Below the pieces are notes generated by a model. The model searched no databases and had not been told where the DNA came from. It saw nothing but the letters and a program-made list of their open reading frames with translations. The position numbers and the translations under genes were made by a program. 64,000 nt of DNA from Arthrobacter sp. C2 (GTDB lineage: Bacteria > Actinomycetota > Actinomycetes > Actinomycetales > Micrococcaceae), in contig CP042428.1 in NCBI GenBank assembly GCA_024207135.1, positions 1,550,001 through 1,614,000 of the forward strand, read 5' to 3'. Within the stretch, counting starts at the first letter, position 1; every line of letters begins with the position of its first letter. Below are positions 1 through 64,000 of this stretch, in pieces.

Positions 1-899
1 TGGTTGCGGCCGGTGATTTCCTCCACGCCCAGCAACCCCCTCGGGCCCGGGCGACGGCGCCGGATGGCGCTGGCGCGCAGGATCTCGACGGTGAGCAGAT
101 ACAGGCCCAGCCAGCCAATAGCCGCAAGCATGCCCGCGCGACCGCCGGCGAGCGCGGGGACCAGGATCCCTCCGGCGAAGCCGAGGAACAACAAGTAGCG
201 CACCAGTCCGCGTCCGCGGGCACGGGCCCGGGCCCAGCCGCCGGCCAGCGCCGCCACCGGCACCAGGAGCACCAGCAGCGCGACCCTCCACCACTCAGGC
301 GAGTCGCTGCCGCGCACCATGGCCGCAACGAAGAGTCCGGCGAGAATGATGTTGAGCTCCAGCAGGAACCAGGCGAGGAAACGGAAAGAACCCACCCGCC
401 CGGCGGAATCGTCGCGGATCTCCAGCGGCGGGTAGGAGCGGGTGTACCAGTCCATCGCGGAGAGGTCGATCCGGTTGCATTCGAAGACGTTGAAGCCGGC
501 AGGGCTTGCCGGGTCCCGGGCCGCTGCCCGTTTCTCCCTGGCCCGGGCCGCTGCCGCGGTGCGGGCCTTGGGCTCGGCGCGCACGCGGTCCCGTTCACGG
601 TCGCTTGCGGCTCGTGCCGCCTCGGCACCGTCCCGCGCTTCCGCCTCATTCCTGCCCCGGGCTTCGGCGGTGCGCCGCTGCTGCTCGGCCTGACCGGCGA
701 GCGCGGCGTCGAAGGCGGCCCGCAACCTGTCGTCGGCCAACACCCGCAGGGCCTCGTTCAACGACTTGGCCATCGCGTCGGTGGCACCTCCGGCATCCGG
801 GTGGTGTTCACGCATCAGGGCACGGTGGGCCGCCCTGATCACCGACACCGGTGCCGTGCTGCTCACGCGCAGCACGTCGTAGTGGTTGGCGGCGCTCAT
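1..899 (-). CDS. J-domain membrane protein, C-terminus cut by window edge
   Basis: The frame opens with ATG at 899 and stays open to position 1, so the 3' end lies outside the window. Residues 1-60 read as a J domain, with the HPD signature in REHHPDAGG and a following helix ending in LADDRLRAAFDAAL. An Ala/Arg-rich, charged linker (about 70-125) follows, then a hydrophobic part with at least three membrane segments (about residues 155-290). The J domain would stimulate an Hsp70 partner (DnaK), here apparently tethered at the membrane. There is no DnaJ zinc-finger domain, so this is not the housekeeping DnaJ. It is divergent from the DUF427 gene. Substrate unknown. Confidence 0.7.
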   Translation of the reverse strand, partial: MSAANHYDVLRVSSTAPVSVIRAAHRALMREHHPDAGGATDAMAKSLNEALRVLADDRLRAAFDAALAGQAEQQRRTAEARGRNEAEARDGAEAARAASDRERDRVRAEPKARTAAAARAREKRAAARDPASPAGFNVFECNRIDLSAMDWYTRSYPPLEIRDDSAGRVGSFRFLAWFLLELNIILAGLFVAAMVRGSDSPEWWRVALLVLLVPVAALAGGWARARARGRGLVRYLLFLGFAGGILVPALAGGRAGMLAAIGWLGLYLLTVEILRASAIRRRRPGPRGLLGVEEITGRN

Positions 900-1151
900 G
901 TGGATGCGCCGCCGCGGCCGAAGAATCGCACACCAAACACGACGCCCCCAATCCCCCGTTCGTGGTCCCCAAGACCAGCGCACTGCATCCGTGATGTCCT
1001 CCCGAATCTACCAACAAGTGGGCCGTTTGTTTAGGGTTGGGCGCCGGCATGCTTCCGGCTCCCGCAGCAGGCCGTGCCCCCTTTCGCGAGCACTTCACAT
1101 GAGTCAACACCGGCCCTTGACCGCGGAGCGGCGCGCGCGCATACTGACGCC

Positions 1152-1952
1152 GTGGCCACCCGAATCTCAGACCTGATCAACCAGTCCCTGCCCGTGCTCC
1201 GGTACGAACCGACACAGAAACGGGTGCGGGCCAGCTTCAAAGGGACCCCGGTCCTTGACACCTCCTCCGCCGTGCTGGTGTGGGAACCGCGGCGCGTCGT
1301 GCCGATCTACGCGGTCCCCGAATCCAATGTGCAGGCCCACCTGGCGCTGACGGCCGGAACCGGCCCCGGGGTCCCGGACAAGGCCGGGATCCTGACCCCG
1401 GATGACCCCTTCGCGCTGCACACCGCCGAAGGGGCTGCGCTGGATGTCGAGGTCGGCGGGCGCACGCTTCCGGGCGCGGCCTTCCGGCTGTCGGACCCCG
1501 TGCTGCAGGGCTTCGTCGCCTTCGACTTCCGGGCGTTCGATTGGCGCGAGGAGGACGAGCCCATCGATGCGCACCCGCGCGATCCCTTCAAGCGGGTCGA
1601 CGTCCTGGCCTCGAGCAGGCACTTGCGCATCGAGCTCGAGGGGATGCTGCTGGCCGAGACCCGGCACCCCAGGCTGCTCTTCGAGACGCACGTTCCCACC
1701 CGCTACTACCTGCGGCCCGGCGAGGTCCAGTGGGATGCGCTTGTGGCCACGGACAGTTCCAGCAAGTGCCCCTACAAGGGCACGGCCCATTACTGGGCCC
1801 CGGCAAGCGGCGGCCGGGACGTGGCGTGGAGCTACGCCAACCCGTTTCCCGAGGCCGCCGCGATCGCCGGACTCGTGTGCTTCTACAGCGAGCGGACCGA
1901 TTTCATCCTCGACGGCAAGCGCCTGGGGCGCCCGCATACGCCCTTTGACTAG
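1152..1952 (+). CDS. DUF427 domain protein
   Basis: 266 residues from the GTG at 1152; an upstream in-frame extension exists but is low-complexity and unlikely. Two DUF427-type beta-rich modules are visible: the N-terminal half has VLVWEPRRVVPIYAVP, and the C-terminal half has LLFETHVPTRYYLRPGEV, SSKCPYKGTAHYWA and WSYANPFPEAAAIAGLVCFY. These are hallmarks of the family (PF04248). DUF427 proteins are widespread in actinobacteria and have no settled biochemical role. No signal peptide or membrane segment is seen, so it is probably cytosolic. Monocistronic, convergent with the GNAT gene. Family call is firm; function unknown. Confidence 0.85.
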   Translation: MATRISDLINQSLPVLRYEPTQKRVRASFKGTPVLDTSSAVLVWEPRRVVPIYAVPESNVQAHLALTAGTGPGVPDKAGILTPDDPFALHTAEGAALDVEVGGRTLPGAAFRLSDPVLQGFVAFDFRAFDWREEDEPIDAHPRDPFKRVDVLASSRHLRIELEGMLLAETRHPRLLFETHVPTRYYLRPGEVQWDALVATDSSSKCPYKGTAHYWAPASGGRDVAWSYANPFPEAAAIAGLVCFYSERTDFILDGKRLGRPHTPFD

Positions 1953-1974
1953 CCGGGACCGCCAACCGGAAAGG

Positions 1975-2523
1975 CTAGGTCAGGTCGATGGCAAAGCGGC
2001 GCTCGAGCAAGGCCGGAGTGAACCGCGCATCTTCCCTCGTGGTTCCGGTGTCGTGCCAGCCGTGGCGCTCGTACAGGTCCATGGCCCGCCGGTTCCCCTC
2101 GGCCACCCACAGGTAGGCGGTCCCGTATCCCAGCCGGCGCAGCTCGGCAGTGGCCTCGAGCAACAGCACGGTTCCCAACGCGCGGCCCCAGCAGGCCGGG
2201 AGAAGGTTCAGCGCATACAGCTCCCCGGTGCCCTGGGCGGATTCCTCCCGCGGCACTCCGAACTGGCAAAAACCCACGACCTCGCCGTCCACGACCGCCA
2301 CCAGGGGCTTCTCCCCGGTGTCCCGCCCGAGCGAGTGCGCCCAGCGGCCGGAGATCTGCTGCACGTTCATGGATTCCAGGAACGCAGCATCGATGATGCC
2401 GGCGTAGGCCGCCCTCCAGACCTGGACCAAGGCCTCGGCCAGGGCCCCGGCATCGGGCCCAACAGCCCGGCGCGCGAGGCCGGCGTTCTCCGGGTTCAGG
2501 TTCTGGTTCGCGGCGGGTTCCAT
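1975..2523 (-). CDS. GNAT family N-acetyltransferase
   Basis: About 182 residues from the ATG at 2523; a GTG at 2586 would add 21 residues, and neither start has a clear ribosome-binding site. The GNAT fold is seen in order: N-terminal helix (VQVWRAAYAGIIDAAFL), central strands (PLVAVVDGEVVGFCQFG), the ELYALNLLPACWGRALGTVLL acetyl-CoA-binding region (the usual R/Q-x-x-G-x-G/A loop is replaced by a WGRALGT variant), and the C-terminal YLWVAEGNRRAMDLYERHGW strand-helix typical of RimI-like enzymes. It probably acetylates a small molecule or protein amine; substrate unknown. Ends 22 bases from the DUF427 stop (convergent). Confidence 0.85.
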   Translation of the reverse strand: MEPAANQNLNPENAGLARRAVGPDAGALAEALVQVWRAAYAGIIDAAFLESMNVQQISGRWAHSLGRDTGEKPLVAVVDGEVVGFCQFGVPREESAQGTGELYALNLLPACWGRALGTVLLLEATAELRRLGYGTAYLWVAEGNRRAMDLYERHGWHDTGTTREDARFTPALLERRFAIDLT

Positions 2524-2690
2524 GGGGGCAATGCCAACGCGCGGCCCGTTCTTGTGACCCGCGGTGTCCCGCAGCCCGGGGTTCACGCTTCAAGGTGCCG
2601 GACCCTGGCAGTGGCGTAAAATCGGCAGCGGAGCCGGAAGGTTTTTTGCCGGAGCCACTGTCCCACCCGCAACTCTCTTGACTGGGTTCC

Positions 2691-3131
2691 ATGACCAAGC
2701 CGCATGTCCGTTTCGCCGCAGTCCTCGCCGCTGCCTACCTTTTGGCTCTGCTGCTGATTGCCTTTTGGCCCACCCCGGTGGATCGCCCGGTGAGCGGAAA
2801 CCTTTCAAGCATTCTGGGCTGGTTGCATGCCCACGGGCTGCCGTTGTTCATCGGCTACAACAAGGTCGAGTTTGCCGCGAACATCGGCCTTTTTGTGCCG
2901 TTCGGATACATCGCGGGGATCCGGAGCCGGATGTGGTGGCATCCTCTCGCGGCGGGCTTCGCGGCCTCATTCTTCATCGAGTTAGGGCAGGAGATCTTCT
3001 TGCCCCAGCGGTTCTCGTCCCTGCTCGATGTCGTGGCCAATACCATCGGTGCGGGACTGGGTTTCGCGCTCTTTGCCCTGCTGCAGGCCGTGCACCTTCG
3101 AGGGCAAGAATCGGTTGAACCGGTTCGGTAG
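2691..3131 (+). CDS. VanZ-like membrane protein
   Basis: 146 residues with four predicted membrane helices (about 8-26, 55-77, 85-105, 112-133). Conserved VanZ-family positions are present: N near the start of TM2 (EFAANIGLFVPFGY), E and Q in TM3 (FFIELGQEIFLPQRFSSLLDVVANTIGAGLGF). VanZ proteins are small integral membrane proteins; the founding member gives low-level teicoplanin resistance, and most chromosomal homologues have no known role. It is a single gene with no vancomycin-resistance neighbours, so a resistance role should not be assumed. Confidence 0.85.
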   Translation: MTKPHVRFAAVLAAAYLLALLLIAFWPTPVDRPVSGNLSSILGWLHAHGLPLFIGYNKVEFAANIGLFVPFGYIAGIRSRMWWHPLAAGFAASFFIELGQEIFLPQRFSSLLDVVANTIGAGLGFALFALLQAVHLRGQESVEPVR

Positions 3132-3528
3132 CCGAGCCCGCCCGAAATTCGGCGCATTTCGTGCTCGTTCGAACAGCGAACCGGCCGCCATGACGTGGTC
3201 CCGACGACTGCTGCCGGCCGGACCACTCACAAGCCCAATACCAAAGGTGGTTCGAGTCCAACCCCCTGGATAGGCATCGTCAACGACCCACGGCTGCCGC
3301 AGCGTGGACTTGGGGGCCGACCCACGTATCGCGGGATGCGGTCTTGGTATGTTTCCGGCCAGCCTTGGCATGTGACGCGGCCTGCGGGGCGACAAATGCA
3401 GGTGTCCGGCCGGGATACACCGACCGGACAACGTCATTCTTGATGCACGGGAGAACATTCTCGACACCATGAGCTTGCTGCGTCCATTCCGGGGCCTTGC
3501 CTTCGAGGCACTCCCGTGCGCGGAAAAC
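3132..3528. other. Gene-free interval with one hairpin
   Basis: No convincing gene in about 400 bases between the VanZ gene and the peptide gene. It holds an imperfect inverted repeat at 3403-3430 (listed separately). Around 3244-3270 there is a short stretch resembling a tRNA T-arm (GGTGGTTCGAGTCC) with no matching anticodon or acceptor arm. Confidence 0.5.
3403..3430. terminator. Inverted repeat, possible terminator of the peptide gene or vanZ-like gene
   Basis: TGTCCGG-C-CGG at 3403-3413 pairs with CCG-A-CCGGACA at 3420-3430, with one mismatch and a 6-base loop. It lies about 100 bases past the peptide stop (- strand) and 270 bases past the VanZ-like stop (+ strand). No clear T tract on either side, so termination is inferred only. 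Confidence 0.4.
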
Positions 3529-3744
3529 CTACAGCGGCCAGTTGTTGTTTCCGGCGGTGGTACTCGTGCCGCCATTCAGGGTCTCGTATTGCAAGGGCCA
3601 GTTGTTGTTCCCGCCCAGCGTCTTGGTAATACCGATGCTCTGCACCGACCCGCTGTCTGACCGCACAACGTCACCGGCACCACCGGCGACAACTGCCCCG
3701 GCAATAAGCATTGCGGCAAGGGCCGAACCCAGGATCTTCTTCAC
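3529..3744 (-). CDS. Small secreted peptide precursor with two NNNWPL repeats
   Basis: 71 residues from a GTG at 3744, preceded by GGAG at a 7-base distance. Residues 1-24 form a good Sec signal peptide: KK at the start, an Ala/Leu/Val core, then AVVAGGAG. The exported part of about 47 residues has no Cys and carries two copies of one motif: LGGNNNWPL at 43-51 and AGNNNWPL at 64-71. The second copy is exactly the C-terminus. Each is preceded about ten residues earlier by a TL dipeptide, suggesting an internal duplication, and the DNA repeats too (GGCCAGTTGTTGTT at about 3535 and 3598). A short mature peptide with duplicated cores and a free C-terminal core is the plan of Phr-type export/re-import signals. 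It is divergent from a TPR protein. No homologue is recognised; coding status rests on the signal peptide, RBS and repeat logic. Confidence 0.65.
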   Translation of the reverse strand: MKKILGSALAAMLIAGAVVAGGAGDVVRSDSGSVQSIGITKTLGGNNNWPLQYETLNGGTSTTAGNNNWPL

Positions 3745-3857
3745 GTATTCTCCATCTCATTCAGAATTCGGGCGAGTGTTCGGAGCATTGCCCATATTTG
3801 CCGCACCCGGGAACGGGACGACAGCCCCACGGGATATCCTAGCGCTCACCTGATGTT
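3745..3857. promoter_or_regulatory. Shared divergent promoter region, peptide / TPR gene
   Basis: 113 bases separate the two divergent starts. The segment contains the palindrome GGATATCC (3832-3839), next to the TPR gene, which could serve as an operator. No confident -10/-35 pair could be assigned on either strand. Joint regulation is inferred from the layout. Confidence 0.35.
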
Positions 3858-4958
3858 TTGGAGTTGAATTCGTCATCGGATTTCATGGAACCACTGCCCT
3901 TCGAGGATTTGCCGGAAGCCCGGCGGTGGGAGTACATGAGGGTGGCCGCCACCGGATGCAGCATAATTGAGATTATGCACCACCCCTCCGCCGAAGCCCG
4001 CGCCGCCAAGGCGGAAGCGCACCACCGCAGGATTCGGAATTCGGGAGACCAGCAGCAGGTGCTCGAAGCCGCCCGGGAGTGCGCCAGAATCTATGCGTCG
4101 ATGGGCGATCGGGTCAAGGAATCCGTTTTCCTCTACGACATGGGAAAAAGCCAGGTGTTAACGGGTGCCTATATGGCTGCCTTCCAAACCGCGGAAACTA
4201 TCCTCGCTTTTCCCCGGATACAAAACGACCCGGTGTTCAAGGCCCAGGTATTGATCCTGCGTGCAGCAGCTCTTCGCAACCAAGCACATCACGAAGAGGC
4301 CGTGGACACCGCGCGCACGGCGTTGGCCGTCTTGTCCGACGTCAAAGACCGACACGAAGCACGAGCTGAAGCGTACCAAGGAATCATTGCCTGCCTGGTC
4401 GAGGCTGGCCGCGCCGACGAGGCCTGGGCTGTCCGTGACCTGTTGTCTGCCACCTTGGAACACGTGGAAGACACTATGTTGGCTGGCCAGGGCTTCTGGA
4501 CATTGGGAAACCTCGCATTCGCCAAGGGCCACGAGGCCGAGGGCAACGCCTACCACGAGTGCGCGGCTGACCACCTCCAACAGGTCAATGACATCCACAT
4601 GTGGGCACGGTTCAACAATGCGAGCGCCGATGTGCAGCTCCAGGCGGGAGTCGCCAACGAGCGCACCGATGACTGCATTATCCGTGCCCAGCTTGCTTAC
4701 GACATCATCGGAGGAAGTGCGGTGGAGCTACTGGGCCTGGCCGGAACCCGGGCACGGTGGTATGTGGCCAACGGAGAGCTAGAGAAAGCGTCCTCGTTGC
4801 TGGAGCGAGCACTGTCCGACGCCTATGGCTCCGGGGCACCGGAAGACGCCTCGGTGCATCGGCTCTGGTCGGAAATCCTCCACGCCACGGGGCGTTTCGA
4901 GGATGCGCACCGGGAAAGCGTGCGCGCTGCCCTGATTGAAGCGGACACGGGCAGCTGA
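3858..4958 (+). CDS. TPR-repeat protein, Rap-like candidate peptide receptor
   Basis: 366 residues from a TTG at 3858; an ATG at 3885 (357 residues) is an equally possible start. A stop at 3840 in the same frame excludes a longer N-terminus, so there is no room for a helix-turn-helix domain. From residue 50 to the end the protein is a run of helix-turn-helix hairpins with TPR spacing (for example AYMAAFQTAETILAF, EEAVDTARTALAVL, GHEAEGNAYHECAADHLQ, GELEKASSLLERALSD): about six repeats after an N-terminal helical bundle. Length and plan match Bacillus Rap proteins (about 370-390 residues, N-terminal bundle plus TPRs, no DNA-binding domain) and the TPR half of RRNPP receptors. Sequence similarity to Rap is not evident. 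It is paired with the NNNWPL peptide gene. A peptide-sensing role is inference. Confidence 0.7.
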   Translation: MELNSSSDFMEPLPFEDLPEARRWEYMRVAATGCSIIEIMHHPSAEARAAKAEAHHRRIRNSGDQQQVLEAARECARIYASMGDRVKESVFLYDMGKSQVLTGAYMAAFQTAETILAFPRIQNDPVFKAQVLILRAAALRNQAHHEEAVDTARTALAVLSDVKDRHEARAEAYQGIIACLVEAGRADEAWAVRDLLSATLEHVEDTMLAGQGFWTLGNLAFAKGHEAEGNAYHECAADHLQQVNDIHMWARFNNASADVQLQAGVANERTDDCIIRAQLAYDIIGGSAVELLGLAGTRARWYVANGELEKASSLLERALSDAYGSGAPEDASVHRLWSEILHATGRFEDAHRESVRAALIEADTGS

Positions 4959-4983
4959 CCCGTCCTGACGCGGCGAATCCCGG

Positions 4984-6549
4984 CTAGGGCTTCTTCTGCG
5001 ATTCCTTGAGGATTTCGCTGACTTGCCCGTTTGCCAAACGGGACCACGGAGAATCCGCTGAGCCTTGCGCCGCGGCTTCGGGGTTCTGGGCCTGGTTCCA
5101 CCATTTGGCCTCGAAAATCCGGCCGTCAAACAAGATCCGTTCCCCCTTGTCATACACCTTGGTGGACGACCAGGCCGGATAGAGTCCTGTGGGCACCGCG
5201 ACGGGGATTTCCGGCTTGTCTCCGGGAAGCACAGGTCCAATCAAGCTCCATGGGATCGCTCGCGCGTCACTGGCCGGAAGATCCGGTATTTCCCCCTGGG
5301 TCCACCATTTTGCCTCGTAAACGTTGCCGCGCCAGACGACGCGTTCCGATTTGGGGTAGGCGGATTCGGTGTTCCATACCGGGTAGGGGCTCTTCGCGGG
5401 GTCATCGACGATGGCAGTCTCCACGGGGGCTTCAACTGGAGCGTCATTGGTCGCCACCGGGCGGTCGGAGGAATCTAGGTCGGCCGCAAGCGTCCGTGCA
5501 AAGGCACCGTCTTCCTGGGTGACGCCGCTGCAGTTATTCGATACCCGTTTCAGATCCGGGAAGTTCGGTCCGCAGTCGGCATCTCTGTTGGCCGACCACA
5601 TCGAAAGCCGTCCTATGCCGTTGGTCGTGGAAAATTCCTTTAATGCCCTCGCGTCGTCCAGCGTGAATATCTCTCCAAGCAAGTCGTTCTGACCGATCAT
5701 GGGGGTGAGCCCAATCTTGGCCCAGAGGGTGCGATCCCCTATTTCCTGTCCGAGCTGGGAATAGAGCGCCTTGATCTGCTGGTGTGCGCTACGTGCCCCT
5801 TGTTCCGAGGCCGAGGCCATGCTCTGGCCCGCTGAACGAGTATCGCCGAAGTTCATGGTCATGAGATTCACGCCTGCGAGGTCGACGCCGCCTTCGAGGA
5901 GCCGCTTGACCTCGCCCAGTCCGGATTCCGTCAGCCCCCGGGTGTCCACAGGAAGCGTCACCCAGACCTCCACTGGTTTTCCCGACTCCATAGCACGGGA
6001 TTGAAGTGCCGACACAGCTGAAGCACGGCGCAACGAAGCGGCGGCATCCTCGAGGTCGTTTCCCTCGACGTCCAGGTCCAGGGTGGTGGAACCGTATCGC
6101 TGGAGGAACGATTCGTATCCGTCAATGATCTTTTGCTCATCGGTGCAGGCGGTGGCCAGTTCGTCGTTGTTCAACCCGCCGGTGGAGATCACGATTTCGC
6201 CGCCTTGTTCATGCACCCGGGCCACCTTACGGTCCAGGTCGAACGTCTCGTTGGCGCTGTCCATGCTGTAGTAGCCGCCCCACGAATTCGCACAGCTGTC
6301 CTTGGGATCGGCCACGGCGAACCCAAGAACCACGCGTTGTCCAGGTACTAGGTTTTGGGCAATCGGATAGAACGGCGTCGATGTCGCATCGACGTAGGAC
6401 CCGAACCAGCGTCCCGTATCAGCTGCTCTGGCCGAGTCGCGGGATGTGTTCCAGTAATACGTTCCAGCGGCCACCAGCCCGGCAATCGCCAGGGCAAGAG
6501 CCGCCACCCGGACCCATGAAAGGCGTCTGCCCGTGGTCAAGTTAGACAC
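4984..6549 (-). CDS. Membrane-anchored GH18 chitinase-like protein with two CBM5/12 modules
   Basis: 521 residues. An N-terminal signal anchor spans about 12-31. The GH18 barrel runs from about 45 to 370, with the catalytic motif DLDVE at 158-162 (family pattern DxxDxDxE; its first Asp is replaced by Thr) and the substrate-side MTMNFGD strand typical of bacterial GH18 enzymes. Two chitin-binding modules follow (about 388-425 and 458-495), each with the family order W...AY/VY...ERV/ERI...G...(Y/F)EAKWW. The short GH18 barrel resembles chitinase-D-like domains. It should hydrolyse chitin or another beta-1,4-GlcNAc polymer outside the membrane. Divergent from the GT2 operon and just downstream (convergent) of the TPR gene: it may trim the polymer made next door or degrade external chitin. 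Confidence 0.88.
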   Translation of the reverse strand: MSNLTTGRRLSWVRVAALALAIAGLVAAGTYYWNTSRDSARAADTGRWFGSYVDATSTPFYPIAQNLVPGQRVVLGFAVADPKDSCANSWGGYYSMDSANETFDLDRKVARVHEQGGEIVISTGGLNNDELATACTDEQKIIDGYESFLQRYGSTTLDLDVEGNDLEDAAASLRRASAVSALQSRAMESGKPVEVWVTLPVDTRGLTESGLGEVKRLLEGGVDLAGVNLMTMNFGDTRSAGQSMASASEQGARSAHQQIKALYSQLGQEIGDRTLWAKIGLTPMIGQNDLLGEIFTLDDARALKEFSTTNGIGRLSMWSANRDADCGPNFPDLKRVSNNCSGVTQEDGAFARTLAADLDSSDRPVATNDAPVEAPVETAIVDDPAKSPYPVWNTESAYPKSERVVWRGNVYEAKWWTQGEIPDLPASDARAIPWSLIGPVLPGDKPEIPVAVPTGLYPAWSSTKVYDKGERILFDGRIFEAKWWNQAQNPEAAAQGSADSPWSRLANGQVSEILKESQKKP

Positions 6550-6811
6550 AACAATCTCAATTCATAACAATTGACGGCTCACTGAAAACGCGGCAAACGG
6601 TGGGGCCCATTTCGTCCAGGAGTAATCCATCAGAATAAGGCGAATCTCATCGCAAGGAAATTGTGCTCTCACCTGCCCCAAGGCCCCACGTCTCCCCGAG
6701 ACGCGTAATTCAGATCACTGCTGAATCATACGCTATGATCAGTTTTTGAAATGCATTGCGGGTCGCAGAATCCCCAAGTGCTGAAACGAGATTGCTTGGG
6801 GGCAAATCAGT
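6550..6811. promoter_or_regulatory. Divergent promoter region, GH18 / GT2 operon, with leader hairpin
   Basis: A TATGAT -10-like box lies at 6734-6739 for the GT2 operon; the matching -35 is poor. In the resulting leader, CCCCAAG (6772-6778) pairs with CTTGGGG (6795-6801). The right arm is also the only Shine-Dalgarno-like G run before the TTG start at 6812. The hairpin could hide the ribosome site. Confidence 0.4.
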
Positions 6812-9130
6812 TTGAACAACATCAGCACGAATGCACGCACGGCTTCACCAGACATTCGCAAGCGGCAGTGGGGCGCGGAAAAGCGTTCCGAGCCCCTGTC
6901 GATTGTTCATCCCGTCCCCTCGCGCGGCAAGTTGGCTTGGGGGCGCATAGCAATCGTCACGACCATTCTGGCCTGGATCGGCTACGTCATCAGCACCATC
7001 CTGAGGCAACTGGCCGACAACCCCGATGCGGGCTTCAGGTTCCGTTTCGAGGCGGCAATGTACCTCGCCGTGGTCACCTTTCTGACTTTCTCCGCGTTGA
7101 TGTACCTCGTCGCCAGGCAAGGTGCCCTTCTGCGCTTCTCACAACACCGACGAGTGCCCCGAGGTGAGCTGGATCGGCACTTCCGTTCCTATAACAAGTC
7201 GATCACTACGCTGGTTCCTAGCTATGCCGAAGAGCCAGCCGTGGTCAGGAAAACGCTCTGGTCCGTGGCCTTGCAGGAGTTCACGAACCTGCACGTGGTG
7301 CTTCTTGTGGATGACGATCCCTACCCGGAAGACCCGGACATCCTGGCCAAGCTCGAGGAAACGCGTGGCTTGGCACTGGAAATCCAGCAGTCCCTGGAAC
7401 TTCCGTTGAGGATGGCCCAGGACTTCCGGGTCCTTTTTGAACGCCAACGAGAGGCAGGGGCCTCGCCTGCCCAAATCCTGGCCACCACCATTGCCGCCTA
7501 CGATGCTGCCGCGGTCTGGCTCGAAGAAATGGCCACCGCGGAAAGGATCGACGACCATGTCGACGAGTTTTTCGTTGATTCGGTCATCATGGGACTTGCT
7601 CGCGAGCTGCGCCTGACACTGTTGGCCCTGAACGCGGCTGCCGCACAAAACGATTCGCCTCACAGCGACAGGTTGGAAGAATTCCATCTGCGGCTGGAAC
7701 GTATTTTCTCCGTCCGGATGCACACCTTCGAACGCAAGAAGTACGCAAATCTGTCCCAAGCGGTGAACAAGGCGATGAACCTGAACGCCTATATCTCCCT
7801 CATGGGCCAAAAGTGGCTGGTGGACAACCGCGGAGATGTGGAGGTGCTTCGCGCGGTGTCACCGACGCAGGAAACCACGGACATGGACCAAGTCCTGGAC
7901 ATCCCGGACTCCGAATACCTGCTCACGCTTGACGCCGACTCGCTGCTGCTGCGCGATTATTGCCTGCGCTTGGTTTACTTCCTGGAGTCCGAGGAGAATT
8001 CGCGCGTGGCGGTGACGCAAACCCCCTACTCTTCATTCCGAGGTGCGCCCACCCGCATCGAGCGCTTGGCTGGCGCCACGACAGACATCCAGCACATCTT
8101 GCACCAGGGCAAGACCCTTTACAATGCCACCTTCTGGGTTGGCGCCAATGCAGTGATCCGCAAACAGGCACTTGTGGATATCTGCCAGACCACAACCGTC
8201 GGCGGGTATGAAATCCACACCTACATCCAGGACCGAACCGTCATCGAGGACACCGAGTCAAGCATCGACCTCGGCACCCACGGCTGGACCCTGTCCAATT
8301 ACCCGGAGCGACTCAGTTACAGTGCGACTCCCCCGGATTTCGGCTCGCTGGTGGTCCAACGACGTCGTTGGGCCAATGGCGGTCTTTTGATCCTGCCCAA
8401 GTTTGGTCGACAGATCGGTGAGCGTAAGCGACGCAACGAACGCATCCGATTGCGCGAGGTGCTCCTGCGGGTCAATTACATGGCATCAATTGCCTGGGCC
8501 AGCCTTGGCCTGATCTTCCTTCTGGCCTATCCATACGACGGGCGTTTGCTCAGCCCGCTGATCTTTGTCGCGGCGTTGCCCTACTTCATCGCCATGGGAA
8601 GCGACCTCCGGGACTGCGGGCACCGATTCAGCGATGTCTTCAGGATCTACGGGTTCAACCTGATCCTCCTGCCGGTCAATATGGCAGGGGTGCTCAAGTC
8701 CACGGAACAGGCATTCACCGGCGAGAAAATCCCATTCGTCAGGACACCGAAGGTCCGCAATCGCACCGCATCTCCAGGTCTCTACGTGGCCATCCCATAC
8801 CTGATCGTCTTCTTTTCGATCTTCACATTGTGGCGGGACTTCCAGGACCGCAACTGGGGAAATGTTGCCTTTGCCGCATTGAACACCGTGTTGGCCCTCT
8901 ATGCCATACGCGCCTACATCGGCTTCAAGAACTCCGTTGTTGACATGGCCCTGGGGTTGGTGAATTGGCTTTTTGTCCCGCCGAAGAAGGCCAAAGACGC
9001 CACGGTTTCCTACCCCGTGGCCACACCGGAAAACACGGACTGGTCGACCTTGTTGTATCAAGGTGACCGACGATTGGATCGTGATTTGCGCGGAACCGAC
9101 GATCGCCGCAAACGGATTGGTGTGAAGTAA
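6812..9130 (+). CDS. Processive GT2 family glycosyltransferase, membrane polysaccharide synthase
   Basis: 772 residues from a TTG at 6812; no ATG gives a full-length domain. Two N-terminal membrane helices (about 44-65 and 80-101) precede a cytosolic GT-A domain carrying the processive-synthase residues in order: LLVDDDP (about 164-170), DAD (about 374-376), the general-base region IEDTE (about 477-481) and QRRRW (about 514-518). C-terminal membrane helices (about 555-760) would form the translocation channel. A long helical insert (about 175-340) between the first Asp cluster and DAD is unusual for cellulose- or chitin-synthase types. The DxD/ED/Q(x)xRW set is diagnostic of cellulose/chitin/hyaluronan-type synthases; the sugar cannot be told from sequence. 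Followed after 2 bases by the STAS-like gene and then a GGDEF-EAL gene, pointing to c-di-GMP-controlled extracellular polysaccharide. No PilZ domain is seen. Confidence 0.88.
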   Translation: MNNISTNARTASPDIRKRQWGAEKRSEPLSIVHPVPSRGKLAWGRIAIVTTILAWIGYVISTILRQLADNPDAGFRFRFEAAMYLAVVTFLTFSALMYLVARQGALLRFSQHRRVPRGELDRHFRSYNKSITTLVPSYAEEPAVVRKTLWSVALQEFTNLHVVLLVDDDPYPEDPDILAKLEETRGLALEIQQSLELPLRMAQDFRVLFERQREAGASPAQILATTIAAYDAAAVWLEEMATAERIDDHVDEFFVDSVIMGLARELRLTLLALNAAAAQNDSPHSDRLEEFHLRLERIFSVRMHTFERKKYANLSQAVNKAMNLNAYISLMGQKWLVDNRGDVEVLRAVSPTQETTDMDQVLDIPDSEYLLTLDADSLLLRDYCLRLVYFLESEENSRVAVTQTPYSSFRGAPTRIERLAGATTDIQHILHQGKTLYNATFWVGANAVIRKQALVDICQTTTVGGYEIHTYIQDRTVIEDTESSIDLGTHGWTLSNYPERLSYSATPPDFGSLVVQRRRWANGGLLILPKFGRQIGERKRRNERIRLREVLLRVNYMASIAWASLGLIFLLAYPYDGRLLSPLIFVAALPYFIAMGSDLRDCGHRFSDVFRIYGFNLILLPVNMAGVLKSTEQAFTGEKIPFVRTPKVRNRTASPGLYVAIPYLIVFFSIFTLWRDFQDRNWGNVAFAALNTVLALYAIRAYIGFKNSVVDMALGLVNWLFVPPKKAKDATVSYPVATPENTDWSTLLYQGDRRLDRDLRGTDDRRKRIGVK

Positions 9131-9132
9131 CC

Positions 9133-9594
9133 ATGGGACAGGTTCCCCTTCTCGAGATTGGCTTGCTGCTGGACGGACTTAGTCCGATCGCGGACGCGAC
9201 GTCTGAAGGCACGGCAGAGCAAGCGGTTTGGAGCCTGGACGTCAAGCATGCCCGGCTCACTTTCTTCGCCAACGAATTGCTTGAGGTCGTTTTCCATCCC
9301 CGGACGGTGTTGTCAGTCGAGACGGTCCGGGAGCTCTGGGGACTTGCGGACGCGCGCCTCGAACGGAAGGTGAAGTACTTGCTGGTTGATGTATGCGGCA
9401 TTGACAGTGTGAAACCCAATGTCACTGCCCTGATTGATCCGATGACCGAGGGCATGCGCACGGCTCTGCTGGGCTCCGGACCCGCAGACCGCGTGCTGGC
9501 ACGATTCTTCATGCGCAAGGTCGATCCTGCGCGACGGTATATGTATGTCGAAAGCCGGCAGGACGCACTCGCGTTCTTCCACGAAGATGACTGA
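9133..9594 (+). CDS. STAS/SpoIIAA-like small protein of the polysaccharide operon
   Basis: 153 residues, ATG two bases after the GT2 stop. The central pattern of alternating strands and helices (VKYLLVDVCGIDSV, then MRTALLGSGPADRVLARFFM, then RYMYVESRQDALAFF near the C-terminus) matches the SpoIIAA/STAS-like family often written as STAS/SEC14 domain proteins in actinobacteria. No catalytic residues are apparent. STAS proteins usually act as phospho-switch partners or lipid/nucleotide sensors. Its position between a synthase and a GGDEF-EAL protein suggests a regulatory adaptor for polysaccharide synthesis. Its last bases overlap the next start, so the two are translationally coupled. Partner unknown. 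Confidence 0.65.
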   Translation: MGQVPLLEIGLLLDGLSPIADATSEGTAEQAVWSLDVKHARLTFFANELLEVVFHPRTVLSVETVRELWGLADARLERKVKYLLVDVCGIDSVKPNVTALIDPMTEGMRTALLGSGPADRVLARFFMRKVDPARRYMYVESRQDALAFFHEDD

Positions 9595-11131
9595 CCCCGG
9601 CCCTCTCGAGATGGACGAACCCCGTATTCCGCGCATTGTCGACGCCATCCTCAGGATCGCGGACATGGATTTCGATACCCTATTGCATCCCAGCAGCCGG
9701 CGCGATGAGATCGACGCCATCATCATGGGGATCAATGCCATGGCCGCTGACCTGGAAACGACGTATTCCACGCTTGATCGCCGGGTGGCAGAGCGCACGC
9801 GGTTGCTCGAGGCGGCCCGCGACCAAATGGCGTTGTTGGCCTACACGGACCCCTTGACCCAGCTCGCGAATCGTTCCGCCTTGATGGAGGAAATCAACAA
9901 GACGCTTGTCGAGCCCGGCACGGGTCCCTCGGCCCCGATCTTGATGCTCCTGGATCTGGATGCCTTCAAGAGCATCAACGATACCTACGGCCATGCACTG
10001 GGCGACAAGGTCCTGTGCCAGCTCGCCGAGAGGCTTCGCGGTTGTGTGCGCGCCGAGGACCTCGTGGCGAGACTCGGAGGCGACGAATTCGCCATCCTGG
10101 TGCACGCACCGGAACACAACGCCGTCGCCCTGGGCCGACGCATCGTTGCGGCGATGAACCAGGACATGGTGATCGACAACATCCACCTGAGCCCCGGGGC
10201 CAGCCTTGGCATTGCCCGGACAACGCCGTCGCATTCGCCGGACAGCCTCGTGCTTGAGGCGGACACAGCCATGTATGTGGCCAAGCGCTCGGTAAGCGAA
10301 AAGGTCGTGGAATTCGAGCCGTTCATGCTGTTTGAACGACGTGAGAAGGCCGAGATGCTCTCCGATCTCCGACATTCACTGGACGGCGAGCAGTTCTTCC
10401 CTGCTTACCAAGCAGTGGTCCGCCTCAAGGATGAGGCAATCATCGGCGCAGAGGCCTTGGTGAGGTGGAATCGAGCGGGCCACGGGCTCGTGCGTCCAGA
10501 CGAGTTCCTCCCCGCTGCCGAGGAGGCGGGCATGGTCGGCAAACTGACTGAATACCTGCTGGATCGGGTACTGAGCGACGTCAAGAGGTGGCGGGCGGCC
10601 AAGCTCGTCGGCGCAGATTTCAAGGTCCACCTCAACGTGACCTCGCGTGGACTGCACGACCTGGGCTTCGCCGACGAGGTGCGCAGGGTCTTGCGCCAGC
10701 ATGAACTTCCGGCAACCGTGCTGGCCTTGGAAATCACCGAGAACAACTTGATGTCGGGTGACAACCTGCACCGCTATACCTTGATGGCTTTGGCGAAGAT
10801 GGGGGTTGAGGTCTTTATTGACGACTTTGGCACCGGCTACTCCTCAATCAGCTATCTGCGCCAGCTGCCCGTGACCGGAGCCAAGATCGACAGGACTCTC
10901 GTTGACGACATTGCCGTGAACCCGAAGCAGGAATCCTTCCTTCGCGCCATCTCCGACTTGATTGCAGCTTGTGACCTTGAGTGCGTCGTCGAAGGAGTGG
11001 AGACTGCCGAGCAATCGGCGAAGCTCAAGGCCATGGGGTTCACAACCGTCCAGGGATTCCACTATGCCGTTCCGCTGGACGCAGCCGCATTCGAGGAACT
11101 GTTGCGGATGCGCCGCCAAGCGCTCGCGTGA
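9587..11131 (+). CDS. GGDEF-EAL dual-domain c-di-GMP enzyme with HAMP-like N-terminus
   Basis: 514 residues from the ATG at 9587, which overlaps the stop of the STAS-like gene; a TTG-type start at 9545 would add 14 residues. Residues 15-80 resemble a soluble HAMP/coiled-coil linker (LLHPSSRRDEIDAIIMGINAM, then VAERTRLLEAARDQ). The GGDEF domain (about 85-245) has an intact RLGGDEF active site (about 162-168); no RxxD inhibitory site stands just upstream. The EAL domain (about 255-505) has AEALVRW (about 287), TENNL, DDFGTGYSS and KIDRTLV, all the metal and catalytic landmarks, so both activities are possible. No membrane segment or sensory domain. It probably sets c-di-GMP for the GT2 synthase two genes upstream. 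Confidence 0.9.
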   Translation: MTDPGPLEMDEPRIPRIVDAILRIADMDFDTLLHPSSRRDEIDAIIMGINAMAADLETTYSTLDRRVAERTRLLEAARDQMALLAYTDPLTQLANRSALMEEINKTLVEPGTGPSAPILMLLDLDAFKSINDTYGHALGDKVLCQLAERLRGCVRAEDLVARLGGDEFAILVHAPEHNAVALGRRIVAAMNQDMVIDNIHLSPGASLGIARTTPSHSPDSLVLEADTAMYVAKRSVSEKVVEFEPFMLFERREKAEMLSDLRHSLDGEQFFPAYQAVVRLKDEAIIGAEALVRWNRAGHGLVRPDEFLPAAEEAGMVGKLTEYLLDRVLSDVKRWRAAKLVGADFKVHLNVTSRGLHDLGFADEVRRVLRQHELPATVLALEITENNLMSGDNLHRYTLMALAKMGVEVFIDDFGTGYSSISYLRQLPVTGAKIDRTLVDDIAVNPKQESFLRAISDLIAACDLECVVEGVETAEQSAKLKAMGFTTVQGFHYAVPLDAAAFEELLRMRRQALA

Positions 11132-11161
11132 TGGCAGTTCAGCCACGGCACACCACATGCC

Positions 11162-11228
11162 AAAGGCCTCGACCACCAGTTCCCCTGCGGGAGCCAGTGC
11201 TCGGAGCCTAGCCGTGACGGGTGCTGAG
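11162..11228. repeat. Diverged second copy of the guaB terminator region
   Basis: Aligns without gaps to 11657-11723 at roughly 70 percent identity by eye; both share GGCC.CG.CCACC, TTCCC.TG.GGGAG and CGTGA.GGG in the same order and spacing. The other copy is the guaB terminator plus stop-codon region. This copy no longer makes a clean hairpin. Confidence 0.6.
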
Positions 11229-11272
11229 TGTTACGGGATGTTGAAGCGATATCTCTGCGAAATTCATCTTGG

Positions 11273-11302
11273 GCGATCGCCGAGGGTGCCATCGGCGATC
11301 GC
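11273..11302. repeat. Perfect 11-bp inverted repeat
   Basis: GCGATCGCCGA (11273-11283) and TCGGCGATCGC (11292-11302) are perfect complements around an 8-base loop; each arm contains the palindrome GCGATCGC. No T tract follows. It may be a terminator-like 3' end of the GGDEF-EAL transcript or a protein-binding site. Confidence 0.5.
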
Positions 11303-11381
11303 ATCGTTGCCGGTCCAGCGACGTTTACGCCAACCCAATTTACCACCCGGGCGCTGCACATGGGATCGATGGGAAATGGAA

Positions 11382-11532
11382 GGGGCAGGAACCCGCGCTA
11401 CGTCAGCGGGTCCCTGCCCTGGGAACGCGCAGCTTGGGGTCTGCGTCGTAACTCCCATGGAAGAATCTGGTACTTGGGGTGCCAGATTCTTCCGAAAATG
11501 GTCCTGCACTTAGGGGGGGTGGCAGGACCAAC
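11382..11532 (-). ncRNA. Small RNA candidate, 6C-like (two C-loop hairpins)
   Basis: Read on the - strand, two perfect hairpins follow each other. Hairpin 1 is a 9-bp stem (11530-11522 with 11507-11499) whose loop begins CACCCCCCC and ends TAAGT. Hairpin 2 is a 12-bp stem (11493-11482 with 11470-11459) with loop CACCCCAAGTA. The two loops are related (CACCCC...AAGT). A third GC-rich hairpin (11420-11406 with 11396-11382) followed by CTTCCATTTCC could end the transcript. A promoter-like TTGGGT-N18-TAGGCT ends a few bases before hairpin 1. Paired hairpins with C-run loops are the hallmark of the actinobacterial 6C RNA family; the second loop has only four Cs, so membership is not certain. Confidence 0.5.
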
Positions 11533-11538
11533 CAACCT

Positions 11539-11568
11539 AGCCTACCTACCGAACGTCAACTTACCCAA
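11539..11568 (-). promoter_or_regulatory. Promoter candidate for the 6C-like RNA
   Basis: On the - strand, TTGGGT (11568-11563), 18 bases, then TAGGCT (11544-11539). The expected start point near 11532 falls just before the first hairpin. A TTGACG at 11559-11554 is an alternative -35 with a short spacer. Confidence 0.4.
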
Positions 11569-11656
11569 TCGACGCGACTACATCATCAATCGATGGTTGG
11601 TGTCCGCCTGCTTGAGGCGCCGGACGAAGCCGTTGTTCCTCAACGCAGTAAATACA

Positions 11657-11705
11657 AGAGGCCCCGGCCACCGATTCCCTTGTGGGAGCAGGTGGCCGGG
11701 GCTCT
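11657..11705 (-). terminator. guaB intrinsic terminator
   Basis: A 12-bp perfect stem, GCCCCGGCCACC (11661-11672) with GGTGGCCGGGGC (11691-11702), and an inner TTCCC/GGGAG stem. On the - strand the hairpin is followed by the T-rich TCTTGTATTT. It begins about 15 bases past the guaB stop. Confidence 0.85.
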
Positions 11706-11719
11706 GTCGTGATGGGCGT

Positions 11720-13273
<1,554 letters not shown>

Positions 13274-13428
13274 TCACCGCCAAGCGACATTCCCGCGTGG
13301 TTGGTGTGGCGAACGCAACTCCCGCCACCGCCCGCGCCTCGGCATCCGCCCGCACCGCCGGGGCCATCCCGAGGCCTCGCGCAGCGCGGGAACGGCGCGG
13401 CACGATGCGGTCCCAAGGCCCCGGCGCC

Positions 13429-15084
13429 TCACGCCCTGATGAAGATCGCGGTGGCCCGCAATGAGTCCACGCCTGTCTGGCTGATCGACTGGATCATGTA
13501 CCAGTAGTAGTGCCCGAGCACCACCCCGGAATCCAGCCAGGACTGGGCGGAGGCGGTGCGCCGGCGCACCGTGCGCAGGTAGGTGCCGGTGGACTGGATG
13601 TAGGGGACGACCGAGCCTGTCGATTCCCAGCGCCAGATGGCGATGAGCTTGATCGGCTCCCCGCTGGAACTCGAGCTCCAGCCCAACCGCACGCCGGTGC
13701 CCTCGCGCACGGCCGTGGTGATCGTGGGCGTGTAGGGACGCACGAAGTTCAGCTGCGTGTAGGGCACCGGCAGGGCGGGACGTGCGTACTTGGCGGCCTT
13801 GAGGATCCCGATGGCGTTGAGCTTGTTCGCCCGCACGGCGGTGGTATTGTAGTACGCCTGGCCGCGCACCGCCGGGACCGCACGGCACTTGGTCACGTGG
13901 TCGCGCAGCTCGTTGGGGTCCTGCCAGGCCGGGGTAGCAGGGTCCCCGACCTTGTAGGCGGCTTCCCCGGTGTAGAGCTTGACGCTGGTTCCGGCGACCT
14001 GCTTGGCCCACCAATCGACCAGCACGTTGTAGTTGGCCACGGAGTACCCCTGGTACCAGTACAACTGCGGGGCGATGTAGTCGATCCAGCCCTCCTTGAC
14101 CCAGCGCCGGGTGTCCGCGTAGAGGGCGTAGAAGCTCTCCAGCCCGCTGGTGGCGGAGCCCAGGGAGCTCGAGGAGCTGTTGGCCCAGATGCCGAAGGGA
14201 CCGATGCCGAACACCACCCGGGGCTTGGCGGCGTGGATCGCGGTGTGGGTGTCGCGCACGAACACGTTGATGTTGTTGCGCCGCCAGGAAGAGATCGAGG
14301 TGAAGGTGCCCTTGTAGGTGTTGTAGGTCGACGAGTCCGGGATCGAGGCCCCGGCCACCGGGTAGGGGTAGAAGTAGTCGTCGAAGTGCACCCCGTCCAC
14401 GTCGTAGCGCTTGACCAGGTCGACGACCACGTTGCGGATGAAGGTGCGCACCGCCGGGATGCCGGGGTTGTAGTAGCGTCGCGGGCCGTAGGCGAAGGAC
14501 CAGGAAGGGTTCAGCCGCGCCGGGTGGCTGGCCACCAGCGAGGTCAGCGAGGTGTCCATCGATACGCGGAAGGGGTTGATCCACGCGTGCAGGGCGATCC
14601 CGCGCTTGTGCGCCTCGGAGATGGCGTAGGCCAGCGGGTCGTAGCCCGGGTCCGTGCCCTGGGTGCCGGTGAGGTACTTGGACCAGGGCTCGCCCAGGGT
14701 GGCCTTCCACATCCGGTCCGCGGCCGGGCGGACCTGCAGCAGCACGGCGTTGAGGTTGCGGGACACCGCCAGGTCCAGGATCGAGCGCAGCTCCGCCTGC
14801 TGGGTGGTCACGGACAGCCCGGATTTGGAGGGCCAGTCGATGTTCAGCACGCTCGCGGTCCACAGGGCGCGGAACTCGGTGCGCGGGTAGGTGGCGGAGG
14901 TGAAGGTGTTGCGCGAGGAGATGGTGTAGACGTGGTTCCGGGTGACCGCCGCCGCGGCGGGGGCCGCCACCAGTCCGGGGCCCAGCACGGCTCCTCCCAA
15001 CACCGCCACGGCGGCCGAGAGCACCGCCCTCCTGCTCACGGGGCCGGCAAGGGCCAGGGACAATGGTGCCATTTCCGTTTTCAT
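13429..15084 (-). CDS. Secreted GHL10/DUF187-type glycosidase-like protein
   Basis: 551 residues from the ATG at 15084. Twin-arginine-like signal: SRRAVLSAAVAVLGG, then AAPAAAA at the cleavage region. The mature part has the GHL10 (family-10-like, PF02638) barrel: TEFRALWTASVLNIDWPS at the start, NAVLLQVRPAADRMW, GIALHAWINPFRV, then VDGVHFDDYFYPYP with the acidic pair on strand 4, FGIGPFGIWANSS and WIDYIAPQLYWYQGY. The last about 90 residues look like a fibronectin-III type domain. Homologues act on peptidoglycan- or surface-glycan-type substrates, but specificity here is unknown. It lies downstream of the SGNH acyltransferase gene on the same strand (183-base gap), so both may shape the cell envelope. 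Confidence 0.85.
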   Translation of the reverse strand: MKTEMAPLSLALAGPVSRRAVLSAAVAVLGGAVLGPGLVAAPAAAAVTRNHVYTISSRNTFTSATYPRTEFRALWTASVLNIDWPSKSGLSVTTQQAELRSILDLAVSRNLNAVLLQVRPAADRMWKATLGEPWSKYLTGTQGTDPGYDPLAYAISEAHKRGIALHAWINPFRVSMDTSLTSLVASHPARLNPSWSFAYGPRRYYNPGIPAVRTFIRNVVVDLVKRYDVDGVHFDDYFYPYPVAGASIPDSSTYNTYKGTFTSISSWRRNNINVFVRDTHTAIHAAKPRVVFGIGPFGIWANSSSSSLGSATSGLESFYALYADTRRWVKEGWIDYIAPQLYWYQGYSVANYNVLVDWWAKQVAGTSVKLYTGEAAYKVGDPATPAWQDPNELRDHVTKCRAVPAVRGQAYYNTTAVRANKLNAIGILKAAKYARPALPVPYTQLNFVRPYTPTITTAVREGTGVRLGWSSSSSGEPIKLIAIWRWESTGSVVPYIQSTGTYLRTVRRRTASAQSWLDSGVVLGHYYWYMIQSISQTGVDSLRATAIFIRA

Positions 15085-15267
15085 GGCATTGACTCCGATG
15101 GTGCGCAAGTGGGCACGGCCGGGCCGGATCGTTCGGCCGCTTGGAGGCAACAATACGCCGCACGGGGAGGGGGCAAAAGGCCCTCGGCATCACGTTTGCG
15201 CGGCACTTTTCCACGACGCTCCGGCCGGTACCAACGGTGCTTCTCGGCGCTGGCCCGGCGCTTGGAA

Positions 15268-17427
15268 TCAGTGCGAGCCGGTGAGGGCTTCCAGGAAGCG
15301 CCGCTCGAATTGGGCAGCCGTCGTCCGGACATAGGTGCTGGTCAGGTGGGACTGGTCCATGTAAACCAGCACGTTGCCGATGACCGGGCGGCAGATGCCC
15401 TCGGGGCAGAGCTGGTCGGTCATGTCCATGGTGGAGAAGTTCTCCCCCAGCGTTCCGTCGGCGGCCAGGTTGTCCAGCGGTGAGGCCTTGGCCATGAGCT
15501 CGGACACCGGGGCGCTGCAATTCTCCGATTCCGCGCCGAACCGGTCCACGCATTCGGGGGCCGGGGTGGTGAAGCGCGGGGTGTCGCGCAGCGCCACCAC
15601 CGGGATGCCGGCATCGAGCAGCGGGCGGATTCCCGCCTCGTAGCCGGGCACTATCCGTTCCTGCTGCGCCGGGGAGCGGCCTTCGGGGTCTTCGCCCAGG
15701 GCGGTGAAGGTGCCCAGGGTGAGCACCGCATCGGGATCGTGTTCCAGCGCGTATTTCCCTGCAGCCTCGTTGAACGCCCCGCATTCCTCGCCGCGGGTGT
15801 CGGAGGGTCCGCCGAACCGGCACGACGGCTTGGTCAGCAGGATCCAGCGCCAGCCGTGCTTTTGCGCCATCGCGTCCACCGCGCCGCTCCAGTGCTGGGC
15901 GTGCGAGTCCCCCAGCACCACGATGGTCTTTTCCGCGTTTTCGCTGCCGCGCTGCTGGCAGTATTCGACCTCGGGTGCCTGGGGCGCCCATGCTCCGGAG
16001 CAGTCGGCCCCGAAGTTCGACCATTCCTCGTCGAGCTTGCTGGTCAGCGGGACCATGACGGCCTCGGAGCTTGGTTCGTGCCCGAACCCGGGGTCCAGGA
16101 TTGCCGCACCGGGGTTGTCGATCTCCGCCTGGGAGGCCGCACGCAGTTCCTCGGCGGCGACCCGGTGTTCCCAGCCGGACAGCGGCAGCAGCACCAGGGA
16201 GAGCAGCACCGCGATGCCCAGGCCCGCGCGCCGGCGCTTGGCCGAGAGCCAGTGCCAGGATCGCATCGGGGATTCGACGACGCGGGTGGTGGCCCAGGCC
16301 AGCACCAGGGAAACCAGCATCAGGCCCAGGCCCGTGGTGAAGGAGATCTCCGCGTTTCCCGTTTCGACGAGGAAGAAGATCATCACCGGCCAGTGCCACA
16401 GGTACAGCGCATAGGATATGTCCCCCAGCTTCACCAGCGGGCCCAGGGCCAGCACCCGTTGCACCCCGAAGCGGTTGTCGGGGGCCATGACGACGAAGGC
16501 CGCGGCCAGGGTCGGCCACAGGGCCAGGTACCCGGGGAACTCGTGCTCCACCTGCAGCAGCATGCCGCAGGCCAGGATCGCGGCCAGGCCCACCCAGCCC
16601 AGCGGCACGGTCAGGGCCCTGGGCAGCTTTCGCAGCTGCGGCAGGAACACTGCCAGCAGCGATCCGAGCGCGAACTCCCAGAGCCTGGCGCCGGTGTCGA
16701 AGTAGGCCCATTCCTGGGCGGTTGCGGTGATGTGGATCGAGTAGGCCAGGGAGGCGGTGAACACGGCGCCGAAGAGGAATCCCATGGTGTTCCGGTAGCT
16801 CATCGACGGGAACCTGCCGCAGAGCGCCTTGAAGAGGACCAAGCCCGCGGCGAGCAGCAGCGGCCACAGGATGAAGACCTGGCCCTGGATGGACAGCGAC
16901 CAGAAGTGCTGCAGCGGGCTGGCCGTGGCGTGGTCGGCGGCGTAGTAATCCACCGAGTCCGCCGCAAGCTGCCAGTTCTGCCGGTAGAACAGGCTGGCTG
17001 CGGTTTGCTCCATGATCGAGCTCCAGCGCGCCTTGGGCAGCAGCACGATGCTGGCGGCGATCACGGACAGCAGGACCAAGACCGCGGCGGGCAGCAGCCG
17101 GCGGAAGACGCCCAGCCAGTAGGAAATCAGCGCCAGGGGCCGCCCGGTCTCGACCTTGCGGATGAACGCGCCGGCGAGGAAGAACGCGGAGAGCAGCAAA
17201 AAGACATCAACGCCGCCGGAAACCCGGCCGAACCAAACGTGGTAGACCATCACGAGCACCACCGCCAACGCGCGCAGGCCCTGGAGTTCGGGCCTGAAGC
17301 GTTCGGCGGGGGTCGTGACCGGTGCGTTGCTCCGGCCTGCCACTATAGGGACAGGTGTGGGGATAGGCATCGGTACATCCTGTAAAGCTTGCGGTGTGTC
17401 CAAGCCCGGAACGTTGGGCATGGGCAT
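15268..17427 (-). CDS. Acyltransferase-3 / SGNH fusion, cell-surface O-acetyltransferase
   Basis: 719 residues. An N-terminal integral-membrane acyltransferase-3 domain (about 40-390, about ten helices) starts with FRPELQGLRALAVVLVMVYH, whose R/H residues are the family hallmark, and includes SGGVDVFLLLSAFFL and SYALYLWHWP. A linker helix (about 405-420) leads to an extracellular SGNH domain (about 460-715) with GDSHAQHWSG as block I and DQSHLTSTYV as block V containing the catalytic His. This is the OafA/OatA plan: acyl groups cross the membrane and are placed on peptidoglycan, teichoic acid or another surface glycan. A poly-Pro/Val N-terminal tail before the first helix is unusual; a later start is possible but no better RBS was found. 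Confidence 0.9.
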   Translation of the reverse strand: MPMPNVPGLDTPQALQDVPMPIPTPVPIVAGRSNAPVTTPAERFRPELQGLRALAVVLVMVYHVWFGRVSGGVDVFLLLSAFFLAGAFIRKVETGRPLALISYWLGVFRRLLPAAVLVLLSVIAASIVLLPKARWSSIMEQTAASLFYRQNWQLAADSVDYYAADHATASPLQHFWSLSIQGQVFILWPLLLAAGLVLFKALCGRFPSMSYRNTMGFLFGAVFTASLAYSIHITATAQEWAYFDTGARLWEFALGSLLAVFLPQLRKLPRALTVPLGWVGLAAILACGMLLQVEHEFPGYLALWPTLAAAFVVMAPDNRFGVQRVLALGPLVKLGDISYALYLWHWPVMIFFLVETGNAEISFTTGLGLMLVSLVLAWATTRVVESPMRSWHWLSAKRRRAGLGIAVLLSLVLLPLSGWEHRVAAEELRAASQAEIDNPGAAILDPGFGHEPSSEAVMVPLTSKLDEEWSNFGADCSGAWAPQAPEVEYCQQRGSENAEKTIVVLGDSHAQHWSGAVDAMAQKHGWRWILLTKPSCRFGGPSDTRGEECGAFNEAAGKYALEHDPDAVLTLGTFTALGEDPEGRSPAQQERIVPGYEAGIRPLLDAGIPVVALRDTPRFTTPAPECVDRFGAESENCSAPVSELMAKASPLDNLAADGTLGENFSTMDMTDQLCPEGICRPVIGNVLVYMDQSHLTSTYVRTTAAQFERRFLEALTGSH

Positions 17428-17607
17428 CCAACGTTACCAAACCCCGTTATCAATTCGTTACAGCCGGTTCCCGGTGTCGTCGGATCGCTGCCCCCTCCAC
17501 GGGCGTTGCAGGACACATGACCTTGGCCGTTGCCCCCGCCGCCTGGACCTCGACGACCTCCGGGCCCGCCCAGGCACCCCCTGGGGACCCTGTTCCCTCG
17601 CGCCGGC

Positions 17608-18321
17608 CTAGGGGTCAAAATGTGCTGGTCCGGGCGCCGGGGCAAAACGGGAGATGATTTCCTCCGCCAGGGCGTGGAGCTTCTGGTTCCTGTTGTTCGA
17701 CGCCTTGCACAGCATGTCGAAGGCCTCTTGTGCGGAGCAACCGTCCTGGGCCATGAGGATTCCGCGCGCCAGGTCGATCGCCGTGCGGTGCTCCAGGGCG
17801 GCGGCCAGGTTCTCCGATTTCAGCTCGGCCTCCGCGACCCGCACGGCCGCGGACAAGGCACGGCGTCCCTCGTCGGCGAGCCCCATGGCTTCGAGCACGA
17901 TGGGCTCGCTGAGCGCCCCGGAGTCGGCGGCGAAGAACACCAGGACGGCCGTGGCCCTGGCGCCAAGCTCCAGCGGGACCGCCACCAATCCGGCAAAGCC
18001 CTGCTCCGCCAGCTTCAGCCCGTACCCGGGCCAGCGCGCATCGACGGCGTCGTTGACGATGACCGGCAGCCCGCTGCGCACGGCGTGCAGGCCGGGGCCA
18101 TCATCCAGCAGCGTCTCGATGCCCTCCAGGCGTATCACCCGTTCATCGCTTCCCGCCATCGCCGGCGGCAGCTTGCGCATGTGCAGAATCACCAGGCACT
18201 CGATGTCCGATCCGGCGGCTCGTCCCAGCCGATCGGCCGACAGCTCGGCCAGGCCCTCCAACACGCCGTGCAGTCCTTCCATTTCGGCCACCAAATCACA
18301 CAGTTCCCCAAGAACGTCCAT
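17608..18321 (-). CDS. GAF-ANTAR domain RNA-binding antiterminator
   Basis: 237 residues from the ATG at 18321, which has GGAGG 11 bases upstream; an ATG at 18339 is the alternative. A GAF domain (about 15-165) is followed by a C-terminal ANTAR domain (about 175-230) with the pattern LAAALEHRTAIDLARGILMAQDG...AFDMLCKAS..N.KLHALAEEII, including the conserved A/M/Q positions of the three-helix bundle. ANTAR proteins bind paired hexanucleotide-loop hairpins in nascent RNA and block termination. The GAF part would sense a ligand or redox state. No dual-hairpin target is evident next to the gene. It lies downstream of groEL in the same direction, separated by a hairpin. Confidence 0.88.
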   Translation of the reverse strand: MDVLGELCDLVAEMEGLHGVLEGLAELSADRLGRAAGSDIECLVILHMRKLPPAMAGSDERVIRLEGIETLLDDGPGLHAVRSGLPVIVNDAVDARWPGYGLKLAEQGFAGLVAVPLELGARATAVLVFFAADSGALSEPIVLEAMGLADEGRRALSAAVRVAEAELKSENLAAALEHRTAIDLARGILMAQDGCSAQEAFDMLCKASNNRNQKLHALAEEIISRFAPAPGPAHFDP

Positions 18322-18509
18322 TTTTCTCAGCGCCTCCATGAATTTGTTTGTCGTACCGCTTCCTCCAGTTGCACGACAGCCCCCGCTCACCGGTGGCCGT
18401 CGCTAAATTCCGTAACAAGATTTTTACCGCATCCGCGTGCATTTCGCCAGTACCGCGCCCGGCGCGTGCGCCGCCGCTTGTTCACGGCCGTGCCCGGGTA
18501 AACGCCAAA

Positions 18510-18568
18510 CGCCGCCGGCCTCCGGGGTTCGCTCCCGAAGCGGGAAGGAAACCTGGATGCCGGCGGCG
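18510..18568 (-). terminator. groEL terminator candidate
   Basis: CGCCGCCGGC (18510-18519) and GCCGGCGGCG (18559-18568) form a perfect 10-bp base stem, with an inner TCCCG/CGGGA stem between them. It lies 28 bases past the groEL stop. No strong T tract, common in high-GC actinobacteria. Confidence 0.6.
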
Positions 18569-18595
18569 CGTGGACGCACTGCCGTGTGGGCGGTG

Positions 18596-20260
<1,665 letters not shown>

Positions 20261-20269
20261 TCAGGAAAA

Positions 20270-20566
20270 CTACTTTACGACGATGGCCAGGACGTCGCGT
20301 GCCGAGAGCACCAGGTACTCTGCACCGCCGACCTTGACTTCGGTTCCGCCGTACTTGGAGTAGATCACGACGTCGCCTTCGGCTACGTCTACGGGAACGC
20401 GGTTGCCGTTGTCATCGACACGGCCCGGTCCAACTGCTACGACCTTGCCTTCCTGCGGCTTTTCCTTGGCGGAATCAGGGATGACCAGACCGGAAGCAGT
20501 GGTGGTTTCTGCTTCGAGCGGCTGGACGACAATGCGGTCCTCGAGAGGCTTAATGGAGACGGACAT
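20270..20566 (-). CDS. groS: 10 kDa co-chaperonin GroES
   Basis: 98 residues, full length. [23 protein letters not shown] is the canonical start; the mobile loop region [26 protein letters not shown] and the roof segment are intact. It caps GroEL and is the first gene of the groES-groEL unit. The start has AAGGAGAG just upstream. Transcription comes from a promoter whose -35 lies inside a perfect CIRCE element, so it should be HrcA-repressed and heat-induced. Confidence 0.98.
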
Positions 20567-20695
20567 CGTCTCTCCTTTGCGTGAGTTACCAATGGTTTAC
20601 GGGCCGTTCGGGTGGTACCAACCGTCGTCGCGGTGCCAGCTGGTGAATTACCTCAGGCTTTCAGCACTTGCCGGGTTCGACAAGCACCATGAATG

Positions 20696-20724
20696 ACTCT
20701 AGGCAACCATTAGCACTCGGTCAA
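20696..20724 (-). promoter_or_regulatory. groES promoter
   Basis: On the - strand, TTGACC (20724-20719), a 17-base spacer, then TAGAGT (20701-20696). The -35 falls inside the CIRCE spacer and the -10 just past it, so HrcA binding would block polymerase. Confidence 0.75.
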
Positions 20725-20736
20725 GGCGAGTGCTAA
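20710..20736. promoter_or_regulatory. CIRCE element (HrcA operator)
   Basis: TTAGCACTC-N9-GAGTGCTAA, a perfect match to the CIRCE consensus, upstream of groES. Confidence 0.97.
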
Positions 20737-21023
20737 TTGCGTCGTGTTTTACGCGCTCGGCGCAGTGCTGGAGGGTCGGCACGGCGAAGCCCGAAAATAC
20801 CGGACACACTCAGCCGCGCCTGACCCTCCGGACTCCCTCCAACTTCACTGCAGGGCCACTTTCAAGGGGAAATGCTTAATCCGGGCGAGGCGCAATCGGG
20901 AAACCGGAATCCCAATCCACGTATTTCCACACATGCTGACAGCGTCCGTAACTGCATTTCAACTGCTTCGGCGGCATGCGCGGCACTGGCAAGCAATTCA
21001 CCGCCACCCAATCGATACAACCC

Positions 21024-21053
21024 TTGTGTCATATTACCTGCATGTTGTATTCT
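21024..21053 (+). promoter_or_regulatory. higBA promoter candidate
   Basis: TTGTGT (21024-21029), an 18-base spacer, TATTCT (21048-21053). The predicted start point is at or next to the ATG at 21061, so the toxin message may be leaderless. Confidence 0.5.
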
Positions 21054-21060
21054 GGTGGTG

Positions 21061-21414
21061 ATGTGGATCGTTGACTTGAACTTGGTTGACGCATGGCTGT
21101 CTGACTTGGACTTCGAATCCTATGTGCAGGGCATGGCTGCCATCGAATTGTTGGCGGAACGCGGCCCTCAGCTTGGTCGCCCTTTGGTCGATACCGTGGT
21201 GCAGTCACGCCACAAGAACATGAAGGAATTGCGACCAGGCTCCAGCGGCCGGTCGGAATTGCGAGTGCTGTTTGCGTTCGATCCCCAGCGTCAAGCCATC
21301 ATGCTGATTGCGGGTGACAAGGCGGGGAATTGGCACACATGGTACGAGACGAATATTCCAGTTGCCGATGAGTTGTTCGACAAACACCTAAAGACGCTGA
21401 AAGGAGCGCCATGA
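21061..21414 (+). CDS. HigB-type toxin (RelE/phage Gp49-like)
   Basis: 117 residues from the ATG at 21061. Pattern of the RelE/HigB-like Gp49 family (PF05973): an N-terminal helix pair (LLAERGPQLGRPLVDTV), then MKELRPGSSGRSELRVLFAFDPQRQAIMLIAGDKAGN, with the KEL, R-x-L-F and GDKxG landmarks, and a C-terminal helix (ADELFDKHLKTLK). Such toxins cut mRNA on the ribosome. The antitoxin gene overlaps its 3' end by 4 bases, in the reversed toxin-first order typical of higBA. It lies between groES and the flagellar locus, at an apparent island edge. Confidence 0.85.
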   Translation: MWIVDLNLVDAWLSDLDFESYVQGMAAIELLAERGPQLGRPLVDTVVQSRHKNMKELRPGSSGRSELRVLFAFDPQRQAIMLIAGDKAGNWHTWYETNIPVADELFDKHLKTLKGAP

Positions 21415-21719
21415 TGGCAATGAACTTTGAGGAAATGCTGGCGAAGCGGCCAGTAGACAGGGCCGTCGTTGACGCACATAAGAAGCGCATGCTCGAGGAG
21501 GTCCGCGCCTACCGCTTGCGCGAATTGCGCGAAGCTTCCGACTTGACCCAGGTCCAGCTCGCCGGAAGGCTCCAGGTCACCCAGAACCGGGTTTCTCGAA
21601 TAGAGCACGGAGATATCGAGCGCACACAGGTCGATACATTGCGTAAATACGTAGAGGCAATTGGCGGCAGGCTCCGGGTCGAGGTCGAGCTTGGAGACGA
21701 ACGTATCCAAATCGCCTAG
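21411..21719 (+). CDS. HigA-type antitoxin, XRE helix-turn-helix
   Basis: 102 residues. After an N-terminal helix (EEVRAYRLRELREASDL) comes a clear XRE HTH, TQVQLAGRLQVTQNRVSRIEHGD (about 46-68), then a short C-terminal dimer part (YVEAIGGRLRVEVEL). It should bind HigB and repress the operon. ATGA overlap with the toxin stop gives translational coupling. No separate antitoxin promoter was found. Confidence 0.88.
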   Translation: MMAMNFEEMLAKRPVDRAVVDAHKKRMLEEVRAYRLRELREASDLTQVQLAGRLQVTQNRVSRIEHGDIERTQVDTLRKYVEAIGGRLRVEVELGDERIQIA

Positions 21720-21819
21720 CCACGGGCCATGGAACCCTATTCACCACGAAAACGGCACCTGACCGGTGACTTTGGCCAGGGTTCGTGTCCGCCCGAAAGA
21801 TCGGGAATGCCAGCCGTGC

Positions 21820-22086
21820 CTATTTGTCCCGTGCGGTGGTTGCCTGGGGCTTGGGTTTCGCCGGGAAGAGGGCCTTCAGGCGCTCCTCGGCGGCCTCGGT
21901 GGCGGCCTCGGCCGCCTGTTGGTTGGCCTCGGTGACGGCGGCGAGCATCTCGGCCCGCTGGATCTTGATGCCGCGGGGTGCGTCGAATCCGATCTTGATC
22001 GAATCGCCCTTGACATCGAGGACAGTCACCACGATGTCCTCGCCAATCAGGACCTGTTCTCCGACCTTCCGAGTAAGTACCAGCAC
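21820..22086 (-). CDS. csrA: CsrA translational regulator
   Basis: 88 residues from a GTG at 22086, which sets the standard CsrA N-terminus (start, LVLTRKVGEQVLIGED). The RNA-binding residues of the family are kept: L/R in LTRK and the GFDAPRGIKIQRAE strand with its Arg. A 30-residue Ala/Glu/Lys-rich C-terminal extension (about 58-88) is longer than in Bacillus CsrA (74 residues). CsrA binds GGA in hairpin loops and blocks ribosome access. It is the last gene of the fliM-flhF-csrA unit, 43 bases past flhF. FliW, its protein antagonist, is encoded after flgL, and the flagellin leader carries a fitting hairpin. Confidence 0.93.
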   Translation of the reverse strand: MLVLTRKVGEQVLIGEDIVVTVLDVKGDSIKIGFDAPRGIKIQRAEMLAAVTEANQQAAEAATEAAEERLKALFPAKPKPQATTARDK

Positions 22087-22129
22087 CGCACAATCATAGC
22101 CCAGTGCCCGCCCGCACTTGCCGAGCGAC

Positions 22130-23227
22130 CTACGTGTTTGGGCCCCGGGCCTCAAGCACGGGGAAGCCCAGCTCCCACACCGATGCCGGTGACAGGGTCT
22201 CGTCGGCATGCAGGGACACCACCGCGTAGAGCCCGTGGCCCGAGGCCACGTGCTTGACCCAGGCCGCGGTGTCCTCGGCCTTGCGCCCGGCATCGACGGC
22301 GGCCCAGAGCTGGTCGGCCTCCAGCACCTCGAGCAGCTCCAATTGCGGCAGCAGCGCCAGTTGCGGGTTGATCGCCACCGCCACGAGCAACGGGACGCCT
22401 TCGGCGACCGCTGCGGCGCGCGCCCGCAGGATGCCGCGCCTGTCGGTCACCGGCCGCCGGGCCAGGGAGTCCACATCGAACTTCTGCGCCAGCTCCCCGG
22501 CATTGCGCCGCAGGGCGGTGCCGTCGTGGAGCTCCTCCGCGGCCATCCCGGCGTCCCCCCACAGCCCGATGACTACCACCAGGTCCCCGGGACCGGCCAG
22601 CGGCGAGGGAACGATGTCGCGGTCCCGCCCCGGACCGAATCCGCTGCCGACAGCCGCCGGGAGCAGCCCCGCAGGCAGGAAACCGGCGCCCGGGGCACCG
22701 GCGGTTTCGGTTGCTGCCGGGCCGCGGGCCGCCGCCCGGGCACCCGTTGACGGTTCGAGGGCAAAGGCCTGCCCATCAAGCAACCGGGCGAAATCCGGGG
22801 CACCGGGAACCGCCGGCCGCCCGCCGCGGCGCGTCTGCCGTGGCGAGGCCGGTGCCAGGCGCAATTCGGCGGCATCGGCCCGTTCCAGCAATCCGTTGAT
22901 CCCGCCGCCGGTGTCTTGCGGATTGGTGTCGCCGGCCCCCGGATCCGGATCCGCGGATGGGCGGGAGCCCGCGGCGCGACCCGCAACCAGCTCGAGGTCC
23001 CGGGCATCGAGGGGTTCGTCCCCGGGTCCGATGACCCGCCCGTCGGGGGCGTTTTCGTCGGGCACCTCGATGATCGCCTCGTAGTGTTCCTTGGCCAGGA
23101 ACCGGCCGAGGCCGCCGGTGGTGACCTTCTCCGCCGAGACGATGCGCGCGGTGTGCCCGTACTCGGCGACCGCCTGGGCGTGGATGGATTCGAGGCTGGG
23201 GCCCTCAAGCCGAAATCGCATCGGCAC
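22130..23227 (-). CDS. flhF: FlhF-like protein with decayed GTPase domain
   Basis: 365 residues from a GTG at 23227, overlapping the flhA end by 23 bases. Residues 1-55 match the FlhF N-terminal B domain (FRLEGPSLESIHAQAVAEYGHTARIVSAEKV). A Pro/Ala/Gly-rich linker (about 85-205) follows. The C-terminal part aligns in outline with the FlhF SRP-type GTPase but lacks its motifs: GLWGDAGM stands where GxxGxGKTT should be (no Lys, no Thr), and no DTAGR or TKxD is visible. FlhF normally places the flagellum and helps insert early components. Position, B domain and neighbours support the name; GTP binding is unlikely. Could be a regulator that has lost catalysis. Confidence 0.7.
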   Translation of the reverse strand: MPMRFRLEGPSLESIHAQAVAEYGHTARIVSAEKVTTGGLGRFLAKEHYEAIIEVPDENAPDGRVIGPGDEPLDARDLELVAGRAAGSRPSADPDPGAGDTNPQDTGGGINGLLERADAAELRLAPASPRQTRRGGRPAVPGAPDFARLLDGQAFALEPSTGARAAARGPAATETAGAPGAGFLPAGLLPAAVGSGFGPGRDRDIVPSPLAGPGDLVVVIGLWGDAGMAAEELHDGTALRRNAGELAQKFDVDSLARRPVTDRRGILRARAAAVAEGVPLLVAVAINPQLALLPQLELLEVLEADQLWAAVDAGRKAEDTAAWVKHVASGHGLYAVVSLHADETLSPASVWELGFPVLEARGPNT

Positions 23228-25259
23228 CGCGCACCACCCCCACGGTCTCGATGTCGGCCCCGCCGGCGGTGGCCTCCTGGTAGGAGAGCACCGGGATGGA
23301 GCCGGGCGCGGTGCCCATCAGCCGGCGCACCGCCGGGCGCAGCGCCGGGGCGCAGACCAGCACCGCGGACAGGCCCCGGGTTTCCAGCTCGCCGGCGATC
23401 TGCTTCACCGAGGAGAGCACCGCCTCGAGCCGTTGGGCGTCGAGCATGATCTGGCTTCCGGTCTCTGAAGGGCGCAGCCCCTCGAGCATGCCCTGTTCCA
23501 GGACCGGGTCGACCATGACGACCCGCAGCAAGGTGCCTTCCAGGTAGCCGGCGGCGATGGCCGGTCCCAAGGCGGCGCGGGCGGCCTCGATGAGCCCCTC
23601 CGGGTCGGTGCCGGCCTTGGCCCGCAGGGCCAGGGCCTCGTAGATGCGTCCGAGGTCGTTGATCGGCACCGATTCGGCCAGCAGGCCCTGGAGCACGCGC
23701 TGGACCTCGGCCAGGCTCATGAGCGAGGGCACCAGTTCCTCCACGGCCGAGGGGTTGGCCTCGCGCACCGCGTCGGTGAGCACCCGCACGTCCTCGCGGG
23801 TGAGCAGCCGAGCGGCCTGGTCCTTGACGATCGAGGACAGGTGGGTGACGATCACCGAGACCCGGTCGATGGTGGTGGCCCCAGCCATCTCGGCGTTGTG
23901 CCGCAGCTCGGCCGGGACCCACTTGCCCGCCAGCCCGAAGACCGGTTCCACCACAGTGGCCCCGGGCAGCGACTCCAGGTGGTCCCCCAGGGCCAGGATC
24001 TTGCCGCGCGGCGCGGTGCCGCGCCCGGCCTCCACCCCGGCGATGCGGATGGCGTAGGTGGCCGGGGGCAGGTCGACGGAGTCGCGGGTGCGCACCGGGG
24101 GCAGCACGATGCCCAGCTCCATGGCCACGCGGCGGCGCAGCGCCCGCACGCGGGCCAGCAGGTCGTCCCCTCCCCCGTTGACCACGTCCACCAGGTCCGG
24201 GGCCAGCTGGATCTCCAGGGCGTGCACCCGCATCTTCTCGATCAGGTCCTCGGTGGTTTCGGCCGGGACCACCGCGGCCTCGTTCCGCAGTGCCACCGCC
24301 GCCCGGGTTTCTTCCTTGGCCGCGTTGGCCTTGATGCGCTGGGCGGCGAAGATCAGCAGCGTGCCGATGAGCACGAAGGGCAGCTTCGGCATCCCGGGCA
24401 CCAGCGCCAGGCCGATGGCCGCGGACCCTGCGATCAGCAGCGCGGTGCGCGACTGGGCCAGCTGGGTGGAGGCGGTCGAGCCCATGTCGGAGGACGCGTT
24501 GGAACGGGTGACGATCATGCCGGTGGACACGGCCATCAGCAAAGCGGGGATCTGCGTGGCCAGGCCGTCGCCGATGGTCAGCAGCGCATAGGTGTTCAGT
24601 GCCTCGCCGATGCCCATGCCGCGCTGCACCATGCCGATGGCGATGCCGCCGACCAGGTTGATGATGATGATGATCAGCCCGGCGATGGCGTCGCCCTTGA
24701 CGAACTTGGAGGCGCCGTCCATGGCGCCGTAGAAGTCGGCCTCCGCGGCGACCTCGGCGCGGCGCTCGCGCGCCTGGCTGTCGGTGATCAGCCCGGCGTT
24801 CAAGTCCGCGTCGATGGCCATCTGCTTGCCCGGCATGGCATCGAGGGTGAAGCGGGCCCCGACCTCGGCGACGCGTTCGGCGCCCTTGGTGACGACCACG
24901 AACTGGATGACCACCAGGATCAGGAAGATCACGCAGCCGATGATCAGCGAGCCGCCCACCGCGATGTTCCCGAATGCGGCAATGACCTCCCCGGCGTACG
25001 CGTCCCCGAGCACCAGGCGCGTGGAGGCGACGTTCAGGCCCAGGCGCAGCAGCGTGGCCACCAGCAGCAGCGAGGGGAAGACCGAGAAGTCCAGCGGCCG
25101 CTTGACGAACATGGTGGTCAGCAGGATCACCAGGGCCAAAAGGATGGACACGGCGATCAGCACGTCCAGCAGGGAGGCCGGGACCGGGACCACCAGCAGC
25201 ATGATGATGCCCACCACGCCCAGCGGCACGGCGATCTTGGAGAGGGAGGCGAATTTCAT
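23205..25259 (-). CDS. flhA: Flagellar export gate protein FlhA
   Basis: 684 residues, full length. Eight N-terminal membrane helices (about 8-310) enclose the FHIPEP signature region RYVKGDAIAG-type (here KFVKGDAIAGLIIIIINLVGG). The cytosolic domain (about 330-684) forms the export platform ring, with conserved VDPATYAIRI-like strands (LPPATYAIRIAGV) and VLTDAVREANPSAVEELVP. It is the core of the type III flagellar exporter. Starts 88 bases after the flhB stop and overlaps flhF. Confidence 0.97.
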   Translation of the reverse strand: MKFASLSKIAVPLGVVGIIMLLVVPVPASLLDVLIAVSILLALVILLTTMFVKRPLDFSVFPSLLLVATLLRLGLNVASTRLVLGDAYAGEVIAAFGNIAVGGSLIIGCVIFLILVVIQFVVVTKGAERVAEVGARFTLDAMPGKQMAIDADLNAGLITDSQARERRAEVAAEADFYGAMDGASKFVKGDAIAGLIIIIINLVGGIAIGMVQRGMGIGEALNTYALLTIGDGLATQIPALLMAVSTGMIVTRSNASSDMGSTASTQLAQSRTALLIAGSAAIGLALVPGMPKLPFVLIGTLLIFAAQRIKANAAKEETRAAVALRNEAAVVPAETTEDLIEKMRVHALEIQLAPDLVDVVNGGGDDLLARVRALRRRVAMELGIVLPPVRTRDSVDLPPATYAIRIAGVEAGRGTAPRGKILALGDHLESLPGATVVEPVFGLAGKWVPAELRHNAEMAGATTIDRVSVIVTHLSSIVKDQAARLLTREDVRVLTDAVREANPSAVEELVPSLMSLAEVQRVLQGLLAESVPINDLGRIYEALALRAKAGTDPEGLIEAARAALGPAIAAGYLEGTLLRVVMVDPVLEQGMLEGLRPSETGSQIMLDAQRLEAVLSSVKQIAGELETRGLSAVLVCAPALRPAVRRLMGTAPGSIPVLSYQEATAGGADIETVGVVRGADAISA

Positions 25260-25347
25260 GCGGTCTTGCTCCTTGGGGCGGGGCTGGATGCCTGGGGTTG
25301 GTCGGCTGGTTGGGTGGCGGGCCGCGGAAGGCCCGGGGGCCGGGAGG

Positions 25348-26445
25348 TCATGGGGTGGCCCCCGGCGGTGCGCCGGGCACCGCGTGGATGCCGTCGGGCC
25401 GCCCGCGGGCCTTGAGCGTCATCACGAAGGCCAGCACGCGGGCCACCTCGTTGTAGGTCCCGGCGGGGATCTCGTCCCCGAGGTTGCAGGCCTCGTGCAG
25501 GTTTCTGGCCAACGGGATGTCGCGGACCATGGGCACCCGCTTGGCCACGGCCTCCTCGCGGATGCGCGTGGCGATGTTCCCGGCGCCCTTGGCCACCAGC
25601 TTCGGGGCGGAGATGCCGGGCTCGTATTTCAGGGCCACGGCCACGTGGGTCGGGTTCACCACGACCACGTCGGCGTCGGCGATCGCCGCGATCATGCGGT
25701 TGCGGCTCATGGCCATCTGCCGGGAGCGGCGTTGGGACTTGATCAGCGGGTCCCCGTCGGTGCGCTTGTTCTCGTCGGTGACTTCCTTGCGGGTCATCCG
25801 GGTGTGCTTGCGGTTCCGGCGCATGACCACCAGCACGTCGGCGGCGGCCAGCACCAGCCCGGCGATCACCGAGGCGCGGATCAGCGAGGCGGCCCCGTCG
25901 GACCCGGCGGCCAGCAGCGAGGCCAGCGGCAGGGAACCGGATTGCAGCAGCAGGGGCATCAGCGAGGAGACCACGAACCAGAGCACCAGGGCGATGACGG
26001 CGACCTTCAGCAGCGCCTTGAGCCCCTGCCAGAGCGCCTGGAACCCGAAGACCCGCTTCATGCCCGAGAGCAGGTTCAGGTTGGCGGGGTCCAGCTTGAA
26101 CTTCTTGAACCGGATCCCGCCCTGCAGCGCGGCGGTGGCGATCACGACCACGAGCACCACGGCGAACAGGGGAAGCATGGTGCCCGGCAGCGACCCCAGC
26201 CCGGCGCCGAGGGCGCCGACGGCGGCCTGCGGGTCGGGATCGGCGATGACCAGGCGCACGGCCTGGAGCTGGCTGCGGCCTGCCGCCTCGGCCAGTGCGA
26301 GCAGTCCCGGGATCATCAACGCCGCGGCGCCGATGCCCAGCCAGGCGGCCAGGTCCTGCGAGCGGGTCATCTTGCCCTTCTCGCGGTTCTCCTTCATGCG
26401 CTGGGCGGTGGCCTTCTCGCTGCGCTCCCCCGAATCCTGGCTCAT
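25348..26445 (-). CDS. flhB: Flagellar export switch protein FlhB
   Basis: 365 residues from the ATG at 26445, sharing ATGA with the fliR stop. The start GERSEKATAQRMKENREKGKMTRSQDL is the canonical FlhB N-terminus. Four membrane helices (about 30-200) precede the cytosolic domain with the NPTH self-cleavage site (about 263-266), preceded by ADVVVV and followed by VAVALKYEP. Cleavage at N-P switches export from rod/hook proteins to filament proteins, guided by FliK. Confidence 0.97.
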   Translation of the reverse strand: MSQDSGERSEKATAQRMKENREKGKMTRSQDLAAWLGIGAAALMIPGLLALAEAAGRSQLQAVRLVIADPDPQAAVGALGAGLGSLPGTMLPLFAVVLVVVIATAALQGGIRFKKFKLDPANLNLLSGMKRVFGFQALWQGLKALLKVAVIALVLWFVVSSLMPLLLQSGSLPLASLLAAGSDGAASLIRASVIAGLVLAAADVLVVMRRNRKHTRMTRKEVTDENKRTDGDPLIKSQRRSRQMAMSRNRMIAAIADADVVVVNPTHVAVALKYEPGISAPKLVAKGAGNIATRIREEAVAKRVPMVRDIPLARNLHEACNLGDEIPAGTYNEVARVLAFVMTLKARGRPDGIHAVPGAPPGATP

Positions 26446-27206
26446 TGGCCCATCACCGCCCCCAGCAGTGACAGGGCGCTGCGCACCAGCGAGGAGACCA
26501 GCGCCGGCAGCACCACGAACACGGTCCCGACCAGCATCAGGGTCAGCATGATCTTCAGCGGGAAGCCCATGGCAAAGGCGTTCAGTGCCGGGGCGGCGCG
26601 GGTGAGCAAGCCCAGGCCGATGTCCGCGAGCACCAGGACCACCAGAAGCGGTCCGGCGATCTGCACCGCGGCCAGGAACATGCTGCCCACCGCCGAGACC
26701 AGGGATTCGGAGAGCCCCGGCAGCCCGATGCCGCCGCCCAGCGGGATCGCGTCGAAGGAGCGGAACACCCCGGCGAGCACCAGCTGGTAGCCGTCGGAGG
26801 CGACCAGCAGGGCCAGGGCGGCAAAGTGGAAGAAGCGGGTGAACTGGGCGCCGTTGACCATGGATTGGGGGTCGAAGCCCTGGGCCATGGCGAAGCCGCC
26901 GAACAGGTCGATCAGCCCGCCGGCGGCCTGGATGGCGGAGAAGAGCACCATGACCAAAAAGCCCATGGCGGCGCCGGCCAGCAGTTCGGCGAGGATCGCG
27001 GCCAGGAAGGGGCCGGTGTCCAGGGACTCGTAGCCGGCGGACATGCGCGGGGTCACGGCCAGGGCCAGGCCGATTCCGAGCATGCCCTTGATCCGGAGCG
27101 GGATGGCGTTGTGCGAGAACGGCGGGGCAATGACCAAAAAGGCGGTGACGCGGACGGCGGCCAGCATCATCACCTCCAGCGAGGCCAGCGGCAGGGTCGC
27201 CAGCAC
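26442..27206 (-). CDS. fliR: Flagellar export protein FliR
   Basis: 254 residues from a GTG at 27206, two bases past the fliQ stop. About six membrane helices. Family landmarks are RVTAFLVIAPPFSHNAIPLRIKGMLGIGLAL and LNAFAMGFPLKIMLTLMLVG. With FliP and FliQ it forms the helical export gate in the membrane. Its stop overlaps the flhB start. Confidence 0.95.
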   Translation of the reverse strand: MLATLPLASLEVMMLAAVRVTAFLVIAPPFSHNAIPLRIKGMLGIGLALAVTPRMSAGYESLDTGPFLAAILAELLAGAAMGFLVMVLFSAIQAAGGLIDLFGGFAMAQGFDPQSMVNGAQFTRFFHFAALALLVASDGYQLVLAGVFRSFDAIPLGGGIGLPGLSESLVSAVGSMFLAAVQIAGPLLVVLVLADIGLGLLTRAAPALNAFAMGFPLKIMLTLMLVGTVFVVLPALVSSLVRSALSLLGAVMGQ

Positions 27207-27208
27207 CG

Positions 27209-27484
27209 TTACGTGCCTCCCAGCAGCGCCGGGATCTTCTCGAAGAGCTCGTGGGTGAACAGCACCATTTCGGCAATCATCCAGTGCCCGCAGACCAGCA
27301 GCGCGATCGCGACCGCGGCGGCCTTGGGCACGAAGGAGAGGGTGATTTCCTGGATCTGGGTCATGGACTGGAACAGCGAGATGGCGAAGCCCACCACCAG
27401 GGAGGTGATCAGTACCGGAGCGGCGAGCTTCGCGGCGACCAGCAGGCCGGAGAGGCCGATGTCCAGGACGGCGTTGGAGTCCAT
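27209..27484 (-). CDS. fliQ: Flagellar export protein FliQ
   Basis: 91 residues with two membrane helices (about 15-40, 52-75). It has the FliQ pattern PVLITSLVVGFAISLFQSMTQIQEITLSFVPKA. A subunit of the export gate. The start is 2 bases past the fliP stop. Confidence 0.96.
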   Translation of the reverse strand: MDSNAVLDIGLSGLLVAAKLAAPVLITSLVVGFAISLFQSMTQIQEITLSFVPKAAAVAIALLVCGHWMIAEMVLFTHELFEKIPALLGGT

Positions 27485-27486
27485 GT

Positions 27487-28308
27487 TCAGCCCCCGCCGA
27501 CGTTGTAGGAGCCGATGAGTGCGGTGAGGATCAGCGCCCAGCCGTCCACCAGGACGAAGAGCAGGATCTTGAAGGGCAGGGAGATCATCACCGGCGGGAG
27601 CATCATCATGCCCATGGACATCAGTGCCGAGGCGACCACCAGGTCGATGACCAGGAAGGGCACGAAGATCACAAAACCGATGATGAAGGCGGCACGCAGC
27701 TCGGAGATCATGAACGCGGGGATCAGCGTGGTCAGCGGGACGTCGGCCGGGGTCGCGGGGTTGGCCAGGTCCGCGGCCCGGGTCATCAGGGCGATATCCG
27801 CCTCGCGGGTGTGCGCCAGCATGAATTCGCGCAGCGGCACGACGCCGACCTCGAGCGCCTGGGTCAGGTCGATGGAACCGTCCAGGTAGGGCTGCACGCC
27901 GGTCTCGTTCATGGCAGTGAGCACCGGGGCCATGATGAACAGCGAGAGGAAGAGCGCCAGGCCGGCCAGCACCTGGTTGGGCGGGATGGTCGGCAGCGCC
28001 AGGGCGTTGCGGGTGAAGGCCAGCACCACGAAGATCTTGGTGAAGGAGCTCATCATCAACAACAGTGCCGGGGCCACCGAGAGCAGCGTGATGGCGATGA
28101 GTGTGACAATGGCCGAGCTCGGGGTACCGTTGGGGCCGTTGATTTCCACTGACAACCCGCCGTTGTCCCCCGGTGTTCCGGGCTCGATGGGCGCGGCGAG
28201 CGCAGCGGAAGGTCCCAGGACCGCGAACGAAGCCAGTAGCACCAGCAGCAGCGCGAGCAGCCAGGGCAGCCGGGCGCGCAGGGCCAGGGAACGCCGGGTG
28301 GTGGTCAT
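27487..28308 (-). CDS. fliP: Flagellar export protein FliP
   Basis: 273 residues with an N-terminal signal sequence (about 10-35), as in other FliPs, followed by the mature four-helix protein. Landmarks: LMMSSFTKIFVVLAFTRNAL, LIPAFMISELRAAFIIGFVIFVPFLVIDLVVAS, then MGMMMLPPVMISLPFKILLFVLVDGW. It nucleates the FliPQR gate. The stop precedes fliQ by 2 bases; the start overlaps fliO by 4. Confidence 0.97.
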   Translation of the reverse strand: MTTTRRSLALRARLPWLLALLLVLLASFAVLGPSAALAAPIEPGTPGDNGGLSVEINGPNGTPSSAIVTLIAITLLSVAPALLLMMSSFTKIFVVLAFTRNALALPTIPPNQVLAGLALFLSLFIMAPVLTAMNETGVQPYLDGSIDLTQALEVGVVPLREFMLAHTREADIALMTRAADLANPATPADVPLTTLIPAFMISELRAAFIIGFVIFVPFLVIDLVVASALMSMGMMMLPPVMISLPFKILLFVLVDGWALILTALIGSYNVGGG

Positions 28309-28838
28309 GCGTTGGGACCGGAGCGCAGGGCCGCGGCGGCCCGGCGCCAGGTGTCCGGGGACAGGATCGAACCGGCCAGCGGACCCGTAGCGGCGTCCTG
28401 CACCGACACGGCACCGGCGGGCTGCGTCGTCCCGGTGTGCGGGGCATCTGGGTGGGGGGCAGCGGCATCCGGTCCGTCCGGGGACACAGAGCCGGGGCGC
28501 ACGTTGAGAAGGCTTTGGGCGAAGGCACGCGAGCGTTCGGCCACGGTGGTGGACCCGTCCGCGATCTCCGGGGCCGGGGCCGACACCGGCTCGGGTGCCT
28601 CGAAGGAATCAAGCACGCTGATGGAGGATTCGGCCACGCCCAGCAGGTAGCGCCGTCCCTGGACATCGAGCAGCACCACGGAGGACCTCGGGCCCAGGTT
28701 CCGGCGCTCGACGAGGTTCAGCTGTGCCGCGGCCGGTGCGCCGAAGCGCGCTCCGAGACGCTTGCGCAGGTAGAACAACAGGCCGAAGACCGCCGCCAGC
28801 GAGACGATCACTCGCAGCACCAAGAAAAAAGATTCCAC
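28305..28838 (-). CDS. fliO: Flagellar biosynthesis protein FliO
   Basis: 177 residues: one N-terminal membrane helix (about 3-24), then the small FliO soluble core (NLVERRNLGPRSSVVLLDVQGRRYLLGVAESSISVL, about 42-76) and a low-complexity Pro/Ala tail. FliO assists FliP ring assembly. Located between fliN and fliP, the standard place. Confidence 0.9.
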   Translation of the reverse strand: MESFFLVLRVIVSLAAVFGLLFYLRKRLGARFGAPAAAQLNLVERRNLGPRSSVVLLDVQGRRYLLGVAESSISVLDSFEAPEPVSAPAPEIADGSTTVAERSRAFAQSLLNVRPGSVSPDGPDAAAPHPDAPHTGTTQPAGAVSVQDAATGPLAGSILSPDTWRRAAAALRSGPNA

Positions 28839-28840
28839 GC

Positions 28841-29587
28841 CTAGGACAAGCCCTCGTTCACGTCGAGGATCTGGGTGATGCGCACCCCGTAGTCCTGGTC
28901 CATGACCACGACCTCGCCCAGGGCGATGAGCCGGCCGTTGAGCAGGATGTCCGCCGGAGCCCCGGCGGAGCGGTCAAGCTCCACCACGGCGCCGGGCTCC
29001 AGGCCCAGCACGTCGCGCACCGACATGCGGGTGCGCCCGATCTCCACGGTCAGGGCCATTTCCACGTTGTTGATCCGGCCCAGCTTGCTGGACATGTCCT
29101 CGCGCACCCCGGTACCCGGGGCCTGCGGGGCGGGAGCCGGGTCATTTTCGCGGATGCGGATGGCGAAGAACCCGATCTTTTCCCCGGCGCTGCGCAGTTC
29201 GAAGCACACGGTCTCGGAATCCCCCAGCAGCGCGTCCGGGCGCACCGCGGCCTCGGTGGACAGCACCCCGGCACCCAGCACCCCGGTGGCCGCTTCGAGT
29301 GCGGGACGCAGCACGTCGGAGGCCGCGACCAGCGAACCGGGCCCTCCGGGGGCTCCGCCCAGCAGTGGTGCGGCGACCTGCAGCAGCACGTCGGCCGAGT
29401 GCTGGCCCACGAAGCCGGCGGACACCAGTTCGCCGGGCCCGTCAAGCAGCCCGGCGTCGCGGGCCCCGTGCTGCAGCACGGCGTCCACCGGGGAACCGGT
29501 GGGCAGCATTCCGGCCAGGGCCTCGGCCGCAGCGGTGTACAGCGCGGTCGAATGCAGGACCGGGGTGGCGGATGGTTCGGGAATCAT
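28841..29587 (-). CDS. fliN: Flagellar switch protein FliN with long N-terminal extension
   Basis: 248 residues from the ATG at 29587, overlapping the fliM stop by 4 bases. The last about 80 residues are the SpoA/FliN domain (NNVEMALTVEIGRTRMSVRDVLGLEPGAVVELDR, then ILLNGRLIALGEVVVMDQDYGVRI). Before it lie about 160 residues resembling a degenerate CheC/FliY-like middle domain, without clear phosphatase residues. It forms the lower C-ring. Classical FliN is about 110-140 residues, so this is a FliY-like layout. Confidence 0.92.
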   Translation of the reverse strand: MIPEPSATPVLHSTALYTAAAEALAGMLPTGSPVDAVLQHGARDAGLLDGPGELVSAGFVGQHSADVLLQVAAPLLGGAPGGPGSLVAASDVLRPALEAATGVLGAGVLSTEAAVRPDALLGDSETVCFELRSAGEKIGFFAIRIRENDPAPAPQAPGTGVREDMSSKLGRINNVEMALTVEIGRTRMSVRDVLGLEPGAVVELDRSAGAPADILLNGRLIALGEVVVMDQDYGVRITQILDVNEGLS

Positions 29588-30516
29588 GCGGGAGTCTCCT
29601 CGGTTGAAACGACGACGGCGGCGATCCGGCCGCTGCGGGTTCCGGCCGCGGCCGTGCCCAGGCGACGCCCGCCCACGGACAGCTCGAAGGGCCGGTGGAC
29701 CGGGTGCGGCAGCGGCAACACATCTCCCACCGCCAGGTTCAAGATGGCGCCCGGCAGCACCTTGGCCGGGACCAGCGACATGGACAGGTCCACCGGCACC
29801 CCGGCGACGGCCTCGGCCAGCAGTCCCGGGGCGTCCTCGACCGCCGAGCGCGGGTTGGTTTCCCCCAGCTGCGGCAACAACATCTCCGCGGGCAGCGCGA
29901 CGGTGGCCAGGGCGCTGCGTTCGCCCACGCGCACGCGCAGGGAGGCGGTGATGACGATCTCGGATTTCGTGGCGGCCTGCGCAAACTGGGAGTTGTGCCC
30001 GATGGTGGCCACGGTCAGCTGGTGCTTCAGCAGGGCACCGAGGGAATAGTGCAGGTCCTCGAGTGCCTCGTCCATCAGCCCGCGCACCAAGGTGGCCTCG
30101 ATGCGGGTGAACTTGCGCTCGGGCACGTCGGTGGCGACGGGGCTGCCGAGCATGTGGGAGATCCAGTTCAGCGCGTCGGCGGCCGGGAACTGGATCACGG
30201 TGCGGGCCTCGTGCCCGGCGACCTCGGCCAGCACCATCGTGGTGGCCGGCGGCAGTCCGGCGACGTAGTCGTCGTAGGAAGCCATGGACACCGATTCCAG
30301 GGACACCTGGGACATCACGCGGATCTTTGCGGTCAGCTGGGTGCCCCACTGCCGGGCAAAGGTCTCAAAGGCCAGCTCGAGCACGCGCGCGTGCTCGCGG
30401 GCCAGGGTTGTGGGCCGGCGGAAGTCGTAGGGCACGACAATGGCCGGGTCCTCGGGGTTCGGGGTCGGTCCACCCGCACCGGGGTGTCCCGCAGGCAAGA
30501 GCGTCACTGGCACCAC
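29584..30516 (-). CDS. fliM: Flagellar motor switch protein FliM
   Basis: Up to 310 residues from a GTG at 30516. The FliM core begins at VVPYDFRRPTTLAREHARVLELAFETFARQWGTQL and ends in a SpoA-type domain. The N-terminal EIDALL-type CheY-binding peptide of classical FliM is absent. The sigma-28-type -10 box lies at 30523-30516, on top of this GTG, so the real start must be further in: a GTG two codons later (30510, leaderless) or the GTG at about 30438. The gene leads the fliM-to-csrA operon. Confidence 0.9.
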   Translation of the reverse strand: MVPVTLLPAGHPGAGGPTPNPEDPAIVVPYDFRRPTTLAREHARVLELAFETFARQWGTQLTAKIRVMSQVSLESVSMASYDDYVAGLPPATTMVLAEVAGHEARTVIQFPAADALNWISHMLGSPVATDVPERKFTRIEATLVRGLMDEALEDLHYSLGALLKHQLTVATIGHNSQFAQAATKSEIVITASLRVRVGERSALATVALPAEMLLPQLGETNPRSAVEDAPGLLAEAVAGVPVDLSMSLVPAKVLPGAILNLAVGDVLPLPHPVHRPFELSVGGRRLGTAAAGTRSGRIAAVVVSTEETPA

Positions 30517-30542
30517 TATCGGCAGGATCAGGGTAAGCGTTA
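30516..30542 (-). promoter_or_regulatory. Sigma-28-type promoter, fliM operon
   Basis: On the - strand, TAACGCTT (30542-30535), an 11-base spacer, GCCGATAG (30523-30516). Classic sigma-28 sites are TAAAGTTT-N11-GCCGATAA. The same arrangement recurs before five other starts in this locus. Confidence 0.8.
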
Positions 30543-30601
30543 GCCGGTGCGGTCAACCATTTTCGGCCGGTCCCGGGCAGGATCGCCCGTTGCCGCACCC
30601 A

Positions 30602-31423
30602 CTAGGGCGTTTGTTGCAACAGGTTGCGCACGGATTCTGGCTGGTTGGACAGCACCACAATGTCGACCCTGCGGTTCAGCGACAGGTCCTTGGCTCCGGG
30701 GACCGGACGGGCGTCCCCGTAGCCGACCGAGGAGATCCGTGCGGCCTTCACTCCCCCGTCCTCGACCAGGGCCCGCAGCACGCCGGTGGCGCGGGACGCG
30801 GAGAGTTCCCAGTTGGTGGGGTACGGCTGGACCGGGCGTCGCTCGTCCGCGAAGCCCTCCACCTCGAAGTACCGCTTGGTGGGGGCCAGCACCGGGGCTA
30901 TGGCATCAATAATTTCCCGGGCATCCTCGGTGAGCTTGGCGCTGTTGGGCACGAAGAAGGTCTCGGCACTGACAAGCCGCACCGTCAGCCCGCGGTTGTC
31001 GATGGAGAAGACCGCGGCCCCGTCGTGCCCCGAGTCCTTCAGCCGCTTTTGGATGCGGCTCTTGATTTCCAGCAGGTCGGCTTCCTCGCTCTTGGCCAGC
31101 TCGAGCAGCGCATCCTTGGTCTGCCCGTCGATCTTGCTGTTGGCAAGCAACCCCTCGGTGCCGACCAGTTCCGGGGGTACCACGATGCCGTCGGCGGTGT
31201 CGGCGGTGATGCTTTGTTCGGAGCCGAAGCCGGTGGCCAGGGAGTTCTTCAGCGCCTCGAATTTGTCTTGGTCGACGGTTGACATGGCGAAGAGCACGAT
31301 GAACAGGCACATCAGCACCGTGACCATGTCCATGTAGGAGGCCATCCAGCGCTCGTCCGGACCGTCGTGACCGGACTGGGCCGGCTTGCGGCCCCGCCGG
31401 CCCCCGCGACCGGAGCTGCTCAC
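30602..31423 (-). CDS. motB: Flagellar stator protein MotB
   Basis: 273 residues from a GTG at 31423, overlapping the motA stop by one base pair step (GTGA). After a basic N-terminus comes the single membrane helix with the proton-carrying Asp in YMDMVTVLMCLFIVLFAM. The C-terminal OmpA-like peptidoglycan-binding domain (about 140-260) has VEGFADERRP and WELSASRATGVLRAL, then GYGDARPV and NRRVDIVVL. It anchors the stator around the rotor; ion specificity cannot be read confidently. Confidence 0.94.
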   Translation of the reverse strand: MSSSGRGGRRGRKPAQSGHDGPDERWMASYMDMVTVLMCLFIVLFAMSTVDQDKFEALKNSLATGFGSEQSITADTADGIVVPPELVGTEGLLANSKIDGQTKDALLELAKSEEADLLEIKSRIQKRLKDSGHDGAAVFSIDNRGLTVRLVSAETFFVPNSAKLTEDAREIIDAIAPVLAPTKRYFEVEGFADERRPVQPYPTNWELSASRATGVLRALVEDGGVKAARISSVGYGDARPVPGAKDLSLNRRVDIVVLSNQPESVRNLLQQTP

Positions 31424-32241
31424 GCGGCTTCCTTGAAGTCGTCGAGCAGGGCCTTGGTGTCGGCGCCCGTCGCCTGTGCTGCTTCCTTGCCCAGCAGGTG
31501 GGGCGGGACCATGGCCTTGAGCTTTTCTTCCAGCAGGATCGGTTGGCTGCCGCCTTGGATGGCCATCACGCCTTCGAGGACCAGGGTCATCGAATCGATT
31601 TCCAGCTCGGAGAGCCGGCGCAGGCGTGAGCCGATGGGCAGCCAGATGAAGTTGGCCGACACCAGGCCCCAGAGGGTTGCCACGAAGGCCGCGGCGATCA
31701 TGTGGCCCAGCTCGTCGGGCTTGGAGAGATTTTCGAGCACGTGGGTCAGTGAAATCACGGTGCCGATGATGCCCACGGTGGGTGCGTAGCCGCCCAGAGT
31801 GGAGAACCACTTGTGCGCGATGGCGTTGGTGCCCTCGCGCGTGGTGATCTCGTCCTCGAGGGTCTCGCGCAGATCGTCACCATCCATGCCGTCGGCCAGG
31901 GACTGCAGGGCACGCCCCAGGAAGGGATCCTTGGCGTCGCGGGCCTCGGCCTCCAGGGCCAGCAGCCCGTCCTTGCGTGCCACCTCGGCGAGCTCGACCA
32001 GCTTGCCAATGGTTTCGCGCACCGGGGACAGCTTGCCACGGAAGGCCGAAGGCAGCGCCTTGATCGCGGTGATCGTGTCCCCGATGGTCCCGCTGGCGAT
32101 GCCCACGGCGATGGTTCCGCCGAACACGATGATCATGGGGGCCGGCAGCAGGATCGAGGAGACCGAGGCGCCCTCCATGAACAGCATGGTGAACATCGCG
32201 CCGAAGGCCAGCAGCAGGCCTATGAGTGTTGCGGGATCCAA
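31420..32241 (-). CDS. motA: Flagellar stator protein MotA
   Basis: 273 residues with four membrane helices (about 3-22, 32-52, 150-172, 182-205). The cytosolic loop has the rotor-contact charges, and GGYAPTVGIIGTVISLTHVLENL carries the conserved Pro/Gly of helix 3. With MotB it forms the ion-driven stator. Preceded by flbD after a 10-base gap. Confidence 0.95.
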   Translation of the reverse strand: MDPATLIGLLLAFGAMFTMLFMEGASVSSILLPAPMIIVFGGTIAVGIASGTIGDTITAIKALPSAFRGKLSPVRETIGKLVELAEVARKDGLLALEAEARDAKDPFLGRALQSLADGMDGDDLRETLEDEITTREGTNAIAHKWFSTLGGYAPTVGIIGTVISLTHVLENLSKPDELGHMIAAAFVATLWGLVSANFIWLPIGSRLRRLSELEIDSMTLVLEGVMAIQGGSQPILLEEKLKAMVPPHLLGKEAAQATGADTKALLDDFKEAA

Positions 32242-32251
32242 AGGTCGTCCT

Positions 32252-32479
32252 CTATCGAAGCGTCAGGGGCGGATCGGACGGCAGGGCCTGGCGGGCCAGC
32301 GAGACCACGCGGGCGCGGTGCCCCGCCACCAGGGAGATGACTTCCTCCATGGTTTCGCGCACCACGTACTTGGCACCGTTGACCATGACCACGACTGTGT
32401 CGGGGTTTTCCTGGATCCGCTCGATGAGGTCGGCATTGATCGCAAAACGTGTGGCATTGAGCCTGGTGACTACGATCAT
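32252..32479 (-). CDS. flbD: FlbD family flagellar protein
   Basis: 75 residues, family length. MIVVTRLNATRFAINADLIERIQENPDTVV is diagnostic for FlbD/SwrD; it ends with the VRETMEEVISLV helix. In Bacillus, SwrD raises motor torque through stator levels. First gene of flbD-motA-motB, behind a sigma-28-type site. Confidence 0.93.
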   Translation of the reverse strand: MIVVTRLNATRFAINADLIERIQENPDTVVVMVNGAKYVVRETMEEVISLVAGHRARVVSLARQALPSDPPLTLR

Positions 32480-32506
32480 GAATGCGCCCGTCCTTTCACA
32501 GGTGCA

Positions 32507-32533
32507 CTCTCGGCAGGAAGGGCGGAACCGTTA
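32507..32533 (-). promoter_or_regulatory. Sigma-28-type promoter, flbD-motA-motB
   Basis: On the - strand, TAACGGTT (32533-32526), an 11-base spacer, GCCGAGAG (32514-32507). The leader to the flbD ATG is about 20 bases. Confidence 0.75.
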
Positions 32534-32766
32534 GCCAACGGCGCCGCCCTGCCACGATCCCGGGAGACCATTGCTCGATCGCCCCCGGGTTCGCGGTGAC
32601 CATTCAACCGGCGCCGCGGTAGTCGGCAGCGGCCAATCGTCGAGTGCCGGCATTTCGGCGTTGACGAATGGATGATGCTGCCCCAGCCATGGCACCGTCG
32701 ATCCGGGAGCCTCCGGGCACCCGGTTCCGGGCGTGCCCGATGGCGATCCCGGGCACATCCGGAACG

Positions 32767-32819
32767 ACCGTGGCCGCAACTTCGCGACGCATTGCTGCGT
32801 GCGACCTTGCGGCCACGGT
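32767..32819 (-). terminator. Terminator hairpin of the MHS transporter gene
   Basis: ACCGTGGCCGCAA (32767-32779) and TTGCGGCCACGGT (32807-32819) pair perfectly over 13 bp, with a small inner ACGCA/TGCGT stem. It starts 19 bases past the transporter stop. Confidence 0.7.
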
Positions 32820-32837
32820 TCATTTCAACTGTCGCTG

Positions 32838-34154
32838 CTACTGGTCCAGGACGTTGAGGTCCTTGCCCTTGGTCTCGGGCACGGTGAACACCGTCACGGC
32901 GGAAATCACCAAAAGTGCCATCGCGTAGATCGGGAAGAAGTTGAACGACGACGAAGCCGCCCAAGTCTGAATGTAGGGAGCGGTGCCGCCGAACGCGGCA
33001 ACCGCGAAGGCGTACGGGAAGCCGATGCCCGAGGTCCGCACCTCCGGCGGGAACAGCTCGGAGAACAGGGCAGGCATGATGGCCAGCGCACCGGCCAGGA
33101 GTGCGGACATGATCGAGACGCTCAACAGGAGCACCATGAAGTCATCGCGCAGCCACAAGGTCATCGGGTAGTAGAGCACGAGTGCGCCACCCGCGCTGAT
33201 GAGCATGACCGGCTTGCGTCCGATGCGGTCGGAAAGGATCCCCCAGAGCGGGAGCGCGCCAATCAGGACGATGTTGCCGATCACGCCTGCCCAGAGGGTA
33301 AGTCCGCGATCCATGCCGAGTTGGGTGTTCGCGAAGGTCGGGGCGTTGATGGCCCAGGCGTAGTAGGCAACGGTGAGCCCGATGGTCAGTCCGATGACCT
33401 GCAACGCCGCCAGGCGGTGTTCCCAGATCTGTGCAACGATATTCCGCTTGCGATTCGCGTTGCTCTTGGCAACCTGCTCGAACACCTCGGATTCTTTCAT
33501 GTTGCGGCGCAGGTAGAGAGTGTAGAGACCGGCGACCGCCCCCAGCGCGAACGGAATGCGCCAGCCGAAGGAGTTAAGTTGCTCGGTGGTGAGTGCCAAA
33601 TTGAGGATTGCGGCGAGCAGCAGGCCGAAAAGTATGCCGGTCGTGCCCGAGACGTAGATCCAGCTCGACCACAGTCCGCGATGCTTGCGGGGGGCGACCT
33701 CGGAGAGGAAGACCTGAGAGGCGGGAAGCTCGCCGCCATGGGCCAGGCCCTGCACCAGGCGTGCCAGCAGCAGCATGAGCGAGGACCATGCGCCCATGGT
33801 CTGGTAGTCGGGCATCAGGGCAATCGCAAGGCTGCCGAACGAGGCAAGCATGATCGCGAGAGTCAGCGAGAACTTGCGGCCCTTGCGGTCTCCGATCCAT
33901 CCGAAGAGGAAGCCGCCAAACGGGCGGGCAATGAATCCGACGGCGAAAACAGCCAGCGCAGAGAGCAGCGCGGACGTCGGGTCGTCGTTGTCGAATGCGT
34001 GGGCGGCGATGTAGACGGCAAAGGAGGCGTAGACATTCCAGTCGTACCACTCAAGGAGGTTTCCCATGCCGATGCCGACAAGGTTCTTCCTCGTCGTCCG
34101 GCGGCTTTGTTCCGCTTCGCGCTCGTTCGCTGTGCGGGAATCTATGGAGCTCAT
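32838..34154 (-). CDS. MFS transporter, metabolite:H+ symporter (MHS) family
   Basis: 438 residues with twelve membrane helices. MHS landmarks: GNLLEWYDWNVYASFAVYIA in helix 1, GFIARPFGGFLFGWIGDRKGRKFSL between helices 2 and 3, the RLVQGLAHGGELPASQVFLSEVAPRKHRGLWSSW segment, and WGILSDRIGRKPVML for the second half. MHS proteins import carboxylates, amino-acid derivatives or osmolytes. It overlaps the M20 amidohydrolase gene by 4 bases, so the imported compound may be an N-acyl amino acid or dipeptide that the hydrolase cleaves; this is inference. Confidence 0.92.
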   Translation of the reverse strand: MSSIDSRTANEREAEQSRRTTRKNLVGIGMGNLLEWYDWNVYASFAVYIAAHAFDNDDPTSALLSALAVFAVGFIARPFGGFLFGWIGDRKGRKFSLTLAIMLASFGSLAIALMPDYQTMGAWSSLMLLLARLVQGLAHGGELPASQVFLSEVAPRKHRGLWSSWIYVSGTTGILFGLLLAAILNLALTTEQLNSFGWRIPFALGAVAGLYTLYLRRNMKESEVFEQVAKSNANRKRNIVAQIWEHRLAALQVIGLTIGLTVAYYAWAINAPTFANTQLGMDRGLTLWAGVIGNIVLIGALPLWGILSDRIGRKPVMLISAGGALVLYYPMTLWLRDDFMVLLLSVSIMSALLAGALAIMPALFSELFPPEVRTSGIGFPYAFAVAAFGGTAPYIQTWAASSSFNFFPIYAMALLVISAVTVFTVPETKGKDLNVLDQ

Positions 34155-35413
34155 CTGGTTGCTTCCTGTTTCGTGCGGTCGACTGCCAGATCTGCCAGCC
34201 GGCGGTGGGCCAGTGTCGCCATGAGCGCGGCACCGTCTTTCAAGACGTCGTCGGCGAAGACTGCCTGGGGTGAATGGTTGTCGGGCAGGTCATCGACGTC
34301 GACGCCCGGACGGGCTGCCCCGAGCGGGATGAAGACCCCGGGCACCTGTTCAAGCACCTTCGAGAAATCCTCGGATGCACTGAGCGGATATTCCGGGTCG
34401 ATGAGGCGGTTCTCGCCGAAGAGCTCCCGCACGGTGCCCGAGACGATGTCGGACTCTGCCGGATCGTTGTGGGTGACCGGGTAGAGCATTTGGTAGTCGA
34501 CGTCGACCTCGACGCCGTGCGCATCCGCGATGCCACCGAGCACCTCGGGGATCGAGGTGCTCATGTGCGTGCGGTTCTGTGTGCTGAAGGTTCGAACCGT
34601 CGCCTTGATCTCGACGGTGTCGGGGATGACGTTCTCGACTTCGCCGCCCTTGATCATGCCGATCGACACAACCACGGGATCGAATGAATCAAACCGGCGG
34701 GTGACCATGGTCTGGAGTGCGAGCACCATCGTTGCAGCGGCAGTCACCGGGTCGACAGCCCGGTGCGGGGCCGAGCCATGTCCGCCGCGGCCCTTCACCG
34801 TGATGAGCACGGTGTCGGAGGCGCTCATGATCGCACCCTTGCGAACCATGAAGGCGCCCTGCGGTATGCGCGCCGAGAAGACGTGAAGCGCAAAGGCGGC
34901 CGAGACGCGGGTGCCGGAGGCATCCAGCACACCTTCCTCGATCATCAGGCGGGCCCCGTCATGGCCTTCTTCGCCCGGCTGGAACATGAACACCACGTCG
35001 CCGGCCAGGTTCTCGCGATTGGCGCTGAGCAGTTCGGCCGCTCCGAGCACCATCGCCATGTGGGCGTCGTGCCCGCAGGCATGCATCGCTCCGGGCTGCT
35101 CGGAGGCAAACGCGAGTCCTGTCTCCTCCTGGACGGGGAGCGCATCCATGTCTCCGCGCAGCAGTACTGCGGGGGCGGGTCACAGAGTTGGGACTTGTCC
35201 CCTGAGCACCGCGACCACGGAGCTGCATTTGACACCCACGGTGACTTCGACGGGCAATTCGGCCAATCTGTCGAGAATCCGCTGTTGCGTCCGGGGCAGG
35301 TGGAGCCCGACCTCGGGGTGGCGATGCAGCTCGTGCCTGAGCGACACAAGGTCTGCCTCGATCCGAGAAGCTTGTTTCAGGTATTCCAAATCGGCTATCC
35401 TCACGCTTTTCAA
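34151..35413 (-). pseudogene. M20 family amidohydrolase interrupted by an in-frame TGA
   Basis: A complete M20D-type amidohydrolase can be read from a TTG at 35413 (or GTG at 35404) to 34151, but codon 78 is TGA (35182-35180), in the same frame on both sides. Before it: LRHELHRHPEVGLHLPRTQQRI...VVAVLRGQVPTL. After it: PAPAVLLRGDMDALPVQEETGL, HACGHDAHMAM with the metal ligands, PGEEGHDGARLM with the catalytic Glu, HGSAPHRAVDPV of the dimer domain, and SEDFS. Everything else is intact, so a recent nonsense change, readthrough or a sequencing error are all possible. Internal re-initiation at 35149 would drop the first lid strands and part of the RGDMDALP motif. Such enzymes deacylate N-acyl amino acids. 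Confidence 0.75.
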
Positions 35414-35427
35414 TTTCTGCTCAGATC

Positions 35428-35511
35428 AGTATAGGCGCGCCGAAAGTCGTGCAGATTACACGCGGAACATCCATCGATATTGATCATCTGAGGAATAATA
35501 TTGGGATATTC
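35428..35511. promoter_or_regulatory. Divergent control region, amidohydrolase / Lrp regulator
   Basis: A TATACT -10 lies at 35433-35428 (- strand) for the amidohydrolase. An AT-rich patch at 35470-35515 contains GAATA-N9-TATTC (35493-35511), a plausible Lrp-type operator against the GC-rich background. Confidence 0.5.
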
Positions 35512-35594
35512 TTGCATCAAGCCATCAAGTCTGTGCGCATCGATGCACGGCAGGTGAGCGCTCCCACAACGTTTCCCAGCAACAGGAGGCCGGC

Positions 35595-36593
35595 ATGACC
35601 CGTGCAGAGGACCTCGAATTGCTCCATGCCCTGCAAATCGCGCCGCGCGCTTCGTGGCGTTCCCTGGGCGCCGCGCTCCACCGTTCCCCGGCAATGCTCG
35701 CGAACCGCTGGCAGGAACTCACGGATGCCGGACTGGCATGGTGCACCGCAGTACCCTTCGGGGAGGGCGGCTCCGGCGTCACCGCGTTCATCGCGCTGCT
35801 CGGCGAACCGGGCCAGCAGCAAGCGCTAATCGACCAAGCCATCCTGATTCCCGAGGTCATTTCGATCGAGGTACCGGCCCGGCGCTGGGACCTCATCCTG
35901 ACGGTGCTGGTTCCTGACATGGAAGTGTTCCTGCGCTCGCTGCAACCGCGGATCGCGAACCTCGAAGGCCTGACCCAGCACGAAACGATCCTCTGCACGC
36001 GCCGGCATTTTGGGGGCCACGAGTGGCGGCTCAATGTCCTGGACGGTGCGGCACGGGCGGCGCTCCAACTGCAAAGCCGGGTCGCCGTTGAAGACGGCAA
36101 GGGGATGCGCAATGAGGATGGGGCCTTGATTCCCCTGCTGTTTCGCGACGGGCGTGCAGGTGTCACCGACATCGCCGCCGAACTCAACACGCACGCAAGC
36201 ACGGTTTCCCGGCGGCTGAATCGCTTCCTCGCAGACCCCCAGATATCGCTGCGCTGCGATGTGGCTCCCGAGCTTGTCGGCCAGCCGATCAGCTGCCAGT
36301 GGTTCTGCCGACTCCCGCCCAATCAACACGATGCTGCAGCAGCAGTGCTTCGAACCTTGCCGAATCTGCGCTACTGCGCCTCGACAACGGGCCAGACCAA
36401 CTTCACCTTCGTCCTCTGGGTCAAGTCGCCCGAGGACATCTTTGAAATCGAGCGGGAAGTCGTCGAAAGAATTGAGCACTTGACCATTTCCGAGAGTTCG
36501 GTGACGGTCAGGTTCATCAAGCGCATGGGCTGGCGGCTTGATGACCGGGGCCGTCGAATCGGCGAGCCCGTGCTCCCGAGGTTTCTCGACTGA
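35595..36593 (+). CDS. Lrp/AsnC family regulator with two HTH-RAM units
   Basis: 332 residues, about double a standard Lrp; ATG with AGGAGG five bases upstream. HTH 1 (about 5-48: EDLELLHALQIAPRASWRSLGAALHRSPAMLANRWQELTDAG) is followed by a first RAM-like effector domain. HTH 2 (about 148-192: FRDGRAGVTDIAAELNTHASTVSRRLNRFL) is followed by a second RAM-like domain ending near 315. Double-unit Lrp regulators are common in actinobacteria next to amino-acid metabolism genes. Divergent from the amidohydrolase-transporter pair, which it probably controls in response to the substrate. Confidence 0.9.
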   Translation: MTRAEDLELLHALQIAPRASWRSLGAALHRSPAMLANRWQELTDAGLAWCTAVPFGEGGSGVTAFIALLGEPGQQQALIDQAILIPEVISIEVPARRWDLILTVLVPDMEVFLRSLQPRIANLEGLTQHETILCTRRHFGGHEWRLNVLDGAARAALQLQSRVAVEDGKGMRNEDGALIPLLFRDGRAGVTDIAAELNTHASTVSRRLNRFLADPQISLRCDVAPELVGQPISCQWFCRLPPNQHDAAAAVLRTLPNLRYCASTTGQTNFTFVLWVKSPEDIFEIEREVVERIEHLTISESSVTVRFIKRMGWRLDDRGRRIGEPVLPRFLD

Positions 36594-36696
36594 TCGCCGG
36601 GCAGGCCTGCGCATGCTGCAGTGCCCGGCGCGGCCATGGCCCGGGAGAGAACCCAGGTCCAAAAAAGACATTGAACCAAGGCTTCCATTAATGCAG

Positions 36697-36732
36697 GAAG
36701 GGCTGCCCCGTTTTCCAAGGGGGCAGCCCTTC
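36697..36732. terminator. Bidirectional terminator, Lrp gene / flgE
   Basis: A 13-bp perfect stem, GAAGGGCTGCCCC (36697-36709) with GGGGCAGCCCTTC (36720-36732), between the convergent Lrp-type gene and flgE, 18 bases past the flgE stop. Confidence 0.8.
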
Positions 36733-36750
36733 GATGATTGACGTCCCTGG

Positions 36751-37935
36751 CTAGCGCTTGAGGTTGGCCAGTTCCTGCAGGACCTCGTCACTGGTGGTGA
36801 TGATCCGGGCGTTGGCCTGGAAGCCTCGCTGGGCGACGATCAGGTTGGTGAATTCCTGGGACAAATCGACGTTGGACATTTCCAGCATTCCGCCGGCGAT
36901 CGAGCCCATGCCAGGGTCCCCCGGAGCACCGAATTCGATGTTCCCGGAGTTTGCGGTGGTCGTGTAGCCCGAGCCTCCGGTCTTCTGCAGGCCCGAGGGG
37001 TTGGCCACGGTCCCGAGCACAATCTGGGCAATGGCCTGCTGCTTGCCGTTAGAGAAGGTTCCGGTCAGAGTGCCGTCCGAGCCCAGGGTGTAGGACTCCA
37101 GGGTGCCAGCAGCGTTGCCGTTCGCCTCGGAGATTGAAACGGTCTTCAGGCCCGCGTAGCCGGTGACCTTGGACAGGTCCACCTCGAGGCTTCCAAGATT
37201 CAGGGTTTTGTCGCCTGCCAGCGTGCCGTTGGCGTTCAGCGTGAGCGTGCTGTTGTCGGTGACGGCTGGCGTTGCACCGTCATTGGCGACAACGCTCCAC
37301 TGCGTCGCGGAGGTGCGGGTGAAGGTCAGGGACATTGTCCGGCTGGTGCCGTCCGCTGCGAAGATCTCCTTGTCCTGGGTGATGGAATCCCCGATGACGG
37401 TTTCCTTGGGCAGGTTGCCGGTGAGCGCAGCCTCGGTGGTGGCGGTGCCCGGCGAGACCAGGTCGCGGGGCAGGACGATGTCGCCCAGTGCGCCACCGGT
37501 AGGCAGGGCGCCGTTGACTGCCATGCGGCCCTGCACGATGCCGCCGTCGGGGCTGGTGAGCCGTCCGTTGGCGTCGAATTCGAAAGCCCCGGCGCGGGTC
37601 AGGGTGGTCGCGTTGCCCGAGCGAGTGATGAAGAACCCGTCCCCGGAGATCATCATGTCCGAGGCACGCCCGGTGCTCTGGGACGAGCCCTGTCCGAAGT
37701 TGGTCGCGATGCCGGCCACCTGCACGCCCAGGCCCACCTGGGCGGGGTTGCGTCCGCCGGTGTCGGCACCGGGGGTGGTGGCGCCCTGCGTCATCTGCGA
37801 GAGGGTGTCCTGGAACTGGACGGAAGAAGACTTGAAGCCCGCGGTGTTGACGTTGGCGATGTTGTTGCCGGTGGTGTCGAGCATGGTCTGGTGCGCACGA
37901 AGACCGGAAATTCCTGAATACAGTGAACGAAGCAT
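36751..37935 (-). CDS. flgE: Flagellar hook protein FlgE
   Basis: 394 residues. The start MLRSLYSGISGLRAHQTMLDTTGNNIANVNTAGFKSS is the flagellar rod/hook signature, and NLIVAQRGFQANARIITTSDEVLQELANLKR is the matching C-terminal helix. Between them lie a SGDGFFITR region (D1) and a Ser/Thr/Gly-rich D2 insert (about 135-330), as in hook rather than rod proteins. It polymerises into the hook cap-to-base. Last gene of the flgB operon, followed by a strong terminator. No flgF or flgG is present here. Confidence 0.92.
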   Translation of the reverse strand: MLRSLYSGISGLRAHQTMLDTTGNNIANVNTAGFKSSSVQFQDTLSQMTQGATTPGADTGGRNPAQVGLGVQVAGIATNFGQGSSQSTGRASDMMISGDGFFITRSGNATTLTRAGAFEFDANGRLTSPDGGIVQGRMAVNGALPTGGALGDIVLPRDLVSPGTATTEAALTGNLPKETVIGDSITQDKEIFAADGTSRTMSLTFTRTSATQWSVVANDGATPAVTDNSTLTLNANGTLAGDKTLNLGSLEVDLSKVTGYAGLKTVSISEANGNAAGTLESYTLGSDGTLTGTFSNGKQQAIAQIVLGTVANPSGLQKTGGSGYTTTANSGNIEFGAPGDPGMGSIAGGMLEMSNVDLSQEFTNLIVAQRGFQANARIITTSDEVLQELANLKR

Positions 37936-37997
37936 GGGGGGTCACTTTCTGCGTTGAAGGAAAGGCGGGTGGATCAAGAAAAATTGAGGGATTGCAG

Positions 37998-38477
37998 TTA
38001 CGCGGCGGCGGGATCGGGTTCGGTGGTCTTGGGCTCAGCGTCCTCGGTGGGTTCCTCCACCGCCGGTGAATCTTCCGGAATCCCCACGGTGACGATCTGC
38101 CCGTAGGGGATTTGTTTGTCCCCCACGGTGACCACCGGGTCGATGCCGGAGAAGGAGACCGCCGTGACGACACCCATGACCGGGTCATCGCCGCCGGTGG
38201 TGATTTGCTGTCCGATCAGCGCCGAGACGGCCAGGCGCTGCTGGATGGCCAGGGACACGTCCTGGGTGGCGCTGAGTTGGTTCAGCCGCTCCATGGACGC
38301 CAGCTGCGTGGTTTGGGAGATCATCTCGTTGGTGTCCATGGGCGAGCTGGGGTCCTGGTTGGCCAGCTGGGTGACCAAAAGGTGCAAGAACATCTCCCCG
38401 TCCATGGTCTGCTTGGGGGCCCGGGCAGGTGCTGCTCCGGCCCCGAATTGCGTGGCCTCGATGGGTGGCACGGTCAT
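37998..38477 (-). CDS. flgD: Flagellar hook capping protein FlgD
   Basis: 159 residues, shorter than enterobacterial FlgD (about 230). The conserved N-terminal export/assembly part is clear: MDGEMFLHLLVTQLANQDPSSPMDTNEMISQTTQLASMERLNQL. The rest (VMGVVTAVSFSGIDPVVTVGDKQIPYGQIVTV) is a reduced tudor/Fn3-like core with an acidic tail. It caps the growing hook. Located between fliK and flgE as in other Gram-positive fla operons. Confidence 0.93.
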   Translation of the reverse strand: MTVPPIEATQFGAGAAPARAPKQTMDGEMFLHLLVTQLANQDPSSPMDTNEMISQTTQLASMERLNQLSATQDVSLAIQQRLAVSALIGQQITTGGDDPVMGVVTAVSFSGIDPVVTVGDKQIPYGQIVTVGIPEDSPAVEEPTEDAEPKTTEPDPAAA

Positions 38478-38492
38478 GGGCGTATTTCCTTC

Positions 38493-40076
38493 CTAGGCCA
38501 TCACGTCGAGATGGGATGTGGCACGGTGCGTCGGGAGTTCTGGCTGGGCTTGGAATTCGGGTGGTTGTCCGGTGCCGCCGGGCAACACCGTGGACCGGGT
38601 GCCGGAGGCTGCTCGTTGCTCGCCCCCGCCGCCGAAGGTTTCACCCCTGGGGCTTCCCCCGGAGGACGAGCCGTCCGCAGTGGTGTTCAGGGTGATGTTT
38701 CCCCCTCCGCTGGCCGCCAGTTCACGGCGCAGTTCCGGCAGCATGGCCCGCAGCGCCTCACGTCCGGCTTCCGTGGGGGCGGAAATGTCCATGCGGATGC
38801 CATCGGATCCCAGATGGGCCTTGACCGTGATGGGCCCCAGCGCCTCCGGGGCGATGTTCACGCTCAGCGTGCGTTCCCCATGGGGTCCGGCGGCCAGCGT
38901 GGCGATGGGCCCGAGCAATTGCCGGTGCAGCGGCAGCGGGGGTTGGGTCCTGGCCGATGCGGCCGTGGTCGATGGCACCTCGATCGAATCGACGGCCCCG
39001 ACACCCACATCGGCGGACGGGCGGCCCACGGCTGCCGGAGCGGGTTCAGTGGCTTGGGCAACGGAGTGGGCAGCGATGGCAGATGCCGACACCGGGGTTA
39101 GAGGCACGGCGGAAGGCTTTGGCTCGGCCAGGGAAACTCCGGCGGTGGCAGGTGGCGAGCCGCCTCCGGCCACGGATCCTTCAGCCGTGTCGGTCTCGGT
39201 CTCGGGGACTCCTGTTTGGATCGCGGCCGGTGTCTCACCCTGCACCGATGCCGCCCCGGGCACTGTGGCGGGCAGCGTGGTGGTTGGCGCAGTATGACTC
39301 GAGTCCAGGGACGCCGAACCGGCGGCGTCCACCAGCTCGGGGACACCCGATGCGGAGTCGGCCGACTCCGGCATCTTGATAACCAGCAATGGGGCGTTGG
39401 CCACCCGCAGCGCTGGATCCTGTGGCGCTGCAGGAGTCTCGGGCATTGGCCCTCCGGGCCGTGGCAAGGTGAGCAACGGGGCTTCGGCCACCGGCAGCGG
39501 CGGAACCTGCGGCGGCGCAGAGGTCTCGGGCGATGGTGGCCCTGGCAGCGGCAAGATGAGCAGCGGGGCAACGGCGACCGGGAAGGATGCCCGGGCCGCG
39601 GAACCGGTTGCCAGCGGATCGCTACCGACGCGGAGGTCCGGAGCCTGTGCAGCTGAGATTTCGGACTGGACCGGTGAAGCGGGCTCGTTCATCGCAGGGA
39701 CCATGCCCGTCGAACCTTTTAAGACCGCATCCGGTGTGGCTTCGAACGGTGCCAAGGTCGGATAGTGCGCCCGCTGCGCCAGCAGCAAGCCCTCCGGTGG
39801 GGATTCCATTCTCTCGGGTGCTGCGGCAGCGGGTTGTCCGTCCGCGGCGGGATCCTCCGGGGCTACCGCTGGATCCGTCTTCGATCGGATAGAAGCGTCC
39901 GCTTCTTGCCGTGGTGCCGAAACAGGAATCATGGAGGCGAAGAGTTCGGCGAACAGCCCCGGTGCCGCGGCTGCGGGAAGATCGGCACCGCCGGCGCGGG
40001 TCGATGTGCCGGAGCCAGTGGTCGATTCACCGGCACCGGGCTGGTGAGTTGAAGTTGTTGGTATCAGGGGCATCAT
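38493..40076 (-). CDS. fliK: Flagellar hook-length control protein FliK
   Basis: 527 residues, mostly low-complexity Pro/Ala/Ser (about 1-390), the expected flexible ruler. A C-terminal Flg_hook domain (about 400-490) has LPLHRQLLGPIATLAAGPHGERTLSVNIAPEALGPITVKAHLGSDGIRMDISAPTEAGREAL, which contacts FlhB to switch substrate class. Starts within the stop of the NlpC/P60 gene (4-base overlap). Confidence 0.9.
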   Translation of the reverse strand: MMPLIPTTSTHQPGAGESTTGSGTSTRAGGADLPAAAAPGLFAELFASMIPVSAPRQEADASIRSKTDPAVAPEDPAADGQPAAAAPERMESPPEGLLLAQRAHYPTLAPFEATPDAVLKGSTGMVPAMNEPASPVQSEISAAQAPDLRVGSDPLATGSAARASFPVAVAPLLILPLPGPPSPETSAPPQVPPLPVAEAPLLTLPRPGGPMPETPAAPQDPALRVANAPLLVIKMPESADSASGVPELVDAAGSASLDSSHTAPTTTLPATVPGAASVQGETPAAIQTGVPETETDTAEGSVAGGGSPPATAGVSLAEPKPSAVPLTPVSASAIAAHSVAQATEPAPAAVGRPSADVGVGAVDSIEVPSTTAASARTQPPLPLHRQLLGPIATLAAGPHGERTLSVNIAPEALGPITVKAHLGSDGIRMDISAPTEAGREALRAMLPELRRELAASGGGNITLNTTADGSSSGGSPRGETFGGGGEQRAASGTRSTVLPGGTGQPPEFQAQPELPTHRATSHLDVMA

Positions 40077-40903
40077 GCGCCATTCACCGCCGTTGAGAAG
40101 AGTGCCCGCTGCACGGCTGCGGTAAGTTCGGCCTGTTCGATGGCTGTCTCCTTGGTCGCGCCGGCCGCCGGCTTCGCCGCGGCCGGGGCCGAGGTTTCAG
40201 AGGGCACGATCCGGCGGATGGTCATGATCGTGGCATCCGTTTCAAAGAGCTTGCGGATGCTCACGCTTTCGCCGGGTCGCGGGGCATGGATCATTTTGTT
40301 GTCACCCAGGTAGATGCCGATATGGCCACCACCCCGTGTGACGATCAGGTCCCCCGGCTTGGCCTGGGACAGCGAAGGCACCTCGGTGCCTTCCTTGGCC
40401 TGCTGACGGGCAACGCGCGGAAGTTCCACGCCCAGATCCCTGAAGGTGTGCTGGACGAAGGACGAGCAGTCAAGTCCGATCTTGGGGTTGTTGCCGCCCC
40501 ACACATAGGGGACGCCAAGGTACTTCTTCGCGGCCGCGACCACGTCCGACCCGTCTACGTCGCCCTTAGTTGCCTTTGGTTCGTTGCGCACCGCGTCCGG
40601 TTTGCCCGCGGCGGCACCGGTACCCGGCGCAATGGAGGGGGCAGGTGCCGGGGTTGCTGTCTTGGGGGCGAGCACCGCCGGGGCGGCCATGGCCTCCTGC
40701 AGTGCCTGGGTGAATGCCGCCGGTGTTGAAGGGGCTGCGGGCAGCGCGGAAGTGGTGCCCGCGGATCCCCCCGCATACATGGAGGCCGCCGAAGCGGTGC
40801 CGGCCGACAGCGGTTCCGGGCGAGCCGTTGCCGTGGTGCCGCTGACACGAGCCAGGGTTCCCTGGATCGCACCGATGCGCGAGGCCATGTCGGTGAAGCT
40901 CAC
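40073..40903 (-). CDS. NlpC/P60 (C40) peptidoglycan hydrolase inside the flagellar operon
   Basis: 276 residues. A C40 domain (about 116-225) has GVPYVWGGNNPKIGLDCSSFV with the catalytic Cys at 146, GGGHIGIYLGD with the catalytic His and MIHAPRPG with the third residue. These enzymes cut the stem peptide (D-gamma-Glu-diaminopimelate or -Lys type). No Sec signal is seen; the first about 20 residues are amphipathic and resemble flagellar export substrates. Overlapping ends with fliJ and fliK (4 bases each) tie it into the operon. It may replace the muramidase role of FlgJ, opening the wall for the rod; this is inference. The Ala/Pro-rich segment (25-110) is a linker. Confidence 0.88.
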   Translation of the reverse strand: MSFTDMASRIGAIQGTLARVSGTTATARPEPLSAGTASAASMYAGGSAGTTSALPAAPSTPAAFTQALQEAMAAPAVLAPKTATPAPAPSIAPGTGAAAGKPDAVRNEPKATKGDVDGSDVVAAAKKYLGVPYVWGGNNPKIGLDCSSFVQHTFRDLGVELPRVARQQAKEGTEVPSLSQAKPGDLIVTRGGGHIGIYLGDNKMIHAPRPGESVSIRKLFETDATIMTIRRIVPSETSAPAAAKPAAGATKETAIEQAELTAAVQRALFSTAVNGA

Positions 40904-41325
40904 GGCGTCTTCCCTTCGAAGGCGTTGGTGGCACCCAGGTCGTCAAGCAGTACTTGCTCGCGGGCCAGGGCCTGGTTGCGGACGGCGATCTCGTGGCGGT
41001 CGGCCAGCTTTTCCAGGGACTTCAGCTCGGCCCGGGCCTGCCGGTGTGCCTCGCGGGCATGGTCCGCGTCCGAGTCCAGGGACGCGACCACGGCATCCAG
41101 TTCAAGCAGCATGCCGCGCGTGGAAGCGCGGGCGGCCATGAGCGCCATCAGCGTTCCGCTGTCAACGGGGGCGTCCTCGGGAGCCGCGATGGATTCCCGC
41201 ACGGTGTTGCGCTCACCGGTGCCCCGGCGCAGGGCGTGGTTGGCCGCGGCGAGTTGGCCGGCGGCCTTGGTTTCCTGCAGGCCGCGCAGCCTCAGCAGGC
41301 TGGACAGTGCAAATCCCTTGGACAT
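40900..41325 (-). CDS. fliJ: Flagellar export chaperone FliJ
   Basis: 141 residues, almost wholly coiled-coil, opening FALSSLLRLRGLQETKAAGQLAAA and with the family HREIAV-type helix (ADRHEIAVRNQALAREQVLLDDL). FliJ links the FliI ATPase to the FlhA ring. Its start shares a base with the fliI stop. Confidence 0.8.
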   Translation of the reverse strand: MSKGFALSSLLRLRGLQETKAAGQLAAANHALRRGTGERNTVRESIAAPEDAPVDSGTLMALMAARASTRGMLLELDAVVASLDSDADHAREAHRQARAELKSLEKLADRHEIAVRNQALAREQVLLDDLGATNAFEGKTP

Positions 41326-42644
41326 CAGGACACCCCCATGGAAAGCAGTAGCGATTCAAGCTCGGCCCAGGACTGGGTGCTGGGCACCGGTTCCTCGAGA
41401 CGTTGTTGCAGGAAATCGTTGATTCGCCCTTCATGGTCGACCGCGGCGTCGGCCAGCGGGTTGCTGCCGCGCTGGTAGGCGCCTACGTCGAGCAGGTCCT
41501 GCACAGAGCGCCGCGCGGCCAAGACCTTACGCAGCGTTCCGGCTGCCCGGGCCTGCTCCCGGGTGGTGACCTTCGAGGCAACGCGCGAGACCGAGGCCAG
41601 GGCGTCGATGGAGGGGAAATGCCCGGCAATGGCCAGCTTGCGGTCCAACACGATGTGCCCGTCCAGCAGCGAGCGGGTCGCATCGGCGATGGGTTCGTTG
41701 TGGTCGTCCCCGTCCACCAGCACGGTGTAGATCCCGGTGATCGACCCGTTCGCCGAGGTTCCGGCGCGTTCCAGGAGCCTGGCCAGCAACGAGAAGGTCG
41801 AGGGCGGGTAGCCGCGGGTTGCCGGCGGTTCGCCGGCCGACAAGCCGATCTCGCGCTGGGCCATGGCCACGCGGGTCAGCGAATCCATCATCAGCAGCAC
41901 CTGCGCACCGGATTCGCGGAACGACTCGGCGATGCGGGTGGCGACGAAGGCCGCCCGCAGACGCATGCGTGCCGGCTCGTCCGCGGTGGACACCACGACG
42001 ATGGACCGGGCCAGTCCCTCGGCACCCAGGTCTTCCTCGAGGAATTCGCGGACCTCGCGCCCGCGCTCCCCCACCAGGGCGATGACGTTGACCTGCGCGG
42101 CGGTGCCGCGGGCAATCATGGATAGCAGCGAGGACTTCCCGACGCCGGAGCCTGCAAACAGGCCGATGCGTTGCCCGGCACCCACCGCCGTGAGCGTGTC
42201 CATGACCCGGACCCCCAGCTGCAGCGGGTCGGTGATCCTGCTTCGCTCCAGGGCGGCCGGTGCCTGGTTCTCCATGGGCACCATGGTGTGCTCCCCCAGC
42301 GCACCCAGGCCATCAATGGGGTTTCCCAGCCCGTTCAGCACCCGTCCCAGCAGGCCGGTGCCGACCGGGATGTAGGCCGCGGTGCCGCTGCTGTGCACGA
42401 AGTCGCCCACCTGGATCTCGTCCAGGGCTCCCAGCGGCATGCAGTGCAGGGTGTCGCTGCGGGCGGCCACGACCTCGGCGGGGATCTTCTTCTCCCCGAT
42501 GTGCAGCACGGTGCCTACCGGGGCGTTGAGCCCGGAAACCTCCAGGCCCAGGCCCACCACGGAGGAGACGACCCCCATGGGCACCGGTCCGGCCGCGGAC
42601 AGCGCGGCACCGAGGCCCTCCCAGGAACGCGTATCCAGGCTCAT
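41325..42644 (-). CDS. fliI: Flagellar export ATPase FliI
   Basis: 439 residues, full length. It has Walker A GLFAGSGVGKSSLLS (about 165-179), the VALVGERGREVREFLEEDLG segment, Walker B VLLMMDSLTRVA, and PPATRGYPPSTFSLLARLLERAG as in F1-beta-like ATPases. It energises loading of export substrates, partnered by FliH and FliJ. Overlaps fliH by 4 bases. Confidence 0.97.
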   Translation of the reverse strand: MSLDTRSWEGLGAALSAAGPVPMGVVSSVVGLGLEVSGLNAPVGTVLHIGEKKIPAEVVAARSDTLHCMPLGALDEIQVGDFVHSSGTAAYIPVGTGLLGRVLNGLGNPIDGLGALGEHTMVPMENQAPAALERSRITDPLQLGVRVMDTLTAVGAGQRIGLFAGSGVGKSSLLSMIARGTAAQVNVIALVGERGREVREFLEEDLGAEGLARSIVVVSTADEPARMRLRAAFVATRIAESFRESGAQVLLMMDSLTRVAMAQREIGLSAGEPPATRGYPPSTFSLLARLLERAGTSANGSITGIYTVLVDGDDHNEPIADATRSLLDGHIVLDRKLAIAGHFPSIDALASVSRVASKVTTREQARAAGTLRKVLAARRSVQDLLDVGAYQRGSNPLADAAVDHEGRINDFLQQRLEEPVPSTQSWAELESLLLSMGVS

Positions 42645-43255
42645 GCGATTCCGCTCCGCAAGGCGGCGGCGGCCCGTTCAAGGGCGGTTGAAATGCGCGC
42701 GTCAAGGAATCCGGATTCGAATGCGGTCAGCGCGTCCCCGCGGGCCAGGGACGGATCGGCAACCAGCGCGATCGAGGTGCCCGGCACGGTGTCCAGGTCC
42801 AACAGCGCCAGATCCTGCGGATTCATCCGCACCTGGCGCACGGTGGCCGCGTCGATGCCATCCATGGCGCGGTCCAGTGCAGCCTTGGCCCCGAAGCGGT
42901 CGTTGGAAAGCTCCTTTCCCACGATCTTTTCCGCGAGCAGCAGCGCGGATTCCACCAGCACGCCGGAGGCCTCCTCCAGCACCGGAACGGTGCGTGCGTT
43001 CAGGGCCGCAGCGGCACCGGCCAGGGCGCGCAACGCGTCGGCGTGTTCTACCCGCCGTGCGGCTTCGGCCTCGGCGGCGGTCCGTGCTGCATCCTCGCGC
43101 GCGGTCCGCGCCACGGCCTCGGCGGCGCGGATGCCCTGCGCGTAGCCGCTGGCATAGCCGTGCGCATGCGAGGCGCCGGCCTCGCGCCGGTCCCCGGACG
43201 AGGGAGCGAGCACGCTGAAATGCACCGGTTCGAACCCCTGGGCGTCAGAGGACAT
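42641..43255 (-). CDS. fliH: Flagellar ATPase regulator FliH
   Basis: 204 residues from the ATG at 43255 (or the ATG at 43261), inside the fliG end. A GxxxG-like stretch (HAHGYASGYAQGIRAAEAVA) and an Ala/Glu/Arg coiled coil precede the conserved C-terminal FliH/YscL part (LLAEKIVGKEL, then VRQVRMNPQDLALLDLDTVPGTSIALVADPSLARGDALTAFESGFLDARI). It holds FliI and binds the C-ring. Confidence 0.88.
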   Translation of the reverse strand: MSSDAQGFEPVHFSVLAPSSGDRREAGASHAHGYASGYAQGIRAAEAVARTAREDAARTAAEAEAARRVEHADALRALAGAAAALNARTVPVLEEASGVLVESALLLAEKIVGKELSNDRFGAKAALDRAMDGIDAATVRQVRMNPQDLALLDLDTVPGTSIALVADPSLARGDALTAFESGFLDARISTALERAAAALRSGIA

Positions 43256-44276
43256 AGTCATCCTCATCGCCGCGCTTGATGGTGATCTCGCCGCTGGCTT
43301 CCAGCGCCCGGATCGATTGGACGACGTCGGCGCGGGCCTCCTCGACCTGCGAGAGGCGGACCTTGCCCATGGAGGAGATTTCCGCGTCAAGGATTTCCTT
43401 GGTGCGGTCGGAGATGTTGGCGCGGATGGTTTCCTCGACCTCGGCCGCCGCGCCCTTGAGCGCGAAGGCCAGCGTGGTCGGGTCGACCCCGCGCAGCACG
43501 CGCTGGACGTCGCGGCGTTCGAACTTGACCAGGTCCGCGAAGGAGAGCATGCGCGAGCGGACTTCCTCGGCCAGCTCGGGGTCCCGTTCGTCCAGGGAGG
43601 CCAGCAGGTCCTTCTCCATCGTGACGTCCGAGCGATTCAGGATGTCCACCAGGGGCTGGATCCCCCCGACGGTCTCGAGCGGTTCGTGGCTCGTCATGAC
43701 CGATCCGGTGCGCTTCTTCAATTCCTCCGCGACCACGCGCACCGCCTCAGGCACCGCGGTGCCCATGGTGGCCAGGGCCCTGGCGGTGTCGGTGCGGGCC
43801 GGGCCCTCGAACCCGGCCAGCACCACCGAGGCGACCTCGGGACGCAGGTGGGCCAACACCAGGGCAATGGTTTGGGGCAGTTCCCCGTCGAGCAGCGAGG
43901 CGATGTGCGCCGGGTCGCTGCCGTCGAGGAACTCGAAGGTCATTCCTGACATCGAGGAGGACAGCCGGTTCATCACCGTGGTCGCCTTTTCGCTGCCGAA
44001 GGAGGCTTCCAGCAGGCCCGCCGCCACGTCCCGGCCGCCGCGCGCGGTGGGCTTGCCGGAGGTGGCCATCTCGTGGATCTCGTCGATGGTGTCTTCGATC
44101 GTCCCGGCGTCGATACGGCGCAGGCGCACCAGTTCGGCGGCAATCTCGTCGGCCTCGAACTCGGTGAATTGGCGCATGACCTCGGCCGCGTGGTGCTGGT
44201 CCAGCTGCATCAGCACGATCGCGGCCTTTTGGATGCCGGTCAGCTTTCGGGCTGCATTGCTTGGGTCCTGTTTCAT
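43245..44276 (-). CDS. fliG: Flagellar motor switch protein FliG
   Basis: 343 residues, full length. N domain (LTGIQKAAIVLMQLDQHHAAEVMRQFTEFE), middle domain (HPQTIALVL-like, here LPQTIALVLAHLRPEVASVVL) and C domain (LVKFERRDVQRVLRGVDPTTLAFALKGA) with the charged torque helix are all present. It meets MotA and drives rotation. Overlaps fliF by 4 bases and fliH by about 11. Confidence 0.96.
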   Translation of the reverse strand: MKQDPSNAARKLTGIQKAAIVLMQLDQHHAAEVMRQFTEFEADEIAAELVRLRRIDAGTIEDTIDEIHEMATSGKPTARGGRDVAAGLLEASFGSEKATTVMNRLSSSMSGMTFEFLDGSDPAHIASLLDGELPQTIALVLAHLRPEVASVVLAGFEGPARTDTARALATMGTAVPEAVRVVAEELKKRTGSVMTSHEPLETVGGIQPLVDILNRSDVTMEKDLLASLDERDPELAEEVRSRMLSFADLVKFERRDVQRVLRGVDPTTLAFALKGAAAEVEETIRANISDRTKEILDAEISSMGKVRLSQVEEARADVVQSIRALEASGEITIKRGDEDDYVL

Positions 44277-45865
44277 TCGTTGCCCCTATCGTCCATCACG
44301 GAGCGCAGGTAGTCGGCCATCTTGGCCGGGTCGCTGGCGGCCAGGGCCGAGAGCTCGTCGCGCTTGACGTGGTGCGGGGTCGCCAGCGCGAGTGCCGGTT
44401 CCGGGATGGGCACCTGGCTGATGGCCATCGTCTCGGGGTTCGTGACCGCGGCGGGAGCGGGCGGCAGCGGGGCGAATTCGCGGAATTCGCCCAGGTCGAC
44501 CGGTTCCCGGTTTTGCTTGTTGCGCCGCACGTACAGCGCGTAGACGGTTGCCAGCAGCAGGGCCAGGGCGATGACCCCGCCGATGATCAGGTTCTTCTGC
44601 AGGGCGGCGTTGCGCGCGGCTGTCTCCGCGGCGGCGGCCGCGGCCAGGGCGTCCTGCGCGGCGGTGGCTGCGTCCGCGTTGAACGGGACCACCGAGACGT
44701 TGACGGTGTCGTTGCGCTCGGTGTCGATGCCCGCCGCGGTGCTGACCATCTGGGTGATCTCGGGGATGTCCAGACCCTGGGCGGCCGCGGCATCCAGGGC
44801 GACGGACACGCTCTGGCGGTTGAGCGTGCCGGAGGGGATCAATCGGTTTTCGGTCACCTTGTTCACCGCATTGGTGCGTTGGGTGTCGGTGGAGTTGAAG
44901 GTTCCCTCGCCGTTGGACCCACCGGGCACCGCTATGTTGTCCGGTCCCAGTATCCCGGCTCCGGCACCGCCGCTGCCCTCGTATTCTTCTTCCTTGCTTG
45001 ACTCGGTCAACGCGGGGTTGCCTTCGGGGTTGGTGAAGGATTCCTCGGTGCGTTCGGCCGATTCCAGGGAGAGATCCGCGGCGACGGCCACCGTGGCGTT
45101 GCCCGGGCCCACCACGCGGTCCAGCATTCCCTGGATGACCGAAGCGACCCGGGATTCGTAGTCGGCTGTTTGCTTCTCGGCCCCTCCGGTGAGCCCGACG
45201 CCTGCGGCGGAGAGCAGCTTGCCGGTGGAATCCACGACCGAGATGTCTTCGGCCTTCATGCCGTCTACGGCCGAGGAGGTCAAATGGACGATGGATTGGA
45301 CCTGGCTGCTGGTGAGGTTTACGTTCGGCTTGGTCTCGACGAAGATCGAGGCCGTGGGGTTTGTCTTGGAATCCACGAAAACGGTTTGTTCTGGGATGGC
45401 CAGCTTCACCGAGGCGAGCTTGATGCCGTCCATGGCACCGATAGTGGTGGCCAGTTCTCCCTCGAGGGCGCGCTTGTAGGTGATGGACTGCTGGAATTCG
45501 CTCGAAGTCACGCCCATGTCGTCAAGCAGCGAGTAGCCGCTGGTTCCGGCGCTGGGCATCCCTGCGGCGGCGGCTTTGAGCCGCGAGTCGTAGACGTTGG
45601 CCTCGGGCACCAGGATGGTGCCCCCTCCCCCGGTCAGCTCATAGGGAACCGCATCGGCCTGGAGCTGTTCGACGATGCCCGCGGCATCCTCCGGCGCAAG
45701 ACCAGTGAACAGCGGGGTCAGCTTGGGTTGGCTCATGAAGGCCACCAAGGCAATGGAGCCCAGGACCAGGACGGCGACCCCGATCAGGGCGATGGTGCGC
45801 TGGGCCAGGGAAAAGCCGCGCACGGCATCGAGTGCCTTGGTCACGGGCGCTGGAACGTTAGCCAC
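44273..45865 (-). CDS. fliF: Flagellar MS-ring protein FliF
   Basis: 530 residues. Membrane helices at about 18-43 and 443-463 flank the periplasmic ring-building motifs (TPLFTGLAPEDAAGIVEQLQADAVPYEL, then LLDDMGVTSSEFQQSITYKRALEGEL, then SASIFVETKP-type). The C-terminal FliG-binding tail ends in LRSVMDDRGNE. It is the assembly base of the basal body. Starts inside the fliE stop. Confidence 0.96.
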   Translation of the reverse strand: MANVPAPVTKALDAVRGFSLAQRTIALIGVAVLVLGSIALVAFMSQPKLTPLFTGLAPEDAAGIVEQLQADAVPYELTGGGGTILVPEANVYDSRLKAAAAGMPSAGTSGYSLLDDMGVTSSEFQQSITYKRALEGELATTIGAMDGIKLASVKLAIPEQTVFVDSKTNPTASIFVETKPNVNLTSSQVQSIVHLTSSAVDGMKAEDISVVDSTGKLLSAAGVGLTGGAEKQTADYESRVASVIQGMLDRVVGPGNATVAVAADLSLESAERTEESFTNPEGNPALTESSKEEEYEGSGGAGAGILGPDNIAVPGGSNGEGTFNSTDTQRTNAVNKVTENRLIPSGTLNRQSVSVALDAAAAQGLDIPEITQMVSTAAGIDTERNDTVNVSVVPFNADAATAAQDALAAAAAAETAARNAALQKNLIIGGVIALALLLATVYALYVRRNKQNREPVDLGEFREFAPLPPAPAAVTNPETMAISQVPIPEPALALATPHHVKRDELSALAASDPAKMADYLRSVMDDRGNE

Positions 45866-46173
45866 TAGGCTTGCATCCTCATGATTTCGTTGAAGGCCTC
45901 AACACCGCGGTTGCGGAAGGTGGACACCATTTCCAGGGCGACCGCGGAACGCGTCGAGGCAAGCGTGGCCGCGTGGATGTCGGTCAGGTCCCCGGTCACT
46001 GCCTTGATCGAAAGATCATTCGAGGTGGCCTGCAGGGACTGGACCGAATCCACGGCCCCACCCAGAGCGGTGGCGAAGGCCGAGCCGTCGGTGGACGGCG
46101 TTCCGGCGGCGCGCAGGTAGCCGGTGGGCAGGGTGGGGCTGACGCCCGCGACTGGGCCGATTTCGAAGGCCAT
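45865..46173 (-). CDS. fliE: Flagellar basal body protein FliE
   Basis: 102 residues from the ATG at 46173. The FliE core FATALGGAVDSVQSLQATSNDLSIKAVTGDLTDIHAATLASTRSAVALEMVSTFRNRGVEAFNEIMRMQA is complete to the conserved RMQ end. It joins the MS ring to the rod. Confidence 0.94.
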   Translation of the reverse strand: MAFEIGPVAGVSPTLPTGYLRAAGTPSTDGSAFATALGGAVDSVQSLQATSNDLSIKAVTGDLTDIHAATLASTRSAVALEMVSTFRNRGVEAFNEIMRMQA

Positions 46174-46565
46174 TATTGGTTGCGTCCGATCTGAAGTGCT
46201 GCCTGGTAGGTTTCCTTGGCGCGGTCCACCACGGCCGCGTTGACCTGGTATCCGCGCTGCGCCATGATCAGGCTTCCCATCTGCTCGGACATATCGATGT
46301 CCGGGTAGCGGACGTTGCCCTCGGCATCGGCCAGCGGGTGGTCCGGTTCGTGGACGATGCGCCCGGCCGCGTCCCCCAGCTCTGTCCCGGCAACGTAGAC
46401 CCCGGTGTTTTCGGCACCGGCCTGGGCCAGGACATAGCGGGCCCGGAAGGCGTCGCCGTCGGTGGAGGTGGCTGTGTTGGCGTTGGCGAGGTTGTCGGAA
46501 ACGGCGTCGAGCCACTTGCGGTGGACAGTCAGCGCGGTTCCCGCGATTCCGATGGCGTCAAACAT
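46173..46565 (-). CDS. flgC: Flagellar rod protein FlgC
   Basis: 130 residues. The start FDAIGIAGTALTVHRKWLDAVSDNLANANT is the rod signature, and MSEQMGSLIMAQRGYQVNAAVVDRAKETYQAALQI the C-terminal helix. A proximal rod subunit. It shares a base with the flgB stop and the fliE start (TAATG junctions). Confidence 0.95.
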   Translation of the reverse strand: MFDAIGIAGTALTVHRKWLDAVSDNLANANTATSTDGDAFRARYVLAQAGAENTGVYVAGTELGDAAGRIVHEPDHPLADAEGNVRYPDIDMSEQMGSLIMAQRGYQVNAAVVDRAKETYQAALQIGRNQ

Positions 46566-46906
46566 TAGTTGCTCCGAAGTGCAGTGCGGATGGAGTTGAA
46601 GGGCCCGGAAGCCGCCTGGGTGGCGAACTGGTAGCGCAGCACGGTGTCGATGTTGGACAGCGTCTCGGTATCCAGGTTCACGTTGTTTCCGTCAAGGCGC
46701 GTGGGCTCCAGCGAGGTGGACGTGGTTGCGGCAACGTGGCCGTTGCCCTCGGACACGGACTTGGCCAGGGCGGATTCGAACTCGACACGGCGGGCGTGGT
46801 AGCCGGGGGTGTTGACGTTCGCGATGTTGTTGGCGATGGCACGCTGACGCAGAGCCAGGCCGTCCAGCGCGCTTTCCAGCGCCAGGGACGTGACGGAATC
46901 GAACAC
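46565..46906 (-). CDS. flgB: Flagellar rod protein FlgB
   Basis: 113 residues from a GTG at 46906 with GGAG nine bases upstream; a longer frame to 46951 exists but adds non-FlgB sequence. ALESALDGLALRQRAIANNIANVNTPGYHARRVEFESAL is the family signature. First gene of a 12-gene operon running to flgE, with a sigma-28-type promoter about 80 bases upstream. Confidence 0.94.
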   Translation of the reverse strand: MFDSVTSLALESALDGLALRQRAIANNIANVNTPGYHARRVEFESALAKSVSEGNGHVAATTSTSLEPTRLDGNNVNLDTETLSNIDTVLRYQFATQAASGPFNSIRTALRSN

Positions 46907-46983
46907 GACGAATTGCTCCAGGGTCGGTGCGTGGCCCATCCGTGGGCGCAAAAGGAAAGTGAGCTATCCGTGCTCTTCCTAGA

Positions 46984-47010
46984 CCATCGGCCGATGTCAG
47001 CTAACCGTTA
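46984..47010 (-). promoter_or_regulatory. Sigma-28-type promoter, flgB operon, with overlapping palindrome
   Basis: On the - strand, TAACGGTT (47010-47003), an 11-base spacer, GCCGATGG (46991-46984). The -35 lies in a perfect 17-base palindrome, CAGCTAAC-C-GTTAGCTG (46998-47014), a possible operator. Confidence 0.8.
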
Positions 47011-47020
47011 GCTGTTTGCT

Positions 47021-47350
47021 CTATCCGATTGAATCCAGGTAGATGGACGTCTGCCCGGTGTCCCGGGGAACGGAGTCGACGGCGCGCAGCTGCTTCATGG
47101 TGGCCTCGCGGCGCTGTTCGAGCAGCGGGGCCAGTCCCTGCATCTGGGAGAGCAAGTCCGCGGCCCGCGGTGCGAGCTCCTGCGGGATCTCGCCTAGGCC
47201 TTCAGGCGGGTGCCACGGAGCGACGGGCAGTTCCAGCAGCAGGGATTCTTCCGCGGCGGCCGAGCGCAGCGCTGCCACGTGGGCCTCCAGCTCCTCGAGG
47301 AACCACTCCCAGGAACCGGAGCTGTGGTGCGGGTCCGGGCTATCAGCCAA
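47021..47350 (-). CDS. Small helical flagellar-locus protein of unknown role
   Basis: 109 residues, overlapping the fliS stop by 8 bases. Mostly helical and acidic, with two helices (WEWFLEELEAHVAALRSAAAEE and LLSQMQGLAPLLEQRREATMKQL) around a Pro-rich middle. Size, coupling to fliD-fliS and helix content resemble FliT-type chaperones of FliD, but I do not see convincing sequence identity. Last gene before the flgB promoter. Confidence 0.7.
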   Translation of the reverse strand: MADSPDPHHSSGSWEWFLEELEAHVAALRSAAAEESLLLELPVAPWHPPEGLGEIPQELAPRAADLLSQMQGLAPLLEQRREATMKQLRAVDSVPRDTGQTSIYLDSIG

Positions 47351-47753
47351 TGTGTTCGCCGCCGGCTACGGGTGCGGCAGGTGCAGCCGCGGCCTCGTGC
47401 CAGGTCTGGCGCAACGGTTCCATCAGCGTGATGGCTTGGCGGGTCAATGCCGGGTCGCGCTTGATGTTGGCTTCGATGAGCAGCTGGGTGGCGAAGGCGT
47501 AAATGCTGTGCAACTGCGTAGCCCCCGACCAGACATCGCTGTTCAGGGAGGAAATCAGTTCGGCAATGATCGACTGGGCGTGCACCAGGTTTTCCGAGGC
47601 CACCGACCACTGCCCAGCCTGCTGGGCGGCTTCGGCCCGGTTCAAGTCAAGCAGCAGGCGATCGTAGAGCATGGTGAGCAGGCGCGCGGGGCTCGCCGAA
47701 AGGATCGCCTCGCGGTTGAGCTGCGCACGTTTCAGGGCCGGGTTCATCATCAC
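47343..47753 (-). CDS. fliS: Flagellin export chaperone FliS
   Basis: 136 residues. AILSASPARLLTMLYDRLLLDLNRAEAA is the FliS signature, followed by the helical bundle (LIEANIKRDPALTRQAITLMEPLRQTWHEA). It holds flagellin unfolded for export. Overlaps the fliD stop by 4 bases. In Bacillus, FliS also takes part in the CsrA-FliW-flagellin loop. Confidence 0.95.
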   Translation of the reverse strand: MMMNPALKRAQLNREAILSASPARLLTMLYDRLLLDLNRAEAAQQAGQWSVASENLVHAQSIIAELISSLNSDVWSGATQLHSIYAFATQLLIEANIKRDPALTRQAITLMEPLRQTWHEAAAAPAAPVAGGEHIG

Positions 47754-49054
47754 TTCTTCTGCGTGGTCGGGAGCGAGGCCAGCTGGGAGGCCAGGTATGA
47801 CTGTTGCGAGTTGAGGTTGCTCAACTGCACTTCCAAGGACGAGTAGATCCGCTTCAGTGTGGCCTCGCGGCTGTTCAGTCGGCGGTCCCAGTCAAGGATC
47901 TGTGTGTCTAGGCGAGAGACCATCGATTCCTGGCCCTTGATCCTGGAGGTGATGGCCCCGTCGTACTTGTCGGACATGTTCGAAGCAACCGTGGAGACGC
48001 GCGAGGAGATGGTGCTGAGCACCGATTCGACGCGGGCGGGGTCCTCGGTCAGGGCCTTGGAGAACTTCTCGGCGTCGAACTCGAGTTTTCCGTCCTTGGT
48101 GATGGAAATTCCGATTTCCGACGGGGACTTCGAATCGATCGGCATGATGGCGGCATCCATGATGCGCTGCTTCACGTCGCGTGCGGTGCTGTCGCCGGTG
48201 AAGATCATGCCCTTGGTGGCGCCGCCGGTGCCCGAGGTGACGGACGAGTTCGTGGCAAGGAACTTGAATAGATCGTTCAAGGAATCGACCAGGTCCGAGG
48301 CGACCTTCGAGGTGGCCTCGTTGTCGCGATCGATCGAAACCGTCACCGGCTCGGTCGATACTTTCGAAACGGTGACATCGACCCCGGGCAGGAGTGCCGC
48401 AAAGGTGTTTGTGGACGAGGTGATCGTCTGTTCGGCGGCGGTGCCGGCCCAAAGCGTGGCTTCGGCGTCCTGCGCCGCCCGGATCTGGGTCATCGGAACG
48501 GTGGTTCCAGAAATTTTGAAGGCGTTCTCTGCACCGGTTTCGGCTGCGGAGAACTGCACGCGGTACTCCCCGTTGCCGGCAGAAACCTTGACCGCCTTGA
48601 CTCCGGTATCCGAGGCGTTCACTGCGGCAATGATGTCATCGAGGGAGCTCGATATGGCCGTGATGACCGTGTCGGCGCCACCCGCGGCGATGGTAAAGGA
48701 CGAGACGTCCCATTCGGTGACGGGATCGGATACCTGCAGCTGGCTTTGGGCGAGTTTGTCGACCGTCAGGTCGAGGGTGCCCGAGGTGGCCCCGGTGGAG
48801 GTCGTGACTTTCAGGCCTTCGGAGCTTCCCGCGGTGTTGAACAGCTGGAGCGACTCGGGTTTGGCCAGCTTCGTCGTCAGTGTGGCCAGGTCTGCAACCT
48901 TGGTGTTCAATGCCTGAAGGGCTGCGACCATGGTCTTGGTGGCGCTGACCTTGTTTTTCAGGATGGCCTGCGGGATCGCTTCGACCTGCATCAGGGATTT
49001 GATCAGCGAGGTGGTATCCAGCCCGCTGGCGAGTCCGTCGAGTGCCAGGCCCAT
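47750..49054 (-). CDS. fliD: Flagellar filament cap protein FliD
   Basis: 434 residues from the ATG at 49054 (GGAG just upstream). N-terminal FliD part (LDGLASGLDTTSLIKSLMQVEAIPQAILKNKVSATKTMVAALQALNTKVADL), a variable middle, and the C-terminal FliD_C coil (YDGAITSRIKGQESMVSRLDTQILDWDRRLNSREATLKRIYSSLEVQLSNLNSQQSYLASQL). It caps the filament and folds flagellin. No sigma-28-like site was found directly upstream; a large hairpin separates it from fliC. Confidence 0.95.
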   Translation of the reverse strand: MGLALDGLASGLDTTSLIKSLMQVEAIPQAILKNKVSATKTMVAALQALNTKVADLATLTTKLAKPESLQLFNTAGSSEGLKVTTSTGATSGTLDLTVDKLAQSQLQVSDPVTEWDVSSFTIAAGGADTVITAISSSLDDIIAAVNASDTGVKAVKVSAGNGEYRVQFSAAETGAENAFKISGTTVPMTQIRAAQDAEATLWAGTAAEQTITSSTNTFAALLPGVDVTVSKVSTEPVTVSIDRDNEATSKVASDLVDSLNDLFKFLATNSSVTSGTGGATKGMIFTGDSTARDVKQRIMDAAIMPIDSKSPSEIGISITKDGKLEFDAEKFSKALTEDPARVESVLSTISSRVSTVASNMSDKYDGAITSRIKGQESMVSRLDTQILDWDRRLNSREATLKRIYSSLEVQLSNLNSQQSYLASQLASLPTTQKK

Positions 49055-49092
49055 GTATTCTCCGCTTTCTAGCTGTGGTGTGGATACCGCGA

Positions 49093-49144
49093 ATCTCCCG
49101 TGGCAGCCACCGAACTCAATGAGTCGGCACCTGCCACGGGAGAT
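49093..49144 (-). terminator. fliC terminator candidate
   Basis: A 14-bp perfect outer stem (49093-49106 with 49131-49144; outer bases ATCTCCCGTGGCAG) and an inner CCGA..CTCA/TGAG..TCGG stem. It lies between the fliC stop and the fliD start. Confidence 0.7.
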
Positions 49145-49218
49145 CGATGGTTGCTTGGCGCAGGCCCTAGACCATCCGTGGCCCAGTAGCTGCTTGGTTG
49201 CCAAGCGGCGTTGGATGA

Positions 49219-50055
49219 TTAGCCGAGAAGCTGCAGGACACCCTGGTTGGACTGGTTTGCCTGCGCGAGCATGGCGGTACCGGCCTGGGAGAGGATGTTC
49301 GAGCGGGTGAAGTTCACCATTTCGCCAGCCATGTCGACGTCGCGGATACGGGACTCTGCAGCCTGCAGGTTCTCGCGGGTGACGTTGAGAGAGTTGATGG
49401 TGGATTCAAAGCGGTTCTGCACGGCGCCGAGGCTGGCTCGCGAGGTCGACGTTGCCTTGATGGCACTGTCGATCAAAGTTATCGTCGCGGTTGCTTCGGC
49501 GGCTGTGGCAACTTTGAAGTCAGTTGCGCCTGTGGCCGAGCCCATGGCGCCGATGTCAGTTGCGACATTGGCCAGCGTCAACGAGATAACATCGTTGGCC
49601 GTGTCACCCGCACCAACTTGGAAGCTCAGGGTGTCGCCCTTGAGGACTTCGATGCCGTTGAAGTTGGTTCCCTGGGTGATACGGTCTAGTTCTTTGCCGA
49701 GCTGGTCCGCTTCAGCCTTGATTGCAAGACGGGAATCATCGTTGTTCGAGTCGTTACCGCCCTGGACAGCGAGGTCGCGCATGCGCTGCAGGATGGAGTG
49801 CACCTCGGTCAGGGCACCTTCAGCAGTCTGGATGACCGAGATGCCATCCTGCGCGTTACGTGCCGCAACATTCATGCCGTTGACCTGTGCGCGGAGCCCC
49901 TCGGAGATTGACAGACCTGCAGCATCGTCGGCTGCGCGGTTGATGCGCAGGCCTGAGGAAAGCTTCTCCAGCGACTTGGAGAGGTCGTTCTGCGTGTTGG
50001 AAAGGTTGCGGTGAGCATTCAGCGCCGCGATGTTGGTGTTGATCTGCATACCCAT
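49219..50055 (-). CDS. fliC: Flagellin
   Basis: 278 residues, a short flagellin. The D0/D1 N-terminal block (MQINTNIAALNAHRNL, LEKLSSGLRINRAADDAAGLSISEGLRAQVNGM) and C-terminal block (NVTRENLQAAESRIRDVDMAGEMVNFTRSNILSQAGTAMLAQANQSNQGVLQLLG) are canonical; only about 70 variable residues lie between, so D2/D3 are minimal. ATG at 50055, with GGAGG eight bases upstream. The leader has a GGA-loop hairpin and a GGA in the ribosome site, pointing to CsrA control. Sigma-28-type promoter at 50118-50144. Single flagellin gene in the window. Confidence 0.98.
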   Translation of the reverse strand: MGMQINTNIAALNAHRNLSNTQNDLSKSLEKLSSGLRINRAADDAAGLSISEGLRAQVNGMNVAARNAQDGISVIQTAEGALTEVHSILQRMRDLAVQGGNDSNNDDSRLAIKAEADQLGKELDRITQGTNFNGIEVLKGDTLSFQVGAGDTANDVISLTLANVATDIGAMGSATGATDFKVATAAEATATITLIDSAIKATSTSRASLGAVQNRFESTINSLNVTRENLQAAESRIRDVDMAGEMVNFTRSNILSQAGTAMLAQANQSNQGVLQLLG

Positions 50056-50062
50056 GGTGATT

Positions 50063-50106
50063 TCCTCCGTGAGACGGGTGTATGTACCAAGGTCCGTCCG
50101 TGGACC
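50063..50106 (-). promoter_or_regulatory. Predicted CsrA-binding leader of fliC
   Basis: On the - strand, GGTCC (50106-50102) and GGACC (50095-50091) enclose the loop ACGGAC, placing GGA in a hairpin loop as CsrA prefers. A second GGA is in CACGGAGGAAA, the fliC ribosome site (50068-50063 core). Two sites, one over the Shine-Dalgarno, is the hag leader plan in Bacillus. Confidence 0.6.
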
Positions 50107-50117
50107 TCAATCACCGA

Positions 50118-50144
50118 CTATCGACCACCGAACAAGGACGGTTA
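50118..50144 (-). promoter_or_regulatory. Sigma-28-type promoter, fliC
   Basis: On the - strand, TAACCGTC (50144-50137), an 11-base spacer, GTCGATAG (50125-50118). Predicted leader about 56 bases. Confidence 0.75.
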
Positions 50145-50172
50145 GCAGTTACGGGAAATAGGTGTTGGGCCT

Positions 50173-50985
50173 CTACGCCGAAGGCCAGACCGGCTGCCCG
50201 GCCAACCGCACGATGCCCCCGGCAACGCGCTCACCGAAGTCCTTCAGGTACTGCTCCCGCCGCTGGGTGGCCGCCCTGGTGAGGCTGGATTCCGGCAGGG
50301 GTTCCTGGTCCGGGATGTAGCGCGTTTGCAGACCTTCATACAGCAGCTTCATGGCCGCGGTGCGCCGCTGGGATACGGCCGAGTGCGTGACCCCCATTTC
50401 GGTTGCGAGTTCCTTCACGGTAGAACCCTCGAAGTAGATGCGTTCGATGACCACGCGCAGGTTCTCCGGCAGCGCCGCGACGGCGTCGCGGATGACCTTG
50501 GTGCGTTCGGATTCGAGCAATGATTCTTCCGGGGTCTCGATGCCGGAAGAGAGGTAGTCGTTCATGGTGTCATCGATCGCCACCACGGTACGTGCCGAGT
50601 CGCTCAAGATCGCCAGAGTAGTCGTCTGGTCAAGGCCCAGCGCCTCGGACAGTTCGGCAACCGAGGGAGTTCGCCCCAGCGCGGCTGTCAAGGAATCCTG
50701 GACGGTGCGCGTTTCGGTGATTTTCTTGCGTGCCCCACGCGTCGCCCAATCGTTTGAGCGCATGTCATCGGCAAAGGCACCCACGATGCGCCGCCGGGCG
50801 TAGGCCCCGAAAGGAACCCCGAGGGTGTCGTCAAAGGAATCCGCCGCGGTGATCAGGGCAATGGCCCCCACCGACGCCAAATCTTCACGCGAGAGATGCG
50901 TCGCCTTCGCGCATAGTTCCGCCGCGAGGTAACCTACCAGTGGAAGGTTTTCCAATACCATCTGGTTGCGTACTTGTCGCTCCAA
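50173..50985 (-). CDS. fliA: Flagellar sigma factor FliA (sigma-28 type)
   Basis: 270 residues from a TTG at 50985 with AGGA eight bases upstream. Region 2 (about 8-80: LVGYLAAELCAKATHLSREDLASVGAIALITAADSFDD...FGAYARRRIVGAFADDMRSNDWATRGARKKI), region 3 (about 95-130: LTAALGRTPSVAELSEALGLD) and region 4 with its HTH (about 175-225: LPENLRVVIERIYFEGSTVKELATEMGVTHSAVSQRRTAAMKLL) are in order, as in FliA/WhiG-type factors. It should read the TAAC...GCCGA sites found here. An extra 40-residue C-terminal tail is present. No flgM anti-sigma gene is seen nearby. Confidence 0.9.
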   Translation of the reverse strand: MERQVRNQMVLENLPLVGYLAAELCAKATHLSREDLASVGAIALITAADSFDDTLGVPFGAYARRRIVGAFADDMRSNDWATRGARKKITETRTVQDSLTAALGRTPSVAELSEALGLDQTTTLAILSDSARTVVAIDDTMNDYLSSGIETPEESLLESERTKVIRDAVAALPENLRVVIERIYFEGSTVKELATEMGVTHSAVSQRRTAAMKLLYEGLQTRYIPDQEPLPESSLTRAATQRREQYLKDFGERVAGGIVRLAGQPVWPSA

Positions 50986-51094
50986 CCGGATCGTCCTTGT
51001 CCATTTGAGTGATCAAAAGTCCAGAAGCTATCGCCTCTGGCCAACTAGCCATTTTCCCCAAATGCGTATTTCCCCAAGAACAGATGTTAGCCGC

Positions 51095-51121
51095 ATTTCG
51101 GCCTAAATGGCTCGTTGGTTA
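51095..51121 (-). promoter_or_regulatory. Possible sigma-28-type promoter of fliA
   Basis: On the - strand, TAACCAAC (51121-51114), an 11-base spacer, GCCGAAAT (51102-51095). Weaker match than the others. Its -35 is back to back with that of flgN. Confidence 0.5.
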
Positions 51122-51123
51122 AC

Positions 51124-51150
51124 TAACGTTCACTTTGTGTCGGCCGATAG
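51124..51150 (+). promoter_or_regulatory. Sigma-28-type promoter, flgN-flgK-flgL-fliW
   Basis: TAACGTTC (51124-51131), an 11-base spacer, GCCGATAG (51143-51150). The closest match to the classical consensus in the window; leader about 50 bases. Confidence 0.85.
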
Positions 51151-51206
51151 ACTCCTATGACTGGGGAAATTATTGGGGGCACAACAGTTTTGGAGAGATA
51201 AAAATC

Positions 51207-51692
51207 ATGGGTACCAATGAGCTGTCGGCCCTGTTGTGGAAAGAACGGGAACTACTTGAGCTGCTGCACTTCAAGTTGGAGGAACAGCATCTTTTGCTCG
51301 TTGCCGGCAAGTCCCAATGGATTCAGTTGGCCACACGCGAGATCGAGAACGTCTTGGAAAAGGTCAATGCCGCGGGCTTGAACCGTGCCGTCGAAGCGGC
51401 GCGGGTTGCCTTGTCCTGGGGACTTGACGCAGCAGCGCCCCTGTCGGAAATCATCGAAGCCGCACCCGAAGGCCCGTGGAATGAAATCCTGGGCGCACAT
51501 CTGGCGGCCTTGCGACATACCGGTGCCGAGATCGGCCAGTTGCGGGACGCCAACGAACAATACCTGCGGGCCGCCCACCGCTCCACCCAAGAAACCCTGG
51601 CGACCCTGAGTGACGACCCCTCGCTGTATGGCCCGGCAGGGGCTTCTGCCTCGCGAAACGCCGGCGCACACATCATCGACACCAACCTTTAA
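51207..51692 (+). CDS. flgN: Flagellar export chaperone FlgN
   Basis: 161 residues from the ATG at 51207 (GGAGAGAT upstream). FlgN pattern: LSALLWKERELLELLHFKLEEQHLLLVAGKSQWIQLATREIENVLEKV, then a long helix (LRDANEQYLRAAHRSTQETLATL). It keeps FlgK and FlgL soluble for export, and directly precedes flgK by 9 bases. Confidence 0.88.
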   Translation: MGTNELSALLWKERELLELLHFKLEEQHLLLVAGKSQWIQLATREIENVLEKVNAAGLNRAVEAARVALSWGLDAAAPLSEIIEAAPEGPWNEILGAHLAALRHTGAEIGQLRDANEQYLRAAHRSTQETLATLSDDPSLYGPAGASASRNAGAHIIDTNL

Positions 51693-51701
51693 GGAACCGA
51701 C

Positions 51702-53111
51702 GTGAGTACATTCAGTGGCCTGAACACGGCCATGTCCGGCCTGAATGCCGCGCGCCTGGCGATGGAGACGGCCGGCAACAACATGGCAAACGTGGGCACG
51801 GCCGGTTACACCCGGCAACGCGCCGACTTCCTTTCCGTCGGCTCCGTGGCATCGACGGGCCTGCTGGCTTCCAGGCCCGGAGTCGGACAAGGTGTGGCCC
51901 TGACAGGAATTGCCCGCCTGGCCGATGCACATCTCGATGCCCGCGTGCGCGGCACCATCGCCCTGGCTGCCCAGTCCGACACCCGCGCCGAGGCCATGAC
52001 GAACCTCGAGGGCATCCTGCGGGAACCGGGCGAGAACGGGCTCTCCGCACTGCTCAACGGCTTTTGGGCGGGTTGGCAGGATGTGGCCATCCAGCCCGGC
52101 GAGAGCTCGCCCGCCGCAGTCCTGATCGAGCGCGCCAAGGCGGTGGTCAACCGCATCGGCCTCTCCCGCACCGAGATCTCCGACCAGTGGGAAGCCCAGC
52201 GCCAAAGCTTGGACACCATGGTCGGGGACATCAACGCCGCGGCCACCGCCATTGCAGGCCTGAACGAACAGATCCGCTCGACCGTCGCATCCGGCGGCAC
52301 GCCCAACGCCCTGCTGGATCAGCGGGACCTGTTGACCCAGAACATCGCCGAGCTTTCCGGTGCAACCGTCCGCGAACTGCCCGACGGCACCATCGACGTG
52401 CTGATCGACGGAAATGCCTTGGTCACCGGCAACACTGTCCGCCCGCTGGAAGCCACAGGAGCCTTGAACTTCGGTGGCGCAGGTTCCCCGCCATCCATCC
52501 AGTGGGCCCACCGCACCGGGTCGCCGATTGCCCTCCAATCCGGGCGGCTCGCCGGGGCGCTCGCGGTCCTGGCACCGGCCGACCTCACTGGCACCGGAGG
52601 CTCGCTCGCCGAGGCCGCCGAATCACTCGAAGGCATCGCCAAGGAACTGGCCGATCGCGTCAACAATGTCCAGGCAAACGGCTTCACCGTGGCCGGAGAC
52701 AAGGGTCTGGCCTTCTTCGGTTTCGATGCCACCGGCAACTTGTCGGTTCTGGCCCAGGGGGCCGCAGACCTTGCCACCAGCAGTACCCCCGGCGGAAACC
52801 TGGACGGTTCCAACGCCGCGAAGATGGCGGAACTCGGCAAGGTGCCCGGCGGTCCCGACGCCTTGTGGGCGAACCTGGTCATCAAGATCGGGACAACCAC
52901 CCGCGCCGAGGCCCAGCAAGCGGTCTCCACCGCGGTGGCGGCCTCCGGGGCCATCAACGCCCAACAATCGGTCTCCGCGGTGTCGCTGGATGAGGAGAAC
53001 GTTGCACTGATCGCCAACCAGCATGCCTTCCAGGGGGCCGCGCGCGTCATGACGGCCATCGATGAAATGCTCGACACGCTGATCAACCGCACCGGGCTCG
53101 TCGGACGCTAG
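51702..53111 (+). CDS. flgK: Hook-filament junction protein FlgK
   Basis: 469 residues. The start FSGLNTAMSGLNAARLAMETAGNNMANVGTAGYTRQRADF is the rod/hook signature in FlgK form; PNALLDQRDLLTQNIAEL is typical for FlgK; and the C-terminal helix is VALIANQHAFQGAARVMTAIDEMLDTLINRTGLVGR. First junction protein between hook and filament. Confidence 0.96.
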   Translation: MSTFSGLNTAMSGLNAARLAMETAGNNMANVGTAGYTRQRADFLSVGSVASTGLLASRPGVGQGVALTGIARLADAHLDARVRGTIALAAQSDTRAEAMTNLEGILREPGENGLSALLNGFWAGWQDVAIQPGESSPAAVLIERAKAVVNRIGLSRTEISDQWEAQRQSLDTMVGDINAAATAIAGLNEQIRSTVASGGTPNALLDQRDLLTQNIAELSGATVRELPDGTIDVLIDGNALVTGNTVRPLEATGALNFGGAGSPPSIQWAHRTGSPIALQSGRLAGALAVLAPADLTGTGGSLAEAAESLEGIAKELADRVNNVQANGFTVAGDKGLAFFGFDATGNLSVLAQGAADLATSSTPGGNLDGSNAAKMAELGKVPGGPDALWANLVIKIGTTTRAEAQQAVSTAVAASGAINAQQSVSAVSLDEENVALIANQHAFQGAARVMTAIDEMLDTLINRTGLVGR

Positions 53112-53128
53112 GGGAAGGAACCAAACCC

Positions 53129-54007
53129 ATGACCAGAATCACGACCGCGGCACTCAACCTCAATGCCGAGCGCAACCTGCAGGCAGCCATGACCCGGCTG
53201 GCCACGATCCAGAACAAGGCCGGCACTCAGAAGGAGATCGGCAAGCCCAGCGACGATCCTTCGGGCACCGCAAATGTCATGGCCCTGCGCGCCGAGCAGC
53301 GACTAAATGCACAGTTCTCTCGCAATGTGCAGGATGCCAATGGCTGGCTCTCCACCACGGACAAGGCCCTGACCAGCGCGACCGACATCATCCAGCAGGT
53401 CCGCGACCTCACGGTCAAGGGAGCCAACGACGGCGCCCTGAACCCGGCCGCCAAGGAAGCCATTGCCGTGGAGCTCCTCCAGCTTCACGACGCCTTGGTC
53501 AACGCGGCCAACACACAATTCATGGGCCGGAGCGTCTTTGCTGGAACCACCAACGAATCCGACGCGCTGGACAAGACCACATACCAGTTCCACGCCACCG
53601 CCGAGGTGCAACGCCGCATCGGCCCGAACTCGACGGTCCGCGTGGACGCCGCCGGTAAAGACGTCTTCGGGGAAGGGAATGACAGCGTGTTCAAGCTCGT
53701 GAAGGACATTGCCGATGCACTGATTGCGGGGACCAACATCTCCCCAAAGATCGGCGATGTCGATGAGAGCCTGCAGAAGGTCCTCGGCGCCCAGGCCACC
53801 ATCGGTGCCAGCCACGCGGCCGTGCTTGCCGCCGACGACGCACTGCTCTCGGACGCCGTCTCCTTGGAAGCCCGCCGCAGCGGCATCGAGGACATCGATC
53901 TGGGCAAGGTCATACTGGAGCTCAAGACCCAGGAAGTGGCATACCAGGCGGCCCTGTCCGCCGCGGCTCGCACCCTGCAGCCTTCACTGATGGACTTCCT
54001 GCGATGA
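53129..54007 (+). CDS. flgL: Hook-filament junction protein FlgL
   Basis: 292 residues, flagellin-related: MTRITTAALNLNAERNLQAAMTRLATIQNKAGTQKEIGKPSDDPSGTANVMALRAEQRLNAQFSRNVQDA is the FlgL form of D0/D1. The C-terminal helix VILELKTQEVAYQAALSAAARTLQPSLMDFLR matches. Second junction protein. The stop overlaps fliW by 4 bases. Confidence 0.96.
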   Translation: MTRITTAALNLNAERNLQAAMTRLATIQNKAGTQKEIGKPSDDPSGTANVMALRAEQRLNAQFSRNVQDANGWLSTTDKALTSATDIIQQVRDLTVKGANDGALNPAAKEAIAVELLQLHDALVNAANTQFMGRSVFAGTTNESDALDKTTYQFHATAEVQRRIGPNSTVRVDAAGKDVFGEGNDSVFKLVKDIADALIAGTNISPKIGDVDESLQKVLGAQATIGASHAAVLAADDALLSDAVSLEARRSGIEDIDLGKVILELKTQEVAYQAALSAAARTLQPSLMDFLR

Positions 54008-54378
54008 GCCGGGTACTGGTTCCCGCCACTCCCCTGCCGGGATTCCCCGAGGCCACCACGCTGTCCCTGGAGCCCGTCGAGGGTGCGATGGGTCTGTACT
54101 CGTTGGCTTCCCCGCAGGCCGCGGGGCTGCGCCTCTTCGTGCTGGATGCGGGATTGCATCTAGCCGACTACAAGCCGGTGTTCACCAACGAACAAATGGC
54201 GCTGCTCGGGGATCCGGAGCCCGGGTCCCGGGGCGTCCTGGTCATTGTGAACACCTCCGACAGCCAAGCGAGCGTCAACTTGCTCGCCCCGCTGGTGTTC
54301 AACTCCGACACCGGCACGTGCGCCCAGATCATCCTCGAGGGCCAGGACTGGCCCATCCGCTCGGCCCTGCCGCTCTGA
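54004..54378 (+). CDS. fliW: Flagellar assembly factor FliW
   Basis: 124 residues. FliW landmarks: PLPGFPEATTLSLEPVEGAMGLYSLAS, then LRLFVLDAGLHLADYKPVFTNEQMALL, then VLVIVNTSDSQASVNLLAPLVFNSDTGTCAQIIL. FliW binds flagellin and, when flagellin is low, CsrA, relieving CsrA block of flagellin translation. Translationally coupled to flgL, so it is made when hook assembly is under way. csrA is about 32 kb away, at the far end of the locus. Confidence 0.93.
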   Translation: MSRVLVPATPLPGFPEATTLSLEPVEGAMGLYSLASPQAAGLRLFVLDAGLHLADYKPVFTNEQMALLGDPEPGSRGVLVIVNTSDSQASVNLLAPLVFNSDTGTCAQIILEGQDWPIRSALPL

Positions 54379-54758
54379 TTCCATGGCCTGATTGCCTCCC
54401 CGCAGTGCCGGAGCCGCTCCGGCCGGCCTGGCACCAGCAGCGGCAGCACACTTCTGCAGGCTGCTCCCCCGGCACCGCAGCTCAGTGACGTGCCATATTT
54501 TCCCCATCCCAAACCTGTCTTATGGCCAAGGTGCGCCCTAGGATTGGCAATACGTGCGGGCCGAGAGCCTCGGTCCCGCATCCTGGCACACCGGCAGTGC
54601 TTCGCGCCCGGCCGGACAGTGGTTCCCATCCTTGGGGATTTGAACCACCGGGCACACGCCGGCGACGGCCCGGCGCCCCACACGGCCACCCGACCCTTCG
54701 GGAAACCGGCGGCGCGTCACCGACGCCCCGCCATGTTGAAAGCAGGGGGATCTTTCCC
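54379..54758. other. Gene-free interval after fliW
   Basis: 380 bases. A small GC hairpin (GCCGGA...TCCGGC, 54407-54423) could end the flgN-fliW message. A stretch near 54640 resembles a T-arm (GGTTCAAATCC on the - strand) but has no other tRNA parts. The segment probably holds the promoter of the esterase gene. Confidence 0.5.
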
Positions 54759-55628
54759 ATGGCTCGCTTCGCACCAACACGTCTTTTCGCCCTATTCGCC
54801 GCCGGCATTGCCGCGTGTGCCCTCTCCCTGACCGGGGTGGGCCCGGCCAGCGCGCTGGCCCCGCCCACGGAAACCAGCACCTCGGGAACCGTAAACTACG
54901 TCAACCTCGGAGACTCGTACTCCGCCGGATTCGGTTCTGGGGCCCTCGTCCCCGGACCGTTTCCGGGTTGCCTGCAAGGAAGCGGCCAAACACACGTCAC
55001 CAAGATCGCTTCCATGGACAACGTCAACTTCACTGCCAATGTTGCCTGTGCCGGGATGACCACCGCGCAGATCGGCGCAGTGGCCCAGCAGATCACCCCG
55101 TACCTCGCCACCGCGGACCTGACGACACTCACGCTCGGCGGCAACGACCTGAACCTGGCCGGCCTGGTTCTTGCCTGCAGCACCCTTGGATCGGATGCCG
55201 CGTGCGATGCCGCACTGGCAGCCGGGAACGCCGCGCTCCCGATGGTTGGCGCGTCCGCCCACCAAACCCTGCAACTGATTGACGCTGCGACCCCCGGAGA
55301 GATCCTGGTGCTGGGCTACCCGAGGCTCTTCACGGCCTCCAACGGCGACCAGCCGCTGATGAGCGCAAGCCACGCCCGGGACCTGAACAAGCTGGGCGAC
55401 TCGCTGAACCGGGTTATCCGCGACGCCACGGACGGCACCAGCGCCACATTCGTTCCGGTGCTGGGCCCGTTCAACGACCATGGCCTGGGTGCAACGGATT
55501 CCTGGATCTACTTCAACATGGCCAACCTTGGCGACCCGTTCAACCTGCACCCCACCACCAGCGGCTACCTCAACGGCTACTACCCGGCGGTGCGCAACCA
55601 CATCAACATGAACCAGTTGATGCGCTAA
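54759..55628 (+). CDS. Secreted SGNH/GDSL esterase
   Basis: 289 residues from the ATG at 54759 (AGGGGGA upstream). A signal peptide (about 1-33, cleavage near ASALA) precedes an SGNH hydrolase domain: block I NYVNLGDSYSAGFGSG with the Ser, block III TLGGNDL, and block V HPTTSGY with the catalytic His. Cys residues at conserved spacing (PGCLQG, VACAGM, LACSTL, ACDAAL) suggest disulphides, as in the SGNH lipases of actinomycetes. It probably cleaves ester bonds of lipids or acylated glycans outside the cell. Confidence 0.9.
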   Translation: MARFAPTRLFALFAAGIAACALSLTGVGPASALAPPTETSTSGTVNYVNLGDSYSAGFGSGALVPGPFPGCLQGSGQTHVTKIASMDNVNFTANVACAGMTTAQIGAVAQQITPYLATADLTTLTLGGNDLNLAGLVLACSTLGSDAACDAALAAGNAALPMVGASAHQTLQLIDAATPGEILVLGYPRLFTASNGDQPLMSASHARDLNKLGDSLNRVIRDATDGTSATFVPVLGPFNDHGLGATDSWIYFNMANLGDPFNLHPTTSGYLNGYYPAVRNHINMNQLMR

Positions 55629-55765
55629 CGCCAATCGGCGGCTTATTGACCGCGGCCACCCCCACGGCACTTCACCGGCTGTGCGGGTGGCCGCGCCCTG
55701 CCCGACCCACCGCGTCCCGTCCGTCCGTCCGCGGACCAGACCGCATCCGTACTAGGCTTGATTCC

Positions 55766-57028
55766 ATGGCAAACCAAAGCTCCGAGGCCGCAGCATCCCA
55801 GCTGGAAATACTGTTGACACCCCAGGGGTGGGAACTGCTGAACTCGGTCGACCCGTCCGCCGCCGGCACCAAGGAGGCGGCGCTGAACCTCAATCTGGAG
55901 CTGCGCAAGGCCGGGCACCCAGTGGAACTGGTCACCGCCGTGGTCCAGCAGGCACAGTTGCGCTCCAAGGCCCGGGTCAAGTTCGGGCCTTTCGCCGACC
56001 GCATGGTGTTCACCCCCGCCGGCCTCGAACAGGCCACGCGCCTGAAGCTTGCGGGCCTTCATGCCCAGCGTTTCACCCGCGCCGGGATCAAGAAGGTCGC
56101 CGACCTTGGATGCGGAATCGGCGCGGATTCCCTCGCCCTGGCCAGCGCCGAGATCGAGGTGACCGCAGTGGAGATGGACGAGACCACCGCGGCGGCGGCC
56201 ACCTTGAACCTCATGCCGTGGCCCACCGCCACGGTCGTCAACTCTGACGCAACCGAGTTCGACCTCACCGGATTCGACGGGGTCTGGCTCGACCCGGCCC
56301 GGCGCACCACCGACACTTCCGGCACCTCGCGGATCTTCGATCCCGAGGCGTTTTCCCCTCCGCTGTCCTTCGTCGAGTCGTTGGCCGACCGCGGGCTGGC
56401 CGTGGGCGTGAAAATGGGCCCCGGCCTGCCGCACGATGCGGTGCCGGCCAATTGCGAGGTCCAGTGGGTCTCCATCAACGGGGATGTTACCGAGGCCGCC
56501 CTCTGGTTCGGCCCGCTGGCCCGCCCCGGCATCCGTCGCGCGGCCCTGGTGATCGGGGCGCACGGTGCCACGGAACTGACCAGTCCCGTGGACTTCGACC
56601 CCGATGCGGCGCTGCGCGGGGACGTGCCGGTCGGCGCAATCGACTCCTACATCTACGAACCCGACGGTGCGGTGATCCGCGCTGGGCTGATCGACCAGCT
56701 GCTCAAGGACACCGGCGGGCACCTTCTCGACCCGCACATTGCCTACTTCAGCACAGCCGAAGCCGTGGAGACCCCGCTGGCCAAGGCCTACAAGGTCATG
56801 GCCGTCCACCCATACCACGTGAAGAACCTGCGCGCATGGGTCAAGGCCGAAAAGATCGGCGTGCTGGACATCAAGAAGCGCGGCATGGACGTCACCCCCG
56901 AGGAATTACGCAAGATCCTGCTGGCCGGAACCGGGCGCGACGCGAAAAACAAGGCGACCCTGGTGCTCACCCGCATCGGCGATAGGCGCCTGGCCATCGA
57001 GGTCGAGCCGGTCGTTTTCCCGGTGTGA
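55766..57028 (+). CDS. Class I SAM methyltransferase, THUMP-like domain protein
   Basis: 420 residues from the ATG at 55766. A helical N-terminal part (about 1-90) leads to a Rossmann methyltransferase core with motif I VADLGCGIGADSLALA (about 112), the acidic loop VTAVEMDE and the motif IV-like FDGVWLDPARRT. A C-terminal THUMP-like part (about 320-420) includes HVKNLRAWVKAEKIGVLDIKKRGMDVTPEEL. DPxRR in motif IV recalls RNA/DNA-base methylases. In related actinobacteria this gene commonly sits near groES and tsaD, and a tRNA or rRNA target is plausible; substrate unknown. Confidence 0.85.
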   Translation: MANQSSEAAASQLEILLTPQGWELLNSVDPSAAGTKEAALNLNLELRKAGHPVELVTAVVQQAQLRSKARVKFGPFADRMVFTPAGLEQATRLKLAGLHAQRFTRAGIKKVADLGCGIGADSLALASAEIEVTAVEMDETTAAAATLNLMPWPTATVVNSDATEFDLTGFDGVWLDPARRTTDTSGTSRIFDPEAFSPPLSFVESLADRGLAVGVKMGPGLPHDAVPANCEVQWVSINGDVTEAALWFGPLARPGIRRAALVIGAHGATELTSPVDFDPDAALRGDVPVGAIDSYIYEPDGAVIRAGLIDQLLKDTGGHLLDPHIAYFSTAEAVETPLAKAYKVMAVHPYHVKNLRAWVKAEKIGVLDIKKRGMDVTPEELRKILLAGTGRDAKNKATLVLTRIGDRRLAIEVEPVVFPV

Positions 57029-57161
57029 GCGCAAACGCACGACCGCAAGGCCGCCAAACCCCACCGAACCTCCATCGGTGGCATCAACTGTGCGGTTTCG
57101 CTCGATAGACTGGCGGGAAGAACATTTTGGGGTGGATCGCCTCATGAATCATGGAGGTTCG

Positions 57162-58304
57162 ATGCAAATAGATTTCGCATCATCACGCCAGTCCACGCTC
57201 GGAGTGGAATGGGAAGTTGCGTTGGTGGATCGCCATACTTCCGACCTGCGTTCCGTCGCCGAGGAAGTGCTTGCCGAATTGAACGTGCGGCACGGATCCC
57301 TCGGCGTCGACGACGAACATCCCCATGTGAAGCAGGAATTGCTGCTGAACACCGTGGAAATCGTGACGGGTGTGTGCGAAACCGTGGCCCAGGCCAAGGC
57401 CCAACTGCACGAGAACCTGGTGGCCGTCCGCGAGGTCACCGACCCCATGGACGTGGACCTGTACTGCGCCGGCTCCCACCCCTTCGCCCCGCCAAAGCTG
57501 CAGCCGGTCACCGACAAGGACCGCTACGCGAAGATGATCGACCGCACCCAATGGTGGGGCCAGCAAATGGTCATCTACGGCGTGCACGTGCACGTGGGTC
57601 TGGACGCCCGGGCCAAGGCCCTGCCGATCGTTGACGGACTGATCAACTACCAGGCCCACTTCCAGGCGCTCTCGGCCTCCAGCCCCTTCTGGGGCGGGGA
57701 AGACACCGGCTACGCCTCGCACCGCGCCCTGATGTTCCAGCAGCTCCCCACCGCCGGGATCCCTTACCATTTCCCGACCTGGGAGCAATACGAGGCCTAC
57801 GTCGCCGACATGCTGCACACCGGCGTCATCGACGACATCTCGGAAATCCGCTGGGACGTGCGCCCGGTCCCCCGCTTCGGAACCGTCGAGATGCGCATCT
57901 CCGACGGACTGTCCTCGCTGCAGGACATCGGCGCCATCGCCGCCCTCACCCAATGCCTCGTCGATGACATGTCGACTACGCTGGATGCCGGCGGAAAGAT
58001 TCCCGTCATGCCGCCCTGGTATCGCGTCGAGAACAAGTGGCGTGCCGCCCGCTACGGCATGGAAGCGATCATCATCCTGAATGCCGCCGGGGACGAAATG
58101 CTCGTCACCGACCACCTGCGCCTGGAGCTTGAGCGGCTGGCCCCGGTCGCCGAAAAGCTGGGCTGCAGCACCGAGCTGGCCGACGTGGAACGCATCATCA
58201 CCGGAGGCGCCGGCTACCAGTGGCAGCACAAGATCGCCACGGCGAACAACGGCGATCTCCACGAGGTCGTCAAGGACAATGTCCGCAGGATGAATCTGGC
58301 CTGA
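57162..58304 (+). CDS. Glutamate-cysteine ligase, GCS2/YbdK type
   Basis: 380 residues from the ATG at 57162, which has GGAGG four bases upstream (an ATG at 57144 is possible). GCS2-family start STLGVEWEVALVD, then VKQELLLNTVEIVTGVC, YCAGSHPFAPPKLQPVTDKDRYAKMIDRTQWWGQQMVIYGVHVHVG and the ATP/Mg-binding EIRWDVRPVPRFGTVEMRISDG. YbdK-type enzymes join glutamate to cysteine or another amine. In actinobacteria the route could feed ergothioneine or other thiols; the true product is not certain. Ends before a 25-bp hairpin. Confidence 0.9.
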   Translation: MQIDFASSRQSTLGVEWEVALVDRHTSDLRSVAEEVLAELNVRHGSLGVDDEHPHVKQELLLNTVEIVTGVCETVAQAKAQLHENLVAVREVTDPMDVDLYCAGSHPFAPPKLQPVTDKDRYAKMIDRTQWWGQQMVIYGVHVHVGLDARAKALPIVDGLINYQAHFQALSASSPFWGGEDTGYASHRALMFQQLPTAGIPYHFPTWEQYEAYVADMLHTGVIDDISEIRWDVRPVPRFGTVEMRISDGLSSLQDIGAIAALTQCLVDDMSTTLDAGGKIPVMPPWYRVENKWRAARYGMEAIIILNAAGDEMLVTDHLRLELERLAPVAEKLGCSTELADVERIITGGAGYQWQHKIATANNGDLHEVVKDNVRRMNLA

Positions 58305-58317
58305 GCCAACGTTCCAA

Positions 58318-58370
58318 GGACGCAACAAGGGGTGGACGGGAAAATTTCCCGCCCACCCCTTGTTGCGTCC
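58318..58370. terminator. Long bidirectional terminator
   Basis: A stem of 24 pairs with one mismatch (58318-58342 with 58346-58370) and a 3-base loop with A/T-rich tip. It lies between the convergent gcs2-type gene and tsaD. Confidence 0.85.
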
Positions 58371-58385
58371 AAGGCCATTTTGGCC

Positions 58386-59459
58386 CTATGCGACCAAAGA
58401 AACCAGGCTCACCGGCTGCCCGGAATCGGTGGAGAACTTCAATCCGGTGGGCGCGATGCCGCCGGCCACCAGCTGGGCACCCAGGGCCGCAACCATCGCG
58501 CCGTTGTCGGTGCACAGGTTCCGCGGCGGAACCCGCAGGGTGATCCCGGCCGAGGCGCAGCGGGCGCCCAGCAGTTCGCGCAGCCGCGAGTTCGCCGCCA
58601 CCCCTCCCCCGAGCATCAGGTTGGTCAGCCCGTGTTCCTGGCAGGCGCGCACGGCCTTGGAGGTGATCACGTCGACCACGGCTTCCTGGAAGCCGGCTGC
58701 GATGTCGGCCACCGGAACCTCCTCGCCGCGCTTCTGGTACTGCTCCACGCAGCGTGCAACTGCGGTCTTGAGCCCGGAGAAGGAGAAATCGTGGCGGTGC
58801 TTGCCCGGTTCCTCGGCGGTGCCGATGAACTTGGGCAGGGTCAGCCCGCGCGGGAACCGGATGGCCTTGGGATTGCCTTCCTTGGCGATTCGGTCAATGA
58901 CCGGTCCTCCGGGGTAGCCCAGGCCCAGCAGGCGGGCGACCTTGTCGTAGGCCTCCCCCGCTGCGTCGTCGATCGTGGCCCCGAGCAGGCGCACGTCGGA
59001 GGTGAGCGAGTTGACCTGCAGGATTTCGGTGTGGCCGCCGGAAACCAACAGCGCCCCGAGGTTCCCGGGCAGCTCTCCGCCGTCCAGGATGCCCACGCCG
59101 ACGTGGGCAACTAGGTGGTTGATGGCATACAGCGGCTTGCCCGTGGCCAGGGCCAGGGCCTTCGCCGCGGAGACCCCCACCATCAGGGCGCCGGAGAGTC
59201 CGGGGCCGCTGGTCACCGCGATCGCGTCGATCTCATCCAGCGACACCCCGGCGTCCGTCAGCGCGGCCGACAGCGTCGGCACGAAGGCGTCCAGGTGGGC
59301 GCGGGAGGCAATCTCGGGGATGACCCCGCCGAAGCGCACATGCTCTTCCATGGAGGAGGCCACGGCGTTGACCAGGAGCTCGGTTCCACGCACGATACCC
59401 ACCCCGGTTTCGTCACAGGAGGATTCAATGCCAAGAACGAGCGGTGCAGTAAGGGACAT
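58386..59459 (-). CDS. tsaD: tRNA N6-threonylcarbamoyladenosine transferase TsaD
   Basis: 357 residues from the ATG at 59459. Landmarks: [16 protein letters not shown], the metal-binding HxxxH in [40 protein letters not shown], and [13 protein letters not shown]. It transfers threonylcarbamoyl to A37 of tRNAs reading ANN codons. Last gene of the alr-tsaE-tsaB-rimI-tsaD run. Confidence 0.97.
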
Positions 59460-59563
59460 GGTTCCAATTTTAGGGCCGGGGCCCCGCTTTGGGCGAAGCG
59501 GGCGTATTCGATGCCGCTCGCCGGGCCGGCCGGGGACCGCCCGCGAGCGTGGATATGGCCGGA

Positions 59564-60049
59564 TCAACCGGCAGTGAACAGGACCTTGCGCATGATGATG
59601 GCATCGATGCCGTCGCGGTAGTACCCCTTGCGGCGGTGGATGGCCTCGAACCCGTGGCGCTCATACAGGCCCTGGGCGCGGGGGTTGTCCTCGCGGACCT
59701 CCAGCAACAGATCGGTTGCACCGAGCTTGACGGCGGTGTCGATCATCAGGCGCAACAGGTGCGTCCCGATCCCCCGGCCCTCGTAGTCCGGGTCCACGGC
59801 GATGGTCTGCACGTCAGCCAACGGCAGCACGCACATCAGCCCGCAGTATGCGACGATCTTCCCGGCGTCCTGCACCACCCAGTAGTTCCTGGTGTCCACC
59901 AGATCCAGTTCGCCGATGAACATCTCCCGCGGCCAGGCATCCGCCGGGAAAAGCGCCTTTTCCATCTCCCAGACCTCGTCCACGTCCGCGTGGAGCATGG
60001 GCCTGGTATCCAGGCCCGCCGGCACGGGGTGGGGCTCCTGTTCGGTCAC
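59564..60049 (-). CDS. rimI: Ribosomal-protein-alanine acetyltransferase RimI
   Basis: 161 residues. GNAT fold with [27 protein letters not shown], then [16 protein letters not shown] for acetyl-CoA binding and [20 protein letters not shown] at the end. It acetylates the N-terminus of ribosomal protein S18 in model bacteria. Overlaps tsaB by 4 bases. Confidence 0.92.
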
Positions 60050-60717
60050 AGCAGCTTGCCCTTCATCACCGCGGGTACCTTCGCGTCGGATTCGCGCAGG
60101 TACAGGGGCTCGGTGCCCAGCAGGGCATCGCCGGCGGCCAGGGTGCGCAGCGCGCGGGTGCCCAGCGAGACGGCACCGGGATGGGAGCTTTCGAAGCCGT
60201 CCACCGCCTTCGCACCCACCGCGGCCAGGCGGTCGGCGTAGAGGCCGGCCCCGGCCCCGTACACCGGGCCTGCGGGCAGTTCCTCGGCCACGGTGACGTG
60301 CGGGCCGTCCAGCAGCGCCCCGGCCTTGTCGTAGCGCGCCCAGTACAGCTCCTTGCGCCGCGCGTCGATGGCGACGGTGAACTCCCCGGCCGGTAGTTTG
60401 GCCACCGCATCCAGGGCAATGGCATCGAGGCTCATCACCCCGTGGACCGGCACTCCCCAGACAAAGCCGAGGGTTCGGGCGGTGGCCAGGCCCACGCGCA
60501 GCCCGGTGAAGGGTCCGGGGCCCACGCCGACCGCGACTGCCTCGGGAACCACCCCGCCGGCGGCGGCCAGCAGGGACTCGATGGCCGGGGCCAAGACCTC
60601 GGAGTGGTCGTTGCTCTCGGTCGAGGTGAAGGAGCCGAGCACCTCGACGACGGTGCCCTCGGAGCGCAGCAGTGCCGCCGAGGCGTTGGCGGAGGTGTCA
60701 ATGGCCAATAGAAGCAT
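60046..60717 (-). CDS. tsaB: TsaB, t6A synthesis partner of TsaD
   Basis: 223 residues. ASKHA fold of the TsaD/YeaZ type: LLLAIDTSANASAALLR, then VAVGVGPGPFTGLRVGLATARTLG and VAIDARRKELYWARYD. Inactive paralogue of TsaD that forms the TsaBD complex with it. Starts 13 bases after the tsaE stop. Confidence 0.95.
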   Translation of the reverse strand: MLLLAIDTSANASAALLRSEGTVVEVLGSFTSTESNDHSEVLAPAIESLLAAAGGVVPEAVAVGVGPGPFTGLRVGLATARTLGFVWGVPVHGVMSLDAIALDAVAKLPAGEFTVAIDARRKELYWARYDKAGALLDGPHVTVAEELPAGPVYGAGAGLYADRLAAVGAKAVDGFESSHPGAVSLGTRALRTLAAGDALLGTEPLYLRESDAKVPAVMKGKLL

Positions 60718-60730
60718 TTATGAATTCCCT

Positions 60731-61279
60731 TTAGCTTGTGAAGTCGTTCAGCAGGGCCGCGAGCGCCGGGTCGTTGTCCCAGCGCGGGCCGATGGCCGTG
60801 AGCTTGATGGTGCGCGGCTCGTCGTCCTCGCCCTCGTGGAAGTCGAAGACCAGGTCCTCGTGGTTCTGCACCGAGCCGGGTCGCAGCAGCACGATTTCCA
60901 GGCGGGAGTCGCTGAGTTGTTCGACCTTGCCCGCGCCCCATTCGACGACGGTGACGGATTGGGCCATGGTCGCTTCCAGGTCCAGGTCGTCGAGCTCGGC
61001 GGCGCTGGCCAGCCGGTACGCGTCCACGTGCACCAGGTCGGGCCCGGTGCCCAGGGTCGGGTGGGTCCGGGAGATCACGAAGGTGGGGGAAATGATGCCC
61101 TCGCGCACCCCCATCCCCAGCCCCAGGCCCTGGGTGAAGGTCGTCTTGCCGGCCCCGAGCTCGCCGGTGAGCACCAGCAGGTCCCCGGGTTCCAGGATCG
61201 CCCCGAGCCGGTGCGCGAAGGCCTTGGTCTGGGCAATGTCGTGGACCGCGAGCTCGACGGCCAGGGAAGCCTCACTCAC
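60731..61279 (-). CDS. tsaE: TsaE, t6A synthesis ATPase
   Basis: 182 residues from a GTG at 61279, overlapping the alr stop by 8 bases. Walker A GELGAGKTTFTQGLG, SPTFVISRTHP and HVDAYRLASAAELDDLDLE are diagnostic. The C-terminal about 40 residues extend beyond the usual end. It drives the TsaBD cycle. Confidence 0.95.
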   Translation of the reverse strand: MSEASLAVELAVHDIAQTKAFAHRLGAILEPGDLLVLTGELGAGKTTFTQGLGLGMGVREGIISPTFVISRTHPTLGTGPDLVHVDAYRLASAAELDDLDLEATMAQSVTVVEWGAGKVEQLSDSRLEIVLLRPGSVQNHEDLVFDFHEGEDDEPRTIKLTAIGPRWDNDPALAALLNDFTS

Positions 61280-62474
61280 CGGACTCACCCCAGGTGCCTT
61301 CCACCAGCCGGCGCGGGACCCGCGGGGAAATGCGGGTGACGATCTCGTAGTTGATGGTGCCGGCCGCGTCGGCCCATTCGGTGGCCGAGGGGCCGCCATC
61401 CCCAAAGAGGATCACCTCGGAACCCAGCATTTCCTCGACGTCGACATCCGGGCCGAGGTCCACCACGAACTGGTCCATGGCGATGGTGCCCCGCACCCGG
61501 TAGATCGTGCCGTTGATGCTCACCGGTGCGTTCAGCGCAACGCGCGGCACCCCGTCGGCGTAGCCCATCGGGACCAGACCCAGGTAGGTTTCGGATTCCG
61601 TGTGGTAGCGCAGGCCGTAACCCACGCCCTGCCCGGCCGGGACCTTCTTGACGTTGGCGATCCGGCTGACCAGCGTCATCGCCGGGCGCAGGCCGTAGCG
61701 TGCCGGGTCTTCCCCGGCAAAGGGGCTCAGCCCGTACAGGCCCAGCCCCAGGCGAACCATGTCGTAGTGTGCATCCGGGCGGGTGAGGATCGCCGGGGTG
61801 TTGGCGATGTGCCGCACCTCGAGGTCGAAGCCCGCGTCCTCGGCCAGGGCCACGGCCTGGTTAAAGGCCTCGAGCTGGTCGTCGGTTTCCGGGCGTTCGG
61901 GCTCGTCGGCGACAGCCAGGTGGGAAAAGACGCCCACCACGCGCATCAATCCCTCTTCCTGGTAGCTGGCCGCCCGGCCCAGCAACAGCTCCCACTCCGC
62001 GGGGGTGCTGCCGTTGCGACCCAGTCCGGTGTCGATCTTCAGGTGCACGCGTGCCGGTTGGGCCGCCGCTTCGGCGGCGCGTGCCACATGCTCAAGTTCC
62101 CAGCCGGACACGGCCAGGTCGATGTTTGCGGCGATGGCCTCGGCGAAGGGGGTCCCCTTGGTGTGCAGCCAGGCCAGCATCGGGACCTCGAGTCCCGCTT
62201 CCCGCACCTTCAAGGCCTCGGTGACGTGGGCGCAGCCCAGCCAGGTGGCCCCGGCCTGCACCGCTGCGCGTCCCACGGCCACGGCTCCGTGCCCGTACCC
62301 GTCGGCCTTGATCACGCCCATGATGGCGGCCGGCGCCACGAGCTCGGCGACCCGCTTCACGTTTTCGCGGACGTTGGCCAGATCGATGATGGCGCGCCGT
62401 TCCCAGTCCGACGTCGTTGTCGGGTCCTGGGTGTGGGTTGGATTTTCGGTCTGATCGGTAGATTGTGCACTCAC
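61272..62474 (-). CDS. alr: Alanine racemase
   Basis: 400 residues. PLP-binding MGVIKADGYGHGAV with the Schiff-base Lys at about 56, then VHLKIDTGLGRNGS and VGYGLRYHTESETYLGLVPMGYADGVPR. It makes D-Ala for peptidoglycan. A 20-residue Thr/Gln/Asp-rich N-terminal tail precedes the usual start. First gene of the tsa operon. Confidence 0.96.
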   Translation of the reverse strand: MSAQSTDQTENPTHTQDPTTTSDWERRAIIDLANVRENVKRVAELVAPAAIMGVIKADGYGHGAVAVGRAAVQAGATWLGCAHVTEALKVREAGLEVPMLAWLHTKGTPFAEAIAANIDLAVSGWELEHVARAAEAAAQPARVHLKIDTGLGRNGSTPAEWELLLGRAASYQEEGLMRVVGVFSHLAVADEPERPETDDQLEAFNQAVALAEDAGFDLEVRHIANTPAILTRPDAHYDMVRLGLGLYGLSPFAGEDPARYGLRPAMTLVSRIANVKKVPAGQGVGYGLRYHTESETYLGLVPMGYADGVPRVALNAPVSINGTIYRVRGTIAMDQFVVDLGPDVDVEEMLGSEVILFGDGGPSATEWADAAGTINYEIVTRISPRVPRRLVEGTWGESGE

Positions 62475-62562
62475 CGCTCCATCATCCCACTTTCAATGCG
62501 GTGCGTGCTTCAGGGGCGCATCCCGGCCCACGCCCTGGTGGTGACTGGCCTTGGACATGAGA

Positions 62563-62606
62563 ATGCCCCGGCGGCCGGATCGAAAGGATCACGGCCACCG
62601 GGGCAT
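62563..62606 (-). terminator. mscL terminator candidate
   Basis: ATGCCCCGGCGGCCG (62563-62577) and CGGCCACCGGGGCAT (62592-62606) pair over 15 positions with one mismatch. It lies 34 bases past the mscL stop. Confidence 0.7.
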
Positions 62607-62639
62607 CATCGGTCGTGGCACCCGAAGGTGCGCGGTTGA

Positions 62640-63038
62640 TCAGGCGGTTCGATTGCGCAGTTCGTCGCGGATCTCGGCCAGCAGGGCTACCTGCGGATCG
62701 ATTTCCTCGGCGGGTTCCTCGACGCCCAGGCGAGCCTGGCGCATCTCGGCGAGATGCTTCATCGGCACAACAACGATGAAGTAGATGGCGGCAGCTACCA
62801 GGATGAAGTTCACCAAGACGGTCAGGAATGCGCCGAACTTGATGGCCACGCCGGACCCGATCGTGACAACCAGGAAGTTGTCGAAGTTCGGGGAACCGAC
62901 CAATGCTGCAATCAATGGCATAAGAATGTTCTCAACCAATGAATTGATCACGGCGCCAAAAGCGGCACCAATGACGACGGCAACGGCAAGGTCAACGACG
63001 TTGCCCTGCATAATGAAATCCTTGAATCCTTTTAACAT
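62640..63038 (-). CDS. mscL: Large-conductance mechanosensitive channel
   Basis: 132 residues from the ATG at 63038. MLKGFKDFIMQGNVVDLAVAVVIGAAFGAVINSLVENILMPLIAAL is the MscL N-terminal and TM1 signature, then TM2 (AFLTVLVNFILVAAAIYFIVVVPM) and the C-terminal bundle. It releases solutes on hypo-osmotic shock. Confidence 0.97.
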   Translation of the reverse strand: MLKGFKDFIMQGNVVDLAVAVVIGAAFGAVINSLVENILMPLIAALVGSPNFDNFLVVTIGSGVAIKFGAFLTVLVNFILVAAAIYFIVVVPMKHLAEMRQARLGVEEPAEEIDPQVALLAEIRDELRNRTA

Positions 63039-63133
63039 GTGCCCAGCTTTGCACACATTGCCAGTGGTCAATAGGTGGAAGCGCGGTAATTTTTCGAAAA
63101 GTTTACGAACCGTTCATCGGGCGCATTCCGATT

Positions 63134-64000
63134 TTAGATCTTGCGAAGCAGCATTCTGCGGATCGAATGGTCCGCCGATTTGCTTAATACGAGCTGTGCG
63201 CGGCCGCGCGTCGGGATGACGTTTTCCCGCAGGTTCGGCTCGTTGATGCGCTTCCAGATGCCGTGCGCCGTTTCCCTGGCTTCGTCGTCGCTGAGCGATG
63301 CGTAGCGGTGGAAATAGGACGCTGGATCCGAGAAGGCACCCGAACGCAGCTTCATGAATCGGCGGATGTACCACTCCTCGATGTCCGCCGTCCGCGCGTC
63401 GACATAGACGGAGAAGTCAAAGAAATCACTCAACGCCAGTCCCGCGGTGCCGTCCATCCGGGCCCGGGCCGGCTGCAGGACGTTGAGTCCCTCCACGATC
63501 AACACCTGCGGGGAGCGCACCACCACTTCCTTGCCGGGGACGATGTCGTAGCTCAGGTGCGAGTACCAGGGTGCGCGCACCTCGGGTGCCCCGGATTTCA
63601 CTTCCGAGACAAAACGCAACAGGCGTCGGCGGTCGTAGGACTCGGGGAAGCCCTTGCGATGCATGATGCCGCGTTTTTCCAGATCCGCGTTCGGGTACAG
63701 GAAGCCGTCGGTCGTGATCAATTGCACGTCGGGGGTGTCGGGCCAGCGGCGCAGCAATTCCTGCAGCACGCGAGCGGTCGTGGACTTGCCCACGGCCACG
63801 GAACCTGCCACGCCGATGACGAAGGGGGTTCGCCGGGTTTTTTCCCCGAGGAAGGTGTTGGTGGCCTGGTGCAGCGAGGCCGCGCCCTGGACATAGAGGT
63901 TGAGCAGGCGCGACAAGGGCAGGTACACCTCGCGCACCTCGGCGAGGTTGAGCTGTTCACCCAGGCCGCTGAGGCGGCGGAGGTCCGCTTCGTCCAGTGG
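63134..64000 (-). CDS. coaA: Pantothenate kinase CoaA, 5' end outside window
   Basis: The frame is open from 64000 down to 63134; the first residues are beyond the edge (first visible: [19 protein letters not shown]). It has [16 protein letters not shown], Walker [32 protein letters not shown] and [10 protein letters not shown]-type (here [12 protein letters not shown]), the type I bacterial kinase. It phosphorylates pantothenate, the first step of coenzyme A synthesis. Confidence 0.96.

Follow-up and report, generated by a model that had tools for sequence, protein, structure and literature searches.

Candidate W-P peptide signalling through TPR receptors in Arthrobacter sp. C2 and its relatives, with a possible output to c-di-GMP

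Rap proteins are TPR proteins without an HTH domain; next to the gene of each lies that of a small precursor, exported by Sec, with its pheromone at the C-terminus, and the Rap and Phr genes usually stand in tandem. In PlcR-PapR, NprR-NprX, Rgg-SHP and ComR-ComS, a receptor combining an XRE HTH with TPRs is encoded beside a short peptide gene, the ComS and SHP peptides being leaderless, while in the arbitrium system (AimR-AimP) the receptor and secreted-peptide gene form a unit. Phr precursors may carry their pheromone in repeated form, according to PMC11343458. The RRNPP surveys PMC10075063 and PMC9765709 covered only Bacillota (Firmicutes) and, in one of the two, viruses, and the former describes actinobacterial signals as typically small molecules. 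Among titles and abstracts of open-licence papers, preprints excluded, we found no RRNPP-type system from Actinobacteria, Arthrobacter or Streptomyces, so that an earlier description is possible, and literature titles held no link between peptide-RRNPP systems and c-di-GMP.

Here we analyse a candidate system of this kind in a 64,000-nt stretch of the genome of Arthrobacter sp. C2 (CP042428.1), referred to below as the window, using loci of the genus Paeniglutamicibacter for comparison. The closest relative, 96% identical, comes from Paeniglutamicibacter psychrophenolicus (L167), and further relatives are found in P. gangotriensis, P. sulfureus, P. terrestris and Arthrobacter sp. AQ5-05. Pfam, NCBIfam, PADLOC and PHROGs named a specific family for neither the receptor nor the peptide, and a text search of the literature for the peptide cores returned no relevant paper. 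The features of the locus are collected in Table 1.

Table 1. Features of the candidate signalling locus, in window coordinates.
Feature	Position	Strand	Remarks
Pre-propeptide, candidate signal precursor, 71 aa	3529..3744	-	GTG start; present in all 8 receptor genomes of the genus
Sec-like signal region, residues ~1-24	3673..3744	-	Hydropathy rule
Core copy 1, NNNWPL, residues 46-51	3592..3609	-	
Core copy 2, NNNWPL, residues 66-71	3532..3549	-	Exact C-terminus
Divergent intergenic region	3745..3974	.	If receptor starts at 3975
TPR receptor candidate without HTH, 366 codons	3858..4958	+	Divergent from precursor
GH18-like protein, membrane-anchored or secreted	4984..6549	-	Two CBM5/12 stretches; adjoins the pair in the genus; candidate output part
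Membrane glycosyltransferase family 2 (GT2), candidate polysaccharide synthase	6812..9130	+	TTG start uncertain
GGDEF-EAL protein, HAMP-like N-terminus	9545..11131	+	Candidate receptor target; Pfam HAMP, GGDEF, EAL

The original prediction described a 71-residue precursor with a predicted signal peptide and two copies of NNNWPL, the second at the C-terminus, facing a TPR protein without a DNA-binding domain, for which an upstream stop codon excluded an HTH. Both halves of this description hold. The precursor was recovered on rereading the ORF at 3529-3744(-); its N-terminus is basic and hydrophobic, resembling a Sec signal peptide, although this prediction rests on one hydropathy rule and not on a trained predictor. 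Pfam matched the receptor to TPR models, the best being TPR_12 (E 9.2e-7, 29.4 bits, just below the cut-off of 30.1), and found no HTH in it, and since an in-frame TAG stands at 3840-3842, upstream of the receptor frame, no HTH precedes it. The first 39 residues of that frame are probably not translated. The receptor is likely to start at ATG 3975 and to comprise 327 aa, because the first start codon in the frame of the homologue L007 is the equivalent of Met40, the mean AlphaFold2 (AF2) pLDDT over residues 1-40 is only 31-58, and codons 1-39 differ from those of the nearest relative (L002) by 4 non-synonymous changes and 1 synonymous change, as against 10 and 17, respectively, over codons 40-366.

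Within the genus, all 13 core copies in the 8 loci read NNNWPL or NNNWPF, and the last six precursor residues are NNNWPL in seven loci and NNNWPF in one. Among 4 orthologues, the 12 core codons show no amino-acid change (3 changed synonymously, 9 unchanged), whereas the residue changed in 20 of the 33 codons outside core and signal, a pattern of codon change which indicates that purifying selection acts on the core. These data bear on the possibility that the small ORF is untranslated and owes its conservation to an overlapping DNA function in the divergent region. The ORF is indeed short, it has a GTG start (replaced by ATG at the equivalent place in L003-L006), and a scan of the window intergenic region 3745..3974 recognised no consensus sigma-70 promoter, terminator or inverted repeat. 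We nevertheless regard this possibility as extremely improbable, given that the core changes are synonymous only, that a stop codon follows the core directly in 8 of 8 genus loci, that a GGAG upstream of the precursor is kept among orthologues, and that W-P precursors of very different DNA sequence occupy the same place in other genera.

An AF2 model of the receptor, built with 34 sequences, is an all-helical TPR superhelix (pLDDT 87.3, pTM 0.77). Its best Foldseek matches in the PDB are the TPR domains of LGN/Pins (E 5e-7), followed further down by RapJ with CSF (rank 37, E 2.3e-4), RapF (rank 39) and NprR (ranks 46 and 49); with eukaryotic TPR proteins ranking first, we rejected the fold as a mark specific to RRNPP. 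Pfam, AF2 and Foldseek nonetheless agree in predicting a TPR superhelix, the C-terminal feature, with five repeats or more, by which RRNPP/RRNPPA receptors are recognised. At the sequence level, a profile built from 18 receptors (A1) matches PlcR (2qfc) over HTH and TPRs (positions 4-239, E 1.8e-8), a generic kind of similarity: designed PPR chains reach equal or higher scores, and with a further profile (A3) the PlcR match is absent at E 0.01. Rap was absent among the best 60 of 103 PDB sequence matches, at E up to 10, and descent from a Bacillus Rap was rejected on the grounds that the nearest relatives are actinobacterial receptors with and without an HTH. The receptor architecture is thus RRNPP-like, and common descent with RRNPP is possible.

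The original prediction further expected a peptide ORF beside TPR homologues and conservation of the core, and took the two genes to form a peptide-receptor module; the comparative data support it on each count. Receptor homologues (E 0.001 or better) are present in 8 of the 15 genus genomes, and every one of these also encodes the precursor (E 1.4e-6 or better), divergent from the receptor, while the other 7 gave no significant precursor match (best E 0.08, or none). Receptor and core distances are correlated (Mantel r 0.61, N 44 pairs, 0 of 5000 permutations), as joint inheritance predicts. Profile A1 finds the family in 143 of 295 Micrococcaceae-level genomes at E 1e-25, spread over 17 of 32 genera, in 18 of 297 genomes of an order sample (3 outside the family) and in 7 of 396 of a phylum sample (5 outside the family). 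This yielded 196 receptors, distinct in the sense that identical matched stretches were merged, so that near copies stay in all counts; 194 remain without two rows lacking 650-nt flanks. We then counted small ORFs of 28-150 aa with a basic and hydrophobic N-terminus, a purine-rich site and an internal W-P. Such ORFs lie divergent from 144 of the 194 receptors (44 of 46 for those without an HTH), whereas the same-strand upstream position gave 2 and the downstream and convergent positions 5 each, and some of these few are part of a neighbouring second module. ORFs with a C-terminal xxWP are divergent in 112 of 194 cases, against 2, 0 and 1 in the other three orientations. An adjacent short precursor with predicted export and a conserved core, the second feature by which RRNPP/RRNPPA systems are recognised, is hence found throughout the genus loci and in most relatives. 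We consider it very probable that precursor and receptor constitute a peptide-receptor pair.

The family falls into two classes: 149 of the 196 receptors have an XRE HTH domain N-terminal to the TPRs (HTH+), and 47 have none. The HTH-less class is defined by a profile match starting at position 30 or later and so includes L093, whose HTH region is unmatched, and L160, half of a frame-shifted HTH+ gene; these two are the only HTH-less receptors without a W-P peptide. While a W-P core runs through the wider family, its form differs between classes: HTH+ cores typically read IGNWPDPM in several tandem copies, and those of HTH-less receptors are typically single and C-terminal (GWWPN, NNWPY, GSWPF, NWWPH and similar). 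The precursors of L016, L077 and L078 contain many repeats of VGNWPDRF or VGNWPAT type, with up to 8 cores per frame. Around 40 HTH+ receptors, mostly of genus code g45, have no W-P peptide by either rule; such receptors (L072-L092, L097, L146) could be orphans or use a different core.

RiPP precursors, too, can have a leader followed by repeated short cores, and the small ORF might accordingly encode a RiPP precursor or a secreted antimicrobial or surface peptide, with the TPR protein as its regulator, immunity or processing partner; a weak NCBIfam match to the RiPP-biosynthesis TPR protein HaaT (E 1e-5, 23.9 bits against a cut-off of 1125) points the same way. Yet across the 7 other genus loci the pair has no conserved modification-enzyme neighbour (VanZ genes occur in 4 of 7, a GNAT gene in 1 of 7), in HTH-less relatives a precursor of 46-54 aa often simply ends with the core, and relatives that join an HTH to the TPRs and face a divergent precursor across a DNA dyad (described below) fit regulation. 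We judge the RiPP or antimicrobial explanation very unlikely.

That dyad, TTGACA-N28-TGTCAA, lies in the intergenic region in 91 of 101 HTH+ loci with a peptide, compared with 1 of 48 HTH+ loci without one and 0 of 47 HTH-less loci, where one mismatch was permitted in the second arm, the spacer was 28 in 89 cases and 27 in 2, and shuffled sequences gave a mean of 0.3 in 101. It was noticed by eye before being counted, so the pattern was chosen post hoc, and many of the loci are close relatives; an initial palindrome count with gaps of up to 12 had missed it. Its position would suit the binding of a regulator between the receptor and peptide genes. The dyad is absent from the window intergenic region 3745..3974, and the HTH-less branch has lost both the HTH domain and the dyad site. 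Trees made two separate HTH losses look likely, but an AU test did not reject a single clade (p 0.536); in that test a row of the window clade (L004) was grouped under the other HTH-less rows, which left the joint test unchanged.

While supported as regards the pair itself, the original prediction missed the HTH of most relatives as well as the linked genes for the GH18, GT2 and GGDEF-EAL proteins. Homologues of GH18 and GT2, and likewise the GGDEF-EAL gene, are found in 7 of 7 other genus loci. Besides the 8 receptor genomes, only G004 has the GH18 gene, which lies there 30 bases from the end of a contig that cuts off the place of the receptor. A GGDEF gene stands at the receptor locus in all 8 receptor genomes of the genus, 7 of which have no further one (G012 has 4 in total), whereas 5 of the 7 receptor-less genomes (G005, G006, G007, G011, G014) have none at all; G013 has one of another size and G004 one on the cut contig. 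In the complete window genome a PF00990 search matches the GGDEF-EAL protein at 9545-11131 alone, and no hydrophobic segment was found in it.

Across the family, 45 of 47 HTH-less receptors have a GGDEF-EAL gene linked to them, in 42 loci because L100, L103 and L109 contain two receptors each; only L093 and the split gene L160 lack one. For the HTH+ receptors the count is 0 of 149, in flanks of ~3 kb per side or less, with both flanks reaching 2.5 kb or more in 95 of the 149. Twelve of the 45 cases, namely the window, L132-L137 and L256-L259, were counted from longer stretches, and in 33 the GGDEF-EAL gene lies within 2.1 kb in the receptor's own short locus. In other genera, L093 set aside, a homologous GGDEF-EAL gene follows or precedes the HTH-less receptor in 22 of 26 loci, and in the remaining four (L099, L105, L109, L116) it lies behind GH18 and GT2 in longer stretches. 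GH18 and GT2 separate the pair from GGDEF-EAL in L256-L259, the window and 6 of the 7 other genus loci, and do not intervene in the rest of the HTH-less loci analysed. A chain of end-to-end overlaps joins the receptor gene of L182, a small DUF7793 ORF and the GGDEF-EAL gene.

It is because of this linkage that we propose c-di-GMP as the output of the HTH-less receptors. The linkage may, however, be old synteny, because near relatives are counted, and since the HTH-less receptors perhaps form just one or two clades, the 45 of 47 may reflect few independent events. The pair could then be real and act on an unlinked partner, such as a response regulator as in Rap, amid an inherited neighbourhood; in several HTH-less loci histidine kinase ORFs do lie upstream (cluster 8, and L182 by Pfam). 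Against this, GGDEF-EAL stays linked as other neighbours vary, and the window genome encodes no GGDEF protein besides it. In L138 (G012), moreover, the pair has moved to the opposite end of the block and still adjoins GGDEF-EAL, a rearrangement which weakens the synteny objection only a little. On balance we think an unlinked partner rather unlikely. The cluster 8 ORF is found upstream of the HTH-less receptors L101, L102, L106, L107, L111, L174 and L182, where it might be an alternative partner, and in L182 it is a GAF-HisKA-HATPase histidine kinase.

We therefore favour, as the probable reading, an RRNPP-like peptide-sensing family of actinobacteria in which the HTH-less branch has c-di-GMP and exopolysaccharide as its output, and we infer its processing, import, binding, partner contact and direction of effect as follows. 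The precursor would be exported by Sec and cleaved to a short W-P peptide (approximately NNNWPL or GNNNWPL), which an oligopeptide permease would return to the cytoplasm; the window genome encodes 14 SBP_bac_5 proteins, which speaks for a capacity for oligopeptide import only. There the peptide would bind the concave face of the TPR superhelix and change the shape of the receptor. HTH+ receptors would probably control the divergent promoters from which they and their peptide are expressed. In the window branch, the HTH-less receptor would contact the soluble GGDEF-EAL protein, as Rap contacts its partners, although we give direct contact just an even chance. Peptide concentration would in this way set c-di-GMP and, through it, the exopolysaccharide functions of GT2 and GH18 in the same locus. 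The fullest version, an undescribed actinobacterial quorum sensing by W-P peptides in which HTH-less receptors have been rewired to GGDEF-EAL so that the peptide directly sets c-di-GMP and thereby exopolysaccharide, is one on which we would bet neither way.

Compared with the described systems, the window pair is most like Rap-Phr, in that an HTH-less TPR protein stands beside a small precursor with predicted Sec export and a C-terminal, sometimes repeated, putative pheromone; it differs in its phylum, its W-P core, its divergent genes and the linked GGDEF-EAL in place of a response-regulator partner. The HTH+ majority resembles PlcR-PapR, NprR-NprX, Rgg-SHP and ComR-ComS in joining an XRE HTH and TPRs beside a short peptide gene, but is actinobacterial, has a W-P core, divergent genes and the TTGACA-N28-TGTCAA dyad, and shows similarity to PlcR with just one profile. 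With AimR-AimP it shares the unit of a receptor and a predicted secreted-peptide gene; arbitrium itself was rejected, as it is phage-borne and our searches of phage, plasmid and viral-contig collections found no relatives of the pair. The window finally recalls c-di-GMP-controlled exopolysaccharide loci, which combine genes for GGDEF-EAL, a glycosidase and a GT2 synthase, except that in the window these come after the genes of a peptide and a TPR receptor.

A family present in 143 of 295 Micrococcaceae-level genomes would open up testable peptide codes on the scale of a whole phylum among common soil bacteria, and its HTH-less branch allows a direct test of whether peptide sensing can plug into c-di-GMP signalling, a test kept cheap by synthetic hexa- and heptapeptides. 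A peptide ORF of this kind accompanies 4 of 8 receptor loci outside the family (L148, L149, L164, L166).

Several minor observations were made along the way. Distant HTH+ receptors in L164 and L166, two loci from beyond the order, face secreted ORFs that contain GGNWPFFDD or have GYPWPK as the exact C-terminus, and the W-P code might extend over the phylum. Leaderless ORFs of 19-21 aa ending in GDWPD or GNWPD face HTH+ receptors in L118, L124, L126, L127, L145 and L160/L162 (genus g53), divergent and ~113-115 nt from the receptor; they would be precursors of the ComS/SHP kind, a likeness seen in the HTH+ loci L124, L126, L127 and L145. L100, L103 and L109 each hold two tandem HTH-less receptor-peptide modules before one downstream block, the modules differing in core (DDWPH and GNWPG in L100, for example). 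In the window, a GHL10-type glycosyl hydrolase gene (13429-15153, -; Pfam E 2e-82) lies a few kb past the GGDEF-EAL gene, from which an IMP dehydrogenase gene (11720-13225) separates it.
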